Origin: Balnearium lithotrophicum
Lineage (GTDB): Bacteria; Aquificota; Aquificia; Desulfurobacteriales; Desulfurobacteriaceae
NCBI RefSeq assembly: GCF_900182585.1
Contig: NZ_FXTM01000014.1
Location: 1 to 50,701 of the forward strand
Direction: 5' to 3'
Length of the DNA stretch: 50,701 nt
The translations under genes and the position numbers were made by a program. Within the stretch, counting starts at the first letter, position 1, and each line of letters begins with the position of its first letter. This document shows, in pieces, positions 1 through 50,701 of the stretch. The notes below the pieces were generated by a model. The model saw only the letters and a program-made list of their open reading frames with translations. It was not told the origin of the DNA and did not search any database.

Positions 1-1
1 G

Positions 2-118
2 CCTCATCAAGGTCTTGGTTATAAGACTCCAGTAGAGAAGTTTGAGGAATATATTAAAAAACTCCAGGGTGTCCACCATGTATTGAACGAGAACACTTTA
101 TTCTTTTCCAGAGTTTAA
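2..118 (+). pseudogene. IS transposase, C-terminal end (cut by window edge)
   Basis: An open frame enters from the left edge and stops at 116-118, giving 38 residues. It begins PHQGLGYKTPVEKFEEY, the signature at the C-terminal end of DDE integrase-core transposases (IS3/IS481-like), where H-Q-G-L-G-Y-x-T-P is conserved. The rest of the element lies outside the window, so intactness cannot be judged. On its right it abuts a DUF218 gene that loses its C-terminal half here, so the element most likely inserted into that gene. I could not define the terminal inverted repeat. Confidence 0.7.
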
Positions 119-453
119 ATGTCGTGTAGAGCCGTTTTGCTACTTTCGGGGCAACCGATGCCCTGTTGTTCTCATCTGGAGAGTGGGGAATAACTCCACC
201 ACCTAAGACTACAATTTCCTGACAGTTGATTTCTTTAGGAAACGGATACTTGTTTTCAAGAGGTGAGAGAACTACGTTCTTTCCAACTTCTGTAGAAAAA
301 AAAGTACAAAAGTATTAGTGTAGTTACGCTTAAAATGAGAGAAATTCTAACGTTCTTTTTTATCAGGAAGAAAATTAATGTTAACAATAGGAGAATTAAA
401 ATTCCTGGAGGGATAAGAAAAACTCCGAGTGTTTTTGAAATGAGAAACATCAC
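119..453 (-). pseudogene. DUF218 (ElyC/YdcF-like) membrane protein, broken
   Basis: The frame starting at 453 gives an N-terminal membrane segment (about residues 1-50, rich in Leu/Ile/Phe) and stops early, after about 65 residues. If one T is dropped from the run of eight T (A at about 297-304 on the plus strand), the reading continues into VGKNVVLSPLENKYPF and then VVLGGGVIPHSPD. The second stretch is the start of the DUF218 domain of envelope proteins such as ElyC, SanA and YdcF. The domain is then lost where the transposase end begins. Two lesions are therefore visible: a homopolymer frameshift and an insertion. The frameshift alone could be a sequencing error. The start overlaps the bioB stop by four bases, so this was the last gene of that operon. 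Confidence 0.65.
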
Positions 454-1376
454 CTTAGAGAGCTCTCCATTCCCAAATCCTTAATCATTTGTATATCATC
501 TTCCAATTTCCTTCCCTTGGTGGTAAGGTAGTTTCCAACCATTAGAGCATTTGCAGGAAAAAGAGAAAGTGGTTGGAGCTCCCTCAAGTTGTATTCCCTA
601 CCTCCACAGACCCTTATTTCTGATTTAGGAACCCCAAATCTGAAGGCAGTTAAGATTTTTAAACATCTAAGGGGAGTTAAAAAGTTGGCATTTTCCAGAG
701 GAGTTCCCTTTATAGGATGGAGAAAGTTTAGTGGAACAGAATCTACCTCAATATCCCTTAACGTTTCAATTAGCGAATATACATCTTCATCAGACTCACC
801 CATTCCAAAAATTCCACCACAGCAGGTTGATAGCCCAACTTCCTTTGCATTTAGAACTGTCCTTAACCTATCCTCCCACCTTTGAACTTTAGATATTTTT
901 GGATAAAACTCCTTAGATGTTTCAAGATTGTGGTGATACCTGTCGAGTCCACAGGATTTTAGATACTTTAATTCTTCCTTCTTTAGCTGACCTAAGGAGG
1001 CACATAGTTTAGCTTCAGGTTTTGATGATTTTATCTTCTCTATTACTTTTCCTAACCTTTTTATTTCCTCTCTTGTGGGTGAAATACCACTTGTAACAAA
1101 ACTAAATCTGTTTATACCTCTTTCAAAAGCCCTATTCGCTGAATTTACAAGCTCCTCATTACTGAGGAGGGGGTACGTTTTTATTGGAATGTTGTATTTT
1201 GATGATTGAGCACAGAACTTACAGTCTGCAGGGCAAAGTCCACTCTTTGCATTTAAAATGGAACATGTTTCTACAAAGTTTCCAAAATACCTTTTTTTTA
1301 TTTCGTAAGATTCAAATAGAAAACTGTAAAAATTTTCATCTGTAGATTTTAAAATTTCTAAAATTTTCTCTTTCAC
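450..1376 (-). CDS. bioB: Biotin synthase
   Basis: Radical-SAM enzyme that inserts sulfur into dethiobiotin, the last step of biotin synthesis. The radical-SAM cluster motif CPADCKFC (C48, C52, C55) is the BioB form of CxxxCxxC. The downstream motifs TCCGGIFGMGES and RVCGGRE match conserved BioB segments that supply the auxiliary [2Fe-2S] ligands. At 308 residues it is near the usual length (about 320-350). The ATG at 1376 overlaps the end of the MglA gene and its own stop overlaps the DUF218 start, so it is part of the long minus-strand operon. No other biotin genes are in the window. Confidence 0.93.
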   Translation of the reverse strand: MKEKILEILKSTDENFYSFLFESYEIKKRYFGNFVETCSILNAKSGLCPADCKFCAQSSKYNIPIKTYPLLSNEELVNSANRAFERGINRFSFVTSGISPTREEIKRLGKVIEKIKSSKPEAKLCASLGQLKKEELKYLKSCGLDRYHHNLETSKEFYPKISKVQRWEDRLRTVLNAKEVGLSTCCGGIFGMGESDEDVYSLIETLRDIEVDSVPLNFLHPIKGTPLENANFLTPLRCLKILTAFRFGVPKSEIRVCGGREYNLRELQPLSLFPANALMVGNYLTTKGRKLEDDIQMIKDLGMESSLR

Positions 1377-1954
1377 TGTTTCAAATTTTGAAGTACTTGT
1401 CGAGATATTTCTTTAAATGTTTCGAGAACACCAATACCCTTTATAGCAATTGCCTCAAAATCTGGTCTGTTCCATCTATTTAAATCTTTTCTTAGAACTT
1501 CAACAGGGAGAATGTTGGGTAAATCTCTCTTATTGTACTGAAATACCAGAGGAATCTCCTCAATCCTTATCTCGTACTCCGTTAAATTTTCAATCATATC
1601 GTCCAAGGTGTCTAAATTTGCATCATGCCTTTCCTTCTGAGAATCTGCAACGAAGACAATACCATCAACACCTTTTAGAATTAGCTTTCTGCTTGCCTGA
1701 TATATTATCTGACCGGGAGTAGTGTAGAGATGGAATCTTACTTTAAATCCCTTTACATTAGTTAGTTCTATAGGAACGAAGTCAAAAAACAGAGTCCTTT
1801 CTGTTTCAGTTGCTAAAGTTATCATTTCTCCTCGATTTTCAGGCTTTATGTGCTCATAAAGCCACTTAATGTTCGTTGTTTTTCCAGAGAGACCAGGACC
1901 ATAGTAAACTATCTTACAGTTAATTTCCTTCGTAGCAAAATTGATGAAGGGCAT
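1373..1954 (-). CDS. mglA: MglA-like Ras-family GTPase
   Basis: Small GTPase of the MglA family, which sets cell polarity and gliding or pilus reversal in motile bacteria. The P-loop GPGLSGKTT lies near residue 20. Switch region TTPGQ carries the MglA-type replacement of the Ras DxxGQ motif, and NKRD is the base-specificity motif. The reading can be opened at a TTG at 1975, but the ATG at about 1954 gives the family start MPFINFA and avoids overlap with the previous gene, so I chose it (about 193 residues). It directly follows the MglB-like gene, the classic GTPase/GAP pairing. Why it sits with pyruvate oxidoreductase and biotin genes is unclear. Confidence 0.88.
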   Translation of the reverse strand: MPFINFATKEINCKIVYYGPGLSGKTTNIKWLYEHIKPENRGEMITLATETERTLFFDFVPIELTNVKGFKVRFHLYTTPGQIIYQASRKLILKGVDGIVFVADSQKERHDANLDTLDDMIENLTEYEIRIEEIPLVFQYNKRDLPNILPVEVLRKDLNRWNRPDFEAIAIKGIGVLETFKEISRQVLQNLKQ

Positions 1955-1967
1955 TTCAACTCCTAGG

Positions 1968-2441
1968 CTATTCAAAGAGAGTATCTAAGTCAATATCTTC
2001 TATATCTATCTCCTGGGATACAGATTTTTCACTTTCAGCTCTCTCTTCAATTTGAGAAATAATCTTTTCCAATTCGTCTTGGTATTTCTTTATCTTAAAT
2101 CTAACAATACCAATATTAGTAACACTTTTGTTGAAAATGGAAACAAGAATGTACTTATCACTAATTAGAACCATATATATTCCTTCTTTTTCTGTCTCAG
2201 TAAACATGTGGTTTATAGATTCATCACCAAGTAACTTTGATAGGGCCTCGGAAGCAGCCACATTTCCTGCAGTAAGTGATGCAAAGGTTATATCGTTAGA
2301 AGAAAAAGCCGGAGATTCACTCCGGCTTATTAACTGTCCTGCTTTATCAATAAGAAGTGTTATGTTGGCCTTACTTTCCTCGTTAATCTTTGTAAGTAAG
2401 TCCCTAAGCTTCTTATCTTCTTCCGGTTTTAAGTTCAACAT
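1968..2441 (-). CDS. mglB: Roadblock/LC7 protein, MglB-like GAP
   Basis: A 157-residue Roadblock/LC7-domain protein. The stretch ITLLIDKAGQLISRS is the first beta hairpin of the domain, followed by a central helix with A-S-L-T-A-G-N-V-A-A-S-E-A and strands GIYMVLISDKYILVSIF. MglB proteins of this type are GTPase-activating partners of MglA, and the MglA-like GTPase lies immediately downstream. The C-terminus (from about residue 125) is acidic and likely disordered. It starts four bases after the porB stop, so it is transcribed with the oxidoreductase genes. Confidence 0.85.
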   Translation of the reverse strand: MLNLKPEEDKKLRDLLTKINEESKANITLLIDKAGQLISRSESPAFSSNDITFASLTAGNVAASEALSKLLGDESINHMFTETEKEGIYMVLISDKYILVSIFNKSVTNIGIVRFKIKKYQDELEKIISQIEERAESEKSVSQEIDIEDIDLDTLFE

Positions 2442-2444
2442 GAC

Positions 2445-3422
2445 TTATTCCCTATTAGAAATTTCTTCCATTCTGTTAAGCCACTCCCAACGTCTGTTAA
2501 CTTCCTCCTGAAGCTCCTTTATTTTATCCTGATTTTCTGGTTTAAACAAGTGTTTAAACCTGCCCTGTAGTTTAAGATACTCCTCTATTGGCTTGGGATT
2601 CTTCGGCTTATGAGTTATTCTCCACTTCCCATTCTCAACTTCAAACAGTGGCCAGTAGTTCGTTTCTACAGCAAGTTTGCTTACGAGAATTCCCTCCTCC
2701 TCTTTAGAGCGCCATCCCCTTGGACATACAGAAAAGGCATTGATAAATGATGGCCCTTCAGTTAATAGTGCCTTTTTGAACTTTTCCATTAAGTCCTTCC
2801 AGTGGGAGGGAGAAACTTGAGCCACGTACGGTATTCCGTGGGCAGCTGCGACTTCTGGAAGCCACTTCTTGTGTTGTGGTTTTCCTAAACTTTCAGAACC
2901 TACCGGTTGGGTTGTTGTATTTGCATACTTGGGAGTTGCAGAGGAACGCTGAATTCCCGTGTTCATGTAGGCTTCGTTGTCGTAACAGACGTAGATGAAG
3001 TCGTGTCCCCTTTCAAGAGCTCCAGAGAGTGACTGGAATCCTATATCGTAGGTTCCTCCATCACCACCTAAGGCTACAAACTTAACCTTTTTATCCGTTG
3101 GCAGTTTCCCCTTTCTCTTTAAGGCCTTATATGCAGCTTCCACTCCAGAAATTGTCGCTGCAGCATTTTCAAAGGCGTTGTGTATCCACGGTGACTTCCA
3201 GGACGTGTAAGGATAGATAGAAGTACAAACTTCTACACATCCTGTAGCATTGGCCCATATCAGTTCGTATCCAAGGGCATTTGCAACCATAAACATCTGT
3301 CTTATGATTATTGAAGCCCCACAGCCTGCACAGAGCCTATGTCCCGGAGCCAACTTCTCAGGATAGTTTGTAAGTTTCTTTAAAGGGGGAACCTTTATCT
3401 CAGCTGTCTTTATTTCTGCCAT
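2445..3422 (-). CDS. porB: Pyruvate:ferredoxin oxidoreductase, beta subunit
   Basis: Thiamine-pyrophosphate-binding subunit of the archaeal-type four-subunit 2-oxoacid:ferredoxin oxidoreductase, which interconverts pyruvate and acetyl-CoA + CO2 with ferredoxin. The sequence shows LCAGCGAS (C31, C34) for the [4Fe-4S] ligands, the TPP/Mg motif GDGGTYDIG, and NEAYMNTGIQRS. At 325 residues it fits the family. Order on the minus strand is porG-porD-porA-porB. In an autotroph the complex could run in the CO2-fixing direction; that is inference from context. A paralogue acting on 2-ketoisovalerate cannot be fully excluded. Confidence 0.92.
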   Translation of the reverse strand: MAEIKTAEIKVPPLKKLTNYPEKLAPGHRLCAGCGASIIIRQMFMVANALGYELIWANATGCVEVCTSIYPYTSWKSPWIHNAFENAAATISGVEAAYKALKRKGKLPTDKKVKFVALGGDGGTYDIGFQSLSGALERGHDFIYVCYDNEAYMNTGIQRSSATPKYANTTTQPVGSESLGKPQHKKWLPEVAAAHGIPYVAQVSPSHWKDLMEKFKKALLTEGPSFINAFSVCPRGWRSKEEEGILVSKLAVETNYWPLFEVENGKWRITHKPKNPKPIEEYLKLQGRFKHLFKPENQDKIKELQEEVNRRWEWLNRMEEISNRE

Positions 3423-3432
3423 AACTCCTCCA

Positions 3433-4641
3433 TTACTCGTTTAAATTAAGGTAGTTAACGAAAGGAACCTCTTTTCCTGCTGCCTTCTGCATGACCTTAT
3501 CTATGGCTTCCTCAATGTGGTGAACGTTTGTATCCCTACCACCTAAGCCGTAAATAAAGCTAACCAATGGATAGTACTTGTTTCTGAGGTGCATTGCAGT
3601 AGCAACGTCACTGTAAAGTGGACCTCCTAAAGCTCCAAAGGTCTCGGCCCTGTCAAAAACTCCGACAGCCTTACAGTTTGACGCCTCTATAGCATCCATA
3701 ACATCGTAGTAGGGGAAAGGTCTGTAGGTTCTTATTTTAATTAGACCTACCTTTATTCCTTTTTCACTCCTTAGTTTGTCTATTACGTACTTGGCAGTTC
3801 CTGCCGTTGAACCAATGATTATTAGAATATAATCGGCATCTTCAGTTCTGTAGGTTTCAATGTGTTCGTACTTCCTACCAAACGCCTCCTCAAATTTCTC
3901 TCCTACTTCTCTTATGACCTTGTAGGCCTCCAACATTGCTTCTCTCTGCTGTCTCTTAAATTCCATGTAGGAGTCTGTCATGGCAACGGGACCGTGGGTT
4001 ACAGGATTATCAACGTCAAGGAGAGGATAGATAGGTTTATGTTCTCCGACAAACTCCTCTACAGCCCTGTCTGGAAGGAGCCTTACTCTCTCAATTGCGT
4101 GGGAGATGACAAAACCGTCCATTCCAACCATTACGGGAAGCCTCGTCCTTTCGTCCTCTGCAATCTTTATTGCCTGAATTAAATTATCGTACTGCTCCTC
4201 AGCATTTTCTGAAAATAGCATTATCCACCCTTGGTCCCTTGCTCCCATCATGTCAGACTGGTCACCGTGGATGTTAATGGGGGCCGAGAGAGCTCTGTTA
4301 ACAACTGTCATAACTATTGGCAATCTCATCCCTGAGGCAATTCCTAAAACTTCCCACATGTAGGCAAGTCCAGGGCCTGCCGTTGCAGTCATTGCCCTGC
4401 TTCCGGCAGCGGCAGCTCCTACACATGCAGACATTGCAGAGTGTTCACTCTCAACCGGAATGTACTCAGTATCAACAAGGCCATTTGCAACAAAGTCTGC
4501 AAAGAACTGCATAAGCTCCGTTTGAGGTGTAATTGGATATGCTGCAACGACGTCCGGGTTAATCTGCCTCATGGCCTCTGCAGCGGCCATGTTTCCCGAA
4601 TAGGGAACGTAAGTAACCTCCTTTATCAACTCAGGCCTCAT
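3433..4641 (-). CDS. porA: Pyruvate:ferredoxin oxidoreductase, alpha subunit
   Basis: Alpha subunit of the four-subunit complex. YPITPQTELMQ near the N-terminus is the conserved pyrimidine-domain signature, followed by ESEHSAMSACVGAAAAGSRAMTAT-type sequence and GGRDTNVHH near the C-terminus. The ATG at 4641 (start MRPELIKEV) is preferred over an in-frame upstream codon because it has a GAGGAGG Shine-Dalgarno at the right distance; this gives 402 residues. It begins two bases before the porD stop would end, so translation is likely coupled. Confidence 0.92.
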   Translation of the reverse strand: MRPELIKEVTYVPYSGNMAAAEAMRQINPDVVAAYPITPQTELMQFFADFVANGLVDTEYIPVESEHSAMSACVGAAAAGSRAMTATAGPGLAYMWEVLGIASGMRLPIVMTVVNRALSAPINIHGDQSDMMGARDQGWIMLFSENAEEQYDNLIQAIKIAEDERTRLPVMVGMDGFVISHAIERVRLLPDRAVEEFVGEHKPIYPLLDVDNPVTHGPVAMTDSYMEFKRQQREAMLEAYKVIREVGEKFEEAFGRKYEHIETYRTEDADYILIIIGSTAGTAKYVIDKLRSEKGIKVGLIKIRTYRPFPYYDVMDAIEASNCKAVGVFDRAETFGALGGPLYSDVATAMHLRNKYYPLVSFIYGLGGRDTNVHHIEEAIDKVMQKAAGKEVPFVNYLNLNE

Positions 4642-4642
4642 A

Positions 4643-4933
4643 CTAATCCTCCTCACGGAACAGGTATTCTGGTTTCATTTCAAGGGCGTTTGTTGGACAC
4701 TCGTGAGCACAGATACCACAGCCCTTACAGTGCTCATAGTCAACTCCTACCATCTTCTCCTCTTTTACTTGGATACAGGAGTCGGGACAGAAGACCCAAC
4801 AGAGCATACAGTTAACACACTTATCGGCCTCAAAAACAGGTCTCCAAGCCCTCCACTCACCAGTGTTGTACTTTTCACTTGAACCTGGCTCAGGTATAAC
4901 AGCTCCTATAGGTAGTTCCTTCCAACTCTTCAT
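4643..4933 (-). CDS. porD: Pyruvate:ferredoxin oxidoreductase, delta subunit
   Basis: A 96-residue ferredoxin-like subunit with two complete [4Fe-4S] motifs, CVNCMLCWVFCP and CKGCGICAHECP. It passes electrons between the TPP site and external ferredoxin. The length and single-domain form are typical of the separate delta chain in thermophile enzymes. It overlaps the porG stop by four bases. Confidence 0.93.
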   Translation of the reverse strand: MKSWKELPIGAVIPEPGSSEKYNTGEWRAWRPVFEADKCVNCMLCWVFCPDSCIQVKEEKMVGVDYEHCKGCGICAHECPTNALEMKPEYLFREED

Positions 4934-5496
4934 TCTGACCTTACCTCCTCATAAGCTCTGTGTAGTGCCCTTATGTTTGCCTGAAGGGCATTTTCAGAAA
5001 TTTTCTTTCCAAAGGCCTTTCTTACATCGTTCTCCACAGTCTTAATGTCAACAAGGCCATTAAGTATCTTAACTAAAGCTCCGAGCATAGGAACGTTCAT
5101 AAGGGGCCTCTTAAGCTCCTCCATGGCTATTCTTGTGGCGTCTACAGTGTAGATTTTCCTTCCCTCAATTCCGTACTTTTCCCTTACTTCCTGGGGGGAT
5201 TTGTCCGTGTTGATGAGTAAAGTTGAATTCTCGTCAGTTCCCTCTAAAAAGGGAACGGTCTTTAAAAGTGTTGGGTCAACAACTATTACGATATCAGGGT
5301 TTAAAACCATGCAGTGTAGTGTTATGGGGGTCTCAGATACCCTGTTGTATGCCCTCAGCGGAGCTCCAGACCTCTCAGCTCCGTAATCTGGGTTACTCTG
5401 AGCGTACTTTCCCTCTTCAATAACGGCAGAAGCCAAAATTTTAGAAGCTGTAACTGCACCCTGTCCTCCACGGGCGTGCCACCTAATCTCTATCAT
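4930..5496 (-). CDS. porG: Pyruvate:ferredoxin oxidoreductase, gamma subunit
   Basis: Gamma subunit of the complex. The N-terminus IRWHARGGQGAVTASKILA is the diagnostic gamma-domain signature, and YGAERSGAPLRAYNRVS follows. At 188 residues it is the usual length. It is the first por gene of the operon, and its start overlaps the recR 3' end by 14 bases, so the oxidoreductase appears to be read through from ybaB-recR rather than from its own strong promoter. Confidence 0.92.
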   Translation of the reverse strand: MIEIRWHARGGQGAVTASKILASAVIEEGKYAQSNPDYGAERSGAPLRAYNRVSETPITLHCMVLNPDIVIVVDPTLLKTVPFLEGTDENSTLLINTDKSPQEVREKYGIEGRKIYTVDATRIAMEELKRPLMNVPMLGALVKILNGLVDIKTVENDVRKAFGKKISENALQANIRALHRAYEEVRSE

Positions 5497-6100
5497 TCTT
5501 TCCTCCGACTATAAGTTTCTTGTCCTCTAAAGCTTTTCTCAGTGTAAGCTCATCCGAGGCATCGATAGTTCCACCGTAGGGAATGCCGTACCCAATTCTG
5601 TAAACCGTAACTCCAAGGGATTCAAGTCTGTCTGTTAAAAACTTTGCGGTTGCTTCACCCTCAACTGTTGGATTGAGGGCAATTATTACTTCCTTTATTC
5701 CCTTTTCCCTTATCCTGTTGAACAAACTTTCGATGTTTAAGTCCTCAGGAGATACGTCCTCCAAGGGGGAGATAACGCCCCCTAAAACATGGTAAAGACC
5801 TCTGTACTCTCCCGTTTTCTCTATCGATACTGCATCCCTTGGCTGTTCAACTACACAAACAACCCTTCTATCCCTCTCAACATCGCTACATATTGAACAG
5901 AGCTCCCTTACTGCAGGAAGTCCACACTCCTTACAGGGGTGAACCTCCTCCAATTCCCTTAAGGCGTTTGTTATTACTCTCTTTTTCTCCTCAGGAAGCC
6001 TTGAAAGGGAAAGGACAGCCCTCTCTGCAGCCCTTTCGCTGATGCCCGGAACCTCAGAGAGGAACTCAATCAGGAGCTCCAAATTCTCAGGGTATATCAA
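5483..6100 (-). CDS. recR: Recombination mediator RecR
   Basis: RecR works with RecO/RecF in loading RecA onto single-stranded gaps. Visible features are an N-terminal helix-hairpin-helix (EVPGISERAAERAVL), a four-Cys zinc site (CKECG and CSICSD), and a Toprim domain with VVEQPRDAVSIEKTGEYRG and ALNPTVEGEATA. The 205-residue length fits (usually about 200). The zinc-finger and Toprim spacing look intact. It is coupled to the upstream ybaB by a four-base overlap, the common ybaB-recR pairing. Confidence 0.95.
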   Translation of the reverse strand: MIYPENLELLIEFLSEVPGISERAAERAVLSLSRLPEEKKRVITNALRELEEVHPCKECGLPAVRELCSICSDVERDRRVVCVVEQPRDAVSIEKTGEYRGLYHVLGGVISPLEDVSPEDLNIESLFNRIREKGIKEVIIALNPTVEGEATAKFLTDRLESLGVTVYRIGYGIPYGGTIDASDELTLRKALEDKKLIVGGKNDRD

Positions 6101-6423
6101 AACAGGCCTCCCATATCGATTCCAAGCCCACCTGTTATCCTCTCAAGCTCCTTGGCCATTTTCTCCTTCGCTTCCCTTAAGGCCTGATTTGCAGCGGCAA
6201 GAACCAAATCCTGAACCATTTCCCTGTCGCCGCTTTCAAAGAGCTCCGGCGATATTTCAATGGAGACCAACTCTCCAGAACCCTTTGCCACTACCTTTAC
6301 TGCTTCCCCTCCAGCCGTTCCTGTAAACTCCATCTGCTCTATCTCTTCCTTCATTCTTGCGGCCTGATTTTGAAGCTGTTTTGCCATTTTCATCAGCTGA
6401 TTTATATTTCCACCTTTGAACAT
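6097..6423 (-). CDS. ybaB: Nucleoid-associated protein YbaB/EbfC
   Basis: A 108-residue YbaB/EbfC-family DNA-binding protein. The N-terminal helix (MKMAKQLQNQAARMKEE) and the central GTAGGEAVKVVAKGSGELV segment are typical, as is the C-terminal helix with DLVLAAANQALREAKE. It heads the minus-strand operon and is transcribed away from hflX. The 69 bp between them (6424-6492) is AT-rich and must hold both promoters. A repeated TTTACA on the minus strand is the only recognisable hexamer, so I do not mark a promoter. Confidence 0.9.
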   Translation of the reverse strand: MFKGGNINQLMKMAKQLQNQAARMKEEIEQMEFTGTAGGEAVKVVAKGSGELVSIEISPELFESGDREMVQDLVLAAANQALREAKEKMAKELERITGGLGIDMGGLF

Positions 6424-6492
6424 GAGAATCCTCCATTCTAAAATCTAAATCTAATTGTAAACAAACTGTAAAAATTTAACAACAGGAGAGAT

Positions 6493-7578
6493 ATGGAGTT
6501 AGAAAGGGAAAAGGTTGCCCTCATAGCCGTAAAGAAAAAGGGGGAGGAAGTTGACCTTGAGGAGTTGAAGGGACTGGTTGAAGCCTTAGGAGGGGAGGTA
6601 GTTCAGGAGGTTGTTCAGAGGAGAAACTCCTTTTCTCCATCAACCTACATAGGAAGGGGAAAGCTTGAAGAGATTGATAGGGAAAAGGTTACGTTAATAG
6701 TTTCCTACCATCCGCTTTCCTACTCTCAGAAGAGAAATATAGAGGAGATAACGGGAATGCCCGTTATTGATAGGACTGAGGTAATCCTTGAGATTTTTGC
6801 AAGGAGGGCAAAGACAAAGGAGGCAAAGCTTCAGGTTGAGCTTGCAAGGGCTTACTATAAACTCTCACATTTAAGGGGAAAGGGAAAGGAGCTCTCAAGG
6901 CTCGGAGGAGGTGTTGGAACGAGGGGACCCGGTGAAACCCAGACAGAGGTTGAGGCGAGAGCCCTGAGAAGGAAAATTCACAAGCTGAGAAGGGAGCTTG
7001 ATGAGGTTCTGAAGAAGCAGGGGCTCCACAGGGAGAGCAGAAGGAGAAAGAACTTTAAGACGGTGGCTGTTGTGGGATACACAAACGTTGGAAAGTCAAC
7101 ATTGGTTAGGCTCCTTACAAAGAAGGATGTGTTGGTCAAGGATATGCTCTTTGCAACCTTGGACGTGAAAACGGGAGCTCTCTACCTTGACGGTCAAAAG
7201 GTTCTTATTTCCGATACCGTTGGATTTATTAAAAACCTCCCCCACGAGCTCGTTGCATCCTTCCGTGCCACTTTAAGTGAGGTAAAGGAGGCAGACCTCC
7301 TCCTCATCGTTTTTGATGTTTCCTCAGGAAATACTGAGGAGGAGCTCGAATCTGTTAAGGCTGTACTGAAAAAGCTCAAAAGCTGGGAAAAGCCGAAAAT
7401 TTTTGTTGGAAACAAGGTTGATAAGCTCTTTAATGAGCCGAAGAGTAAGGAGGAAATCTACTCCCTTGTTGCCGGAAAGATACCTGAGGAGAATCCGGAG
7501 GTCGTCTTCGTATCTGCAAAGAAAAGGTGGGGAATAGAGGAGCTAAAGAGGGCTATCTCTGAGAAGTTAGCCTCTTAG
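6493..7578 (+). CDS. hflX: Ribosome-associated GTPase HflX
   Basis: HflX binds the 50S subunit and splits stalled or stressed ribosomes. The HflX domain occupies roughly residues 1-180, with RRNSFSPSTYIGRGKLEEI and the glycine-rich stretch SRLGGGVGTRGPGETQTE. The GTPase domain follows, with G1 GYTNVGKST near 195-203, G3 DTVGF near 241 and G4 NKVDK near 306. The 361-residue length is typical of short HflX. AGGAGAG lies just before the ATG. Its 3' end overlaps the convergent TPR gene by 12 bases. Confidence 0.93.
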   Translation: MELEREKVALIAVKKKGEEVDLEELKGLVEALGGEVVQEVVQRRNSFSPSTYIGRGKLEEIDREKVTLIVSYHPLSYSQKRNIEEITGMPVIDRTEVILEIFARRAKTKEAKLQVELARAYYKLSHLRGKGKELSRLGGGVGTRGPGETQTEVEARALRRKIHKLRRELDEVLKKQGLHRESRRRKNFKTVAVVGYTNVGKSTLVRLLTKKDVLVKDMLFATLDVKTGALYLDGQKVLISDTVGFIKNLPHELVASFRATLSEVKEADLLLIVFDVSSGNTEEELESVKAVLKKLKSWEKPKIFVGNKVDKLFNEPKSKEEIYSLVAGKIPEENPEVVFVSAKKRWGIEELKRAISEKLAS

Positions 7579-8817
7579 CATTTTCTCTAATCCCTCTACC
7601 TCCTCAACCTCCTTAAGTTTGCTGTATGCCCTCTTTATCTGCTTCTCGTCAACTGCCTCCTTTAAGATTCTTTCGTAAAACTCCTTTGCTTCTTCAAATT
7701 TACCCAATTCGTAGAGAACATCCCCTACAATCTCTGAAACCTCACATACCTCGTCCTCTGTAAGTTCTGGATTGTCGAGGATGAACTTTCCTATTTCAAC
7801 GATTTCCTCCAACCTTCCCTGGTCTAAGAGAATTACTGAAAGCTCTGAGAAGGCATCCAAGAGAACCCAGACGTTGTCGGTATGGAAAATAATTTCCTTA
7901 AGGACCTCCTCTGCCTGGTCAAATCTACCCCTTTCGGTGAGAAACTCCGAAAAGGCCTTGAGGGCATCCTCCCTGATAAACCCCTCAGATAGTCCTATCG
8001 CCCTTCTGTAGTAGTGCTCTGCCACATCATCCTTTCCTACCATTGCATAGAGGGCTGCAGCACTCTCTAAGAGGTAGACTGCATCTGGAAAAAGCTCCAA
8101 AGTATTGTGAACGACCTGCAGAGCTCCCTCGTAGTCCTCATCGCTCACCATAACCTCGATTAACTTCTGCCTGTAGTCCGCATTTTTAAAGTCGAGCCTA
8201 CAGGCCTCCCTCAACTCCTCTTTTGCCTCTTCCAACTTACCCCACTCTGCGTACACCCTTCCGAGCTCGTAGTGAAGGTCTGCAGAGTTTATGAGTTCTA
8301 TTCCCCTCCTCAAAACCTCCTCTGCCTTTCTGTAGTTCCTCCTTACTGCATAGAACCTTGAAAGTTCAACGTAAGGAAACTTCGAGTAGGGGTCTATAGT
8401 CATTATCGTTTCAAGGGTTTTTACCATTTTCCTGTGTGAATTCATCTCCTTGTAGAGCTTGTAGAGCTCCAAGTATGCGTCCTTTTCAAAGGGGTTGAGC
8501 TTGACGGACTGGAGGAGTTCTCTCTCTGCAGCCTTAAAGTTCTTCATAGAGGCAAGGGTTATTCCCCTTTGAAGGTAGTGTCTCGAGCGGTACTCGGTAT
8601 CTAAAAACCTTGCCTCCTCCAAGTAAATCTCGGCCTTTTCAGAATTTCCGATTCCCTCGTAGGCTTCAGCAAGGAGGAGGTAGTAATCAATGTCCCTGAA
8701 TCTGTTTTTCTCAAGTTCCTCTATGGCCTTTTTGTACTCCTTTGATTTAAGGAGCTCTTTCGCCTTTTCTAAGACCTTTCCTATCTCTGACCTCTTTTCC
8801 TCAAATCTGTTTCTCAA
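7567..8817 (-). CDS. Tetratricopeptide-repeat protein
   Basis: A 416-residue soluble protein made almost entirely of TPR-like helical hairpins. Repeats of the form Y-x-L-A-x-x-Y...G/A...A-x-x-x-x-x-x-A can be seen at about residues 40-70, 75-110, 140-175, 178-210 and further on. There is no signal peptide and no catalytic motif. It probably acts as a protein-binding scaffold; the partner cannot be read from the sequence. The start is a TTG at 8817, so the exact N-terminus is uncertain. It converges on hflX and diverges from the SurA_N gene. Confidence 0.8.
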   Translation of the reverse strand: MRNRFEEKRSEIGKVLEKAKELLKSKEYKKAIEELEKNRFRDIDYYLLLAEAYEGIGNSEKAEIYLEEARFLDTEYRSRHYLQRGITLASMKNFKAAERELLQSVKLNPFEKDAYLELYKLYKEMNSHRKMVKTLETIMTIDPYSKFPYVELSRFYAVRRNYRKAEEVLRRGIELINSADLHYELGRVYAEWGKLEEAKEELREACRLDFKNADYRQKLIEVMVSDEDYEGALQVVHNTLELFPDAVYLLESAAALYAMVGKDDVAEHYYRRAIGLSEGFIREDALKAFSEFLTERGRFDQAEEVLKEIIFHTDNVWVLLDAFSELSVILLDQGRLEEIVEIGKFILDNPELTEDEVCEVSEIVGDVLYELGKFEEAKEFYERILKEAVDEKQIKRAYSKLKEVEEVEGLEKMLRG

Positions 8818-8827
8818 TAAGTCCCTC

Positions 8828-8856
8828 TTGAGAAGGTTTCTGATTTTAAGTATAAA
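8828..8856 (+). promoter_or_regulatory. Sigma70-type promoter for the SurA_N-yicC-gmk-rpoZ-pyrK operon
   Basis: TTGAGA at 8828-8833, a 17-bp spacer and TATAAA at 8851-8856. The predicted start is near 8863, 25 bases before the ATG at 8888, with GGAGGA as ribosome-binding site at 8879-8884. Confidence 0.6.
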
Positions 8857-8887
8857 TCACTGTTACCGAATTTCAACCGGAGGAAGT

Positions 8888-10198
8888 ATGCTTTCAAAAA
8901 TAAGGAAAAACCTCAGGGCCTTCAGCCTGCCACTATGGATAGTTGCTGCCTCCTTTGTAGGAACGATTTTTCTGGTCTGGGGAAGGGGCTCCGTTTTGGG
9001 ACCATCTGGAACAGAAGTTGCTACTGTAAATGGAGAGGGAATAAGCTTGGTTGAGTTTAACAGGGAGTATTCGAACATTATAAATGATTTGAGGACAAAG
9101 TTTGGGGAAAACTACAGGAAGTTTATAAAGAACGATGAGATAAAACAGGCAGCTCTTCGCAGGTTGGTTGTGAGGAAGCTTTTACTTCAAACTGCAAAGG
9201 ACGAAGGTATACAGGTCAGCGACTGGGCTGTCGCAAGGGCAATTGAGGAGATTCCGGCATTTCAGGACAACGGAACGTTTTCAATCAAACTCTACAGGTC
9301 CTTTTTAAGGGCGCGCCACATGACGCCCAAGTCCTTTGAGAACATCGTAAGGGAAGATTTGCTTATAAACAAGGTTCTCTCCGTTGTCAACAACTCACCC
9401 TCCGTTACCGAATTTGAACTAAAGAAGCTCTACACCTCATTTTTTGGAAAGAGGAAGTTCAAGTACAAGCTCTTTCCCCTAAAGGACTTCAACGTTTCCG
9501 TTTCAGACAAGGAGATAGAGGAGTACTATAAGAAGAACAGGGAAGAGTTTTCTAAGGAGGGAGAGGTTTCAAACTTTGTTCTAACCTTTCCAAAGACGGC
9601 TGAAGGGGAGAAGGAGGCTCAGAAGGCCTTTGAGATTGCAAGAAGCGGGAAGTTTTCACAACTGTTCAATTTCAATCCAAAACCTCTTAAGGATAAAAAT
9701 TTAGAAAAGGAGCTCCAGAAAAAACCGTTCATTTTTAAGAGCTCCGATAGAGAACTCCTGTTGGCATTTAAGTACAAAAAGAAAGAGTATAGGCCGCTAT
9801 CAGAGGTTAAAAATGAGATAGAGGCCGTCTTAAAAACGGAGAAAGCTCTGAAGGAGGCAGAAAGGGCTGCCAAGAGTTATAAGGGAGAACTTCCTAATGA
9901 GACGGAATTCTTAGACAGGGCTGAATTTGTTAAGAAGTTCAAGCCATTGGAAATTCCAGAGGGGCTCTACTCCTCTCCAGTGGGAGTTAGGAAAATAGTG
10001 AGGCTTGAGAATGGATTTGGCATCTTCTCCCCTGAAACAGATTTAAAGGTGAATAAGTTTGATAAAGAGAAGATGGAAAAGCTCAAGGAGTTTATCATCG
10101 CGCAGAAGAGAGAAACAAACTACCAGAACTTTGTAAACCTTTTACTTCAAAGGGCAACAGTAAAGATAAATGAGAAGCTCTTCAGGAGTATTAAATGA
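8888..10198 (+). CDS. SurA N-terminal domain (PpiD-like) periplasmic chaperone
   Basis: Inner-membrane-anchored chaperone of the SurA_N/PpiD type. From the ATG at 8888 (GGAGGA just upstream) it has a short cytoplasmic tail MLSKIRKNLRAF, one membrane helix at about residues 15-33, then the SurA_N fold with VATVNGEGISLVEFNREY and QAALRRLVVRKLLLQ. At 436 residues it is shorter than PpiD (about 620). I see no clear parvulin active-site pattern in the middle region, so it may be a chaperone without isomerase activity. An in-frame upstream extension to 8690 overlaps the opposite gene and was rejected. Confidence 0.75.
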   Translation: MLSKIRKNLRAFSLPLWIVAASFVGTIFLVWGRGSVLGPSGTEVATVNGEGISLVEFNREYSNIINDLRTKFGENYRKFIKNDEIKQAALRRLVVRKLLLQTAKDEGIQVSDWAVARAIEEIPAFQDNGTFSIKLYRSFLRARHMTPKSFENIVREDLLINKVLSVVNNSPSVTEFELKKLYTSFFGKRKFKYKLFPLKDFNVSVSDKEIEEYYKKNREEFSKEGEVSNFVLTFPKTAEGEKEAQKAFEIARSGKFSQLFNFNPKPLKDKNLEKELQKKPFIFKSSDRELLLAFKYKKKEYRPLSEVKNEIEAVLKTEKALKEAERAAKSYKGELPNETEFLDRAEFVKKFKPLEIPEGLYSSPVGVRKIVRLENGFGIFSPETDLKVNKFDKEKMEKLKEFIIAQKRETNYQNFVNLLLQRATVKINEKLFRSIK

Positions 10199-11076
10199 AA
10201 AGTATGACAGGATACGGAAAGGGAATTTCTGAAAACAGCTTTGCAAGGATAACTGCAGAAGTTAGGAGTCTAAACAGTAAAGCTTTGAGAGTTAGATTTT
10301 CAATGGGGAAGGTCTTCAACCCGTTTTTGAACGACCTGAACTCACTGATTTCTAAATATGTAAAGAGGGGTGATTTAGAACTTTCAATTCACTACGTCCT
10401 TTCCCCTAACGTTGAGGTTCCGATTTCCGTTAACTACTCAGAGGCAGTTAACCTTGTAAGAGAGATTAAAAAAATTTCATCACTGTCAGGAGAGGAAATT
10501 TCGGTTTCACTGAGGGATTTATCCCTAATATCTGATATTTTCCAGAGAGAGGAACTTGATTCCGAAATCTTCAGAGAGCCCCTCTTTGAGGCAGTTGAGG
10601 AGGCACTGTTATCACTGGATGAGTCGAGGAAGAGGGAGGGAGAAAAGTTAAAGTCGTACTTTTTGGAAAAGCTGAAAGTGATAGAGGATGAAGTTAGGGG
10701 AATTGAGGAAATGGTTTCTCAGTTGGAGGAGCTCCTGTTCAAAAAACTCAAGGAAAGGGTTAGAAAGCTCCTTTCCGGTGAGGAGCTCCCCGAGGAGTTT
10801 GAAAGGAGGATAGAGCTTGAAGTTGCTCTCCTTGCTGAAAAGCAGGACATTTCAGAGGAGGTTTCAAGGTTAAAGGTTCACATAGATAGGTTTAGAGAGC
10901 TCTTAAATCTTGAAAGTGAACCTGTAGGAAAGACTTTGGACTTTCTCTGTCAGGAGATGCACAGGGAGATAAATACGCTGGGAAGTAAGTTGAAGGAGAT
11001 TGACGTTACAGAACCTGTTTTAAAGATTAAGACCGAAATTGCGAGGATAAAGGAGCAGGTTCAGAATGTCGAATGA
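10195..11076 (+). CDS. yicC: YicC family protein (endoribonuclease-type)
   Basis: A 293-residue YicC/YloC-family protein. The N-terminus MKSMTGYGKG and the C-terminal segment LDFLCQEMHREINTLGSK are family signatures. YicC members have been linked to endoribonuclease activity and small-RNA turnover. It overlaps the preceding stop by four bases and runs into gmk, an arrangement (yicC-gmk-rpoZ) conserved in many bacteria. Confidence 0.92.
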   Translation: MKSMTGYGKGISENSFARITAEVRSLNSKALRVRFSMGKVFNPFLNDLNSLISKYVKRGDLELSIHYVLSPNVEVPISVNYSEAVNLVREIKKISSLSGEEISVSLRDLSLISDIFQREELDSEIFREPLFEAVEEALLSLDESRKREGEKLKSYFLEKLKVIEDEVRGIEEMVSQLEELLFKKLKERVRKLLSGEELPEEFERRIELEVALLAEKQDISEEVSRLKVHIDRFRELLNLESEPVGKTLDFLCQEMHREINTLGSKLKEIDVTEPVLKIKTEIARIKEQVQNVE

Positions 11077-11719
11077 GTTAAAGGGACTCTTAGTAGTTAT
11101 CTCCGCTCCCTCTGGAACGGGAAAGACGACTCTGACGCACATGCTGTTAAAGGAATTTCCGAATATGGAATTTTCTGTCTCCTATACTACCCGTCCTCCA
11201 AGGCCTGGAGAGGTAAATGGAAAGGACTACTACTTTGTTGATAGGGAAACGTTTGAAAGGATGGTTGAGGAGGGGGACTTTTTGGAGTGGGCTGAGGTTT
11301 ACGGGAACCTTTACGGTACCTCAAAGAGTCAGGTTTTAAAGGCCTTAAACGAGGGTAAGGACATTATCCTTGACATAGATACTCAGGGAGCCCTTCAGGT
11401 AAAGAAGAACTTCCCTGAGGCGGTTTTAATCTTTGTTCTACCTCCGTCACTTTCAGAACTTGAGAGGAGGTTGAGAAGGAGGGGAACTGACGACGAGGAA
11501 ACAATTGAGAGGAGGTTAAAAGTAGCAAGGGAGGAAATAAAGAGAGCTCCCCTCTACGATTACATAGTCGTTAACGACGTTTTGGAAGTTGCCTTTGAGA
11601 ATTTGAAGTCTATCATTAGGGCTGAAAAGTGCAAAACAGAAAGGTTAGCTGAACAGTTTGAAAAGGTGGTAAAGGACCCTGAAATTGTTACTCTTTTAAA
11701 AGGAGGTAGAAATGAGTAA
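11066..11719 (+). CDS. gmk: Guanylate kinase
   Basis: Phosphorylates GMP to GDP. The P-loop SAPSGTGKTT lies at about residues 13-22, with the GMP-binding segment SYTTRPPRPGEVNGKDYYFV and the lid region RRLRRRGTDDEETIERRL. At 217 residues it has normal length. It overlaps yicC by 11 bases and rpoZ by eight. Confidence 0.96.
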   Translation: MSNELKGLLVVISAPSGTGKTTLTHMLLKEFPNMEFSVSYTTRPPRPGEVNGKDYYFVDRETFERMVEEGDFLEWAEVYGNLYGTSKSQVLKALNEGKDIILDIDTQGALQVKKNFPEAVLIFVLPPSLSELERRLRRRGTDDEETIERRLKVAREEIKRAPLYDYIVVNDVLEVAFENLKSIIRAEKCKTERLAEQFEKVVKDPEIVTLLKGGRNE

Positions 11720-11921
11720 GAGAATCCCTTTAGAACCTGTAATAGAAAAGGTAGGAAACTTCTATGAAACGGTTCACGTTGCCGCTAAGAGAGCAAGGCA
11801 CCTCTACACGATTGACCCTTATACCTTTGGTAAGGACGAAAGGGGAGAGGAGCACAAGAAGACAATAATTGCCCTCTACGAAATAATGGAAGGTAAAGTC
11901 TGTCCTAAGAGAGAGGTTTAA
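11712..11921 (+). CDS. rpoZ: RNA polymerase omega subunit
   Basis: A 69-residue omega subunit, which assists assembly of the beta-prime subunit. KVGNFYETVHVAAKRARHL matches the conserved omega core, where the family has R-x-x-L-V-x-x-A-A-x-R-A-R-Q. GGAGGT lies at 11701-11706, and the ATG overlaps the gmk stop region. Position after gmk is the classic context. Confidence 0.9.
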   Translation: MSKRIPLEPVIEKVGNFYETVHVAAKRARHLYTIDPYTFGKDERGEEHKKTIIALYEIMEGKVCPKREV

Positions 11922-12664
11922 TGGAAGTTTTAGAAAATCGCCACGTAACCGGACGGGACTACATTTTAACAGTTAGAGTTCCCTTAGGTACGATTGAGAG
12001 GATAAAGCCCGGTCAGTTTGGAATGGTTCAGGTGAGGAGCTCCCTCCAGTTTGACCCCCTCTTAAGGCGTCCCCTTGGAATATTTAACGTTGAAGGGGAT
12101 AGAGTTTCCTTTCTCTACAGGGTTTACGGTAGGGGGACAGAGCTCCTAACGAAGGTTTCACCGGGAGAGGAAGTTGAAATCCTAATGCCCCTTGGTAATT
12201 CAATTCCCGAAAACTACGATAGGTACCTGTTCATAGCAGGGGGAATAGGAATAGGAGGGCTCTTTTTGGCTTCAAGGTGGTTTAAGGAGAGGGGAAAGGA
12301 GGTTGTTTTTGTATATGGGGAGAGGAGTTCTGAAAACTTGTCCGGTATTGAGTTTTTAAGAAAGTACGGTATTAACTCTGTTGTTTACACGGAGGACGGC
12401 TCCTTTGGGAAGAAGGGACTTGTTACATCGGAACTTCAAAGCTACGAAGACTTTGTCTGGATTGCCTGCGGACCAACACCTATGATGAAGGCCGTTAAGG
12501 AGTTAGCAAAGGAATTGAACGTTGAGTGTTACCTATCCCTTGACAGGAGAATGGCCTGTGGTGTTGGAGCATGCTTAGGCTGTACAGTTAAGACGGTAAA
12601 CGGCTACAAGCGCTGCTGTGTAGAGGGACCTGTATTCAAAGCTGATGAAGTAATTTTTGACTAA
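11921..12664 (+). CDS. pyrK: Dihydroorotate dehydrogenase electron-transfer subunit
   Basis: FAD and [2Fe-2S] subunit that lets the class 1B dihydroorotate dehydrogenase (PyrD) use NAD in pyrimidine synthesis. RRPLGIF is the flavin-binding motif and GGIGIGGLFLA the nucleotide-binding loop. ACGVGACLGC with the later CCVEGPVF supplies the four iron-sulfur cysteines. At 247 residues the length is normal. Its start overlaps the rpoZ stop. No pyrD gene is in the window, so it must lie elsewhere. Confidence 0.88.
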   Translation: MEVLENRHVTGRDYILTVRVPLGTIERIKPGQFGMVQVRSSLQFDPLLRRPLGIFNVEGDRVSFLYRVYGRGTELLTKVSPGEEVEILMPLGNSIPENYDRYLFIAGGIGIGGLFLASRWFKERGKEVVFVYGERSSENLSGIEFLRKYGINSVVYTEDGSFGKKGLVTSELQSYEDFVWIACGPTPMMKAVKELAKELNVECYLSLDRRMACGVGACLGCTVKTVNGYKRCCVEGPVFKADEVIFD

Positions 12665-12678
12665 TTGAAAAATTTTGC

Positions 12679-12690
12679 TAATTGCAATTA
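12679..12690. promoter_or_regulatory. Perfect 12-bp palindrome in the pyrK/iron-sulfur gene spacer
   Basis: TAATTGCAATTA is a perfect palindrome in the 67-bp AT-rich spacer before the gene at 12732. It overlaps a possible promoter (TTGAAA at 12665-12670, 17 bp, TTAATT). It could be a repressor or activator site, but AT-rich palindromes arise by chance, so support is modest. Confidence 0.3.
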
Positions 12691-12731
12691 ATTTCCTAAA
12701 TTAAATTTTACTATTACTTTAGGGAAACCTA

Positions 12732-13961
12732 ATGGAAGAAAAGAAGATTTTAGGTATAAGTGACGAACTTGTAGAAAAGTGTGTTAGATGTGGTTCGTGC
12801 CGTCAGGTCTGTCCGGTCTTTAACGTTACCCACGAGGAACCCTCCGTTGCAAGGGGAAAGATATTTTTAGCCAATTTAATAAACAAAGGAAAGGCAGAGC
12901 TCAACAGAGAAGCTGCCCACTTTTTCAACCTCTGTACCACCTGTTTAAGGTGTGCAGAGATATGTCCCGTTATGGTTGACTATGAAAAAATCATCATCTC
13001 AGCGAGGGCAAGGGCTGTTGAAAAGTTTGGACTGCCACCTGAAAAGTCGGCAGCTGTAAAGCTCTTTTCAAACAGGAAACTGTTGGAAGTTACGACTAAA
13101 CTGTCATCTCCTTTAACAAAGCTCTTTACAAAAAAATCAAAAAGTCCTCAAAACAGACTTTTGCCTGTGAATGTACCCAAATTGGGAAAGGTTCTCCTTC
13201 CAGAGCCTTCGTCTAAACCCTTCAACAGTGAAGATAGGCTATTCCCAGCAAAGGGAAAGGGGAAGGGAAAGGTTATCTTCTTTACAGGGTGTATGTTTAA
13301 CAACTTCTACACTCAAACGGCAAATAACGTTGTTAAGGTTTTAAATGCCCTTGGTTATACAGTTTTTGTTCCGAAGGAGCAGTTTTGTTGTGGAGCTCCG
13401 GCCTTCTTCTCGGGAGATTTAAAGACGTTTGAAGAGTTGAAGGAAAGGAACTTAGAGGGCTGGGGAGGAGAAAAGGCCGATTTCATTGTTTCTGCCTGTG
13501 CAACCTGTGGACACATTTTAAAAAAGGAGTACGGTGAGGTTTCCATACCTGTTAAGGAGCTTATAGAGGTTCTCTACGAGAGTTTAGAGGAAATTGGAAA
13601 GTGGAAACTTCCCCAAAAAGTGACGGTTACGTGGCACCATCCCTGTCACATAGTCAGGGGCCAGAAAATTCCCCGTCACTATCCCTTAGATGTTTTAAGG
13701 GTTGTTCAGAACTTGGAGTTTATCGACATGCCTGAGGCCGATAACTGCTGTGGGATGGGAGGTTCCTTTAAACTCTCCCACCCTGAAATATCAAGAGAGA
13801 TACAGATTAAAAAGGCAAAAAATATAGAGTCAACAAGAGCCGAGATGGTCCTTACAGAGTGTCCCGGCTGTGTTATGAACATTGCAGAGGGGCTGGAGAG
13901 AATAAACTCACCCCAAAAATCGCTCCACATAGCTGACATTTTAGTAATGGCTCTTGAGTAG
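12732..13961 (+). CDS. Two-[4Fe-4S] iron-sulfur oxidoreductase subunit (GlcF/HdrD-like)
   Basis: Electron-transfer subunit of the family that includes GlcF, LutA and HdrD. The N-terminal part has two ferredoxin motifs, CVRCGSCRQVCP and CTTCLRCAEICP. The C-terminal half carries two cysteine-rich CCG domains, seen as CCGAPAFFSGD and CCGMGGSFKLSHPE. It is 409 residues, close to GlcF. No FAD-linked oxidase (GlcD-like) partner is adjacent, so the substrate is not known. Glycolate or lactate oxidation, or another menaquinone/thiol-linked role, are all possible. Confidence 0.8.
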   Translation: MEEKKILGISDELVEKCVRCGSCRQVCPVFNVTHEEPSVARGKIFLANLINKGKAELNREAAHFFNLCTTCLRCAEICPVMVDYEKIIISARARAVEKFGLPPEKSAAVKLFSNRKLLEVTTKLSSPLTKLFTKKSKSPQNRLLPVNVPKLGKVLLPEPSSKPFNSEDRLFPAKGKGKGKVIFFTGCMFNNFYTQTANNVVKVLNALGYTVFVPKEQFCCGAPAFFSGDLKTFEELKERNLEGWGGEKADFIVSACATCGHILKKEYGEVSIPVKELIEVLYESLEEIGKWKLPQKVTVTWHHPCHIVRGQKIPRHYPLDVLRVVQNLEFIDMPEADNCCGMGGSFKLSHPEISREIQIKKAKNIESTRAEMVLTECPGCVMNIAEGLERINSPQKSLHIADILVMALE

Positions 13962-14080
13962 CTCAGGTTCTAAGTTATTTTTAGAGTTTTTCTATGAAAT
14001 AGCAGAGAAACTACTTGTAACACCATAACTAAACCTAAAAAACGTATAATTTCCCCCCAAATCTTAGAAAGGAGACTAAG

Positions 14081-14734
14081 ATGCCAAAGATAGTACTTGT
14101 CAGGCATGGAAAGACCGTATGGAATGCAGAAGGTAGGTATCAAGGGAAGTACGATATCCCTCTGAACGAGGAAGGAAAAGAGCAGGCCAAGAAGGTTGGA
14201 GAGGCGCTAAAGGATTTCCCAGTAAAAGCAGTTTACTCAAGTCCCCTTTCAAGGTGTGTTGATACTGCAAAGGAGATAGCAAAGCACCACAATTTAGAGG
14301 TTATTAAGAAAGAGGGATTTAAAGAGATAGACCACGGTGAATGGGAAGGAATGCTTGCAGAGGAAGTTGAAAAGAAGTATCCGGAGCTCCTCAAACTTTG
14401 GAGGGAAAAGCCAGCAGAAGTAAAAATGCCAGGTGAAACGGGAGAGACTTTACAGGACGTCTACAATAGGGCTGTAAAAGCTTTTGAGGAAGTAGTTTCG
14501 AAGTACTCCGATGAAGATTTGATTGTTATTGTAGGACACGATGCAACGAACAAGGTTCTTATGTGTTACCTCCTTGGAACGGATTTGAACAAATTCTGGG
14601 CTTTTAAACAGGCAAACTGTGGAATTACAGTTATCGACTACAATCCTAGAACAAAACAAGTAATTATCCACGTTTCAAATGCAACGGGACACTTAGGCAA
14701 GGAAATAGACTTTGAGGTTCAGAAGTCCCTTTGA
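14081..14734 (+). CDS. Histidine phosphatase (phosphoglycerate-mutase-like)
   Basis: Member of the histidine phosphatase superfamily. LVRHGKTVWNAEGRYQG near the N-terminus holds the catalytic RHG histidine, and GHDATNKVLMCYLLG holds the second catalytic histidine. At 217 residues it resembles cofactor-dependent mutase-like phosphatases such as GpmB, CobC or PspA/PhoE types. Which substrate it uses cannot be decided; its proven phosphoserine-phosphatase relatives in Hydrogenobacter make that one option. A TATAAT lies at 14045-14050 and AAAGGAG precedes the ATG. It is coupled to sfsA. Confidence 0.85.
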   Translation: MPKIVLVRHGKTVWNAEGRYQGKYDIPLNEEGKEQAKKVGEALKDFPVKAVYSSPLSRCVDTAKEIAKHHNLEVIKKEGFKEIDHGEWEGMLAEEVEKKYPELLKLWREKPAEVKMPGETGETLQDVYNRAVKAFEEVVSKYSDEDLIVIVGHDATNKVLMCYLLGTDLNKFWAFKQANCGITVIDYNPRTKQVIIHVSNATGHLGKEIDFEVQKSL

Positions 14735-15432
14735 TGGTTCTACTCAACGTTAAGGAATTTTTAGGTGAATTTACTTTTGGTCAGTTTTTAGAGAGGGAAA
14801 ATCGCTTTGTATGTAGAGTTTTAGTAAAAAACAAGGAGAAGAAAGCACACCTTTCAGATACAGGTAGATTAAGGGAGCTCCTTAAAAGGGGAGCTCCCGT
14901 TGTTCTCTCTCCAAATCCCAAAGGGAAACTTGACTATAAGGTCGTTTCTATAGGGAACGAAGGAGAGTGGATTTTCCTGAATCCATCCCTTCACTCAAGG
15001 ATAGCTGAAAGGTTGATAAAAGAGGGATTCATAGGAACTCTTCCTAAATCGATAAGGAGAGAAGTAACTGTTGGAAAGAGTAGAATAGACTTTCTGATTG
15101 ACGAAAGCTTTTATGTAGAAGTCAAAGGGTGTAACCTTGTAGAGGAAGAAGTTTGTCTATTTCCAGATGCACCAACGTTAAGAGGAAAAAAACACCTATT
15201 GGAATTAATAAGACTCAAGGAAAAGGGATTTAGGACGGGAGTTCTATTTTTAGCCTTTAGAGAGTGCAACTGCTTTTCACCTAACCAGAGAACAGATTGG
15301 GCATTTTGCAACACTTTTAAAAGAGCCCTCTCTTCAGGGGTTGAGTTTTTTGGATTCAAACTGGGATTTTGTCCTGAAAGTGGAGACATTACTGTAAAAG
15401 GCAGACTCAAGATTTGTAGAGGAGTTTTATGA
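14734..15432 (+). CDS. sfsA: SfsA DNA/RNA nuclease family protein
   Basis: A 232-residue SfsA-family protein, named for sugar-fermentation stimulation and now regarded as a nuclease-like fold. Visible motifs are RFVCRVLV, HLSDTGRLRELL, SRIDFLI and YVEVKGCNL, with FPDAPTLRGKKHLLEL. The E-V-K triad in YVEVKG is the PD-(D/E)xK-type catalytic part. The ATG at 14734 overlaps the previous stop (TGATG). It is the last host gene before the prophage attachment site. Confidence 0.9.
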   Translation: MVLLNVKEFLGEFTFGQFLERENRFVCRVLVKNKEKKAHLSDTGRLRELLKRGAPVVLSPNPKGKLDYKVVSIGNEGEWIFLNPSLHSRIAERLIKEGFIGTLPKSIRREVTVGKSRIDFLIDESFYVEVKGCNLVEEEVCLFPDAPTLRGKKHLLELIRLKEKGFRTGVLFLAFRECNCFSPNQRTDWAFCNTFKRALSSGVEFFGFKLGFCPESGDITVKGRLKICRGVL

Positions 15433-15443
15433 AAGATTAAAAA

Positions 15444-15498
15444 TGGTGCCCGGGGCGGGAATCGAACCCGCACGGGCTTGCGCCCAAGGGATTTTGAG
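15444..15498 (-). other. attL: 3' fragment of tRNA-Leu(CAA)
   Basis: Read on the minus strand this is the 3' 55 nt of a tRNA ending in CCA at 15444. The acceptor strand CCCGGGC plus A, the T arm (stem GCGGG/CCCGC with loop TTCGATT), a long variable arm (TGGGC-GCAA-GCCCG) and the 3' half of an anticodon arm with loop CTCAAAA can all be seen. The long variable arm and CAA anticodon (15494-15496) identify tRNA-Leu. Beyond the anticodon loop the expected 5' stem is absent, so this is a fragment. Its place between a host gene and the integrase marks it as the left attachment site. The full tRNA should sit at the right end, outside the window. Confidence 0.85.
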
Positions 15499-15568
15499 TT
15501 ACTTGTCTATTGCTGATTTTCAAGGCCTTGAAATGCTACTGAGTGCAAATTGGGTGCAAAAGTGTATT
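15499..15568. promoter_or_regulatory. Probable integrase arm-binding region next to attL
   Basis: The 70 bp between the tRNA fragment and int hold a perfect 16-bp palindrome, TTTCAAGGCCTTGAAA (15518-15533). They also hold a direct repeat GTGCAAA at 15543-15549 and 15554-15560, spaced 11 bp (one helical turn). Such short repeats beside a core site are typical of arm-type sites for tyrosine integrases or bending/Xis proteins. Binding is inferred. Confidence 0.4.
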
Positions 15569-16561
15569 TCAGAGGGGTAGTTTCTTGATAGCTTCCTGTA
15601 GGTGTTGAGGAGCTAAATGAGCGTAAATTTCAGTTGTTTTGTAGCTTGTATGCCCTAATAACTCTTGAACTGTTTTTAAATCAACCCCTGACATTACCAT
15701 TAGAGAGGCAAATGTATGCCTTAAATCATGAACTCTTAACTCTGGAAATCCTGCCTTCCTAAAGTATTCCTTTAGCCTGTGCTCTATGTGGTCTCGGCTG
15801 TAAGGAATAACCTTCCCAATTGCAGGATAACGTTTAAGGAGCTCCTTTCTGAGGTTAGGATGAATAGGTATAACTCTCGTTTGGAAGTTCTTTGACTTTC
15901 TAACGGTAATCAGGCCCCTCTCTAAGTCAACATCCTTCCAATATAGCCTTACGGCTTCTCCTATTCTCATACCGGTATAGATGAGGAAACGGAAGATGAA
16001 TAACCACTCCTCCCTGTCTATAACTTCCTCCACTTTAGCTATATCCTGAGGTAGGAGAAATCTTGGAGGCTTCTGCTGAACTTTAAGCTGTTTATATCCC
16101 TTCATAGGATTTTCTTTTATGTATTCCCACTCTACGGCCTTTGAGAGAGCCGATTTCAAGGTTCTAATGTGAACGTTAACGGTTACTTTGGAGAGGCCAC
16201 ATTCAAGAAGGTGATTAACGTATTCATCTACATTCCTTTTCGTTATCGCCGATAGATATAAATCTCCTACCACTTCTCTAAATCTGTTTAGAACGTGCCT
16301 TGCCTTAGTGAAGGTCTCCTCTGAGCGGTTATTTTTAGCCCAGTCTAAATATTCTTGAGTAAACTGAGACAGGGGGACTCTGATTCCCTCTTTAAGAACT
16401 ATCAATTTACCCTTCAGGTATTCTCTCTTTAGCTTGTTGTAAATCCTAATAGCCTCCGCCTTGTTACGGGTGCGGAGGCTCTTTTTCTTCCCTCTCTCAA
16501 ATTCTACATACCAGACGCCGTTTTCTCTCTGAAATAGCCTCATACTGATATTAAACTTCAT
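15569..16561 (-). CDS. int: Phage tyrosine integrase
   Basis: Site-specific recombinase for prophage integration and excision. The 330-residue protein has an N-terminal arm-binding region (about 1-60), a SAM-like core-binding domain (about 65-155) and the catalytic domain. Catalytic residues are visible: R199 (TGMRIGEA), H278 and R281 (HDLRHTFA), H304 (LGHTSYKTT) and the nucleophile Y313 (IYAH). All look intact. Its 3' end lies 70 bp from the tRNA-Leu fragment, as expected for an att-proximal integrase. Its start meets the stop of the small HTH gene upstream, a likely Xis. Confidence 0.95.
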   Translation of the reverse strand: MKFNISMRLFQRENGVWYVEFERGKKKSLRTRNKAEAIRIYNKLKREYLKGKLIVLKEGIRVPLSQFTQEYLDWAKNNRSEETFTKARHVLNRFREVVGDLYLSAITKRNVDEYVNHLLECGLSKVTVNVHIRTLKSALSKAVEWEYIKENPMKGYKQLKVQQKPPRFLLPQDIAKVEEVIDREEWLFIFRFLIYTGMRIGEAVRLYWKDVDLERGLITVRKSKNFQTRVIPIHPNLRKELLKRYPAIGKVIPYSRDHIEHRLKEYFRKAGFPELRVHDLRHTFASLMVMSGVDLKTVQELLGHTSYKTTEIYAHLAPQHLQEAIKKLPL

Positions 16562-16761
16562 TATTTGACCTCATGCAAGAGAAGTTCCTCTTTTAATGAA
16601 TCTTCTCCTAAGAAAGCGTCTATACTTTCCCTGTCCCAGAGCCACTTGTTGCCAATCTTTTTGGCTGAAATGAGACCTTCGAGATAACGCTTTTTGAGGG
16701 TTTTAAAACAAAGATTGCTGTATTTTTCAGCTTCTTTCGTAGTTAGCCAACGTTTTTTCAT
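16561..16761 (-). CDS. Small HTH protein, candidate excisionase
   Basis: A 66-residue protein with the pattern WLTTKEAEKYSNLCFKTLKKRYLEGLISAKKIGNKWLWDRE, split here only for description. It matches the winged-helix MerR/excisionase-like fold: T-x-x-E-A, then a turn, then a wing with K-I-G-N-K-W-L. It is immediately upstream of int with touching start and stop, the usual place for xis. The function is inferred from fold and position. A second HTH gene at 17304-17501 is an alternative candidate. Confidence 0.7.
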   Translation of the reverse strand: MKKRWLTTKEAEKYSNLCFKTLKKRYLEGLISAKKIGNKWLWDRESIDAFLGEDSLKEELLLHEVK

Positions 16762-16827
16762 TAGACAGCCTCCCTTTAAGGTTTTAGGGAAGCCGAACAG
16801 GGGGACGGGCGGGGAGAGAAAGAGGGA

Positions 16828-16932
16828 TTATCTTTTAGCTTCCTTCTTTTCAAACGGCCATGCAAGGTAGATGAAGAATAGGGCAAGAATAATAAACATT
16901 AAAGCAAAAGTTGCTAAAACTAAGTTTTCCAT
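16828..16932 (-). CDS. Single-pass membrane microprotein
   Basis: A 34-residue protein starting at the ATG 16930-16932, which overlaps the stop of the upstream gene (TAATG). Residues about 4-25 form one hydrophobic helix (LVLATFALMFIILALFFIYLAW), here described in full only by position, and the tail is basic (KKEAKR). Coupling to another small membrane-protein gene suggests a real coding unit. Function unknown. Being in the integration arm, it may affect host membrane or superinfection; that is speculation. Confidence 0.5.
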   Translation of the reverse strand: MENLVLATFALMFIILALFFIYLAWPFEKKEAKR

Positions 16933-17150
16933 TAATCCTCCAGTTCATTTACTTTCTTTTTATAAAGATACCCTGTAATTAGAACTGAGGCAAATAGCAC
17001 TATACTTGCAATCAGACCTGTAGCTACAAAATTGTCAAAACCCTTTTGAGATAAGCGGGTTATAGTTCCTGTTGCTACAAGAAGAAAAACAGTAAAAACC
17101 TTTCCAAATATGTCCTTGTAAAACTCAATCTCCTTCTCTATCCTGCTCAC
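16932..17150 (-). CDS. Small two-pass membrane protein
   Basis: A 72-residue protein with two hydrophobic helices at about 18-31 and 42-62, and charged ends (MSRIEKEIEFYKD and KKKVNELED). I do not recognise a family. It overlaps the RHH gene upstream by 26 bases and is coupled to the microprotein downstream. Two-helix phage proteins of this size include holins, but this one is far from lysis genes and in the integration arm, so I do not call it a holin. Confidence 0.6.
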   Translation of the reverse strand: MSRIEKEIEFYKDIFGKVFTVFLLVATGTITRLSQKGFDNFVATGLIASIVLFASVLITGYLYKKKVNELED

Positions 17151-17316
17151 TCAAATACTCCTTATAGACTTCTGGACAGTGCTTTTGTAGGTATTCTTTA
17201 ATGGCTTCCCTAATAACTTCTGTCTTTCTCATACGAAGTATCCATTGAGCTTCCTCCAATGCTCTATCCATTTCATCTGAAACTCTCAAGGCTATTAGCT
17301 TTTTTAGTTTAGCCAT
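17125..17316 (-). CDS. Ribbon-helix-helix DNA-binding protein
   Basis: A 63-residue CopG/Arc-type protein. The N-terminal strand KKLIALRVSDEMDRALEE and the helix pair with RKTEVIREAIKEYLQKH follow the ribbon-helix-helix pattern. Such proteins are dimeric transcriptional repressors. It overlaps the HTH gene upstream by 13 bases. Possible targets are the promoter at 17538-17584 or the int operon; not proven. Confidence 0.7.
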   Translation of the reverse strand: MAKLKKLIALRVSDEMDRALEEAQWILRMRKTEVIREAIKEYLQKHCPEVYKEYLSEQDREGD

Positions 17317-17501
17317 GAATTCCTCTTTAATTCTTCAACTAACCTATCTAAATCCTGCCTATCAAACCTTGTGCTTTTCCCTATCTTCACAGGTTTGATT
17401 TTCCCCTCTTTAATGAGCTTATAGAGAGTAGCCTTTGAAATACTTAGATACTCACAAGCCTCCTTTACTGTAAGCAGTTTCTTTTCCACTTTTCCCTCCA
17501 T
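17304..17501 (-). CDS. Excisionase-family (AlpA/MerR-like) HTH protein
   Basis: A 65-residue protein with LLTVKEACEYLSISKATLY followed by KLIKEGKIKPVKIGKSTRF, the textbook pattern of the helix-turn-helix domain of excisionase-family DNA-binding proteins (Pfam HTH_17). It is the first gene of the minus-strand integration operon and is divergent from the antirepressor gene. It could be Xis or a regulator of int. Confidence 0.75.
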   Translation of the reverse strand: MEGKVEKKLLTVKEACEYLSISKATLYKLIKEGKIKPVKIGKSTRFDRQDLDRLVEELKRNSWLN

Positions 17502-17537
17502 CTTTTGAAATTCTATCAGTTTATAGTGGTATTTTGC

Positions 17538-17584
17538 AGACTTTTAAAGTCTTGACAAGTTTACTGGTGTTTACTAATATAAAC
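17538..17584 (+). promoter_or_regulatory. Strong promoter with operator repeats for the antirepressor gene
   Basis: TTGACA at 17552-17557, a 17-bp spacer and TAATAT at 17575-17580 form a near-consensus promoter. Three repeat features lie on it: an inverted repeat AGACTTT-T-AAAGTCT (17538-17552) touching the -35, a direct repeat GTTTACT at 17559-17565 and 17569-17575 (10-bp period) inside the spacer, and GTTTA...TAAAC (17569-17584) over the -10. These suggest repressor control. AGGAGGAGG lies before the ATG at 17616. Confidence 0.65.
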
Positions 17585-17615
17585 GATAGAAAACTACTAC
17601 ATACAGGAGGAGGCT

Positions 17616-18254
17616 ATGCGAGAGACTAAACCAAAGTTCGTAGTGGGTGAACCTACGCAAATTGAGTTCCACGGAGACTACTTAACTGCCGTTTTTGACG
17701 GCGAAACTGTTTGGGTAGCCGTTAGACCTCTAATTGAAAACCTTGGCTTGGACTGGTCTAAACAGTATCGCAAAATCATTGCCGACCCTGTCTTATCTCA
17801 GGTCGTTGCCCAGAAGGCAACAACCTCTCAAGGCAAGGATGGCAAGACTTACCAAGTTAAAATGCTCTGTCTCCCTCTTGAATACATCAACGGTCTGCTT
17901 TTCAAAATCAATCCAAGTAAGATTCCCAACCCGCAGGTAAGAGAAAAGGTCATTCTCTACCAGAAAGAGTGCTACAAAGCTCTCTATAACTACTTCATAG
18001 CCGATAAGGTTGAAAGAGCCTACAGTTTTGAGGAGTTTGTTAAATGGGCGGAACTTGAAATCAAAACTATCAAGGCTAAAAGTCAAGGAATAGCAAAAGC
18101 CGCAAGGCTTATTAATGCAGTTGTTAGAGCTACGAAAGACCCTGTTCTACAGGACAAGCTAACCCGTAAGGTTCTTCAAGAGTTTGGTTATAAAGATGTT
18201 GTTGAGGAAGCTGAAAGGGAAAATCCGAAAACCATTCAACGGAGGTTATTTTGA
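17616..18254 (+). CDS. Phage antirepressor, P22 Ant N-terminal domain type
   Basis: A 212-residue protein. Residues about 10-125 match the P22_AR_N domain: YLTAVFDGETVWVAVRPLIENLGL, then WSKQYRKI and the conserved MLCLPLEYINGLLFKI. The C-terminal part is helical and charged, without the KilA-N or ANT domain I could recognise. Antirepressors of this type bind prophage repressors and trigger induction. Its own promoter carries operator-like repeats, and it stands alone on the plus strand in a minus-strand region. The target is presumably one of the two S24 repressors at 33-35 kb; that is inference. Confidence 0.8.
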   Translation: MRETKPKFVVGEPTQIEFHGDYLTAVFDGETVWVAVRPLIENLGLDWSKQYRKIIADPVLSQVVAQKATTSQGKDGKTYQVKMLCLPLEYINGLLFKINPSKIPNPQVREKVILYQKECYKALYNYFIADKVERAYSFEEFVKWAELEIKTIKAKSQGIAKAARLINAVVRATKDPVLQDKLTRKVLQEFGYKDVVEEAERENPKTIQRRLF

Positions 18255-18261
18255 GGAAGAA

Positions 18262-18387
18262 TTGAGAACGGCCGACGAGGTCATCATCTGGATACTTGAC
18301 ACCCGCAACAACCAAACTTTCCCAATCGTCATCGGCCGTTCTTCTACTCAAAAATTTATTCGTCTGGAGCTCTCCCGCAACCTTTAG
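18262..18387 (+). CDS. Possible 41-residue protein after the antirepressor
   Basis: A short frame opens at a TTG (18262) preceded by GAGGAAG and ends inside the loop of the terminator at 18366-18406. The translation begins LRTADEVIIWILDTRNNQ and ends FIRLELSRNL. The coding look is plausible, but the start codon is weak and an 11-bp inverted repeat runs through it, so it may instead be an untranslated structured tail of the antirepressor mRNA. Confidence 0.3.
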   Translation: MRTADEVIIWILDTRNNQTFPIVIGRSSTQKFIRLELSRNL

Positions 18388-18406
18388 GGGGAGCTCCCCC
18401 TTTTTT
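18366..18406 (+). terminator. Rho-independent terminator of the antirepressor transcript
   Basis: Stem GGAGCTCTCCC (18366-18376) pairs with GGGGGAGCTCC (18387-18397) with one G-T wobble and a 10-nt loop. CCC and six T (18401-18406) follow. This is a strong plus-strand intrinsic terminator. Confidence 0.8.
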
Positions 18407-18408
18407 CC

Positions 18409-18546
18409 TCAATTAGGTTCTTTTACAACTTCCTTCCAACAAAACAAAAACAAATCAAGCTCAGCAATATCATCTTCTGTTAGTTCAAAAGCTCCTTTCT
18501 TTCTTATGTTCTCCCAAATATCAGCTATTTCGTAGATAGAGGCCAT
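18409..18546 (-). CDS. Small hypothetical protein coupled to thyX
   Basis: A 45-residue acidic protein beginning MASIYEIADIWENIRKK. Its ATG (18544-18546) overlaps the thyX stop (TAATG), and it ends at 18409, next to the antirepressor terminator. It is the last gene of the early minus-strand operon. No family recognised. Tight coupling is the main support. Confidence 0.5.
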   Translation of the reverse strand: MASIYEIADIWENIRKKGAFELTEDDIAELDLFLFCWKEVVKEPN

Positions 18547-19418
18547 TATTCCTCCAAAAATTCCCTTTTAAACCACTCCGCTCTTTTCTGCCTTGCTGGG
18601 GTGAAAATCGGATTACAATCCTCAACCCATCTATCAAGGTAATCAGCCATCATCTTAACGATTTCAGGTTGATGTTCTTTTAATAAGTTCCACATAGATT
18701 TTGCTACAAGCCTTGTCTCCTCTTGAGCTTCGGGATGCAAACGGTGAATAAAGAAATTCAGCCAAGCCCTGTAATCTCCCTGCATCCAGAATTGAGTATA
18801 GAGACCTAACGGAAGGAATGCACGGGCTTGTTCGGGTTCCCAACCTTCAGTTATAAGTTGCTCATAGGCCATCTCCCCCATCATACAAGAACCTATCCTA
18901 ATGTCTGGATGAATAATAGCTTCCCTCCCCAGCCAACAAAAGAACTTCACCTTATTTCCCTTCACATACCGCCTGCTCATTTCCATATAGGAAAAAGCCC
19001 TGTGTCTTTGAATTTGACGGGCTACGAAAATCGGAACTTTGAGCTTAAAGGTAGCAAAAAACCTTTTGTTTATACTAATAGAAGATGAGATATAACTGTC
19101 ATGATCCTGATTGAATTCCTTGATAGCCTTCTCCCAATTTATGTAATCACTATTTCTTAAATCTCCAACATCCCAACACCTCACAAACTCAAACGGACTT
19201 TCATGTCCCCGCTCAATCAGCAAGTTCCAGAGCCTATCAGGGTCTTTGCAGTATTCGTTTCCGTAAGAAATAGAAGCTACGAGACAAACGGCTTCTTTCC
19301 TACTTTCCTCATTTTCGTTAGCCTTGGAGAAGTCCCAGAGCACCACCTTACAGATTGGCGGTTCCTCGTAATCGTAAGGAAATTTCTCGGCAACTTTGTG
19401 GATATATTTAAGTTTCAT
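18546..19418 (-). CDS. thyX: FAD-dependent thymidylate synthase ThyX
   Basis: Makes dTMP from dUMP using flavin and methylene-tetrahydrofolate. The ThyX motif RHRx7S is visible at R138-H139-R140 to S148 (RHRAFSYMEMSRR), with the nearby ESPFEFV helix and RLHPEAQEETR near the C-terminus. At 290 residues it is longer than the usual 220-250, as in some phage forms. Together with dut in the same operon it would direct uracil nucleotides into phage DNA synthesis. It overlaps the wHTH gene upstream by 11 bases. Confidence 0.92.
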   Translation of the reverse strand: MKLKYIHKVAEKFPYDYEEPPICKVVLWDFSKANENEESRKEAVCLVASISYGNEYCKDPDRLWNLLIERGHESPFEFVRCWDVGDLRNSDYINWEKAIKEFNQDHDSYISSSISINKRFFATFKLKVPIFVARQIQRHRAFSYMEMSRRYVKGNKVKFFCWLGREAIIHPDIRIGSCMMGEMAYEQLITEGWEPEQARAFLPLGLYTQFWMQGDYRAWLNFFIHRLHPEAQEETRLVAKSMWNLLKEHQPEIVKMMADYLDRWVEDCNPIFTPARQKRAEWFKREFLEE

Positions 19419-19701
19419 CCTTCATCACCTCCAAAATGTTAATGCATGCCTCTACGACAGCCTTCCCGAGAGAAGTTAAATAAATAGTTTTGCTCTTCCT
19501 CTCTACTAACCTCCACTTTTCCATAAGCTCTAAAGTTTCTAAGACTTTTTCAGTTCCTATCTTCTTAACAAGGGTGCTCTGGAAAGAAGCTCCATTGTTG
19601 TAGAGGAGAAACAAAAGAGTTCTCAATCTCAAATCGCTAAGATGCGAGAAAAGCAAGGACAACTTCTTTGTATCTTCTTTTGTTATTACAAGCTCTTTCA
19701 T
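19408..19701 (-). CDS. Winged-helix protein (ArsR/MarR-like fold)
   Basis: A 97-residue protein with SDLRLRTLLFLLYNNGASFQSTLVKKIG, then VLETLELMEKWRLVERKSKTIYLTSLGKAVV. The order helix, recognition helix, and wing ending in L-T-x-x-G matches winged-helix regulators. It overlaps the genes on both sides (thyX by 11, the upstream gene by 65 bases). The long upstream overlap is unusual. A role in regulating the early operon is a guess. Confidence 0.6.
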   Translation of the reverse strand: MKELVITKEDTKKLSLLFSHLSDLRLRTLLFLLYNNGASFQSTLVKKIGTEKVLETLELMEKWRLVERKSKTIYLTSLGKAVVEACINILEVMKDET

Positions 19702-19963
19702 GTTTCATCACCCTCTTACGAGATTTACGTTTAGGAGGTTTCCAGAGTGGCTCAAATTCATCTTTTTTAGGAGGCTTAACAAGTTTATCTGCCTCTTCCT
19801 TCGTTATATCGTCATAGAAAGCTACGTATATTTCCCCTGCATAAGCATCAACCTTAAAGGGACAGGATAATTTCCCTTTCACTCTTGCCCGCCAGAGTCG
19901 TCTTTTTACCAGCCTTGCGTCCTCTCTTGTTCCTACGTACTGATAAACTCTCTTTATCCTCAT
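19637..19963 (-). CDS. Basic hypothetical phage protein
   Basis: From the ATG at 19963 (GGAGG eight bases upstream) the product is 108 residues beginning MRIKRVYQYVGTREDARLVKRR. It is strongly basic at both ends, with PPKRKSRKRVMKHERACNNKRR near the C-terminus. No family recognised. It overlaps the upstream gene by 110 bases and the downstream wHTH gene by 65, more than normal coupling. Either one of the three is mis-started or shortened by a frameshift, or the phage really nests these genes. Confidence 0.45.
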   Translation of the reverse strand: MRIKRVYQYVGTREDARLVKRRLWRARVKGKLSCPFKVDAYAGEIYVAFYDDITKEEADKLVKPPKKDEFEPLWKPPKRKSRKRVMKHERACNNKRRYKEVVLAFLAS

Positions 19964-20186
19964 TTCCTTTTCCTCCATCAATAATCGCTTCAGGACCAAA
20001 AATCACTTTTGCTAAAGATTTCGGGAATCCATCCGGTAATATGTAAGTGAACGCCTTGTTGAAGTCTGTAGGCTGTACTACTCTACAAAAGAATTCTTTT
20101 TCAACTCCATTTTCTATTATCTTGATGTACTTATCCTGAGTGAACGGCGGTTCTGTAAATTTGTAGATAGGCAAAACTACTTTCAT
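19854..20186 (-). CDS. Hypothetical phage protein upstream of the basic protein
   Basis: A 110-residue protein beginning MKVVLPIYKFTEPPFTQD, with a CTCC-rich (GGAG) ribosome site upstream. The first about 75 residues look like an ordinary globular sequence. The last about 35 (from KGNEDKESL) are highly basic and lie in a different frame over the next gene, so the true C-terminus could be shorter. It follows ssb by nine bases in the recombination operon. Function unknown. Confidence 0.5.
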   Translation of the reverse strand: MKVVLPIYKFTEPPFTQDKYIKIIENGVEKEFFCRVVQPTDFNKAFTYILPDGFPKSLAKVIFGPEAIIDGGKGNEDKESLSVRRNKRGRKAGKKTTLAGKSEREIILSL

Positions 20187-20195
20187 CTCTCCTCC

Positions 20196-20570
20196 TTAAA
20201 ATTCGATGTCGTCAGGCGGTTCCTCTTCAGTTGTTTCTTCCTTTCTTGCATCCAACGGGCTGAACTTGTCTGCCCTAATCTCAATCTTGCTTCTGTTTTC
20301 TCCACTTTCAGTTTTCCAGGTTGACTGCCTTAGACTTCCTTCAACCAAAACCCTGTCTCCCTTGTTGAACCTGCTAACTGTCCAATCTGCTAAATTGCCC
20401 CATAAAACCACGTCTATAAATACAGGGTCTTCTTTCCACTCTCTGTTTTTGTCTTTGTATGGATTGTTGACGGCTACCCTGATTCGGGAGAATGGAGTTC
20501 CATTAGAGGTGTGTTGAAGCTCTGGGTCAGCAACTAAGCGACCGATAAGAAAAACTTTGTTTAAGTTCAT
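20196..20570 (-). CDS. ssb: Single-stranded DNA-binding protein
   Basis: A 124-residue SSB. The OB-fold N-terminus MNLNKVFLIGRLVADPELQ, then FSRIRVAVNNPY and the L45-type segments VDVVLWGNLAD and KGDRVLVEGSLRQSTW, are plain. The acidic tip PPDDIEF is the conserved docking tail for partner proteins such as recombinases and helicases. It lies next to the Bet annealase, the usual phage pairing. The shorter linker makes it smaller than host SSB (about 150-180). Confidence 0.93.
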   Translation of the reverse strand: MNLNKVFLIGRLVADPELQHTSNGTPFSRIRVAVNNPYKDKNREWKEDPVFIDVVLWGNLADWTVSRFNKGDRVLVEGSLRQSTWKTESGENRSKIEIRADKFSPLDARKEETTEEEPPDDIEF

Positions 20571-20641
20571 GATTTCCTCCAGAAAATTTAAAGAATGAAA
20601 AAGAGAGCTCCACTAAGGGAGTGGAAGACCTTAGAGAGCTG

Positions 20642-21571
20642 CTAAGGGAGTTCTATTGGAGCTTCTTCCTTAACTCTATTAGTCAGTTCTTTGGCTTCCG
20701 GATACTTAATATCATCTAAAGACTTGCTTAATTCATATTCAGGGTCAATTCCTAACTCCATTATTTTCTTTCTCCACCTTTCCTTGGCTTCTTTGATTAC
20801 CTCGATAGCTTCCTCTTTTGTTAACTGCTTAGAGGATTCCTTGCCGAATTTCTCTCTGATGTAGCTCTTATAGTCAAATTCAGCCAATCCAGACCAGGAA
20901 TGAATTCCTTTTATGTATTTCCTGTCTAATTCAATTTTGCTATTCTCAACAGGCTTGGTATTAAGCACTTCCCCAGTTTCCTCATCTATTTCAACTCCCA
21001 TTTCCTCTGCTACGTACATTCCGGACATTTCACTCGGAAATGCCTCACGAAGAGCCTGAACGAGAGCAACTTTTCTAATCATTGTTGCAGGCATAGTTGC
21101 CCAGTTGCTCATTAACTTCCCGTCTTTCGTCTTGCGAGCATATTCCTCAATCGCCACTTCAGTGCGTATAGGGTGATTAAAATCTTTTCTGTAAACCTCA
21201 GCCCAGCCGCCAACAAGTTCCTCCTTGCTCTTGATGTAAAAAGCTCCGTTTCTATACGTAACTTCTCCTGTATCTCTGTTAACCGTAATAACTCCTGCTT
21301 TGTAACCATCTAACTGCTTTGAACGTTCAGCACGTTTAAGAAAAGCATCTTTTCCAACAACTATTACAGGCTGAGAGTTGCCGTATTTGATGAAGTGAAC
21401 ATCATAGGGAGATAAGCTCCTTAATTTGCAGTAGTTAAAGAACTCTTCTATTTCCTCCTGTTTTGCATTAGGAGCGTGATATTTGACGTAAGTAGCTACC
21501 TCGTCAAAGGTATATGTTCTTCCATCTTCTGCTACAATAATTTTTGGACTTTCAATAACTGCTTTTGCCAT
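20642..21571 (-). CDS. bet: RecT/Bet-type single-strand annealing protein
   Basis: A 309-residue phage recombination protein of the Bet family. Key segments are EEFFNYCKLRSLSPYDVHFIKYGNSQP (described in two parts: a helix, then S-P-Y-D), VVGKDAFLKRAE, the YRKDFNHPIRTEV strand and PATMIRKVALVQALREAFP. These match the annealase core of Bet and RecT. It would anneal single strands during phage recombination with the neighbouring SSB. No partner exonuclease (Exo/RecE) is visible in the window. The C-terminal about 80 residues are charged, probably linked to SSB or DNA binding. Confidence 0.88.
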   Translation of the reverse strand: MAKAVIESPKIIVAEDGRTYTFDEVATYVKYHAPNAKQEEIEEFFNYCKLRSLSPYDVHFIKYGNSQPVIVVGKDAFLKRAERSKQLDGYKAGVITVNRDTGEVTYRNGAFYIKSKEELVGGWAEVYRKDFNHPIRTEVAIEEYARKTKDGKLMSNWATMPATMIRKVALVQALREAFPSEMSGMYVAEEMGVEIDEETGEVLNTKPVENSKIELDRKYIKGIHSWSGLAEFDYKSYIREKFGKESSKQLTKEEAIEVIKEAKERWRKKIMELGIDPEYELSKSLDDIKYPEAKELTNRVKEEAPIELP

Positions 21572-21583
21572 AACTTCCTCCTT

Positions 21584-22027
21584 TTATTTATTTCCGCTAC
21601 TCCCGAAACCGCCCTCTCCTCTATTGGTTTCGGTTAGTTCTTCAACCTCAATAACCTGAAAATCTGAAACGGGAACAGGAACTAATTGAGCTATCTTTTC
21701 GCCTTTTTCTATTCTCTGTTCCCGTCCTGAAAGGTTAGCCAGAGCAACGATGATTTCTCCTCTGTAGCCGTTATCAATTACTCCAGCAACCACATGGAGT
21801 AATCTTCTTGTTGCCACACTTGAACGGTCTTTGATGAAAGCTCCCCAACCTCTTGGAAGCTCAACAGCTATTCCTGTTCTAACCTTCACAACGGGTATTC
21901 CGCCATTTTCATTAACAGTTGGGATAACTACATCTTCAAGAGCATACAGGTCAAAACCTAAGTCTCCCTCGTAAGCTCTTGTTGGTAGTTTTGTATCTGG
22001 ATGCAGGCGTTTACACTTCACGTTCAA
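21584..22027 (-). CDS. dut: dUTPase
   Basis: Trimeric dUTP pyrophosphatase, keeping uracil out of phage DNA and supplying dUMP to ThyX. All five motifs can be seen: GDLGFDLYA (1), KDRSSVATR (2), GVIDNGYRGEI (3), GEKIAQLVPV (4) and the C-terminal RGEGGFGSSG (5). At 147 residues it is the standard length. It lies between the Bet gene and small genes in the early operon. Confidence 0.95.
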   Translation of the reverse strand: MNVKCKRLHPDTKLPTRAYEGDLGFDLYALEDVVIPTVNENGGIPVVKVRTGIAVELPRGWGAFIKDRSSVATRRLLHVVAGVIDNGYRGEIIVALANLSGREQRIEKGEKIAQLVPVPVSDFQVIEVEELTETNRGEGGFGSSGNK

Positions 22028-22232
22028 TCCTCCTTTTAACTTTCTTAACCTTTTCTATTCCCTCTAAAATCCCTTTCGCAGTTTTCTGCTCTCCTATAGC
22101 TAAAAGCAAGTCGTGAGCTGCTTCTAATCTGCTTTGCGTTTCTGTTAGATACAGTTTTATAACTGCTAAGGCCTCCTTACGCTTGACTTTTTCTAATTCT
22201 TCGTTTAGTATTAATTCAAAATTCGCATTCAT
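22011..22232 (-). CDS. Small helical protein upstream of dut
   Basis: A 73-residue protein, entirely helical and rich in Lys, Glu and Leu (MNANFELILNEELEKVKRK...). It overlaps the dut start by 17 bases and has a GGAGG site in front. No family recognised. Coiled-coil interaction is likely. Confidence 0.55.
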   Translation of the reverse strand: MNANFELILNEELEKVKRKEALAVIKLYLTETQSRLEAAHDLLLAIGEQKTAKGILEGIEKVKKVKRRIEREV

Positions 22233-22263
22233 CTCCGCCTCCTTGAAATGGTTTTAAGGAGAT

Positions 22264-22284
22264 GAGAGGGCTTTAGGCCCTCTC
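22264..22284 (-). other. mRNA hairpin enclosing a stop codon
   Basis: GAGAGGGC (22264-22271) pairs with GCCCTCTC (22277-22284) around a five-base loop. The TAA of the gene at 22273 lies in the loop/stem edge. No T run follows on the minus strand, so this looks like an intercistronic hairpin that could stabilise or attenuate the mRNA rather than a full terminator. Confidence 0.5.
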
Positions 22285-22506
22285 AAGGGTTTGTTCTTCT
22301 ATCCTTGCTATTGTTTCTGCAAGTCTGAGAAGCTCTTTCTGAGCTTCTTCTTTTAGGTCAAAAAGAGCATAAGTGTATTTACCTCCTCCTCTTGTTCTGA
22401 TAAGCACACGGTATTTCTTCACATCAACATCTTTGGTTACCGAAATAGCCTCTATTTCGGTTATTTTGATAAGAGTTCCCTTGTTAGTCTCTATCCACGG
22501 CCACAT
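22273..22506 (-). CDS. Small hypothetical protein
   Basis: A 77-residue protein beginning MWPWIETNKGTLIKITEIEA with strands YRVLIRTRGGGKYTYALFD and a C-terminal helix. The N-terminal half could be a small beta sheet (as in several phage beta-strand proteins of the DUF-type found in early operons). No firm family. It follows the gene at 22508 by one base. Confidence 0.5.
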   Translation of the reverse strand: MWPWIETNKGTLIKITEIEAISVTKDVDVKKYRVLIRTRGGGKYTYALFDLKEEAQKELLRLAETIARIEEQTLERA

Positions 22507-22507
22507 C

Positions 22508-22705
22508 TCACACCTCCCATAAAGTTCCGTATCTAATTGCTCTTTCTAAGAGGTCGGAAAAGGGACTTTCCACTTCCCCGTAAGGTTCATATCTTCTATC
22601 GTCCCAGACTTCTTCCGGTTCTGCTTTTCTTTCCTCGTCTTCGGGGAGCCATAACTCTGGCTCCCCCATCATTTTGTCAATCCAAGAAGAGTCGTAAACT
22701 TCCAT
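22508..22705 (-). CDS. Small acidic protein, first gene of the early operon
   Basis: A 65-residue acidic protein (MEVYDSSWIDKMMGEPELW...). A GGAGGTGAG ribosome site precedes the ATG. It is the first gene after the promoter at 22881-22909 and the structured leader at 22737-22826. No family recognised. Acidic phage proteins at this position often inhibit host enzymes; that is only a possibility here. Confidence 0.55.
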   Translation of the reverse strand: MEVYDSSWIDKMMGEPELWLPEDEERKAEPEEVWDDRRYEPYGEVESPFSDLLERAIRYGTLWEV

Positions 22706-22736
22706 GGCTCACCTCCATAAGTTTTCTCTCCCTTTA

Positions 22737-22826
22737 GGAGCAGAGTCCGTTTACAGAGGGCTTGTTAACCCTCACCGGGCTACGTGCACCCGGCCGGTCT
22801 TCGGGAGTTACCCCTACTCCTGCTCC
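22737..22826 (-). ncRNA. Structured RNA leader with cloverleaf-like fold
   Basis: Within a GC-rich island in AT-rich surroundings, the minus strand can fold into a four-way junction. P1 pairs GGAGCAG (22826-22820) with CTGCTCC (22743-22737). P2 is GGAGT/ACTCC (22820-22816 with 22808-22804, 7-nt loop), P3 CCGGG/CCCGG (22793-22789 with 22779-22775, 9-nt loop), and P4 GAGGG/CCCTC (22773-22769 with 22760-22756, 8-nt loop). P3 and P4 are separated by a single base. The innermost base of P1 and P2 compete for C22820. A 12-nt single strand, TGTAAACGGACT, follows P4. The element lies in the 5' leader of the early operon. It has no T-loop consensus, so it is not a tRNA. Confidence 0.55.
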
Positions 22827-22874
22827 CCGCCCGTTACCCCCTATTCGGCTGTCAAAGAGCTTTCTCAAGCGTCT

Positions 22875-22938
22875 GCTTTAATAATAAAGCGTATGGATGA
22901 AAATGTCAAGTCTTTTGCTTTAGTTTTTAAAGCAAAAG
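22875..22938 (-). promoter_or_regulatory. Early operon promoter with paired GCTTTA/TAAAGC operators
   Basis: On the minus strand TTGACA (22909-22904), a 17-bp spacer and TATTAT (22886-22881) form a strong promoter reading toward 22705. A perfect 11-bp-armed inverted repeat, CTTTTGCTTTA-5-TAAAGCAAAAG (22912-22938), sits just upstream of the -35, and GCTTTA-4-TAAAGC (22875-22890) covers the -10. The same half-site occurs at the repressor/Cro promoter near 33.1 kb, suggesting repressor control. Confidence 0.7.
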
Positions 22939-23019
22939 CTATTAATATACACCAACCTCTTGACAGACAAGGGATTAAAGGAGGCAGGATTTGAAGGGAG
23001 TGGTTAAAGAAGGGAAGGC

Positions 23020-23048
23020 AGAGAAAGCCCTTACTTTAGGCTTTCTCT
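23020..23048 (-). other. Hairpin at the end of the CxxC gene
   Basis: AGAGAAAGCC (23020-23029) pairs with GGCTTTCTCT (23039-23048), a 10-bp perfect stem whose loop contains the TAA stop of the minus-strand gene at 23031. The following bases are pyrimidine-rich but not a T run. It may be a weak terminator or an RNA stabiliser before the promoter of the next operon. Confidence 0.5.
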
Positions 23049-23525
23049 ATAGTCGTTCCAGAGGGAAACGAGGTTTTGAAGAAGAAAACGTATGTGTTTT
23101 TCGTTTTTTAGATTTGCTACGTTAACATTCTTTTTAAGAGATTGGTTGTACATTTGAAGGTAAAGTCTGTCTTTATACTCTTTAAGATAGAGTTTAGGTA
23201 AATCTTTAAACTTTAACGCCTCGCGTAAAACTCCAAAATCTCTTCCGGTTTCTTTTTCTATTTGCTCTAAAAGTTTATCAAGTGGGTAATACTCTACTTC
23301 AATAAAGAGAAGATTTTTATCGTCAATACATTTAATACATTTACGGCCAAGAAGAGGAGTTGAATCAGTATTTTTCTTGAGTTCTTCTTCTAATCTCTGA
23401 ATCTCCTGAAAAAACTCTGAAATTTCTTTTTTGTTTGTTGTTTCTTTGATAGTTTCCTCTACTACGAAATCACAAAACTCACAGTTCTCAGGATAACTTT
23501 CTTTAACTAACCTATAGATGAACAT
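23031..23525 (-). CDS. Hypothetical phage protein with two CxxC pairs
   Basis: From the ATG at 23525 (GGAGGTGAAG upstream) the product is 164 residues. CEFC near residue 16 and CIKC near 65 could bind zinc together. The middle is a charged helix and the C-terminus is rich in Lys, Tyr and Leu. A truncated copy of its last about 75 codons lies at 33955-34189 on the other strand, with the first 139 nt identical. No family recognised. It is the second gene of the operon led by the gene at 23584. Confidence 0.6.
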   Translation of the reverse strand: MFIYRLVKESYPENCEFCDFVVEETIKETTNKKEISEFFQEIQRLEEELKKNTDSTPLLGRKCIKCIDDKNLLFIEVEYYPLDKLLEQIEKETGRDFGVLREALKFKDLPKLYLKEYKDRLYLQMYNQSLKKNVNVANLKNEKHIRFLLQNLVSLWNDYRESLK

Positions 23526-23583
23526 CTTCACCTCCCAAGTTTTTATTCCACAACGTTCAGATAAAAAAGGGCAGGGACTACCC

Positions 23584-23940
23584 CTATCCCTCATAACAAG
23601 TTTTATCTTTCTTATCGCAAATTAAATAGAATGTTGTAAAACCAATTCTAATTTCTTTTTCGTCTTCTTCTATTGCTTCAATATTGCTTTCTGTTTCTGT
23701 GTAGAAGTCAGCGAAGTTTTCGTACTCCCAAAATTCATTTAAAATATCCATGACTTCCTCTACATCATTTTCATCATAGTCATTTCTCCATTGAGGGTAG
23801 CTTTCATCAAGAACTTCCAAAACAACTTCAAATGGAGAGTTATAGCCTTCTTTGATGTTTTCTACTGGGAACTTAAATCCTTCTTCTTCTGCGAACCTCA
23901 TAGCTTCTAAGACTGCTGTTCTGAATTCTGATGTTCTCAT
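23584..23940 (-). CDS. Acidic hypothetical phage protein
   Basis: From the ATG at 23940 (MRTSEFRTAVLEAMRFAEE, with GGAGGCGGAG upstream) it is 118 residues, acidic, with an N-terminal helix and the pattern DENDVEEVMDILNEFWEYENF. No family recognised. It is driven by the promoter at 23978-24006. An upstream in-frame extension to 24069 would cross that promoter and was rejected. Confidence 0.55.
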   Translation of the reverse strand: MRTSEFRTAVLEAMRFAEEEGFKFPVENIKEGYNSPFEVVLEVLDESYPQWRNDYDENDVEEVMDILNEFWEYENFADFYTETESNIEAIEEDEKEIRIGFTTFYLICDKKDKTCYEG

Positions 23941-23977
23941 CTCCGCCTCCTTTCGATTTGTTTTCCTTCTACTTAAT

Positions 23978-24006
23978 AATATAGACTCAATTGAGTTTAT
24001 TGTCAA
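23978..24006 (-). promoter_or_regulatory. Minus-strand promoter with a palindromic operator in its spacer
   Basis: TTGACA (24006-24001), a 17-bp spacer and TATATT (23983-23978). The spacer holds the perfect 12-bp palindrome ACTCAATTGAGT (23985-23996), an ideal place for a repressor to block RNA polymerase. The 18 bp around the -35 are repeated at 33938-33955. Confidence 0.7.
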
Positions 24007-24060
24007 GGGGGAAGAGGATAATTTTTCAAAAAAATGTCGTGAAATGTATTCAAAACGCGG

Positions 24061-24089
24061 TTGTATCAAGGGCTTGGAGGGTTTATACT
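24061..24089 (+). promoter_or_regulatory. Candidate promoter for the packaging module
   Basis: TTGTAT at 24061-24066, a 17-bp spacer and TATACT at 24084-24089, 21 bases before the ATG at 24111, where AGAGGA serves as ribosome site. It diverges from the promoter at 23978-24006. Confidence 0.5.
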
Positions 24090-24110
24090 GAAAGAAAATC
24101 AGAGGAATTA

Positions 24111-24776
24111 ATGAAAAGTAAGATAATACTATCTCCCGAGCTTGCAGCTTTGAAAAAAGAAGGAATCCCTCAACGCGTTATAAGGCAAGCACTTAACAGA
24201 ACAGCAAAGTCGGCAAAAGCAGCAATATCAAAAGAAGTAAGAAAAATCTATAACATAAAAAAAAGAGACTTCGATAAACACATCACAGTTACTCCAGCCC
24301 GGAACACAGACATCGCCGTTGTAGCTATCAAGGGCAAAAGACTACCTCTCTTCTATTTTCTTTCGAAAAGTAGCGTTTCTATCTCACTTAAAAGAAAAAA
24401 GCTTCCGGTTTATGAAAGAAAAACAAAAACCGGAAGAGTTGTAAGAGTTCAATCAAAGTGGCCTGCTCTAAAAGTTAAGGTAAAAAGAACGGAAGGATGG
24501 AAAGTTTTAAGGCGTAATGCTTTTATCGCACGGATGAAGTCCGGGCATATTGGAATTTTCAGAAGAATGCCAAATTGGAAACACAAGCTTGTCTCTACTA
24601 ATCCCCGAAAGTATCATGGTCTCCCAATTGCCGAGCTTACAACTCTCAGCTCAGTTCAAATGGTAGAAAACTCAAAAGCACTTAGAGAAGTCGAAAAGAT
24701 TATCCCAGAAAGACTTAGAAACAACATTGTTCACTCTGTAGCAATGTACTTATACAAAAAAGGGAGGAGGAGGTGA
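24111..24776 (+). CDS. Minor tail protein, lambda gpZ-like family
   Basis: A 221-residue basic protein. RQALNRTAKSAKAAISKEVRK followed by KKRDFDKHITV (residue stretch split here) and later GHIGIFRRMP and LPIAELTTLSSVQM match the prophage minor tail Z family, which lambda uses to complete the tail end that joins the head. The basic N-terminal helix and the small beta region agree. It is unusual for this tail gene to precede the terminase genes rather than lie beside the tail terminator. The ATG at 24111 was chosen over an in-frame upstream start because AGAGGA precedes it. Confidence 0.65.
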   Translation: MKSKIILSPELAALKKEGIPQRVIRQALNRTAKSAKAAISKEVRKIYNIKKRDFDKHITVTPARNTDIAVVAIKGKRLPLFYFLSKSSVSISLKRKKLPVYERKTKTGRVVRVQSKWPALKVKVKRTEGWKVLRRNAFIARMKSGHIGIFRRMPNWKHKLVSTNPRKYHGLPIAELTTLSSVQMVENSKALREVEKIIPERLRNNIVHSVAMYLYKKGRRR

Positions 24777-25081
24777 AGACTATTGTTTATACCTATTTCC
24801 CTCATTTTTATCATTCTTTTGTAGCTTACGAAAAGAAGTTGCGGCCTTCTGCAGTCCAGGTCTATTTTGCTCTTCTATCACTTGCGGGAAAAGTAATTCC
24901 ATGTTCACCAAGAAGCTATCTCAAAGAACAACTTCCCCTTTCTAAAGATACGATAGACAAAGCCTATACATCGCTCATTGTACACGGTTTTATAGAAGAA
25001 AGAAAAGGAAAAACAACTATTGAGGTTATCTTAAAGCCAAGAGCTGCAAGGAATTTGCTGCAATCAGGATGCAAAAGATGA
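24773..25081 (+). CDS. Winged-helix phage protein
   Basis: A 102-residue protein starting at GTG 24773, which overlaps the previous stop. AVQVYFALLSLAGKV, then SYLKEQLPLSKDTIDKAYTSL and LIVHGFIEERKGK follow the pattern helix, recognition helix, wing seen in replication-initiator and GntR-like winged helices. It may regulate or act in packaging; the role is unknown. Confidence 0.55.
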   Translation: MKTIVYTYFPHFYHSFVAYEKKLRPSAVQVYFALLSLAGKVIPCSPRSYLKEQLPLSKDTIDKAYTSLIVHGFIEERKGKTTIEVILKPRAARNLLQSGCKR

Positions 25082-25214
25082 TGAAATCGGGTCCTTCCTG
25101 GCAGGTTGGGTTGCGGGTGCAGGAGGTGCAAAAAACGAGCGAATTTCGCCCAGAGCTTTGCTGTGTCGTCGCCAAGCCTCTTGGACACACAACAAAGCTT
25201 TATGGAGGATAAAA
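25082..25214 (+). other. Spacer with a long hairpin before the HExxH gene
   Basis: This 133-bp spacer is richer in G+C than its neighbours. A long hairpin lies at 25154-25199: AGCTTTG pairs with CAAAGCT, and TGTGTC with GACACA after a small bulge. An inner CAAG/CTTG has a three-base loop. No T run follows, so it is not a plain terminator. It sits just before GGAGG at 25204-25208 and the ATG at 25215, and could affect translation of that gene. Confidence 0.5.
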
Positions 25215-25664
25215 ATGAGCTTTAAAGCAAGTTTTAGCTTCATTTACGGTTTTCTTCCAGTAATAACAATTTTTTCAAATAAATTTATACCAAAGGGTTT
25301 TGGAGGATACAACTACGGATTTATCAATATTATTCGGCCAAAATACAAGGACGATAAAGGTTTAATTAATCATGAGATTCAGCATTCGAAACAGTTCTAC
25401 AGAACCTTTGGTTTAGCCCCAATATTCCGTTCCTTAGGAATATTTCCCTTCCTTAAGAAGTTTTCAGATAGAAAGATTTTCAACTACGAATGCGAGGCTT
25501 ACGGGAAACAGCTGTGTTTTATTGACTCTGAAAGTTTCAATTGGGCTCTTAAGCTCTTTTCTCAGTTCGTAGTAACTAAGTACGGCATTGTGGGGTATTC
25601 TATAGAAGAGGCAAAGGAGGAAATATTTAAGCACTACGAAAGGTTTAAGAGGAAAGATGGATAA
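25215..25664 (+). CDS. HExxH putative metalloprotease-like phage protein
   Basis: From the ATG at 25215 (GGAGG upstream) it is 149 residues. LINHEIQHSKQFYR holds an HExxH zinc motif, and NYECEAYGKQ about 45 residues later could give the third Glu ligand. The N-terminus is hydrophobic (FIYGFLPVITIF), perhaps a membrane anchor. The fold and substrate are not recognised. Its place just before the terminase genes is odd for a protease, as the prohead protease is separate. It overlaps the next gene by eight bases. Confidence 0.55.
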   Translation: MSFKASFSFIYGFLPVITIFSNKFIPKGFGGYNYGFINIIRPKYKDDKGLINHEIQHSKQFYRTFGLAPIFRSLGIFPFLKKFSDRKIFNYECEAYGKQLCFIDSESFNWALKLFSQFVVTKYGIVGYSIEEAKEEIFKHYERFKRKDG

Positions 25665-26247
25665 ACTTTTTCTATCAACAAAGGAGCTCTCTATTTTGTT
25701 TTCAAGGCACGAAAGGACAATTCAAAGGTGGATAGAGAAAGCTCAACCGAGGACAAAGAACGGCAAATACTATGCACCTGACCTTTTCCTCTATTTTGAA
25801 AACAGTATTGCAAGAAAAAACGACAAAAGTAAAGAAGAGTTAGAGTTGGAACTTAAAAGGGTAAAGTTAGAAAAGGAAAGGTTTACCCTTGAAAAGGAAA
25901 GGGGAGAATACGTTAAAAGGGATGATGTTGAATTGGAGTGGGCTCAAAGGGTTTCAGAAATAAAGTCTGGTCTTTTGGCTTTAGAGTTTCGTTTATCTAC
26001 TCAGCTTGCAAATAAGAAAAGGAGTCTCCCTAAAACGAGGGAAATCATAAAAAAAGAGATTCTTGACCTTTTGTGGTCCTACGTTAGAAAGGGGAAGTAC
26101 ATTCCTAAAATAAACGAAAATCTTCCGTTAGACAAACAGGAAGAGATTACGTTTGAATTTTTTCAGAAACTCTCTGAAATCCCCTGCGACAACCCTAAAT
26201 TAGAAATCAAATGCCCTAAAAAGAAAACAAAGCGGGAAAAGAAATGA
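25657..26247 (+). CDS. Terminase small subunit, gpNu1-like
   Basis: A 196-residue DNA-packaging protein. The N-terminus FLSTKELSILFSRHERTIQRWI is a winged helix-turn-helix as in lambda gpNu1, which binds cos. A long charged helix (about residues 60-90: EELELELKRVKLEKERFTLEKE, here noted by position) allows oligomerisation. The C-terminus is strongly basic. It overlaps the large-subunit start by four bases, the classic Nu1-A arrangement. By analogy a cos site should lie nearby; I could not identify it. Confidence 0.8.
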   Translation: MDKLFLSTKELSILFSRHERTIQRWIEKAQPRTKNGKYYAPDLFLYFENSIARKNDKSKEELELELKRVKLEKERFTLEKERGEYVKRDDVELEWAQRVSEIKSGLLALEFRLSTQLANKKRSLPKTREIIKKEILDLLWSYVRKGKYIPKINENLPLDKQEEITFEFFQKLSEIPCDNPKLEIKCPKKKTKREKK

Positions 26248-28040
26248 TTGATTGGACAAAAAGGGAACTGAGAGCTCTAACCCCTCCAGAGGGAATAACG
26301 GTTTCAGAGTGGGCAGATAAATACAGAATACTTTCCTCTCGTTCAAGTAAAGAACCTGGAAAGTGGAAAACCGAGAGAGTTCCCTATGCAAAGGCTGTAA
26401 TGGATGCTTTTTGTGATAACGAAGTTGAGGAAATAGTTCTCTGTTACGGAGCTCAGCTTTCAAAGACGGAAACGATGCTCAACATGTTAGGTTATGCCAT
26501 CCATCAAGACCCTGGACCAGCTATGTTCGTTCTACCGAGTGAAGATATTGCAAGGTCTTTCTCTAAAAACAGGCTTCAGGATATGCTTATTTCCTCAGAA
26601 CCTTTGAGGGAAAGGCTTCCATCTACTTCTCACGACTTTACAAACCTTGAACTAATAATGGAATCTATGACGATTTACTTAGCCTGGGCGGGTTCCCCTG
26701 CAGTTTTGGCGAGTAAACCTGTCAGGTACGTTTTTTTAGATGAGATAGACAAGTACCCTCCCTTTTCAGGAAGGGAGGCAAACCCAATTTCCCTTGCAAA
26801 GGAAAGGACTAACTCCTATCAGGGATTTCATAAAATTGTTTACGCTTCCACTCCAACAACAGAAGACGGCAACATCTGGAAGCAGCTCCAAAGCTGTGGA
26901 ATTATCTATCGCTATCAGGTCCCCTGTCCAAAGTGCAAAAAATTCATGTTCCTTGAATTCCCAAATCTTAAGTGGGAAGATGTGGAGAATCCTGAGGATG
27001 TAATAGATAAAACCTGGTACGAGTGTCCTAACTGCGGGGCTAAAATAACGGAAAACTATAAACACGAGATGCTTTTAAAGGGCAGGTGGGTAGAGTGGAA
27101 AAGGAAGTCAAAGAGGAGGAGAAAGATAGGCTTCTGGCTCTCAGCTCTTTACTCTCCATTTATCCCTTGGGGAAAGTTAGCTTACGAGTTTTTGGTTTCA
27201 AAGGATTCTCCTTCTGAACTAATGAACTTTGTAAACTCAAAACTTGCAGAACCTTTCAAGGAAACGGTTAAGAGGAGGGAAGTTTCAGATATTTTAATCT
27301 GGAAAAGGGATTATCCCCCCGGCATCTGTCCTTCCGATACGGTAGCTTTGACGGCAGGGGTGGACGTTCAAAAGGACGGATTCTACTTCACAATCTGGGC
27401 GTGGAATACTCAGTTAGAACAGTATTTGGTCCGCTACGGCTTTGTTAGAAACTTTGATGAACTTGAAGCGGTTTTGTTTAATTCCCGTTATCTCGTCGGG
27501 GATTACCCTGCAAAGATTTCCCGAATTTTCATAGACTCCGGAAACGACACGAGGGAGGTTTACGAGTGGGCTTGGAAATACTTGGGGGTGGTTTTCCCGA
27601 TAAAAGGACAATCTCAGATAAGGTCAGGGGTTCCATTCAAAGAAACATTAGTTGAAAGGCTACCGGGGTCAAGTTTAAGGTACGGAACGGGATTGAGGCT
27701 CGTTAACATAGACGTTAACTACTATAAGGATGACATCCAGAGGAGATTTGAGCAGGGAAAGATTTTTCTACACAATGAAACCGGGGAAGACTTTGCAAAG
27801 CAGATTATTGCAGAGGAAAAGAGGAGGGTTAGAAGGAATAACGTTTATGTGGAAACGTGGGTGAAGGTTCACCAAGATAACCACTATTTGGACTGTCTCG
27901 TTTACTCTAACTGTGCAGCAGACCACTTACAGGTAAGATTTTTGGAGCCAATTTTAAAGCAGGTTAACCCTCAGTCTGTAGGGAGCTTTACTCAGAACAA
28001 TAGCGGCTGGCTTCCTAAAAAGAAGGGATGGTTGAAATGA
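26244..28040 (+). CDS. Terminase large subunit, gpA family
   Basis: A 598-residue GpA-family terminase, the ATPase and endonuclease that cuts and packages phage DNA. The ATPase region has EEIVLCYGAQLSKTETMLN as Walker-A-like segment and VFLDEIDKYPP as Walker B (FLDEID). A zinc-like knuckle CPKCKKF ... CPNCG lies near residues 230-270. The nuclease part has TAGVDVQKDGFYF with RNase-H-like Asp residues and IDSGNDTREVY. Family and lambda gene order (Nu1, A) imply cos-type packaging. Confidence 0.92.
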   Translation: MIDWTKRELRALTPPEGITVSEWADKYRILSSRSSKEPGKWKTERVPYAKAVMDAFCDNEVEEIVLCYGAQLSKTETMLNMLGYAIHQDPGPAMFVLPSEDIARSFSKNRLQDMLISSEPLRERLPSTSHDFTNLELIMESMTIYLAWAGSPAVLASKPVRYVFLDEIDKYPPFSGREANPISLAKERTNSYQGFHKIVYASTPTTEDGNIWKQLQSCGIIYRYQVPCPKCKKFMFLEFPNLKWEDVENPEDVIDKTWYECPNCGAKITENYKHEMLLKGRWVEWKRKSKRRRKIGFWLSALYSPFIPWGKLAYEFLVSKDSPSELMNFVNSKLAEPFKETVKRREVSDILIWKRDYPPGICPSDTVALTAGVDVQKDGFYFTIWAWNTQLEQYLVRYGFVRNFDELEAVLFNSRYLVGDYPAKISRIFIDSGNDTREVYEWAWKYLGVVFPIKGQSQIRSGVPFKETLVERLPGSSLRYGTGLRLVNIDVNYYKDDIQRRFEQGKIFLHNETGEDFAKQIIAEEKRRVRRNNVYVETWVKVHQDNHYLDCLVYSNCAADHLQVRFLEPILKQVNPQSVGSFTQNNSGWLPKKKGWLK

Positions 28041-28121
28041 TTAAATACTTTAGCTTTTGGTTTAGGTGGTCTATAATTATTTTGCTTTAATTTTGGACTG
28101 CCCATAGATAGAAAAAAGTAA

Positions 28122-28556
28122 TTAAAATGCTGTTGGCTGTATAAACCAGTGAGAAAAATCATATCCCACTCTATAAACAGTTCTTTCTTTTGGTTTCACA
28201 GAAATCTTAATTTCCGAAACGGAAACTCCTACCCCACAAATACTATTAGGCTTCATACCTAAAATATGAATTCCTGCAGGTAAATAGAGTATTACTTTTT
28301 CTTTAGTTCTTACTTCTGCAACTTTTTCACCATCGATGAAAATTGTAGCTGGACACACCAACGCACCAGGAATGTGTCCTTTATCTTCTTTTACTATTAC
28401 AACACCACAGTTTTTACAGGGAGTAGAGTATTTATTGGTAAATATTCTATTTTTAGGAACAAGCTTAGCTTGTTCTGTTTTTATGGGTTTAGAAGTATAA
28501 CAACCAGTTAAAACCAATGGAGTTAACAAAACAATAAGTATTTTAACTAAATTCAT
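28122..28556 (-). CDS. Phage-encoded lipoprotein
   Basis: A 144-residue protein with a signal peptide and lipobox: MNLVKILIVLLTPLVLTGC, with cleavage before C19. The mature part has CKNC and two further Cys and a beta-rich pattern. No family recognised. It lies between terminase and the replication block on the opposite strand and has its own short spacer, typical of a moron gene expressed from the prophage. Such lipoproteins often block superinfection by the same phage or alter the cell surface; here that is inference. Confidence 0.7.
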   Translation of the reverse strand: MNLVKILIVLLTPLVLTGCYTSKPIKTEQAKLVPKNRIFTNKYSTPCKNCGVVIVKEDKGHIPGALVCPATIFIDGEKVAEVRTKEKVILYLPAGIHILGMKPNSICGVGVSVSEIKISVKPKERTVYRVGYDFSHWFIQPTAF

Positions 28557-28598
28557 ATTCCTCCCCTAATTGCGTAAATCAGTGAAAATTTTACAAAA

Positions 28599-28811
28599 TT
28601 ATTTCCTTCTTTTTTCTATAAACTCCACCAGGTCTCTCATTCTAAAACGTATTATTTTTTCATCTAAAACCACTTTAGGAAGTTTCCCCTGTTCCGCCCA
28701 ACGCAAAACGGTTCTCTTATCTACCTGACATATATAAGCAACATCGGTAGGTTTTAGCAATCTTTCTGGAAAAACTTCTCTAATTCTTTTCTTCAATACA
28801 TCTCTCTCCAT
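28599..28811 (-). CDS. MerR/excisionase-like HTH protein
   Basis: A 70-residue protein. LLKPTDVAYICQVDKRTVLRWAEQ and the later GKLPKVVLDEKIIRFRMRDLVEF form the MerR-type HTH and wing typical of excisionase-family regulators. It is the last gene of the replication operon. Function unknown; perhaps a regulator of late transcription or replication. Confidence 0.65.
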   Translation of the reverse strand: MERDVLKKRIREVFPERLLKPTDVAYICQVDKRTVLRWAEQGKLPKVVLDEKIIRFRMRDLVEFIEKRRK

Positions 28812-28814
28812 ATT

Positions 28815-29306
28815 CTATAACCCCCCGAAAAGACATTTTCTTCCGTATTCAGCTATTAGAAGAGCCTCAGCAGGTCCATCACTTTTTATCTGCACTCCAG
28901 GGAACATCTGTTTTGCTTTCTCTATTGATTTCTTTTTCTTCTCTTTTCTCGGTCTTTTCTTGTGTTTACTCCCGTGTATAAATGCCTGCCACCTTTGAGG
29001 CGGAACTTCTTCAAAGGGGATATGAAGGGCTATCAGTATTCCTAAAATCTGCCCGTAATGTTTCATTAGATTTCCGCTGCTGACAGCTCCCTGTTTTGGG
29101 TATGGATGCTGCTTTTCAACAAAACATCGATATATTTCGCCTCTACGCTCAAAAAGAAGGTCAGCAAGGGTGGATGTATCTGGCATAGGAAAAACTTCAA
29201 CAGATTTACCCTCTGCTGAAGGTAAGAAGGGAATAAATGCAACTCCTCCCTTTTTACCAGGGTCAATACCGACGATTAGTGTTTTCTCAGAAATCAAACA
29301 ATCCAT
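28815..29306 (-). CDS. RuvC-like Holliday junction resolvase
   Basis: A 163-residue RuvC-fold nuclease. LIVGIDPGKKGGVAF holds the first catalytic Asp, VEKQHPYPKQG the Glu after the second strand, and SDGPAEALLIAEYG the C-terminal acidic pair in D-x-x-E/D-A-x-x-I-A. KHKKRPRKEKKKK is a basic patch, as in phage resolvases. It would resolve branched intermediates during replication or packaging, in the place of lambda rap/rusA-type functions. It overlaps dnaB by 20 bases. Confidence 0.82.
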   Translation of the reverse strand: MDCLISEKTLIVGIDPGKKGGVAFIPFLPSAEGKSVEVFPMPDTSTLADLLFERRGEIYRCFVEKQHPYPKQGAVSSGNLMKHYGQILGILIALHIPFEEVPPQRWQAFIHGSKHKKRPRKEKKKKSIEKAKQMFPGVQIKSDGPAEALLIAEYGRKCLFGGL

Positions 29307-30579
29307 CTACTTCCTCCTCCCCTTTAGATACTGGTGTAGCTGGGCTTAATGTGAAGTGAGGGAATCCGTTGTCAAAGTCCACGATAATTTCAGAGCCAGC
29401 CTTGTTTACACGGCACTTTGCAATTTGAATTACGAGCTTGTCCGGAGCTTCTTTTAAGTTTCTATGGAGCAGTAGAATGTTAGAGGCATCTTGTTCAAGG
29501 TTTCCTGTCTCTTTTATATTCTCAAGGCTCGGCTTATCTTTCCCTGTCCTAACTCCACGGTTTAGCTGTGCAAGAGCTACAACGGGACAGGTGTTTTTAG
29601 ATATTTCCCTTAATTCTGCCGATGCGTAGTCAAGAAATTCTTTTCTTGTCTTGAAATCTTTCGAATGGTTGTGAATTATCTGAACATAATCGATATAGAC
29701 AATATCTGGCTGAACCTCAAAGATTCTTGCTTTGATTTGCGGCATGGTGAACTGGCCAGCTTCTATGTGAAGTGGCAGGCTCTCTATTTCAGTAACGGCA
29801 TTTACGATGGTTTCAAAATCCTCCCAGCCAAAGACTATTCGTTTAAGAGGAATTCCTGTGTGGATAGAGATGAGCCTTGCCATAACTTCTTCTTCTGTTA
29901 GCTCCAGAGAAAAGAACTGAACCTTTATTCCTCTTTTTGCCTGATTTAGAGCAAGAGCAAGGCCTGTTACAGTTTTTCCTATAGAAGGCCTTGCACAGAT
30001 AAGGGTCAGTTCATTTCTATATGAAAAGTACTGGTCTATCTCACCTGAACCCGTATGGATTCCAGGAACCGTATCCTGGTTATAAATCTCCTCCATTTTC
30101 TCAAGCCATCTGGAACCCACCTCTGCAACAGTTCCTCCCTTTTCCTGTCTATCCCTCTCAAGGTCTGATAGAAGCCCTAAAGCTTCTTCCCTCGTTATCT
30201 TTCCAGAGGCTAATTTCTCGGCTATTTCAAGTTCTTTTCTCTTTTTAGAGGACTCTATCAGCTTCTCTACGCAGACTTTGAATTTTTTCTCGTTTTCAAT
30301 AGCAAACTCTACTGCATAGAGTAGAGTGCTCTCCAAGCTTTCTCTTTCCTTCTTGTTGGCAATTTCTTTAGGGATGCATGTAGTAGCTTCCTCAAATGTT
30401 TTGCCGTTTTCAAAGCCTTCCTTAAGCATAGAAAAGATTTTCTGTAAGTCTGTTAGCACGAAATCATCTGGCCTTAATCTTGAAATCCCGTAGTAAAAAG
30501 CTTTTTCATCTACAAGCATCGTCCCGATAACTGTATATTCAAGCTCTACATCCCTTGCAGCTGCCACTACTCTACTCAT
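29287..30579 (-). CDS. DnaB-family replicative helicase
   Basis: A 430-residue phage DnaB. The N-terminal domain (about 1-110) has the LEYTVIGTMLVDEKAF pattern of DnaB_N. The RecA core holds the Walker A ARPSIGKT (196-203), ELT (FFSLELTEEEV), Walker B DIVYIDYVQ and ALAQLNRGV, all DnaB motifs. It is a complete hexameric helicase carried by the phage, rather than recruitment of the host helicase alone. It overlaps the upstream loader gene by eight bases. Confidence 0.93.
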   Translation of the reverse strand: MSRVVAAARDVELEYTVIGTMLVDEKAFYYGISRLRPDDFVLTDLQKIFSMLKEGFENGKTFEEATTCIPKEIANKKERESLESTLLYAVEFAIENEKKFKVCVEKLIESSKKRKELEIAEKLASGKITREEALGLLSDLERDRQEKGGTVAEVGSRWLEKMEEIYNQDTVPGIHTGSGEIDQYFSYRNELTLICARPSIGKTVTGLALALNQAKRGIKVQFFSLELTEEEVMARLISIHTGIPLKRIVFGWEDFETIVNAVTEIESLPLHIEAGQFTMPQIKARIFEVQPDIVYIDYVQIIHNHSKDFKTRKEFLDYASAELREISKNTCPVVALAQLNRGVRTGKDKPSLENIKETGNLEQDASNILLLHRNLKEAPDKLVIQIAKCRVNKAGSEIIVDFDNGFPHFTLSPATPVSKGEEEVDGLFDF

Positions 30580-31318
30580 CCCTCCCTCCTCTTCTTTTGT
30601 CTGTGCCTACTACGTGAACGGCAATTCCGCACTCAAGCAGTCTTGAAATAGCTTTTTCAGATAAAAGGCCAGGAGAATCCTCGGTTCCGATAAACTTTGA
30701 GGGAGGAGCTATATTTGTTGTTACTATGATGAAAGTCTCTGTGTCGTAAGCCTGCAGGATTAGTTTTTCTAAAGCAGGAACGGCATCTTCTTCTAAGTCG
30801 TCAATCATTATGATGTCGTAGAACTTTGTAATAGCCGTAAATGGAATTCTTTCCCAGAATTCGTAGTGAGTTCTTGAGGGTGTAATCTTTGTTTCAACGG
30901 CATAGGTGATGTCGTCTGTAAACTGCTGGAGCTCTAAGGAACCGTTGTATAAACCTAAAAGCTCATCGTTTGTAAGAAATAGAGGGTAAAGCTTTTCCGT
31001 TACTGTTTTTATAGCAAGATACTTTACTCCCATTAATGTCTTATAATTTCCTATATCACCGCTTAAGATTAGGAAAAGTGGTTTGAATCCCTTTTCTCTT
31101 ATCTCTTCTTCCTGTCTTTTTATTTCATTGAAGTAGGTTCTCGTATATTCTTGCGGAATAACGTTTTTAGACATAGCTTTAATTAACAGCGGAATATCTC
31201 CTTTGCGGTTTTTCGGCAGATTGCAGTTAACTAAGCTGTTCCAAATCCTGCTGTCGCAATCTGCCGTCTTTTCTAAGAATCTTTTTAGGTCGTTGAGAGT
31301 TAAAGTTTTCATCTCCAA
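30572..31318 (-). CDS. DnaC/P-like helicase loader (AAA+)
   Basis: A 248-residue AAA+ protein between the initiator and helicase genes, as lambda P or DnaC. Walker B is IIMIDDLEED, followed by sensor-1-like FIIVTTNIAPPSKF and a C-terminal SEKAISRLLECG box that matches the DnaC Arg finger region. The expected Walker A is seen only as SGDIGNYKT, with Tyr in place of the second Gly of GKT. The function as helicase loader is inferred from order and fold. It overlaps dnaB and the initiator gene by a few bases each. Confidence 0.75.
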   Translation of the reverse strand: MEMKTLTLNDLKRFLEKTADCDSRIWNSLVNCNLPKNRKGDIPLLIKAMSKNVIPQEYTRTYFNEIKRQEEEIREKGFKPLFLILSGDIGNYKTLMGVKYLAIKTVTEKLYPLFLTNDELLGLYNGSLELQQFTDDITYAVETKITPSRTHYEFWERIPFTAITKFYDIIMIDDLEEDAVPALEKLILQAYDTETFIIVTTNIAPPSKFIGTEDSPGLLSEKAISRLLECGIAVHVVGTDKRRGGRDE

Positions 31319-32247
31319 CCTCCCTTACAAGCGAATTTGACGTTTGGTGTATTTGTTACTTGATAAGAAACCGGTTGGCTTGTTAAATCAGTTACTCTGT
31401 AGCTGAAGGCAAAGAATGAATATCCTTTGTCTATTATCCACTTATCGCGGAATTTAAAGAAGTCAGGAACCTTTTGGATTAGTTGATTAGCAAGGTCTTT
31501 TAGTTCCTCTTGGTTAGCTGCAGAATTAAGGAGAGCTTTCTCTACTCTTTTTATTGATGCTGTATCAATTAGAGGGTACCTGTTGAATCTTCTCTTATAC
31601 TCAGTTTTAAAGGCATTAATGATTTGTTGAACTACAAGAGATATTAGAGAAGGAGTTATTTCCTTCTCTTCTAAATTCTCCTTTCTTTCTTCCTTTTCAT
31701 CACCATTCGGTTTTTGCTCGGCGGGTTGGTTTTTTACCTCCTTTTTCTCTTCTCTAATATTTTCTTTTAAATTTTTATCTAAATAATCTTTTCTAGAAAT
31801 ATTATTTACGGTGCCATCTGGGCTTTGTGAGGCTTGGGCTTCGGGAGATTTTTTAGACCCATTTTGGGTCTTACTTAGACCTATATTAGGTCTTTCTAAA
31901 ACCTGTTTTGGGTCTTCTTTAGACCCATTTTGGGTCTTTTTTAGACCTTTATTAGGTTTATTTGAAGAACCTAATTTAGTTGTTATGAATTCTTTTAATT
32001 TATCAATGTCTAAAGAGATTTTCTTACCCTCTCGTCTAATGAAAGGGAGTTGTTTTAATTCACAGTAGATATGGTCTTTCCTTATTCCCGTTTTCTCTGC
32101 TAAAATATCAATGCTAAAAGCCCCTCCCCCTTTGAGATTGAGGAAGGAGAACAGGCAGAGGACGATGCACCTCTGCCTGTTAGTGAGAAGTTTTGAGTTG
32201 TAGAGGAGTTCGGGAAAATCGTAGAGAGAATATTTTTCTTTACTCAT
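31309..32247 (-). CDS. Replication initiator (O-like) with origin inside the gene
   Basis: A 312-residue initiator. The N-terminal about 95 residues are a winged-helix domain (LTNRQRCIVLCLFSF..., IDILAEKTGIRKDHIYCELKQL, split by position) like the DNA-binding domain of lambda O. Residues about 97-175 are a low-complexity, charged linker that contains KTQNGSK twice, exactly 22 residues apart. The C-terminus (about 200-312) is a globular domain, likely the contact to the loader. The linker DNA carries five palindromic iterons (31855-31959), as in the lambda O gene. It touches the gene upstream. Confidence 0.8.
   Translation of the reverse strand: MSKEKYSLYDFPELLYNSKLLTNRQRCIVLCLFSFLNLKGGGAFSIDILAEKTGIRKDHIYCELKQLPFIRREGKKISLDIDKLKEFITTKLGSSNKPNKGLKKTQNGSKEDPKQVLERPNIGLSKTQNGSKKSPEAQASQSPDGTVNNISRKDYLDKNLKENIREEKKEVKNQPAEQKPNGDEKEERKENLEEKEITPSLISLVVQQIINAFKTEYKRRFNRYPLIDTASIKRVEKALLNSAANQEELKDLANQLIQKVPDFFKFRDKWIIDKGYSFFAFSYRVTDLTSQPVSYQVTNTPNVKFACKGGWR
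31740..31812. other. AT-rich candidate unwinding element beside the iterons
   Basis: The 70 bp on the downstream side of the iterons, still inside the initiator gene, is mostly A and T (for example AAATAATATTTC and TTTAGATAAAAATTTAAAAG on the minus strand). In lambda the same place holds the DNA unwinding element. Its boundaries are judged by eye. Confidence 0.55.
31855..31959. repeat. Replication origin: five 22-bp-spaced palindromic iterons
   Basis: Five 17-bp units begin at 31855, 31877, 31899, 31921 and 31943, exactly 22 bp apart. Units 1 and 4 are AGACCCATTTTGGGTCT, unit 2 AGACCTATATTAGGTCT, unit 3 AAACCTGTTTTGGGTCT, unit 5 AGACCTTTATTAGGTTT; a weak sixth starts near 31966. Each is an inverted repeat of AGACCY/RGGTCT. 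The 22-bp period is not a multiple of three, so the repeat is kept at DNA level, not protein level. The layout matches the iterons bound by lambda O. Confidence 0.85.
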
Positions 32248-32687
32248 TATTTAACCTCCTTTAACTGCTGTTTAAACTTGATTAGTTCGTCTATTGCCTC
32301 GTCTATTTCTTTGATGCAGGCTTTAGCTTCCTCTTTTGTTATTTCTCCATCCTCTAACGCTTTAGCTATTTCGGAAATAGCTTCTCCAGTTTCCTTCATT
32401 AGTTTTCCAAAGGTTGTAGGGAGAGAACAGGAGTTAATTTCAATAGCCCTCATCCCGATAAGTTCAGCTATTTTTTGAACCGGCTTTCTGAGTTTTAATC
32501 CTGCTATGAGAGCTAAAAATCCAGCTAAGGAAGGAACTCTTTCACCGGAGGCGTATTTCTCAACCGATTTCGGGCTAACTCCTACCTTGAAAGCAATTAG
32601 CTCGTAGGTATATCCCTTTTCGTGAGCTTCAAGAATTGCAAGCTTTACTAAATCCTCGGCAACTGATTGAAAGGCTTCCTTACACAT
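32247..32687 (-). CDS. HTH regulator in CII position
   Basis: A 146-residue protein. YTYELIAFKVGVSPKSVEKYASGERVPSLAG is an HTH of the Cro/C1-like type; the C-terminal half is a charged helical region (ISEIAKALEDGEITKEEAKACIKEI noted by position). It lies between the Cro-like gene (after the terminator) and the O-like gene, the place of lambda cII. Whether it activates a repressor promoter as CII does is unknown. Phage CII-family regulators of other phages are also HTH-plus-helical proteins of this size. Confidence 0.65.
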   Translation of the reverse strand: MCKEAFQSVAEDLVKLAILEAHEKGYTYELIAFKVGVSPKSVEKYASGERVPSLAGFLALIAGLKLRKPVQKIAELIGMRAIEINSCSLPTTFGKLMKETGEAISEIAKALEDGEITKEEAKACIKEIDEAIDELIKFKQQLKEVK

Positions 32688-32778
32688 TTTCTACCTCTTG
32701 TAGGTTTCTTTTTTCAGAGCTCCCCTTATCCCCTCTCCTGTTAGGTTTTATCTTCAAAACCAGAAGGGAGGGGGAAAT

Positions 32779-32805
32779 GAAAAAGACGCCCGCCGAAGCG
32801 GACGC
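32779..32805 (-). terminator. Intrinsic terminator between Cro-like and CII-position genes
   Basis: On the minus strand GCGTCCGC and GCGGGCGT pair around a TTCG tetraloop closed by C-G (very stable), and TTTTT follows directly. It lies in the 169-bp gap downstream of the Cro-like gene, in the position of lambda tR1, so expression of the CII-position, O- and P-like genes should depend on read-through or antitermination. Confidence 0.8.
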
Positions 32806-32842
32806 TTTCCTGGAGGGACTCCAGAAGGGGAGGGAAAGGGGG

Positions 32843-32861
32843 GATAGATGTTCCATCTATC
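32843..32861 (-). other. Perfect hairpin overlapping the Cro-like stop codon
   Basis: GATAGATG and CATCTATC form an 8-bp perfect stem with a three-base loop. It includes the TAG of the Cro-like gene (32857-32859) and is followed on the minus strand by C-rich sequence and the terminator at 32779-32805. Its position between cro and the terminator is that of a nut site, so a boxB-like role is possible but unproven. Confidence 0.4.
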
Positions 32862-33093
32862 TTACCCCCGCAGGGGTTTTGCGGGTTAAAACATCAAATA
32901 GTGTTTTATCTTTTGGGCTTAAGAGTTCTCTTACGGCTTCTTGTGAATATCCTAACTCCAGTAGAGCCGCTGCTTTATCAGAAGGAAGAAATCTTTTCCC
33001 TTTTAGGATTTGGTCTAAGAATTGTGGAGGAATGTTTAACTTTCTGGCTAACTCTGATTTACTCTCTTTAAGCTCTATTTCCAATAGCTTCAT
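32857..33093 (-). CDS. Cro-like HTH repressor
   Basis: A 78-residue protein. SKSELARKLNIPPQFLDQILKGKRFL is the Cro/C1 helix-turn-helix, and the C-terminus is short and charged, as for Cro-type dimers. It is divergent from the S24 repressor gene across a 110-bp intergenic region with shared operators, the lambda cro/cI arrangement. AGGAGG precedes the ATG. Confidence 0.75.
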   Translation of the reverse strand: MKLLEIELKESKSELARKLNIPPQFLDQILKGKRFLPSDKAAALLELGYSQEAVRELLSPKDKTLFDVLTRKTPAGVR

Positions 33094-33106
33094 AATTAAT
33101 CCTCCT

Positions 33107-33155
33107 GCTTTAAATATATTAAAGCTATTGCTTCAGATTGTCAATACTTTAAAGC
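33107..33155 (-). promoter_or_regulatory. PR-like promoter and operators between the Cro-like and repressor genes
   Basis: On the minus strand TTGACA (33144-33139), a 17-bp spacer and TAATAT (33121-33116) give a near-consensus promoter for the Cro-like operon. GCTTTAA-5-TTAAAGC (33107-33125) overlaps the -10 and CTTTAAAGC (33147-33155) lies just beyond the -35. The same half-site TAAAGC occurs twice in perfect inverted form at the early promoter at 22875-22938. Confidence 0.7.
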
Positions 33156-33166
33156 AAATTAGAGGA

Positions 33167-33196
33167 TTGAAAATTGTTTAATGCAGTTGCTATAAA
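33167..33196 (+). promoter_or_regulatory. Leaderless PRM-like promoter of repressor 1
   Basis: TTGAAA at 33167-33172, an 18-bp spacer and TATAAA at 33191-33196. The expected start point falls at 33203-33204, the A of the ATG at 33204-33206. No Shine-Dalgarno lies before the ATG. The mRNA is thus predicted leaderless, as lambda cI from PRM. The operator CTTTAAAGC at 33147-33155 lies just upstream. Confidence 0.6.
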
Positions 33197-33203
33197 TAAC
33201 AAC

Positions 33204-33869
33204 ATGGCTGAGACAATTGGACAGAAGATTGAAAAGTTAAGAAAAGCCCAAAAATTAAGCCGCCGTGAATTAGCCGAAAGAATTATTAGTAAGTTTGGTG
33301 GTGCATCAGTTGAAGGAATGTCTCAATACATTTATCAATTAGAAAAAGGAAAAAGAAAACCAAAAGTAGAAACTCTTAATAAAATAGCTGCTGTTCTTAA
33401 TGTCCCTCCCTCATATTTCTTTGAAGACCAAAGCCAAAAAGAATTTGAATACTTAGGAAAGTCCGACGGTTATGTAAAACTTCCGATATACGGGGAGGTG
33501 GGAGCTGGGGACATGATAGTTCCTGTTTCAGAAGGAGATTTCTACGCCGTTCCTCTTGCTGGTAGGGCAAAGCCTAAGAAAGACTGGTTTGTTCTAAAAG
33601 TCAAAGGGAAAAGCATGGAGCCTTACATTCACGACGGCTCTTTCTTGGTAGTAGAACCTGCTCAATTTGGATATGCAGAAAGCGGTCAAATAGTAGTTCT
33701 CTGCGAAGAAGATGGAGATTACCTGCACGGTTGCACGGTAAAGAAAATAAAAGATGCAGGGGATAAATGGTTAGTAATACCTCTTAATGAATCGTTTGAG
33801 GCTTATACGGTAGATAAAAACAGAGCAAAAATAAAAGGCATAGTGCGGAAAGTGATTTGGGAGCCGTAA
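33204..33869 (+). CDS. Phage repressor 1, HTH plus S24 peptidase (CI-like)
   Basis: From the ATG at 33204 it is 221 residues. The HTH (about 5-60) has SRRELAERIISKFGG and the recognition part, then SQYIYQLEKGKRKPK. The S24 autocleavage domain shows the cleavage pair A101-G102 (EVGAGD), the nucleophile S127 (KGKSMEP) and the general-base Lys near 170 (TVKK). It should keep lysogeny and be cleaved after DNA damage with RecA. It faces the Cro-like gene. An upstream in-frame start lies before the promoter and was rejected. Confidence 0.88.
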   Translation: MAETIGQKIEKLRKAQKLSRRELAERIISKFGGASVEGMSQYIYQLEKGKRKPKVETLNKIAAVLNVPPSYFFEDQSQKEFEYLGKSDGYVKLPIYGEVGAGDMIVPVSEGDFYAVPLAGRAKPKKDWFVLKVKGKSMEPYIHDGSFLVVEPAQFGYAESGQIVVLCEEDGDYLHGCTVKKIKDAGDKWLVIPLNESFEAYTVDKNRAKIKGIVRKVIWEP

Positions 33870-33937
33870 TCTTTAATCTCATTTAACTGTTGCAACACTT
33901 AACTTTAATCATACTGCTTTTATAGTTCCTTATTTCT

Positions 33938-34189
33938 CCCTTGACAATAAACTCAGCAAATAGAAAAAGAAACCGGAAGAGATTTTGGAGTTTTACGCGA
34001 GGCGTTAAAGTTTAAAGATTTACCTAAACTCTATCTTAAAGAGTATAAAGACAGACTTTACCTTCAAATGTACAACCAATCTCTTAAAAAGAACGTTAAC
34101 ATAGCGAATTTAAAAGATGAAGAGCATATACGCTTTCTCCTTAAAACTTTCGTAACTCTCTGGAATGACTACAGAGAAAGTCTGGAATA
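33938..34189 (+). pseudogene. Truncated copy of an early-gene promoter and 3' part
   Basis: Positions 33938-33955 repeat the CCCTTGACAATAAACTCA of the promoter at 23.99 kb. They run straight into 33955-34189, a copy of the last about 77 codons of the CxxC gene (23031-23525), in the opposite orientation. The first 139 nt are identical; the last about 95 differ at many positions but keep the frame and stop. The joint between promoter and 3' part implies a deletion of the first gene and half of the second. It is a non-functional remnant unless it acts as a 5' region for repressor 2. Confidence 0.75.
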
Positions 34190-34196
34190 AGGTTGG

Positions 34197-34225
34197 TTGA
34201 AATGATTACAACAAGCTGTGATAAT
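34197..34225 (+). promoter_or_regulatory. Leaderless promoter of repressor 2
   Basis: TTGAAA at 34197-34202, a 17-bp spacer and GATAAT at 34220-34225. The start point is expected at 34232, the A of the ATG at 34232-34234. No Shine-Dalgarno is visible, so the mRNA is probably leaderless, as for repressor 1. Confidence 0.55.
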
Positions 34226-34231
34226 GTTGAT

Positions 34232-34882
34232 ATGGAGATAGGGAAGAAGATAAAATTACTAAGGGAAAGAAAAGGATTGACTCAACAGGAGCTTGCCGAG
34301 TTAATAGGGACAACTCAGCAAACAGTTGCTTACTGGGAGGTAGGGCAAAGGAAACCAAGATATTCTAAACTGCAAAAATTAGCAGAAGTTTTTGGAGTTC
34401 CTATATCTTACTTTTTAGAAGATAAAAAACAACACTGGGATTTAAATACTGTATTTCAGGAAGGAAAAATAATTCCTGTCCCAATTTATGCTGAAGCTCA
34501 AGCTGGTTCCTTTGGTGGGTACACAATGCCAACGCCTGAAAAATACTTTCCAACACATGAATCGATGCTAAAAGGACTTCCTCCTGAGAGAGTTTTTTGG
34601 ATAAAGATCCAGGGGCATTCTATGGAACCTGAATATCATCCGGGGGATATGATTTTAGTGGCTGACCCTTCTTGGTATGAAGTAAAAGAAGGAGCTCCAG
34701 TTGTGGTTTTAAACGGTGATGGGGAATTAACTGTTAAATATTACCACTATGACCCTAAAAATAAAATGATAGTTTTAGAACCAGCAAACCCTTCCTATAA
34801 ACCAATACTTATTCCAGAAAAGGAACTTTTTTCTGGGGAATATATCTTTTTCCCGGTAATAGCACACACAAGGATTTATTAA
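34232..34882 (+). CDS. Phage repressor 2, HTH plus S24 peptidase
   Basis: From the ATG at 34232 it is 216 residues. HTH residues are GLTQQELAELIGTTQQTVAYWEVGQRKPR (noted by position about 15-43), then a linker and the S24 domain with A91-G92 (EAQAGS), S130 (QGHSMEP) and K169 (LTVKY). The site pattern is intact, so RecA-stimulated self-cleavage is expected. HTH recognition-helix residues differ from repressor 1, so it should bind a different operator, possibly the ACTCAATTGAGT palindrome near 23.99 kb. It lies upstream of the late morphogenesis genes. Confidence 0.85.
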   Translation: MEIGKKIKLLRERKGLTQQELAELIGTTQQTVAYWEVGQRKPRYSKLQKLAEVFGVPISYFLEDKKQHWDLNTVFQEGKIIPVPIYAEAQAGSFGGYTMPTPEKYFPTHESMLKGLPPERVFWIKIQGHSMEPEYHPGDMILVADPSWYEVKEGAPVVVLNGDGELTVKYYHYDPKNKMIVLEPANPSYKPILIPEKELFSGEYIFFPVIAHTRIY

Positions 34883-34942
34883 TCCCTATTTCTTTCCTGC
34901 CTTCTAACGTTCTTTCAATATTCGTTCTATTTCATTCAATAT

Positions 34943-34962
34943 AGCCTAATTTTTAGGCTTTA
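34943..34962 (+). terminator. Hairpin terminator after repressor 2
   Basis: AGCCTAA and TTAGGCT pair round a T loop, followed by TTTAATT. A 20-bp identical copy lies at 49555-49574. It ends the repressor transcript before the gpW-like gene. Both strands could use it. Confidence 0.6.
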
Positions 34963-35008
34963 ATTCCATTCTTCCCTGCCTTATAGTAATCCAAGGAGGT
35001 TAAAAACC

Positions 35009-35218
35009 TTGACTCTTTCGGAGCTTTACCAGAGGAAGGCAGAAATCCTTACGGCCATTCAGAAGATAGAAAAGGAAGGGCAGGAGTACAGAATCGGCGA
35101 CAGGTGGATGAAAAGGGCTGACCTTCCTGCACTCTACAAGCAGCTTCAGGAGATTAACTCTCAGATTCAAAGGATTGAATCGGGGGGAACGTTTACCTTC
35201 GTGAGGTTTTCAGGGTGA
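35009..35218 (+). CDS. Head-tail joining protein, gpW-like
   Basis: A 69-residue, mostly helical protein starting at TTG 35009 with AAGGAGG nearby. Lambda gpW is 68 residues and lies in the same place, between terminase and portal; length, helical charge pattern (LYKQLQEINSQIQRIE) and a short C-terminal strand agree. Sequence similarity is weak, so the call rests on length and order. It stops inside the portal start. Confidence 0.65.
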   Translation: MTLSELYQRKAEILTAIQKIEKEGQEYRIGDRWMKRADLPALYKQLQEINSQIQRIESGGTFTFVRFSG

Positions 35219-36651
35219 AGGTTTTGGAAAAGGTTGAAAATCTAATCGGATTTTTCTTCCCTAACTGGAGGGCTAAAAGGGAAGCTTTTAAGCTCTACTC
35301 CCGTTCATTAAAGGCTGCCGAAAAGGGAAGGCTTACACAGAACTGGAAAAACTGGGTAACTTCCCCCAACTCCATTCTTTCAGAGCTCTCAACAGTTCGC
35401 TCCAGAGCAAACTGGCTCTACGAAAATAACTGCTGGGTAAGGGCTTCCGTTGACATTTTACTTTCCAGAATTGTAGGTTCAGGAACTACTTTACAGGCTC
35501 TAACAAAAAATGAAGTCTTTAACGATAAGGCCGAAAATCTCTTTAAGGAGTGGAGTTATTCGGCAGACTACTACAGACAGTTTCACTTTGGAGACATAGA
35601 GAGGTTAGCGATTTTAAAGCTCTTTACCGATGGTGGTGTCTTTTTTCACATTGTAACCGATACCGACAATAAAGACACAGCTCCTTTTTCAATAGAAGTT
35701 CTTGAATACGGAAGGCTTGCATCTTTTTGGGATAAGCCTTACGGGGATAACGAAATAATAAACGGAATAGAGGTTGATAAGTCCGGGAAAGTAGTTGCAT
35801 ATCACTTTACCGTGGCTCCAGACAGCTTTCTTAATCCTACCCTTGAAACTAAGAGAGTTCAAGCTGAGGATGTAATTCACTTTTCTCCGTTTAGAAGGCC
35901 TCACCAGCTTTTAGGAATTCCCCTCTTAGCTCCTGTAATTCCCTATGCCTACCACCTTGACGACCTGATAGAGGCGGAGCTGATAAATGCAAAGGTTTCA
36001 GCAAGCTTCGGAATTGCAATTAAGAAGAACGCTCCTGTGGGACAGTTTAACCAACAGACCCAGCAGAGGGAACTGGAGATAGCTCCGGGGATGATAGCAG
36101 AGCTCAATCCTGGAGAGGACATTGCAGTTATAGACCCAAAAAGACCGGGGAACACATTTGACGACTTTGTAAAGCTGATTTTAAGGGGAATGGGAAGAGC
36201 TATTGGCCTTTCCTACGAGCAGATTTCTGGGGATAAGTCGGAGGTTAACTACTCATCTGCAAGACACTCAGAACTTGAGCTCAGGGATTTCATCCTTCCA
36301 TTCAGGAAGTCCCTTGAACGCTACTTCTTAAGGCCCGTTTACACCGAATTTGTGAAGAATGCCGTTAGTTTGGGCAATCTGAACATAATGGGTGCAATCA
36401 AGGACTGGAGAAACTGGACGGCTCACAGGTGGATATTTAAGGGATTTGACTGGGTTGACCCTCTAAAGGAGGCTCAGGCAAAGAGGTTGGAGCTCCTTTT
36501 GGGACTAACGACCCTTGCAGATGAAGCTGCAGCAAAGGGTAAGGACTGGAAGGAGCTCGTAAAACAGAGGGCTAAGGAGGTTGAGTTCATGGACAGTCTC
36601 GGTCTTTCAGATATATCCGAAACTCAGGTTAGGGGTAAGAAATGGGAGTAA
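35215..36651 (+). CDS. Portal protein, lambda gpB-like
   Basis: A 478-residue portal protein. VRSRANWLYENNCWVRASVDIL near the N-terminus and later IHFSPFRRPHQLLGIPLLAPVIPYAYHLDDLIEAEL (positions about 220-255, key residues R-P-x-Q-x-x-G-I-P) are conserved in lambda-type portals, as is GLSYEQISGDKSEVNYSSARH. It forms the dodecameric channel of the head. Starts at GTG 35215, overlapping the gpW-like stop. Confidence 0.9.
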   Translation: MKVLEKVENLIGFFFPNWRAKREAFKLYSRSLKAAEKGRLTQNWKNWVTSPNSILSELSTVRSRANWLYENNCWVRASVDILLSRIVGSGTTLQALTKNEVFNDKAENLFKEWSYSADYYRQFHFGDIERLAILKLFTDGGVFFHIVTDTDNKDTAPFSIEVLEYGRLASFWDKPYGDNEIINGIEVDKSGKVVAYHFTVAPDSFLNPTLETKRVQAEDVIHFSPFRRPHQLLGIPLLAPVIPYAYHLDDLIEAELINAKVSASFGIAIKKNAPVGQFNQQTQQRELEIAPGMIAELNPGEDIAVIDPKRPGNTFDDFVKLILRGMGRAIGLSYEQISGDKSEVNYSSARHSELELRDFILPFRKSLERYFLRPVYTEFVKNAVSLGNLNIMGAIKDWRNWTAHRWIFKGFDWVDPLKEAQAKRLELLLGLTTLADEAAAKGKDWKELVKQRAKEVEFMDSLGLSDISETQVRGKKWE

Positions 36652-38882
36652 AGCTAAATCGGAAGGGCTACAACCACGCAAAGAAGCTGATTGAAGAGGG
36701 AAAGGTAAATAAGACAAGTGACTGGAGCTTTTCAACAGAGGACGAGAACAAGCTCCTTGGAGACGACAACTGGGACGAGTACTCAAAGTGGTTTTTAGCG
36801 GTTGACGACAGTGAGGATAAGGAAACCAAGGCTCACTACAAGTTTCCCTACGGGAAGAATGGAAAGGTTTATAGGAGGGGGCTGATTGCTGCGAAACAGA
36901 GAGCTTCTCAGCACGGCTACACGGAAATAGAGAATGCTGCAGATAGGCTTTTGAAGATGATTGACGGGGATGACGAGAGGAGCTCCCAGACCGAAAAGAG
37001 AGAAGTTCCTTCAACCGGTGCTTTGGTCAGGAGGAACTTCAAGGTTGAAGTAAGGGGAATTGTAGATGAGGAAAACAAGATTGTGGAACTCTCCTTTTCT
37101 TCAGAAACTCCAGTAGATAGGTGGTGGGGAAAGGAGATTCTCCTTCACGACAGGGATGCCGTTGACCTAACTCCTCTTATGAGTGCGGGCTCTGTTTTGA
37201 GAAATCACGATGCAGACCAACCCGTTGCAGTTCCTTTAGAGGTCTGGATAGACGAAAAGGAGAAAAAAGGCAGGGCAAGAATCCAGTTTAAGAATACGGA
37301 ACTTTCTCAAAAAACTTGGGAGGAAGTTAAAGAAGGGCTTATAAGGGGAGTTTCCGTTGGTTACGTAGTTGATGAGTGGCTCTACTTGGATGAAAAGGAA
37401 ACCTGGAAGAGGTTTGAAGGACCTGCTTACGTAGCCAAGAGGTGGAAAGTCCTTGAAATATCACTAACGCCAATTCCTGCAGACCCAAGCGTAGGGGTTG
37501 GAAGAAATACCGAAACAAATGAAAAGGAGGTAGATATGCCTGAAGAAGCTGTGAAAGACCAAATAGAAAAAAGGGATGGGGTTCAAACCCCACAAGGAGA
37601 AGAAAAGAGTATTACTCCTGAAGAGATTGCAGCTCAGGAAAGAAAAAGGGCTGCTGAAATTCTAACTCTTTGCAAGATGCACGGGTTAGAGGAGAGGGCT
37701 CAGGACTGGATAGAGAAGGGGCTTTCTGTTGAGCAGGTCAAGGATGAAATACTCAAAGAACTTTCTCAAAGGAGAACTGCCGTGGGAGCAAGCATTCAGG
37801 TTGTTAAAGAAGAGAGAGAGAAGTTCAGGGAAGCTGCCGTTGATGCAATCCTCATGAGGGCAGGTAGGAAGATTGAAAAGCCTGCCGAGGGTTCAAGAGA
37901 GCTTATGTCCTACAGACTTGAAGATTTGGCCAAAGAAGCTTTAAAGAGAAGCGGAGAGAGGGTAACAGGGTCAAGGACTCAAATTATTCGCCGTGCCATG
38001 TCAACTTCTGATTTCAAGATTGTTCTCATGGACGCCGTTAACAAAACTCTCCTTCAGGATTACAGGGACATTCCCACAACCTACCAAAAGTTTACAAGAA
38101 AAGCATCTGCATCTGATTTCAAGACCCTCCACAGAATTAGGGTTGGAAGCCTTCCATCTCTGAAGCTCGTTAAGGAGGGGGTAGAGTACAGAAACGTTAC
38201 CCTTGGAGAAGAGGGAGAGTCCTACGCAATAGGTAAGTACGGAGCCAGGTTCGGAATTACACTTGAAACGATAATCAACGACGATTTAGACGTCTTTTCA
38301 AGGATTCCAGCTCAGCTTGCCCGTTCTGCCAAGAGGACTGTTGAGGAGACCGTTTATGCCCTCATCCTTCAAAATCCAAAGATGTCTGACGGCAAACCGG
38401 TGTTTGATTCCTCTCACAACAACTTAGGAACTGCAGGGCCTATAGGTCTTGATACCCTCAAGGAGGCAAGGACGAAGTTTAGGACTCAAAAGGATGTTGA
38501 CGGACACTACATAAACGTTATGCCTGAATTCCTCTTAGTTCCTCCAACGCTCTTCACAGAAGCTCAGATGTGGATGAAGGACACTACCCTGCCCGGTGGA
38601 ACAAACGAGCAGAGAAACCCATTTGCCAACTTTGCTCAGGTTATAGAGTCTCCTTACCTTCTGCAGGCTGGAGATGTAGAGGGTTCTGAAACTGCATGGT
38701 ACTTGTTCGCTTCTCCTAACTCCATTGACACGATTGAGGTTGCCTTCCTTGACGGAAAGGACACTCCTGAAATCACAACAAACGAAAGCTTTGATAACGA
38801 CGTTCTTGAATTCAAGGTAAGGCTCTTCTTTGGAGCTGCATTCATTGACTACAGAGGAGCATTTAAAAACCCAGGAGCTTAA
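36642..38882 (+). CDS. Prohead protease-major capsid protein fusion
   Basis: A 746-residue natural fusion. Residues about 1-115 are a small domain found before such proteases (LNRKGYNHAKKLIEEGKV and YPFGKNGKVYRRGLIAAKQ-like stretch). About 130-295 form the HK97-type prohead protease: NHDADQ gives the catalytic His, GVSVGY the Ser. About 299-440 are a charged, helical scaffold-like region, and about 450-746 the HK97-fold capsid (FKIVLMDAVNKTLLQDY...). An internal Shine-Dalgarno and ATG at 37523-37538 start the scaffold-capsid part in the same frame, so two products are likely. Confidence 0.88.
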   Translation: MGVKLNRKGYNHAKKLIEEGKVNKTSDWSFSTEDENKLLGDDNWDEYSKWFLAVDDSEDKETKAHYKFPYGKNGKVYRRGLIAAKQRASQHGYTEIENAADRLLKMIDGDDERSSQTEKREVPSTGALVRRNFKVEVRGIVDEENKIVELSFSSETPVDRWWGKEILLHDRDAVDLTPLMSAGSVLRNHDADQPVAVPLEVWIDEKEKKGRARIQFKNTELSQKTWEEVKEGLIRGVSVGYVVDEWLYLDEKETWKRFEGPAYVAKRWKVLEISLTPIPADPSVGVGRNTETNEKEVDMPEEAVKDQIEKRDGVQTPQGEEKSITPEEIAAQERKRAAEILTLCKMHGLEERAQDWIEKGLSVEQVKDEILKELSQRRTAVGASIQVVKEEREKFREAAVDAILMRAGRKIEKPAEGSRELMSYRLEDLAKEALKRSGERVTGSRTQIIRRAMSTSDFKIVLMDAVNKTLLQDYRDIPTTYQKFTRKASASDFKTLHRIRVGSLPSLKLVKEGVEYRNVTLGEEGESYAIGKYGARFGITLETIINDDLDVFSRIPAQLARSAKRTVEETVYALILQNPKMSDGKPVFDSSHNNLGTAGPIGLDTLKEARTKFRTQKDVDGHYINVMPEFLLVPPTLFTEAQMWMKDTTLPGGTNEQRNPFANFAQVIESPYLLQAGDVEGSETAWYLFASPNSIDTIEVAFLDGKDTPEITTNESFDNDVLEFKVRLFFGAAFIDYRGAFKNPGA
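37523..37538 (+). promoter_or_regulatory. Internal ribosome-binding site and start in the capsid fusion gene
   Basis: AAAGGAGG at 37523-37530, five bases, then ATG at 37536-37538, in frame with the 746-residue protein at residue 299. The resulting product of 448 residues begins MPEEAVKDQIEKRDG and would contain the scaffold-like region and capsid without the protease. Lambda makes its Nu3 scaffold from such an internal start in gene C. Confidence 0.7.
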
Positions 38883-38898
38883 TTGAAGGAGGATGGCT

Positions 38899-39231
38899 AT
38901 GAAGAACTACGTTTATGAAGGAGATGAAATTGTTCTTAATGTAGGAACTGGAAAAACATCAGGGACTCCCGTTGCCGTTGGAAACATCGTGGGAGTTCTT
39001 CTAACCGATTCCGACTCTGACGGTAATGCAACTGTTGTAACAAGGGGAGTTTTTTCTCTCCCCGTAAAGGGAAGCGACGGCACAAACAACGTTGCCGTTG
39101 CTGTCGGAGACAAGCTCTACATCAAAAACGGTGTTATCAGTAAGGATGCAAGTGGAGTTTTCTTTGGTTATGCACTTGGAACCGTTACGGCTGGAGCAAC
39201 AGAAACCATTGAGGTGAAGGTCAATTGCTGA
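38899..39231 (+). CDS. Capsid decoration protein, DUF2190-like
   Basis: A beta-rich protein of 110 residues from the ATG at 38899 (AAGGAGG six bases before; an ATG two codons earlier is too close to it). VYEGDEIVLNVGTGKTSGTPVAVGNIVGVLL, given by position about 5-35, and later VGDKLYIKNG, are the DUF2190 pattern of capsid cement proteins. It lies right after the capsid gene, as does lambda gpD before E. It likely stabilises the head, useful in a hot habitat. Confidence 0.82.
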   Translation: MKNYVYEGDEIVLNVGTGKTSGTPVAVGNIVGVLLTDSDSDGNATVVTRGVFSLPVKGSDGTNNVAVAVGDKLYIKNGVISKDASGVFFGYALGTVTAGATETIEVKVNC

Positions 39232-39533
39232 CAGACGAAAGGAATGTTTTCTATGAAGATTTCGGGGTTGACGTTGCACGGGAGGACGGCTCAACCTTCC
39301 GTGCCGTTCCTTTTGATGAGGAAACCTTTTCAGATGAAATCGTTGACGGAAGGGCTACAAACCTTGTGGAGTTCTACTTAAGGGCAAAGATGGAGGAAGT
39401 AGAAACTCTCTCAACCGGGGAAAGGCTGACGGTAAACGGTGAAACCTACTACGTGGCCAAGAAGAAGGTTTTTAGAGGATTAAAGGAGACGTTCATCTAC
39501 CTATCGAGGGATGCTGTAAATGAAACGATTTGA
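39225..39533 (+). CDS. Head-tail joining protein, gpFII-position
   Basis: A 102-residue protein starting at TTG 39225, overlapping the previous stop. The beta-rich C-terminus with LTVNGETYYVAKKKVFRG resembles the small barrel of phage head-tail connectors such as gpFII and HK97 gp10-like proteins. Function rests on size, fold pattern and order between capsid and tail terminator. Confidence 0.6.
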   Translation: MLTDERNVFYEDFGVDVAREDGSTFRAVPFDEETFSDEIVDGRATNLVEFYLRAKMEEVETLSTGERLTVNGETYYVAKKKVFRGLKETFIYLSRDAVNETI

Positions 39534-39930
39534 GATTATGCAGTTTCTTTCTAAGAAATTGAAGGAAATTTTACCCGAAAACGGCTACCAAACGGATACG
39601 GGAAGATTTGTTTTTGTAGCAAAGGCAACTCCTCCAGACCCTGATAGATGCGAAGTTCTGATTTACGACCTTGGGCAGGAAAACGAATACAGGAATGGGA
39701 TAAGGCAGAGCTCTTTAAGCGTTGAAGTCTTTGTAGTGTCAAGTGAACCCTATCAGGAGCTTATAAAGAGAGTTTACGACATCTACTCTGCAATAGAAAA
39801 AGACCCCTTTCTTTTTGGCAGTTCATCCCTTACTAAGGTTGAAAGCGATGAATTCCTCTTGGCTCAGGAAGATAAAAGGTATTTAGGATGTTCCATCAAG
39901 TTATCAATCGTCTATTTAGAGGAGGCTTAA
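39520..39930 (+). CDS. Tail terminator, gpU-like
   Basis: A 136-residue protein with an N-terminal helix (MQFLSKKLKEILPENG), then strands RFVFVAKATPPDPDRCEVLIY and a helix with YQELIKRVYDIYSAIE. Size, alpha/beta pattern and place before the tail tube gene match tail-terminator proteins of long-tailed phages. It overlaps the previous gene by 14 bases. Confidence 0.6.
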   Translation: MKRFEIMQFLSKKLKEILPENGYQTDTGRFVFVAKATPPDPDRCEVLIYDLGQENEYRNGIRQSSLSVEVFVVSSEPYQELIKRVYDIYSAIEKDPFLFGSSSLTKVESDEFLLAQEDKRYLGCSIKLSIVYLEEA

Positions 39931-40878
39931 ATGAGGGCTTCAAGAAAAACAGTTGTTCTTGCAAAGATAGAAGATACCTACGGTGTTGATGCTTTACCAG
40001 ACCCTACAAATGACGCAATACAGGTTGTCTCAGCTGACCCTTCTCCTGATTACAAGTTCTTGGAAAACAATGAGCTTTCTCCAACCCTCTCCCGCCGTCC
40101 CGGTATGAGTGCAGGGGGAACGTGGAAGATTGACATTAAGGTTAAATTGAGGGGAAGCGGGGATAAAACAAAGGAGCCGAGAATTGGAAGGTTAATTGAG
40201 GCCTGCTCCTTCAAAAAGGAAGTTCTTGATTCAGATGGGGACGGCTATACCGATACTTACAAGTACACCCCAATTTCCTCTCTGGACTCTCAAAAGAGCC
40301 TGACAATTTACCTTTATAAGGATGGAGAGCTCTACAAGTTTGTAGGCTGCAAAGGAGATATTTCTCTTGATGCAGAGGTGAGGGAGTTTTCAGAGGTAAC
40401 ATTTTCATTTGTAGGAAAGCTCTTGGAAAGAGTGGAAGCTCCCGTTCCAGACGTTACCTACGAGGTCACTAAACCGGTAGTCTTTAAAGATGCTATGTGC
40501 AAGATTGACGATACCTTTGCTCCGAGGTTTTCAAAGGTTTCTATTGGGCTTAATAACACGATTACGGCAGTTGACGATGCCAACTCTTCAGATGGAATCT
40601 GGAAGGTCTTTATAACAGACAGAAAGCCGTCAGGCTCTTTTGACCCACTTGCAACCCTTCCTTCCGAATACGACTTCCTCACAAAGTTTGAAAACGGCGA
40701 TGTTGCTACCTTGAACTTCACTTTAGGACAGGAAGAGGGCAACAAGGTAGTTGTTACCTCAAAGATTCAGTTTAGCGATTACAAGTTCAGTGATAAGGAT
40801 GGAGTTCTCACAAACGATATGACGTTCAACCTCGTAACAGAGAACGGGGATGATGAGCTGATTATTGAGTTTAAGTAA
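39931..40878 (+). CDS. Major tail tube protein
   Basis: A 315-residue beta-rich protein. The N-terminus RKTVVLAKIEDTYGVDALPDPTNDAI and the SPTLSRRPGMSAGGTW stretch are typical of long-tailed phage tail tube proteins (gpV class with extra C-terminal domain). It starts on the base after the previous stop (TAA then ATG) with GGAGG before it. At this size it probably has an added Ig-like surface domain at about 160-310. Confidence 0.8.
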   Translation: MRASRKTVVLAKIEDTYGVDALPDPTNDAIQVVSADPSPDYKFLENNELSPTLSRRPGMSAGGTWKIDIKVKLRGSGDKTKEPRIGRLIEACSFKKEVLDSDGDGYTDTYKYTPISSLDSQKSLTIYLYKDGELYKFVGCKGDISLDAEVREFSEVTFSFVGKLLERVEAPVPDVTYEVTKPVVFKDAMCKIDDTFAPRFSKVSIGLNNTITAVDDANSSDGIWKVFITDRKPSGSFDPLATLPSEYDFLTKFENGDVATLNFTLGQEEGNKVVVTSKIQFSDYKFSDKDGVLTNDMTFNLVTENGDDELIIEFK

Positions 40879-40892
40879 TTAAAGGAGAAACC

Positions 40893-41162
40893 ATGAATTA
40901 TGAGCTTTTTGCCCTAATTGTGTTTTTCGGATTAGTCCTTGGCTTTATAGGTGGTAGGCTTTTAAAGTGTGAAGCAAAAAGTTCTTCCAAAAGATATAGA
41001 TATATCGGTTATCAGCCTGAAAGTGAATTACTTACTCAACCACCCAAAGGAGGAAGCGGGTTAACAAGGATTGGCAGGAGTGGAGGAGCTAATCCCCTAC
41101 CAGCAACAAAGAAACCTGAGTTTAAGAAAATCCCGCCACAAACTTGCAAGGAGGTGAAATGA
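40893..41162 (+). CDS. Small membrane-anchored protein between tail tube and chaperones
   Basis: An 89-residue protein with one hydrophobic helix at about 5-23 (LFALIVFFGLVLGFIGGRLL), then a Pro/Gly/Lys-rich soluble tail. AAGGAG precedes the ATG. No family recognised. A membrane anchor is rare among tail assembly genes, so it may serve a different purpose, or be a small inserted moron. It overlaps the next gene by four bases. Confidence 0.55.
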   Translation: MNYELFALIVFFGLVLGFIGGRLLKCEAKSSSKRYRYIGYQPESELLTQPPKGGSGLTRIGRSGGANPLPATKKPEFKKIPPQTCKEVK

Positions 41163-41458
41163 TACCTGTTAGTAAAGTTCCAGAACTCTTGGATAAGTTG
41201 GGAATGAGTGAGGAAGATGTTAAGAAAATGGTGGCGGATACGAGAAAAACGATAGAAGGAGTTTTTAGCAAAGAGGAAGGGAAAGAGGTCGAAAACCTTA
41301 TTCTTCCTGAATTTCCCGTTTCAAAGGCGATAGAGGTTTTAAGAACTGCAGGAATTGACCCCGATTCTTTCAACAGCGTCTTTGAGGTTAAGGCAAAAGC
41401 ACTGGCGGTTCTCTACGAGATTTTTTTTGGCCGTACGTCAGAATTAGAAAAGCAATGA
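41159..41458 (+). CDS. Tail assembly chaperone, gpG-like
   Basis: From the ATG at 41159 (AAGGAGGT at 41148-41154... spaced) it is 99 residues, helical, beginning MIPVSKVPELLDKLGMSEED. Place between tail tube and tape measure is that of lambda G. Its last codons contain a run of eight T (41421-41428). The -1 frame there is open and runs into the next gene, suggesting a GT-type fusion by frameshifting. Fold is consistent with tail chaperones, but sequence identity is not recognisable. Confidence 0.65.
   Translation: MIPVSKVPELLDKLGMSEEDVKKMVADTRKTIEGVFSKEEGKEVENLILPEFPVSKAIEVLRTAGIDPDSFNSVFEVKAKALAVLYEIFFGRTSELEKQ
41422..41428 (+). promoter_or_regulatory. Candidate -1 ribosomal frameshift site
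   Basis: T TTT TTT in the zero frame of the gpG-like gene (codons ATT TTT TTT GGC), a canonical X XXY YYZ heptamer. The -1 frame is open from 41391 to 41784, so a shift would give a 208-residue protein with 90 residues of the first and the whole of the second chaperone gene. Lambda and most long-tailed phages make such a fusion at this place. Confidence 0.6.
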
Positions 41459-41784
41459 TTCTCTACTACCTGCAGAAGAGTGGAAAGTTTACCTCATGCA
41501 GTGAATGCAGGGAGAAGGGATTGGACGAATACGGAAACTGTCCCTTTCTTCCGAAAGAAAAACACAACCCAAGAGTAGTTTACAACTTGGGGCAGGAGCA
41601 ATTTGAGTTTTGTCCTGTCCCGTTGGTAGATAAACAGGCAGAGATGGATTTAGAGATGGCCAATCTATTCTGGCAGTTTGGAATTTTGCCAAGGTCTGGA
41701 GGGTATTTGGAACAGCCCTATCCTGAAATGGTTGTGTGCCGTTACTTAGCTTCTTTCTTAGCCAAGGAGAGTAAAAATGAGTAA
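41455..41784 (+). CDS. Second tail assembly chaperone frame, gpT-like
   Basis: A 109-residue frame opening at ATG 41455, overlapping the previous stop (ATGA). CSECREKG and YGNCPFLPKE could form a small metal site. The position, -1 frame relation and upstream open reading suggest it is usually made as a fusion to the gpG-like protein, in the manner of lambda gpGT. The presence of an ATG lets it also be made alone, though no clear ribosome site precedes it. Confidence 0.6.
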   Translation: MILYYLQKSGKFTSCSECREKGLDEYGNCPFLPKEKHNPRVVYNLGQEQFEFCPVPLVDKQAEMDLEMANLFWQFGILPRSGGYLEQPYPEMVVCRYLASFLAKESKNE

Positions 41785-44700
41785 GCAAACCCACGAGCTT
41801 TATTTGTTGATAAAGGCTCACGACGAGGCAACGGCAAACATAAGAAAGATTCTAAAGGGTCTTGAAAAGGATATAAACAAGACTCTTGAAAGAATAGACA
41901 AAATGGAAGACTCCTTTTCGGGAGTGAATAGGGTTATCTACAAAGCAAAGCAGCACCTTCACCAGTTAGCAGATGAGGCGAAAGATACAAGTGGGGCATT
42001 TCAGGAGTTGGGTTCGTCTATAAGGTTCACCCTTGGAGCTATAGGAACTTACGTTGGACTTGATTCGTTAAGGGATGCACTTGAGTTTGCTCTGGACTAC
42101 AACAGAACAATTGAGGATACGAGGATAGGGCTTGCAGCTGTTCTCTCATCTGTGGGGCAGATAAAGGACAGCACAGGCCATTTGGTCAAGGGACAGGAGA
42201 AATTTAATGCTTCCCTGCAGATTTCTGAAAACATAATAAAGAGACTTCAACAGGCAAACCTTAAGACTACGGCAACCTTTGAGGAGCTCCTTGAATCTTT
42301 CCGCTCCATTCTCGGCCCTGCGATGTCTGCAGGTTTTAATCTCGACCAGGTTATAAAACTTACTACTGTAGGAGTTAACGCAGTAAAGGTATTGGGGTTA
42401 CACGATATAAGGCAGTTAGTTCAGGAGTTGAGAGACATTATCCAGGGAGGGATTCAACCAGGAGCTTCAACTTTAGCTACTACATTAGGAATAACAGATG
42501 CTGATATTAAAAGATGGAGAGAGGCAGGGGTACTCTACGAAAAATTGATTGAAAGACTGGAAGGTTTTGCAAGGGCATCTGACAAACTTCAGTTTACTTT
42601 TTCAGGACTCCTATCTAATCTAAAAGACATTCTTGGTATGACTTTAGGGGAAGGTACAACTCCACTATTTAACTTTTTAAAAGAACAGATACAGGGAATT
42701 ATAGGAAGCATTGCAGAAGTAAAATATACAGCAAGCGGAGCAATAGAAAGTATTACCCCTAAACCTGAAGTAGTTCAGAGATTACGACAAATATCCTTAG
42801 AGTTAGAAGATGTCATAATCGACCTGAAGGAAATAAGTAAATTAGCCTGGCATCATAGAACGCTTCTTGGAGAGGTTCTTAAGCTTATAGTAGCTTATAA
42901 ATCTCTAAATTGGGTTATCAAAAGCATTTCAGCTGCTTTGATGGCAGTGCGATTTAATCCTTTAATTTTCGCCGTTTCAGCTTTAGGTTTGGCATTTTTA
43001 GAATTGAAGGATAGGGTAGATATAGGTACTCTTTCTTTAAAGAAAGCCGGAGAAGCTATCCCAAAGGAAGTAGATAAGATTAACGAAAGCCTTGAAGAAT
43101 TCAGAAAAAAGATTGCACAGCTAAATTCTGAAAAACTTAAATCAATTGAAATAAATCTACAGCAAGAAATTGAAGATACTCAAAGAAAAATAGACAAGCT
43201 TAAAGAAAAGCTTTCCACATTTCCCAAGAAAGATATTTCTGGTCCTCTGGTAGAGTTGAAGTTACAATCTCAGGCCGTTTCAGGTATAAAGAGCTGGCAA
43301 GATTATATGAAGGCTGTTAAAGGGAATCAGCCTGTTTTTACAAAAAAACAGCAAGAGATATTAAAAATTCAAAACCAGTTGGTAGGTTATGAGGAAAAGC
43401 TTCAAATTCTGAAGAAAAAGATGGCTCTCCTAAAAGGGAAAGAGTACGAGGTTTTCGGGGCTTCTCTTCCTATTCAGTTATCAAATTATAAGTCAGAATT
43501 GAATTCTCAAGTTCAGTTAATTCAAGAGAAATTCAAAAAACAAGAACAGGTAATTTCTTTTTCCTATCAGCTTGCCAAAGCTCAGTTAGACAGGCTTAAG
43601 CAGTTAGGAATCATAGGAGAAAAGGATTACATAGAATCCCTGAAAGCCCTTGTTAACTGGGAAACCAACAAGGAAATAGAAATTAGGAAAGAATCTTTTG
43701 AAAAGAAGAAGAAAGAGTACGGAAAGCTCCTAAAAGGCTATCAGGAGGCTCTAAAGAAGGCTACAAAGGAAAGCGATAAAGAGGAAATCAAGAAAAAGAT
43801 AGACGAGATAACCAAAGCATTGGAACTTGAATTCAAGAGATTTCAGGCTGAAATAGAAAGAATCAAATCACAGGGAAAGATAAGGCTCTTTGATTTAGAT
43901 ACTCAGCTGTTAGTTTTTGACAAGGAACAAAAAGACAAGTTAGATAAACAGCTTCAAGAACGGGCAGAAAGAGTAAAGAAGCTCATAACCGACGTTACGG
44001 GGCAAATTCCCCAAATTCAGGCAGACATAGAGAAAAAGCTTGCAGAAGCCAACCCTCTTGACCCCTACCAAAAGAAATTCGCAGAAGTGAACAAGTGGAC
44101 AGCTTCAACTATTAGCAAAATTGAGAAGCTAAAACAGAAATTAGACGAGTACAAGGACGTTAAGGGTGTTAAGGAGCTGATAGCACAGCTTCAAGAACTT
44201 GAAGATAAAACTAAAGAAGCTGGGAAAGCGGTAACTGAGCACGTTAAGGAGCTCCAGAAAGCAGATACCGATGCAGTTACTGGGGCGAGAAAGGCTTTAG
44301 ACGACATTTCAAAGGAGATGCACCAAACTGGCAAATACGTTCAGGAGCTTGTTAAAGACACCGTTTACGGTATTGAGGACATCCTTTCTAACAGAGTTTT
44401 GGAGCTTTTAGAGGGAAGGGCTATAAAAATCAAAAATCTCTTTCAGGATTTAACGAGAGAGATTCTTTCAATGTTTGTCAGATTAGGAATAAGGGAAACC
44501 GTCGGGGTTAGAATTGCTGACTTCTTTAAAGCTCTTTTCCCAGAAAAGAAAGCATCCGGAGGAATCATTACAGGAGGAATACCGGGTAAGGATTCTGTCC
44601 CCATCCTTGCAATGCCCGGAGAGTACGTTCTAAACAAGAGTGCAGTTGATTATTACGGCGTTAACTTCATAGAAGCCCTTAATAGAATGAGGCTTCCAAA

Positions 44701-44890
44701 GTATGCAGGTGGAGGAGTTGTTGGAGCTCCCAAGCCAGCAGTTCAACATCAGCCTCAACCTCAAACGATAGTTATTCAGAACTCCTTCCATGTTACAGAC
44801 CCTGTCAGCTTTGAAAAGTATGTAAGAAAGAGCGGTATAGATAGGCTCATAGCTCAAAGGGTTAGAGAGGAATTGGAGAACGGATATTAA
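41777..44890 (+). CDS. Tail tape-measure protein
   Basis: A 1037-residue protein, the largest of the tail region with the sequence pattern of tape measures. The N-terminal 100 residues are helical, residues about 130-300 are the conserved TMP domain with RLQQANLKTTATFEELLESF and IPDQVIKLTTVG-like stretch, and hydrophobic segments lie near 390-410. Residues about 420-860 form a long, charged coiled coil. The C-terminus has GGIITGGIPGKDSVPILAMPGEYVLNK, a motif of lambda H-type tails. By 1037 residues at about 0.15 nm each the tail would be about 150 nm. Confidence 0.9.
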   Translation: MSKQTHELYLLIKAHDEATANIRKILKGLEKDINKTLERIDKMEDSFSGVNRVIYKAKQHLHQLADEAKDTSGAFQELGSSIRFTLGAIGTYVGLDSLRDALEFALDYNRTIEDTRIGLAAVLSSVGQIKDSTGHLVKGQEKFNASLQISENIIKRLQQANLKTTATFEELLESFRSILGPAMSAGFNLDQVIKLTTVGVNAVKVLGLHDIRQLVQELRDIIQGGIQPGASTLATTLGITDADIKRWREAGVLYEKLIERLEGFARASDKLQFTFSGLLSNLKDILGMTLGEGTTPLFNFLKEQIQGIIGSIAEVKYTASGAIESITPKPEVVQRLRQISLELEDVIIDLKEISKLAWHHRTLLGEVLKLIVAYKSLNWVIKSISAALMAVRFNPLIFAVSALGLAFLELKDRVDIGTLSLKKAGEAIPKEVDKINESLEEFRKKIAQLNSEKLKSIEINLQQEIEDTQRKIDKLKEKLSTFPKKDISGPLVELKLQSQAVSGIKSWQDYMKAVKGNQPVFTKKQQEILKIQNQLVGYEEKLQILKKKMALLKGKEYEVFGASLPIQLSNYKSELNSQVQLIQEKFKKQEQVISFSYQLAKAQLDRLKQLGIIGEKDYIESLKALVNWETNKEIEIRKESFEKKKKEYGKLLKGYQEALKKATKESDKEEIKKKIDEITKALELEFKRFQAEIERIKSQGKIRLFDLDTQLLVFDKEQKDKLDKQLQERAERVKKLITDVTGQIPQIQADIEKKLAEANPLDPYQKKFAEVNKWTASTISKIEKLKQKLDEYKDVKGVKELIAQLQELEDKTKEAGKAVTEHVKELQKADTDAVTGARKALDDISKEMHQTGKYVQELVKDTVYGIEDILSNRVLELLEGRAIKIKNLFQDLTREILSMFVRLGIRETVGVRIADFFKALFPEKKASGGIITGGIPGKDSVPILAMPGEYVLNKSAVDYYGVNFIEALNRMRLPKYAGGGVVGAPKPAVQHQPQPQTIVIQNSFHVTDPVSFEKYVRKSGIDRLIAQRVREELENGY

Positions 44891-44899
44891 GGGGGAAGT

Positions 44900-45463
44900 G
44901 TGAAGTTTTACCCGACTGAGATTCCGAGTCTGCCAAACGGAACTTTGAAAACCGTTACATTTAAAACTCTCGTGTCCAACCTTGAAAACGGCAGGGAATT
45001 TCGTAGGAGAAAATGGCTCTTTCCAAAGAGAAGCTTTCGGCTCAAATACGACGTTCTAACACAAGAGCAAGCTGATACACTCTGGAATTTTTTCATAGAG
45101 CATCAAGGAGCTTACAAACCATTTCTCTTTCAGTTTCCCTACAAAACAAAACACTACAATGAATTTGTGGCACAGGCAGACGGAAGCCAAAAAGTCTTTG
45201 ACCTTCCATCAAAGGATGCCCAGGACGTTGTTATCTACTTTGACGGCAATCCTGTAGGTGGATTTTTCTTTCTTCCAGAGGGAGGAGAGTACGGAAAGGA
45301 TAGAGTGGAGTTTAAGGAGCCTCCTCCTGCTGGTGCTTTGATAACGGCCGACTTCTACGGTTATTTAGTGATTACGGCAAGGTTTGCAGAAGATTCTCTA
45401 TCCTCTGAAATCTTTAAGGCTTACCTGCAGAGAGTGGGCATAGGAATCGTGGAGGTTAGATAA
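44900..45463 (+). CDS. Minor tail protein, DUF2460-like (gpM position)
   Basis: A 187-residue beta-rich protein starting at GTG 44900. FPKRSFRLKYDVLTQEQADTLWNFFIEHQGAYKPFLF, noted by position about 45-80, is the DUF2460-type pattern of tail-tip proteins that follow the tape measure. It probably forms part of the distal tail ring. Its stop overlaps the next ATG (TAATG). Confidence 0.7.
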   Translation: MKFYPTEIPSLPNGTLKTVTFKTLVSNLENGREFRRRKWLFPKRSFRLKYDVLTQEQADTLWNFFIEHQGAYKPFLFQFPYKTKHYNEFVAQADGSQKVFDLPSKDAQDVVIYFDGNPVGGFFFLPEGGEYGKDRVEFKEPPPAGALITADFYGYLVITARFAEDSLSSEIFKAYLQRVGIGIVEVR

Positions 45464-46077
45464 TGCAGTCTTTACCCTCTGAAACCCTTAAACGACTTGA
45501 AAGCCTTTTTTCTACTACCTGTTTACTCTTGGTCTTTTACCTTGAAGAACCCTTAAGGTTTGCAAATCTTGACATAGATGTCTGGTATGAGGGGAAAAGG
45601 TACGTTTCCGTTCCCTTCAAAATAGACGAGGTTTCAAGGGATGGGAGATTAACCTCAGATACCTTGGTAGTTACCTTTGATAACGTTTCCCTAATTCCTG
45701 CCTCAACGTTTTTAAACGGAGATAAGAGAGGGAACGGGGCAGAAGTTAAGTATGCCCTGATAGATGATTTTGGGAAACCTGTATCGGTCTTTTCTGTTTT
45801 TGACGGGATAATCGACCAGGTAAGAATTAAGGATGGAACTGCTGAGATTACGTTGGTAAGTGACCTTACCCGTTTTTCCAAAAATACTTTTAGAAAGCAC
45901 ATAGCCCTATGTCCATGGAGATTTAAAGACCAGAACTGTAAGTATTCGGGACCAGCATTTTCCTGCGATAAAACTTACGAAACCTGTCAAAAGCTTGGTA
46001 ATACAAAGCATTTTGGGGGGTTCCGCTATCTTCCGAACATAATGGAAAAACAGCTTCCTTGGGGAAGAAAAAAGTGA
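45463..46077 (+). CDS. Tail tip assembly protein, gpL-like, with Fe-S-type Cys cluster
   Basis: A 204-residue protein. The N-terminal two thirds are the beta-rich DUF2163-like domain. The C-terminus (about 148-190) has four Cys in CPWRFKDQNCKYSG, then SCDKTYETCQK, ending KHFGGFRYLP. Lambda gpL has the same four-Cys region, which binds a [4Fe-4S] cluster, and the same FGGFP end. It works in tail-tip assembly. Confidence 0.82.
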   Translation: MQSLPSETLKRLESLFSTTCLLLVFYLEEPLRFANLDIDVWYEGKRYVSVPFKIDEVSRDGRLTSDTLVVTFDNVSLIPASTFLNGDKRGNGAEVKYALIDDFGKPVSVFSVFDGIIDQVRIKDGTAEITLVSDLTRFSKNTFRKHIALCPWRFKDQNCKYSGPAFSCDKTYETCQKLGNTKHFGGFRYLPNIMEKQLPWGRKK

Positions 46078-46319
46078 GGTTAGCCGAGAAAGTAGAGAAG
46101 TTATTGGGGGAAAAGTTAGATATAGAAGGTGTTATTAAGGAGTTTTACCCCGACCTGTCAGGGCTAAAACAGGCAAGGATAAGAAGGGTTGGAGACGTTG
46201 TTAAGTGGAACGGTGAAATTATCGGCATATACCTTGGGAACGGCAATCTTTTAACGGCAGAACCTGACGGGGTTTGTGTTGTTCCAGTTCCAAAAGGTTC
46301 GACTTTCTGGAGGAAATGA
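46074..46319 (+). CDS. NlpC/P60-like remnant at gpK position
   Basis: From GTG 46074 (overlapping the gpL-like stop) it is 81 residues. RVGDVVKWNGEIIGIYLGNGNLLTA and the C-terminal VVPVPKGSTFWR resemble the second half of NlpC/P60 peptidases (G-D-V-V...H/G-I-Y-L-G), found in gpK. The catalytic Cys part of that family and the Mov34 domain are missing and the His is replaced. It may be a shortened structural relic, no longer a peptidase. Confidence 0.6.
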   Translation: MRLAEKVEKLLGEKLDIEGVIKEFYPDLSGLKQARIRRVGDVVKWNGEIIGIYLGNGNLLTAEPDGVCVVPVPKGSTFWRK

Positions 46320-49300
46320 TGGGATTCTTTCACAAGATAGGGCACTTCTTTTCTTCTACATTAGGGAGTGCTTTACTTTTGGGGGCTTCCTTCATTCCTT
46401 TTTTCACTCCGATTTCTACAATCTGGAAAATTGCAATAGTTGCAACAGCTTTTGCAGGTAGTTACGCTGCTGCTAAATATCAGCAGTCTCTTTTAAAGAG
46501 GTCCTTTGGAAAAATTTCTGCAGGGGGGTATTTAGCTAATACCCGCTCTACACAGAGTCAAATCCCTGTGGTTTATGGAAGGTGCAGGGTTGGGATTAAC
46601 TGGATTTGGGCGGCAACTTCAGGAAATAATAACGAGTATCTCTACATAGTGGGAACCCTTTCCGAAGGTCCTATTGAGAAAGTGGAAGAAATTTGGTTAG
46701 ACGGAAAACCTCTTGTAGGAGTGAAGGAAATAGAAAAATCAGAAAGCAAGGTTGTGAAGAAGATAACTAATCAGAGGATTAATAAGGTTAAGCTTACTGT
46801 AAGCTATCCAAAACTTCTATTATCATCAAGAGCCGACACTTTAGAAATCGCAAGGGGAGAAACAGTTGATAAAGGAAGTTATACTGTCAGTTTTTCTAAT
46901 GATGGAACTGTAACTGTTGAGGGAAAAGTTATTGACAATGTCTGTGTTAAATGGAGTTATGAGTGGGATGATTATACAAGCTTGACAAAGGTCTGCAAGG
47001 AATCCAAGCCTGTTTATCAAAGAATTAATTCCGTTACCTTTAATGAGTTTTCTACAGACGGGGGGAATACTTGGTTTAAAAGCCCTAACGATTTAGTTGA
47101 ATGGGACTACGTCGTAGGTGGTGAGGATAACTTTAATTCAAAGTTTGGAGGGCTATTCGACGAGGTGAAGAATCTCGGATTCACTGACAATGTCCCTTAT
47201 ACTGCATGTCTTATTGTAAGACTCAAATGGGCAACTGTGAAATCCGGAAACGTTATTCAACCCCGCTGGTCAGGAGTTCCGAACATAACGGCAGTTGTAA
47301 ACGGTAGAACTGTGGACAATAAGGGAACAGGCTTCAATAAGGATAATCCCGCTCTTATCCTCCTTGATTACCTCACAAATACAAGATACGGCCTTGGAAT
47401 ACCAGAAGAGAAAATAGACATAGAGAGCTTTCTTGAAGTAGCTCAATACTGTGATGAGCAGGGGTTCTCTTTCAATGGAGTAATCTACGATTCGTCTGCA
47501 AAGGATGTTGTGGAGCTCCTCTGCAATCATTTTAGGGGAATTCTTATAAAGAGTGGAGGGAAGTACAAACTCAAATACAAAAATCTCTACTTTGAATCTC
47601 CAGTTATGAAGTTTGACGAGGCAGACTACATTGAGGGTTCTTTCTCCTACGACTTACCATCAAGAACGAGAATTCCAAACTCCATAAAGGTTGAGTACAT
47701 AGACCCCGTTATGAACGATACTCCTAATACTCTAACCCTTGAAGTTCAAGACGATGTAACCGTTGAAGAAAATCCGATAGATATAAAGCTCTACGGTGTA
47801 GATAGACTTGGAGCTAAAAGGCTTGGAGCTTACTTCCTTGAAAGGGCAAGGCTTAATCATACAGTTACATTCACAACAACTACAAAAGCCCTCCCCTTAG
47901 AACCCGGGGACATAATCTCTGTTACCTATAAAGACTTCGGAATAGAGAATCAACTCTTTAGGGTGGAGGAAATCAGACAGGTTGACGATGATACGGTTTC
48001 CGTTGTTGCAGTTATAGAAGACTACAAACTCTACAATGAAGATATAGACCTTGAAATAAGAAATGTTGACGTTACAGACTTGCCATCCCCCAATGACCCC
48101 CCTCTGCCTGTAGTCCCTTCCGTCTTAGAGTCCACTGAGCTTGATAAAGACGGAACCCCTATGAGCTACGTTGTTGTTAGTTGGCCTCTAACAGAGGGAT
48201 ATATAGACCATTACGAGGTTTGGGTAAATGAGAGTGGGACCTGGGAATTGGCAGGGATAACGAAAGCACCCCCCTACAAAGTCTTGGTCAAAGCAGGTGA
48301 AACCTACAAAGTGAAGGTCATCCCTGTAACGATTTTCGGAATAAAGGCAGACTGGGAGGAGTCTCCGGAGGTTTCTATCTCCGTGGCTGGTATAACAGAA
48401 GGACCTGTTTTTTCTGGGGGACTGTCCACCAGTATAGACAACACAAAGAAACTCCTAACAGCTACCTGGTCAAGGGTAACTGATAAGGATTTTGACCATT
48501 TCACGGTAACTGTCTATAAGAAGGATACTAACGAAATCTTAGACCAATACTTTACATCTACTAACAAAATTACCATTCCGTTAAACTATGAAAGTGATAT
48601 AACAATTGGAGTTAAAGCCGTTAATACTTCAGGGGTAGCTTCAGAGGAATTTAGAGAAACCATAATAAGAAATCCTTTATTTCCTCTTATTGTAGGGCAT
48701 CTGAGCTGTGCTGGAAATGTTTTAATTATTAATCCCTGGAAGCCGCTAAACGGTAACCTTACAATAAAAACCCCTATCTTTTTGGTTAGGGATTTCTTCT
48801 CCAAAGGGTTTGCAGGACTCAGGTCAGGAAACCTAACAACAGACCAGCTAACCGGTTTGGGGTTTTATTTTGATAATGTAGTTCCTTATAACGATTCTCA
48901 GAAAACCTGTCATATTTATAAATTTTCACTAACAGGGGATTTATCACTTATTGACACAATAGAGCTACCGGAGGCTAAGGCTCATCCGTTCTATAGGACA
49001 GATACCTCTCCACTTTACGTTGCTGCATGGTTGGATGTTTTTGACTCTAACTTTTATGTAGCTTACTTAGAAAACAAAGATAATCCTACGTACTTAAAAA
49101 TCTTGAAAAACGGTTCTGACTGGAAAACTCTTGATATTTCGTCAGAAACAGCGAATGTGTACGGGTTTAACTGTAGAGTTTTTGTTTTTGAAAACGAGGA
49201 GTTTATAGCGGCTTATGATTACGAAGATAGCGATTTAAACTGGCATTGGAAAGTTTATTCTTCAAGAACAAACTCTTGGATTTCTACAGAAAAACTTGCA

Positions 49301-49561
49301 AGTTCAGGCAATATTTTCCCTCAGAAGATGAACGATGGGATTTTCTATATAACTAACGACTCTTCTCTTTCTCCGGCAGAACAGTACAGGAAGATAGACT
49401 TGAACCTCAACAATACTTTTCTTGCCAATGCCGACCACTTTAGGGCTTACAACCCTTATGAAAGAAATTGGTATATAGGGTATGTAGATGATTATCTCTA
49501 CCGTTTGACTCAGGACGGTAAAACAGAAACCTGGTGGTATGCTGTTTGGAATAAAGCCTAA
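46319..49561 (+). CDS. Central tail-tip/host specificity protein, gpJ-like
   Basis: A 1080-residue protein from the ATG at 46319 (GGAGG five bases before; an ATG three bases earlier is too close). Residues 10-50 are hydrophobic and RSTQSQIPVVYGRCRVG at about 75-92 is the conserved gpJ N-terminal signature. The barrel and hub parts reach to about 590, then two fibronectin-III-like domains (about 593-690 and 700-780) and a C-terminal receptor-binding part (about 780-1080), with no family match. Such C-terminal parts vary by host. The stop is inside a hairpin terminator. Confidence 0.88.
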   Translation: MGFFHKIGHFFSSTLGSALLLGASFIPFFTPISTIWKIAIVATAFAGSYAAAKYQQSLLKRSFGKISAGGYLANTRSTQSQIPVVYGRCRVGINWIWAATSGNNNEYLYIVGTLSEGPIEKVEEIWLDGKPLVGVKEIEKSESKVVKKITNQRINKVKLTVSYPKLLLSSRADTLEIARGETVDKGSYTVSFSNDGTVTVEGKVIDNVCVKWSYEWDDYTSLTKVCKESKPVYQRINSVTFNEFSTDGGNTWFKSPNDLVEWDYVVGGEDNFNSKFGGLFDEVKNLGFTDNVPYTACLIVRLKWATVKSGNVIQPRWSGVPNITAVVNGRTVDNKGTGFNKDNPALILLDYLTNTRYGLGIPEEKIDIESFLEVAQYCDEQGFSFNGVIYDSSAKDVVELLCNHFRGILIKSGGKYKLKYKNLYFESPVMKFDEADYIEGSFSYDLPSRTRIPNSIKVEYIDPVMNDTPNTLTLEVQDDVTVEENPIDIKLYGVDRLGAKRLGAYFLERARLNHTVTFTTTTKALPLEPGDIISVTYKDFGIENQLFRVEEIRQVDDDTVSVVAVIEDYKLYNEDIDLEIRNVDVTDLPSPNDPPLPVVPSVLESTELDKDGTPMSYVVVSWPLTEGYIDHYEVWVNESGTWELAGITKAPPYKVLVKAGETYKVKVIPVTIFGIKADWEESPEVSISVAGITEGPVFSGGLSTSIDNTKKLLTATWSRVTDKDFDHFTVTVYKKDTNEILDQYFTSTNKITIPLNYESDITIGVKAVNTSGVASEEFRETIIRNPLFPLIVGHLSCAGNVLIINPWKPLNGNLTIKTPIFLVRDFFSKGFAGLRSGNLTTDQLTGLGFYFDNVVPYNDSQKTCHIYKFSLTGDLSLIDTIELPEAKAHPFYRTDTSPLYVAAWLDVFDSNFYVAYLENKDNPTYLKILKNGSDWKTLDISSETANVYGFNCRVFVFENEEFIAAYDYEDSDLNWHWKVYSSRTNSWISTEKLASSGNIFPQKMNDGIFYITNDSSLSPAEQYRKIDLNLNNTFLANADHFRAYNPYERNWYIGYVDDYLYRLTQDGKTETWWYAVWNKA

Positions 49562-49574
49562 TTTTTAGGCTTTA
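49555..49574 (+). terminator. Hairpin terminator at the end of the gpJ-like gene
   Basis: Same 20-bp sequence as at 34943-34962, with the TAA stop of the gene in the stem; TTTATTT follows. It should end most of the late transcript, so the distal tail genes would have lower expression or a separate promoter. Confidence 0.6.
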
Positions 49575-49626
49575 TTTCTGCCTCCCTATGCACTAACCTA
49601 ATTACTAAAGTGTAGGGAGGCTTGTA

Positions 49627-50520
49627 ATGGAATTTCCCTTTACCCCTTCGTACGAATCCCTTTCAAAGCTAAAAGGAATAAAAGGGGATTGGGGGGACAA
49701 GTTTAAGGTTTCTCTTAACTTTTCTTTTAGTGGAACCCAAAAGAATGATTTTTTACTATTTCACTCAAAAAATAGCTTTAATAATTTCGACTACTATCTG
49801 AAAAACAAAACTGTAGGACAAGGGATAAGAAGTTCTTTTAAAGCAAAGGATGTTGATGCAGTTGTTTCTATAAAAGATGGAGCAACTCTCTGGGTAAACG
49901 AAAGCATTTCTGAAATTTCAGTTAATGCTGGAAGTGCAGACCAGACGCTAAATGTCTCTCTCTCCCCTATGGGAACCTTAAGAATTGCAATGGAATACGT
50001 GGGGGAAGAAGAGTATCTCTACATAGTAGAAGGTGATAACCTATTAATAATTTCTATTCAAAACGATACTCTTATGATGTCTTTAAAAACAACAAATAGT
50101 TCCTCAGCTGTAGGTATTTCTGTGAAAGATTTGTACGACGGGGGAGATTTAGGAAAAGTTATATCGTTTTCTGTAGGTTACGATTTAGAAAAGTTTACCT
50201 TATCTCACGGTGGGCATACAAAGAGCATCGAAAACAATGCAATTGATATGGCTAATGCTACTGTGCAGTGTCTCCAAAACACTTACGATTTCATTATTTT
50301 TGACACAGAATTTCCCGATAGAATCCTCCAAATTCTTAATCAACCGCTGACCGATTCCGTTTCTATTTCCGTAAACGAACCCGACATAAGCATTTCAGAA
50401 GCTGTCCCGACCTTTGTTTACGGAAGGCTGGGTGTAACTGCAACTTTCTTAACAAAAGAGGTCAAATTCACTCCAGAAGGAGATGTCTTTAAAACCAAAA
50501 TTGATTTAACAGAGGTGTAA
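49627..50520 (+). CDS. Distal tail protein, unknown
   Basis: A 297-residue beta-rich protein beginning MEFPFTPSYESLSKLKG. GGGAGG precedes the ATG. Low Cys, many Ser/Asn/Thr and alternating strands suggest a surface tail-fibre or adhesin-like fold, but I recognise no family. It lies after the gpJ-like gene, where phages carry variable receptor or fibre genes. Confidence 0.6.
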   Translation: MEFPFTPSYESLSKLKGIKGDWGDKFKVSLNFSFSGTQKNDFLLFHSKNSFNNFDYYLKNKTVGQGIRSSFKAKDVDAVVSIKDGATLWVNESISEISVNAGSADQTLNVSLSPMGTLRIAMEYVGEEEYLYIVEGDNLLIISIQNDTLMMSLKTTNSSSAVGISVKDLYDGGDLGKVISFSVGYDLEKFTLSHGGHTKSIENNAIDMANATVQCLQNTYDFIIFDTEFPDRILQILNQPLTDSVSISVNEPDISISEAVPTFVYGRLGVTATFLTKEVKFTPEGDVFKTKIDLTEV

Positions 50521-50521
50521 A

Positions 50522-50701
50522 TTGGGAGTAACGATAAAAACTTCCTTCCAGAATCAAATAGATGCCGTCAACGATGCAGTCAACTATGCTCACTCAAAAG
50601 TTGACAGCTTTGTAGCTGGTGTAAGGGGAGAATTCCCGTCTGTTAATGTTCATTTTAACTCTCAACTTATCTGTTCATCTGGAGCAGACGATAATGGTCT
50701 A
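50522..50701 (+). CDS. Start of a further tail gene (cut by window end)
   Basis: An open frame from TTG 50522 runs past the window end, giving 60 residues beginning LGVTIKTSFQNQIDAVNDAVNY. GAGGTG lies 6 bases before. Pattern and position suggest another fibre or assembly protein. Only the N-terminus is visible, so no function can be given. Confidence 0.5.
   Translation, partial: MGVTIKTSFQNQIDAVNDAVNYAHSKVDSFVAGVRGEFPSVNVHFNSQLICSSGADDNGL

Follow-up and report, generated by a model that had tools for sequence, protein, structure and literature searches.

A cloverleaf RNA leader with an rRNA-operon-type boxA heads a prophage early operon and probably serves in antitermination

The early operon of a prophage in the window (the whole stretch of 50,701 nt analysed here, which makes up contig 14 in a genome of 1.73 Mb) begins with a structured RNA leader. 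According to its rRNA, CRISPR and prophage relationships, the host belongs among Aquificota-like thermophiles, probably in the family Desulfurobacteriaceae. This leader is probably an rrn-type (NusB/S10) processive antitermination leader of a pL-like operon. It joins a boxA of the kind found in the host's rRNA operons to a cloverleaf-like fold, which, according to its covariation among homologous sequences, is a defined new RNA family. The phage probably borrows the ribosomal-RNA transcription machinery of its host.

The early operon and its promoter

The prophage extends from the integrase gene (15569) to the end of the contig, and it matches the IMG/VR contig 2724679708_000004. The leader element is located on the minus strand from 22863 to 22736 and heads an operon of the lambda-pL kind. 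The order of the genes, all on the minus strand, is as follows: small ORFs, dUTPase (21584–22027), RecT (20642–21571), SSB (20196–20570), ThyX (18546–19418), the excisionase-like xis (16561–16761) and integrase (15569–16561). The first early ORF (22508–22705) encodes 65 aa and belongs to no family. The next (22273–22506) encodes a small protein of 77 aa, which is present in all five phages that carry the leader described below. Its AF2 model has a pLDDT of 90, and a β-sheet with a C-terminal helix is predicted; the fold search gave weak and uninformative matches, to uncharacterised phage proteins only. Within the operon, a terminator-like hairpin with a U-run is present on the minus strand between recT and ssb (20598–20640, z −3.4).

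The promoter TTGACA-17-TATTAT (22881–22909, minus strand) has its −35 box at 22909–22904 and its −10 box at 22886–22881, and 11 of the 12 letters agree with the consensus. The palindrome GCTTTATTATTAAAGC (22890–22875) overlaps the −10 box. Upstream of the −35 box, an 11-bp inverted repeat CTTTTGCTTTA/TAAAGCAAAAG (22912–22938, assigned to neither strand) has exact arms by pattern search, and is a probable repressor operator. The motif GCTTTA/TAAAGC is common to the inverted repeats that flank (22938–22912) and overlap (22890–22875) the early promoter, and a half-site of the 11-bp repeat is also found near a CI-like repressor gene (33158–33148). These repeats and the half-site are probable candidates for repressor operators.

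A single marginal match to CRISPR-DR43 was observed at 23539–23567 (plus strand) of the window, with 35.6 bits at a cut-off of 35 and an E value of 0.033; this one isolated copy is probably due to chance. Other related prophage remnants are present in the same genome (G000:C42, locus L048, and G000:C1:70075), with RecT 51% and integrase 65% identical. The former, a second RecT prophage remnant on a 3.3-kb contig, is without the leader.

Homologous leaders

Four complete homologues of the leader were found. A DNA search of relatives gave a leader of 75% identity in another genus, in a second Desulfurobacteriaceae-type prophage (G011). A scan of viral contigs for the extended boxA gave 25 stretches, among which those of three IMG/VR phages (L177, L178 and L184) comprise the complete leader with its cloverleaf. 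In all five leaders the order is constant: promoter, boxA, cloverleaf and an early operon of dut, recombination and thyX genes. TTGACA-17-TATWWT (TATATT or TATTAT) is present in 5/5, and boxA begins 13–20 nt 3′ of the −10 box. Homologous early genes follow in every case (for the IMG/VR phages, dUTPase 65–69% and ThyX 60–66% identity).

In the covariance searches, which covered 136 and 391 genomes, complete leaders are present only in the window and G011. The other strong matches are rrn leaders, which were matched through boxA, and the weaker ones (G002:C19, G010:C1 and others) were judged unconvincing. The INPHARED phage collection gave no match to the leader. Two pattern matches to P4 only were rejected: L095 is a chance match in a viral structural-gene region, and L146 (Sphingobacterium) is one match where about one is expected by chance for 20 fixed bases. 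In the G011 phage, the leader is separated from the early genes by a gene of opposite orientation (L031:3522-4163, plus strand); the early transcript of this phage must therefore cross it antisense.

Structure of the leader RNA

The predicted fold lies entirely 3′ of boxA and consists of a closing stem P1 and three hairpins, P2, P3 and P4. On the minus strand, the 5′ arm of P1 is GGGAGCAG (22820–22827), which overlaps the strand for long-range pairing described below, and the 3′ arm is CUGCUCCU (22736–22743). P2 is the hairpin GGGGUAACUCCC (22803–22814). P3 (GCCGGG...CCCGGU, 22774–22794) and P4 (GAGGGUUAACAAGCCCUC, 22756–22773) abut, and both are enclosed by a short helix P5 with the 5′ strand CCG (22795–22797) and the 3′ strand CGG (22747–22749). 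P4 is the most conserved part. P3 is kept as a hairpin of 4–8 bp, the sequence of which is unrelated among the leaders.

The P1 arms of the five leaders are GGGAGCAG/CUGCUCCU, GGGAACAG/CUGUUCCC, GCCAGAGG/CCUCUGGU, ACCAGAGG/CCUCUGGU and GCCAGAGC/GCUUUGGG. Changes on both sides are found at 6/8 pairs in the five-leader count, and at 7/8 in the hand alignment. P5 (CCN/NGG) also covaries, as CCG/CGG, CCA/UGG and CCG/UGG. P2 (GGGUUAANAGCCY) and P4 (GAGGGUURNCAAGCCCU) are alike and nearly invariant. In the five leaders, two of which (L177 and L178) are near-identical, 95.2% of the pair cells are paired versus 84.5% in shuffles, and both-side changes occur at 11 pairs versus 4.9. The covariation score (n = 5 leaders) is 0.473; shuffled alignments score 0.235 (the observed value being reached in 0/500), and slid structures score no more than 0.139. 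The alignment made with the covariance model is biased in favour of the structure of that model; the hand alignment is free of this bias, but comprises few sequences.

The leader folds only a little more stably than shuffled sequences (z −0.7 to −1.4 for longer stretches, and −2.15 for P1–P4), and thus the homologues were needed. When the full leader was folded without constraints, the result was not significant (z −1.0 and −0.7), and energy was therefore not relied on by itself. The unconstrained minimum shows the cloverleaf topology in three folds, namely those of G011, L184 and the isolated window element. According to the compensatory mutations, which comparison of the sequences places in four or five phage lineages, the structure is real.

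The original prediction for this DNA had described a strong promoter followed by a closing stem and three hairpins, and the promoter and the five homologous leaders bear this out. Compensatory changes in homologues had been set as the test, and P1 supplies them. The RNA was also correctly held not to be a tRNA, as ARAGORN finds none, and to fit no known family: in Rfam 15, no family lies above the gathering threshold for the leader. A repeated motif, TAGGGG(G)TAAC, fared less evenly. The copy in P2 is conserved as GGGUUAANAGCC and resembles the P4 hairpin, whereas the upstream copy (22845–22835) consists of the boxA extension GAAUAGGGG and, after it, lineage-specific sequence.

The boxA module

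A perfect boxA, GCUCUUUGACA (22850–22860, minus strand), is located 20 nt past the end of the −10 box. It is trailed by the extension GAAUAGGGG; the extension sequence GAAUAGGGGG (22837–22846, minus strand) is common to rrn leaders. The same boxA-plus-extension module is present in the host's own rRNA operons. A search of the host genome for the 24-nt module with up to three mismatches gave three sites: the prophage, the region upstream of 16S and the 16S–23S spacer, the adjacent rRNAs being confirmed by Rfam. The module of the window has 2–3 mismatches in 24 to the boxA modules of the rrn leader and spacer in the host, and that of the G011 phage is identical to the rrn leader of G016 over all 24 nt. 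The reversed boxA pattern gave 0 matches in 61 genomes. In the alignment of the window and G011 leaders, the invariant AAAGCTCTTTGACA just past the start site is followed by GAATARGGGG, and boxA itself is unchanged in 5/5 leaders. In other genera of the family, the extended boxA is a mark of rrn leaders and apparently also of CRISPR leaders. The host has genes for both NusB and RNase III.

Predicted pairing of the leader with the xis 5′ UTR

The leader strand 22850–22823 recurs inverted at 16791–16816. The xis 5′ UTR of the same transcript is thus complementary to the leader. The UTR strand CUCCCCGCCCGUCCCCCUGUUCGGCU (16791–16816, minus strand) takes the position of a trailer, and the leader strand (22823–22850, minus strand) is the counterpart of the leader strand in the rrn leader–trailer pairing. 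A 10-bp hairpin (16766–16795, minus strand, z −3.8) encloses the xis Shine–Dalgarno sequence AGGGAGG, and the same arms are present in G001. The leader–UTR helix would invade this hairpin.

The distance from the leader to the xis 5′ UTR is 6 kb in the window and 4 kb in G011. The window duplex has an energy of −61 kcal/mol, compared with −45 kcal/mol for the next-best non-self site in the window, and with a mean of −34.8 and a best of −43.3 kcal/mol for shuffled leaders. In G011, the xis UTR CCGCCCCCUUAUUC is the exact complement of the phage's own leader GAAUAAGGGGGCGG. The longest complementary runs are 12 nt within the window and 14 nt within G011, versus 6 and 7 nt for the crossed pairs, which points to cognate partners. 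The observed pairing was reached by 0/2000 shuffled UTRs in either phage. The G011 duplex (−38.7 kcal/mol) is barely beyond the next-best site of its contig (−37.3 kcal/mol), and so the argument for G011 is instead the exact complementarity over 14 nt and the place where it lies. In G001, where the UTR side alone is assembled, the UTR element is 90% conserved, and an extra gene is inserted between it and xis.

A comparable helix is present in the rRNA operons. The leader strand from boxA onwards forms a helix with the 16S trailer, the energy of which is −56.7 kcal/mol in the host genome (G000), and the corresponding values in G007 and G013 are −64 to −67 kcal/mol. In both systems a local leader stem overlaps the long-range strand: P1 in the phage and CCUGCGG in rrn. 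On these likenesses, the early transcript may be laid out like pre-rRNA. For the IMG/VR phages (G136, G137 and G138), no long-range partner above background was found in their contigs, and the boxA–P1 spacer is 24–28 nt versus 30–33 nt in the window and G011. These results indicate that the long-range helix is a lineage-specific addition and not part of the core element.

Proposed function and alternatives

In the proposed mechanism, NusB–S10 of the host, with NusA, NusG and probably SuhB, would bind the 5′-terminal boxA on its emergence, as on pre-rRNA. The boxA-bound complex would make RNA polymerase resistant to termination, and the polymerase would read through the operon including the hairpin between recT and ssb. 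The cloverleaf probably stabilises or completes the complex in cis, in place of lambda boxB and N. In the lineage of the window, G011 and G001, the boxA–P1 strand, held at the polymerase via boxA, would pair with the emerging xis UTR, displace P1 and cover the xis ribosome-binding site. The helix formed would offer a substrate to RNase III, by which xis–int could be split from the early genes.

The rrn complexes act mainly against Rho, and the hairpin within the early operon looks intrinsic, which counts against an rrn-type reading. In the rrn system, boxA is necessary and sufficient for the antitermination complex; boxC, which is located beside boxA and overlaps the RNase III site, starts the leader–trailer helix, and it is presumed to stay at the polymerase until the trailer appears (PMC10250234). 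The phage leader shares with the rrn boxB–boxA–boxC leader (rrnTAC) the 5′-terminal boxA with the host's extended sequence GAATARGGG, a local stem just 3′ of boxA that encloses one or more hairpins and, in the lineage of the window and G011, a leader strand with a complement far downstream. It differs in that it heads a phage early operon and its 'trailer' is an mRNA 5′ UTR; moreover, the phage fold (P1–P4 and P5) is a different and larger RNA, which is not evidently homologous in sequence to the stem of the rrn leader. The boxA leaders of CRISPR arrays and suhB are likewise cases of an rrn-type boxA reused outside rRNA, but no cloverleaf follows their boxA. At E. coli suhB, boxA represses (PMC5725501), and this second activity of boxA counts against the antitermination reading.

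Well-studied phage antitermination uses either a phage protein at boxA/boxB, as for lambda N, or a factor-free RNA, as for put. Each of these has an unlikely counterpart here. The folded RNA itself might bind RNA polymerase without Nus proteins, with boxA accessory or vestigial. Like HK022 putL and putR, the leader is a compact, structured cis RNA with several hairpins directly after the early promoter, the hairpins are adjacent, and the family search found no N-like gene. HK022 put works without protein factors, but it comprises two stem-loops in about 70 nt, has no closing stem and does not require boxA (PMC9378689). The leader is instead a closed multi-branched fold in which the closing stem P1 is the best-supported helix, and boxA is invariant in 5/5 leaders and common to the host rrn. 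The likeness to put drawn in the original prediction is not the best comparison; the nearest relatives of the boxA module are the host rRNA operon leaders. The structured early-operon leader, perhaps for cis antitermination, that had been suggested holds; the rrn-type boxA just upstream had been missed.

It is equally improbable that a phage-encoded antiterminator binds the leader RNA in the manner of lambda N at nut; a candidate would be the 77-aa protein (22273–22506). The layout of the operon is lambda-like, and as with nutL and nutR, a boxA leader directly follows the early promoter of a recombination–xis–int operon; in lambda, RNase III and long-distance control of int/xis are known. The hairpin GGGUUAANAGCCC is repeated in P2 and P4, as a protein might require, and the candidate protein is conserved with the leader. 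However, the PHROG and Pfam search of the early genes scanned gave no match to an arginine-rich N-like protein, N proteins being poorly conserved, and the predicted fold of the 77-aa protein has weak and uninformative matches only. Unlike lambda nut, the leader has an rrn-type boxA followed by a large covarying fold, and no conserved boxB hairpin with a purine loop adjoins boxA. A possible GCUU-GAGA-AAGC is seen just 5′ of boxA in the window only, and its loop is not kept in the G011 alignment.

Slightly less probable still is a main role in processing or antisense control, in which the pairing of the leader with the xis UTR controls xis/int and boxA is merely the 5′ end of the strand. The complementarity is strong, cognate and conserved, and the pairing covers the xis Shine–Dalgarno hairpin. 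Against this, the three other phages keep boxA and the cloverleaf, with the shorter spacer, where their contigs hold no comparable partner. The processing signal that had been proposed for the cloverleaf may exist through this pairing with the xis 5′ UTR, which lies outside the leader region for which it was suggested.

A riboswitch or attenuator, also proposed originally, is very improbable: the leader RNA is structured and conserved, but neither P1 nor P4 is followed by a U-run, the element has neither a terminator nor a sequestration switch (the Shine–Dalgarno sequence is unpaired with it), Rfam gave no match, and the operons behind the leaders are all phage early operons of one kind.

Returning to the rrn-type antitermination leader, a wider reading is suggested tentatively. 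In these thermophile phages, the early operon might be an mRNA version of pre-rRNA, with a host-identical boxA at its 5′ end, a phage-specific covarying domain where lambda has N/boxB and, in a single lineage, a 4–6 kb leader–trailer helix extending to the xis ribosome-binding site, through which antitermination and processing by RNase III would be tied to the decision between excision and integration. If this is true, phage early control is linked to rRNA transcription, and the leader is a small natural test of boxA and the leader–trailer helix outside ribosome assembly, roles which are left open for rrnTAC (PMC10250234). The cognate pairs of leader and xis UTR are suited to compensatory mutation, and the RNA family is suited to probing.

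Extended boxA in other loci

Antitermination of CRISPR arrays by boxA is known. In L055 (G048:C1:1124933), a locus of this phylum, the same extended boxA adjoins the start of a CRISPR array, the repeats of which were read by eye, and this arrangement agrees with the known cases. The extended boxA of L053, L082 and L084–L087 is probably near repeat-containing loci like that of L055. The rrn-type extended boxA TCTTTGACANNNGAATARGG is present in more than 20 IMG/VR phage contigs, mostly outside same-strand ORFs; these include L163, L166, L167, L170, L172, L173, L175, L182 and L183. The use of rrn boxA by phages may be widespread. Most of these contigs are without the cloverleaf, and some have other strong hairpins downstream. 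In L183 (7500–7585, minus strand), a different element of 86 nt is located 3′ of boxA, with an 11-bp closing stem and a fold z of −5.0, and it is possibly a second, unrelated structured boxA leader.

Follow-up and report, generated by a model that had tools for sequence, protein, structure and literature searches.

In bacteriophage lambda, dimers of the O protein bind inverted-repeat iterons that lie within the O gene and open an AT-rich region (PMC5043065, PMC7466680, PMC6022878). The origins of Stx phages have six iterons (PMC7466680), and oriL of phage SPP1 lies inside gene 38 (PMC6316719). In the lambda record, the annotated iteron starts within O are 20, 24 and 23 bp apart. A comparable arrangement was found in the DNA stretch analyzed here (50,701 bp; hereafter the window), which is one complete contig of a 1.73-Mb genome. 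An O-like initiator gene encoding 312 amino acids (ORF 31309-32247, minus strand) holds an array of palindromes and an AT-rich stretch, and these very probably constitute a lambda-type origin within the initiator gene, to which the initiator would bind and from which replication would proceed. While this plan is already known from lambda, what is new is the unnamed protein family of the initiator, which is outside Pfam, PHROGs and NCBIfam.

The identical initiator (100%) is carried by a provirus contig in IMG/VR (35,133 bp), and window positions 15569-50701 span as much DNA as this provirus. This segment opens with a phage-type integrase gene (15569-16561), and the contig does not include the right provirus end. 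A ThyX-like gene (18546-19418) and a RecT-like gene (20642-21571) were recognized by eye within the segment. The lysogeny and replication block (28.6-34.9 kb) sits inside the head module (window 26244-36651), flanked by the terminase large subunit gene and a portal-like gene. The block includes a divergent CI/LexA-like repressor gene (33174-33869, plus strand; HTH_3 and Peptidase_S24 matches). On the minus strand, it is followed by genes for a Cro-like HTH protein (32857-33093; HTH matches), a CII-like regulator upstream of the initiator (32247-32687; phrog_101, E 2e-11; Phage_CP76, E 4e-9), the initiator itself, a DnaC-like AAA+ helicase loader analogous to lambda P (30572-31318), a DnaB-like replicative helicase (29287-30579; DnaB_C, E 4e-39; phrog_19, E 2e-59) and a RuvC-like Holliday junction resolvase (28815-29306; phrog_1770, E 1.5e-26). 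The PHROG match of the loader was weak (DnaC-like, E 0.018), and its GDIGNYKT and IDD motifs (Walker motifs) were kept in all four aligned relatives. A promoter-like TTGACA-17-TAATAT sequence directed towards the initiator (33116-33144, minus strand), a possible pR analogue, was picked up by a consensus scan only, and such sites were no more numerous in the region than in shuffled sequences.

Within the initiator gene, five 17-bp hyphenated palindromes, each composed of two 6-bp arms around a 5-bp centre, follow each other at a pitch of exactly 22 bp. Read on the plus strand, these are iteron 1 at 31855-31871 (AGACCCATTTTGGGTCT), iteron 2 at 31877-31893 (AGACCTATATTAGGTCT), iteron 3 at 31899-31915 (AAACCTGTTTTGGGTCT), iteron 4 at 31921-31937 (again AGACCCATTTTGGGTCT) and iteron 5 at 31943-31959 (AGACCTTTATTAGGTTT). 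In units 1 to 5, respectively, 6, 6, 4, 6 and 5 of the 6 arm pairs matched, i.e., three units are perfect palindromes. Tandem repeat analysis of the window with TRF returned the array with a period of 22 and the top score (114). When five palindromes at 22-bp pitch were scored, the array obtained 27 of 30 points, whereas 500 dinucleotide shuffles of the initiator gene reached at most 20 and 500 synonymous-codon shuffles that kept protein and codon usage at most 24 (mean 17.5, sd 1.7). With the same palindrome score, alternative pitches of 17-29 bp gave only 16-18. Thus, the five regularly spaced palindromic units described in an earlier note on this DNA were confirmed by their coordinates, by TRF and by the shuffles. 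The weak sixth unit of that note exists as a degenerate copy (31967-31983), but is offset by 24 bp from the fifth rather than by 22 bp; its counterpart in the related locus L048 is a perfect palindrome. As the note had also stated, the peptide KTQNGSK recurs only at every third unit, the copies being 66 bp apart. The array is explained by neither protein sequence nor codon usage.

The AT-rich stretch at 31749-31808 is a candidate DNA unwinding element. According to nearest-neighbour energies, no other of the 50,642 60-mers of the window is as unstable. It lies on the downstream side of the array with respect to the gene, and the gap between the two is 46 bp; the adjoining AT-rich stretch claimed previously is therefore real, but not immediately adjacent. 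A 13-mer (AGAAAAGATTATT) that also occurs in the lambda AT-rich region was missing from nine other lambdoid O regions and was taken as chance. The GC skew mostly tracked gene direction, with no shift particular to 31.8 kb.

AlphaFold2 predicted three parts for the initiator: a winged-helix DNA-binding domain (aa 4-94; 31966-32238, minus strand; pLDDT about 75-80), a disordered linker (aa 95-193; 31669-31965, minus strand; pLDDT about 30) and a helical C-terminal domain (aa 199-289; 31381-31653, minus strand; pLDDT about 90), the latter common to the relative in genome G115 and probably contacting the helicase loader. Both the AT-rich stretch and the five main iterons belong to the part of the gene that encodes the predicted linker. 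Since the linker appears disordered, its residues would be free to change, and DNA signals could be tolerated and altered here without breaking the protein.

The initiator matched none of the Pfam, PHROGs and NCBIfam models. Its N-terminal domain was not matched by named initiator families including Phage_rep_O (PF04492) and the PHROG O-like families, the plasmid initiator families of Pfam and NCBIfam gave no match for the initiator, and a PF04492 search of its own genome returned no match. Among PDB entries, compared by sequence and by fold, the winged-helix model matched generic winged helices only; lambda O is likewise without a PDB sequence match. No relative of the initiator was found in phage GenBank records by tblastn. 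When the winged helix was compared with 10 lambda-O-type domains by hhalign, an E-value of 5.6e-4 (probability 30%) was obtained, whereas other phage initiators reached 0.0013-0.0018 at best and non-initiator controls 0.05-0.2. This score, which beats the controls yet is close to those of other initiators, suggests that the winged helix belongs to a broad phage initiator winged-helix class. The C-terminal domain could not be aligned with the C-terminus of lambda O.

Relatives of the initiator were few, with four other loci: L047 and L048 on viral contigs and one locus each in the same-family genomes G124 and G115. In L047, where the N-terminal part of the initiator is 75% identical, both the ACCY/RGGT sites and the 22-bp pitch are retained. 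In L048 (initiator domain 64% identical), the 22-bp pitch and the centre are retained and the half-site is TGCY/RGCA. All six units of L048 are switched symmetrically from ACCY/RGGT to TGCY/RGCA; a single arm base of one unit is the exception. When the six units were compared position by position with those of the window, all 24 cells were different at half-site positions 2, 3, 13 and 14, compared to none of 24 at positions 4, 5, 11 and 12. In G124 (L003; about 36% identical), TCCC/GGGA sites at a pitch of 23 bp occupy the same gene position and are followed by AT-rich 14-bp repeats. Thus, the spacing, the loss of which in close relatives was to count against an origin, is 22 bp in L047 and L048 (23 bp in L003), and the co-variation looked for took the form of a changing half-site sequence with constant geometry. 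The recognition helix of the window domain differs from that of L048 at three residues (D58E, C62R and Q66S). A residue-to-base code sought by eye in the recognition helices was discarded, as four sequences were too few.

The initiator gene of L003 (1483-2419; G124 contig C37) has a frame break right after the iterons: an ORF at 1483-1929 overlaps with a second one at 1853-2419 that is read in another frame, due to either a true mutation or an assembly error. Given this break, the L003 copy may be non-functional. The relative in G115 (L002:426-1412; contig C56) shares the C-terminal domain and the loader, while its N-terminal half is different and aligns poorly. Here, direct AGGTGAAC repeats at steps of 22-23 and 12 bp (positions 785, 808, 830, 842, 887, 899, 921 and 944 of L002) are followed by AT-rich repeats (948-1006). 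In this one case, it looks as if DNA-binding domain and sites had been exchanged as one cassette.

A search of the GTDB contigs with a three-sequence profile matched the G115 contig alone, and neither the loader nor the C-terminal domain, used as queries, retrieved any further phage from viral contigs. The weak matches within the phylum (L005, L006 and L008) had no iteron-like array by eye. Two other loci were observed in passing. In L037:7071-8162 (G089 contig C32), a winged-helix initiator gene ahead of a DnaB gene contains 12-bp GGAAACAGCAAC repeats and 15-bp AT-rich repeats, possibly another type of in-gene origin. In L051:994-1854 (G133 contig C6), from a same-family genome, a gene scored above the Phage_rep_O cut-off; it may represent a genuine lambda-type O of this group of bacteria, or else contamination.

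The geometry was also used to scan viral contigs blindly for exact matches to three palindromes (half-site-N5-half-site) at a set pitch. Three ACCY-N5-RGGT palindromes at 22 bp occurred only in the window phage and L047. With TGCY-N5-RGCA at 22 bp, 15 stretches were found, which are partly non-independent, as some come from one contig or from close relatives. As judged from translations, 14 of the 15 overlap initiator-like genes with an N-terminal winged helix, and all 10 representative proteins scanned matched PHROG replication-initiation families (E < 0.001). The fifteenth (L096:4418-4474) is located outside the genes found and consists of three TTTGCCCTTTGGGCATTTCCCA-type units, identical to each other and spaced at a 22-bp pitch; it adjoins AT-rich DNA and is a candidate intergenic origin or operator. 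At a pitch of 27 bp, the same TGCY/RGCA pattern gave 68 stretches, none with a recognizable initiator; 64 had a covering ORF, and all 64 were in or resembled 9-residue protein repeats. A pitch of 27 bp, a multiple of three and of 9, enriches protein repeats, and this control is a contrast rather than a neutral background. The contrast supports a non-triplet pitch as a mark of DNA function, as had been argued in the earlier note. Since the 22-bp palindrome pitch finds mostly initiator genes in raw viral DNA, an annotation-free search for phage origins is suggested.

Three other explanations of the repeats were weighed. It is improbable that they act as RNA, i.e., as tandem hairpins of the initiator transcript controlling translation, stability or termination. 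For the array in sense orientation, an RNA folding energy of -45.0 kcal/mol was obtained, compared to -25.4 kcal/mol (sd 5.0, minimum -41.3) for synonymous-codon shuffles, and on the antisense strand two of the units resemble terminators. However, RNA folding is to be expected of every array of DNA palindromes and also occurs with the lambda iterons (PMC7466680), whereas a pitch of exactly 22 bp, half-sites that change jointly around an A-rich centre and the placement within initiator genes fit protein sites on DNA rather than hairpins. Even less probable is that the palindromes are operators of a phage repressor (CI, Cro or CII-like) or sites of auto-repression by the initiator rather than an origin. 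Dimeric repressors typically have palindromic sites with a centre of 5 bp, and one exact ACCT-N5-AGGT site (32693-32705) is located just upstream of the CII-like start, where it overlaps the ribosome-binding site and could be due to chance. Repressor operators are unlikely because the CI/Cro promoter region has no exact site; moreover, the array is within a gene beside the least stable DNA of the window, and the sites vary between relatives together with the initiator gene that holds them. Although a repeat of 22 residues is present in the linker (KTQNGSK twice), the notion that the DNA repeat arises secondarily from a repetitive amino acid sequence of the linker is scarcely tenable and was excluded by the protein-preserving codon shuffles, which stay below the array score, and by the concerted change of both arms in six units between relatives, a pitch of 22 not being a multiple of three and the triplet pitch of 27 bp yielding protein repeats and no recognizable initiators.

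An origin within the initiator gene, as preferred here, would serve theta replication of a temperate phage that resides as a prophage in a Thermovibrio-type bacterium, following the lambda plan. Transcription from a repressor-controlled early promoter would lead to synthesis of the initiator, and its N-terminal winged helix, probably as dimers, would bind the six palindromes in its own gene. The assembled initiator complex may then strain and open the neighbouring AT-rich stretch. Subsequently, the C-terminal domain would hand over to the DnaC-like loader, which would place the phage DnaB on the opened DNA. With regard to evolution, it is possible, albeit doubtful, that the initiators of the Thermovibrio phages form a separate winged-helix family that converged on lambda-type 6-5-6 sites and switched half-sites at least twice (ACCY, TGCY, TCCC) while pitch and domain plan were kept. 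If this were true, these phages would provide a natural series of differing initiator/origin pairs. The window and L048 offer a natural experiment on co-change of initiator and site, as their domains are about 70% identical, while four symmetric positions of the site are different in all six copies.

Among described systems, iteron plasmids of the Rep/RepA type share with the window tandem initiator sites in helical phase and AT-rich DNA beside them. An iteron plasmid origin was rejected since the window sites are palindromes and not direct repeats and since no plasmid initiator family was matched. SPP1 resembles the window in layout: repeats and an AT-rich unwinding element lie in the initiator gene 38 (gp38/oriL), and a loader (gp39) and a DnaB-family helicase (gp40) are present (PMC6316719), but the SPP1 repeats are direct and a second origin exists. 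The IMG/VR loci L082-L095, with HTH_36-type and other genes of PHROG 'replication initiation' families, have 22-bp palindromic arrays and an N-terminal winged helix like the window, but differ in half-site (TGCY/RGCA) and protein family.

The closest resemblance is to lambda O/ori-lambda and the lambdoid phages P22, HK446, KO-TP1, PhiR30_1 and SEN22. The same palindrome search revealed arrays with A-rich centres in the lambda-type O genes of lambda and of these five phages, and no convincing array in two Pseudomonas phages. Differences from lambda concern the pitch (uniformly 22 bp versus 20, 24 and 23 bp), the distance between AT-rich stretch and array (46 bp versus a few bp), the helicase supply (own DnaB and a DnaC-like loader versus lambda P) and the initiator itself, which has no Phage_rep_O match. 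Hence, the view that protein and sites are unlike those of lambda holds for the protein, which stands outside the named families, but not for the sites, which show the same 6-5-6 design with A-rich centre and, in the O genes of PhiR30_1 and KO-TP1, even the ACCY/RGGT half-site of the window. A new initiator/iteron pair, as proposed in the earlier note, is a fair description at the family level, the design itself being known. In agreement with that note, the arrangement mirrors lambda ori in O with respect to site geometry, gene order and AT-rich stretch. Like the origins of lambda and the lambdoids, the proposed origin of the window lies in the initiator gene at similar codons; in all of them, four to six hyphenated 6-5-6 palindromes with an A-rich 5-bp centre are spaced about two helical turns apart, and an AT-rich stretch follows downstream within the gene. 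The initiator is composed of winged helix, linker and C-terminal domain, with CII encoded before it and the loader after it. The origin plan of lambda would thereby be extended to a phage of a deep-branching thermophile.
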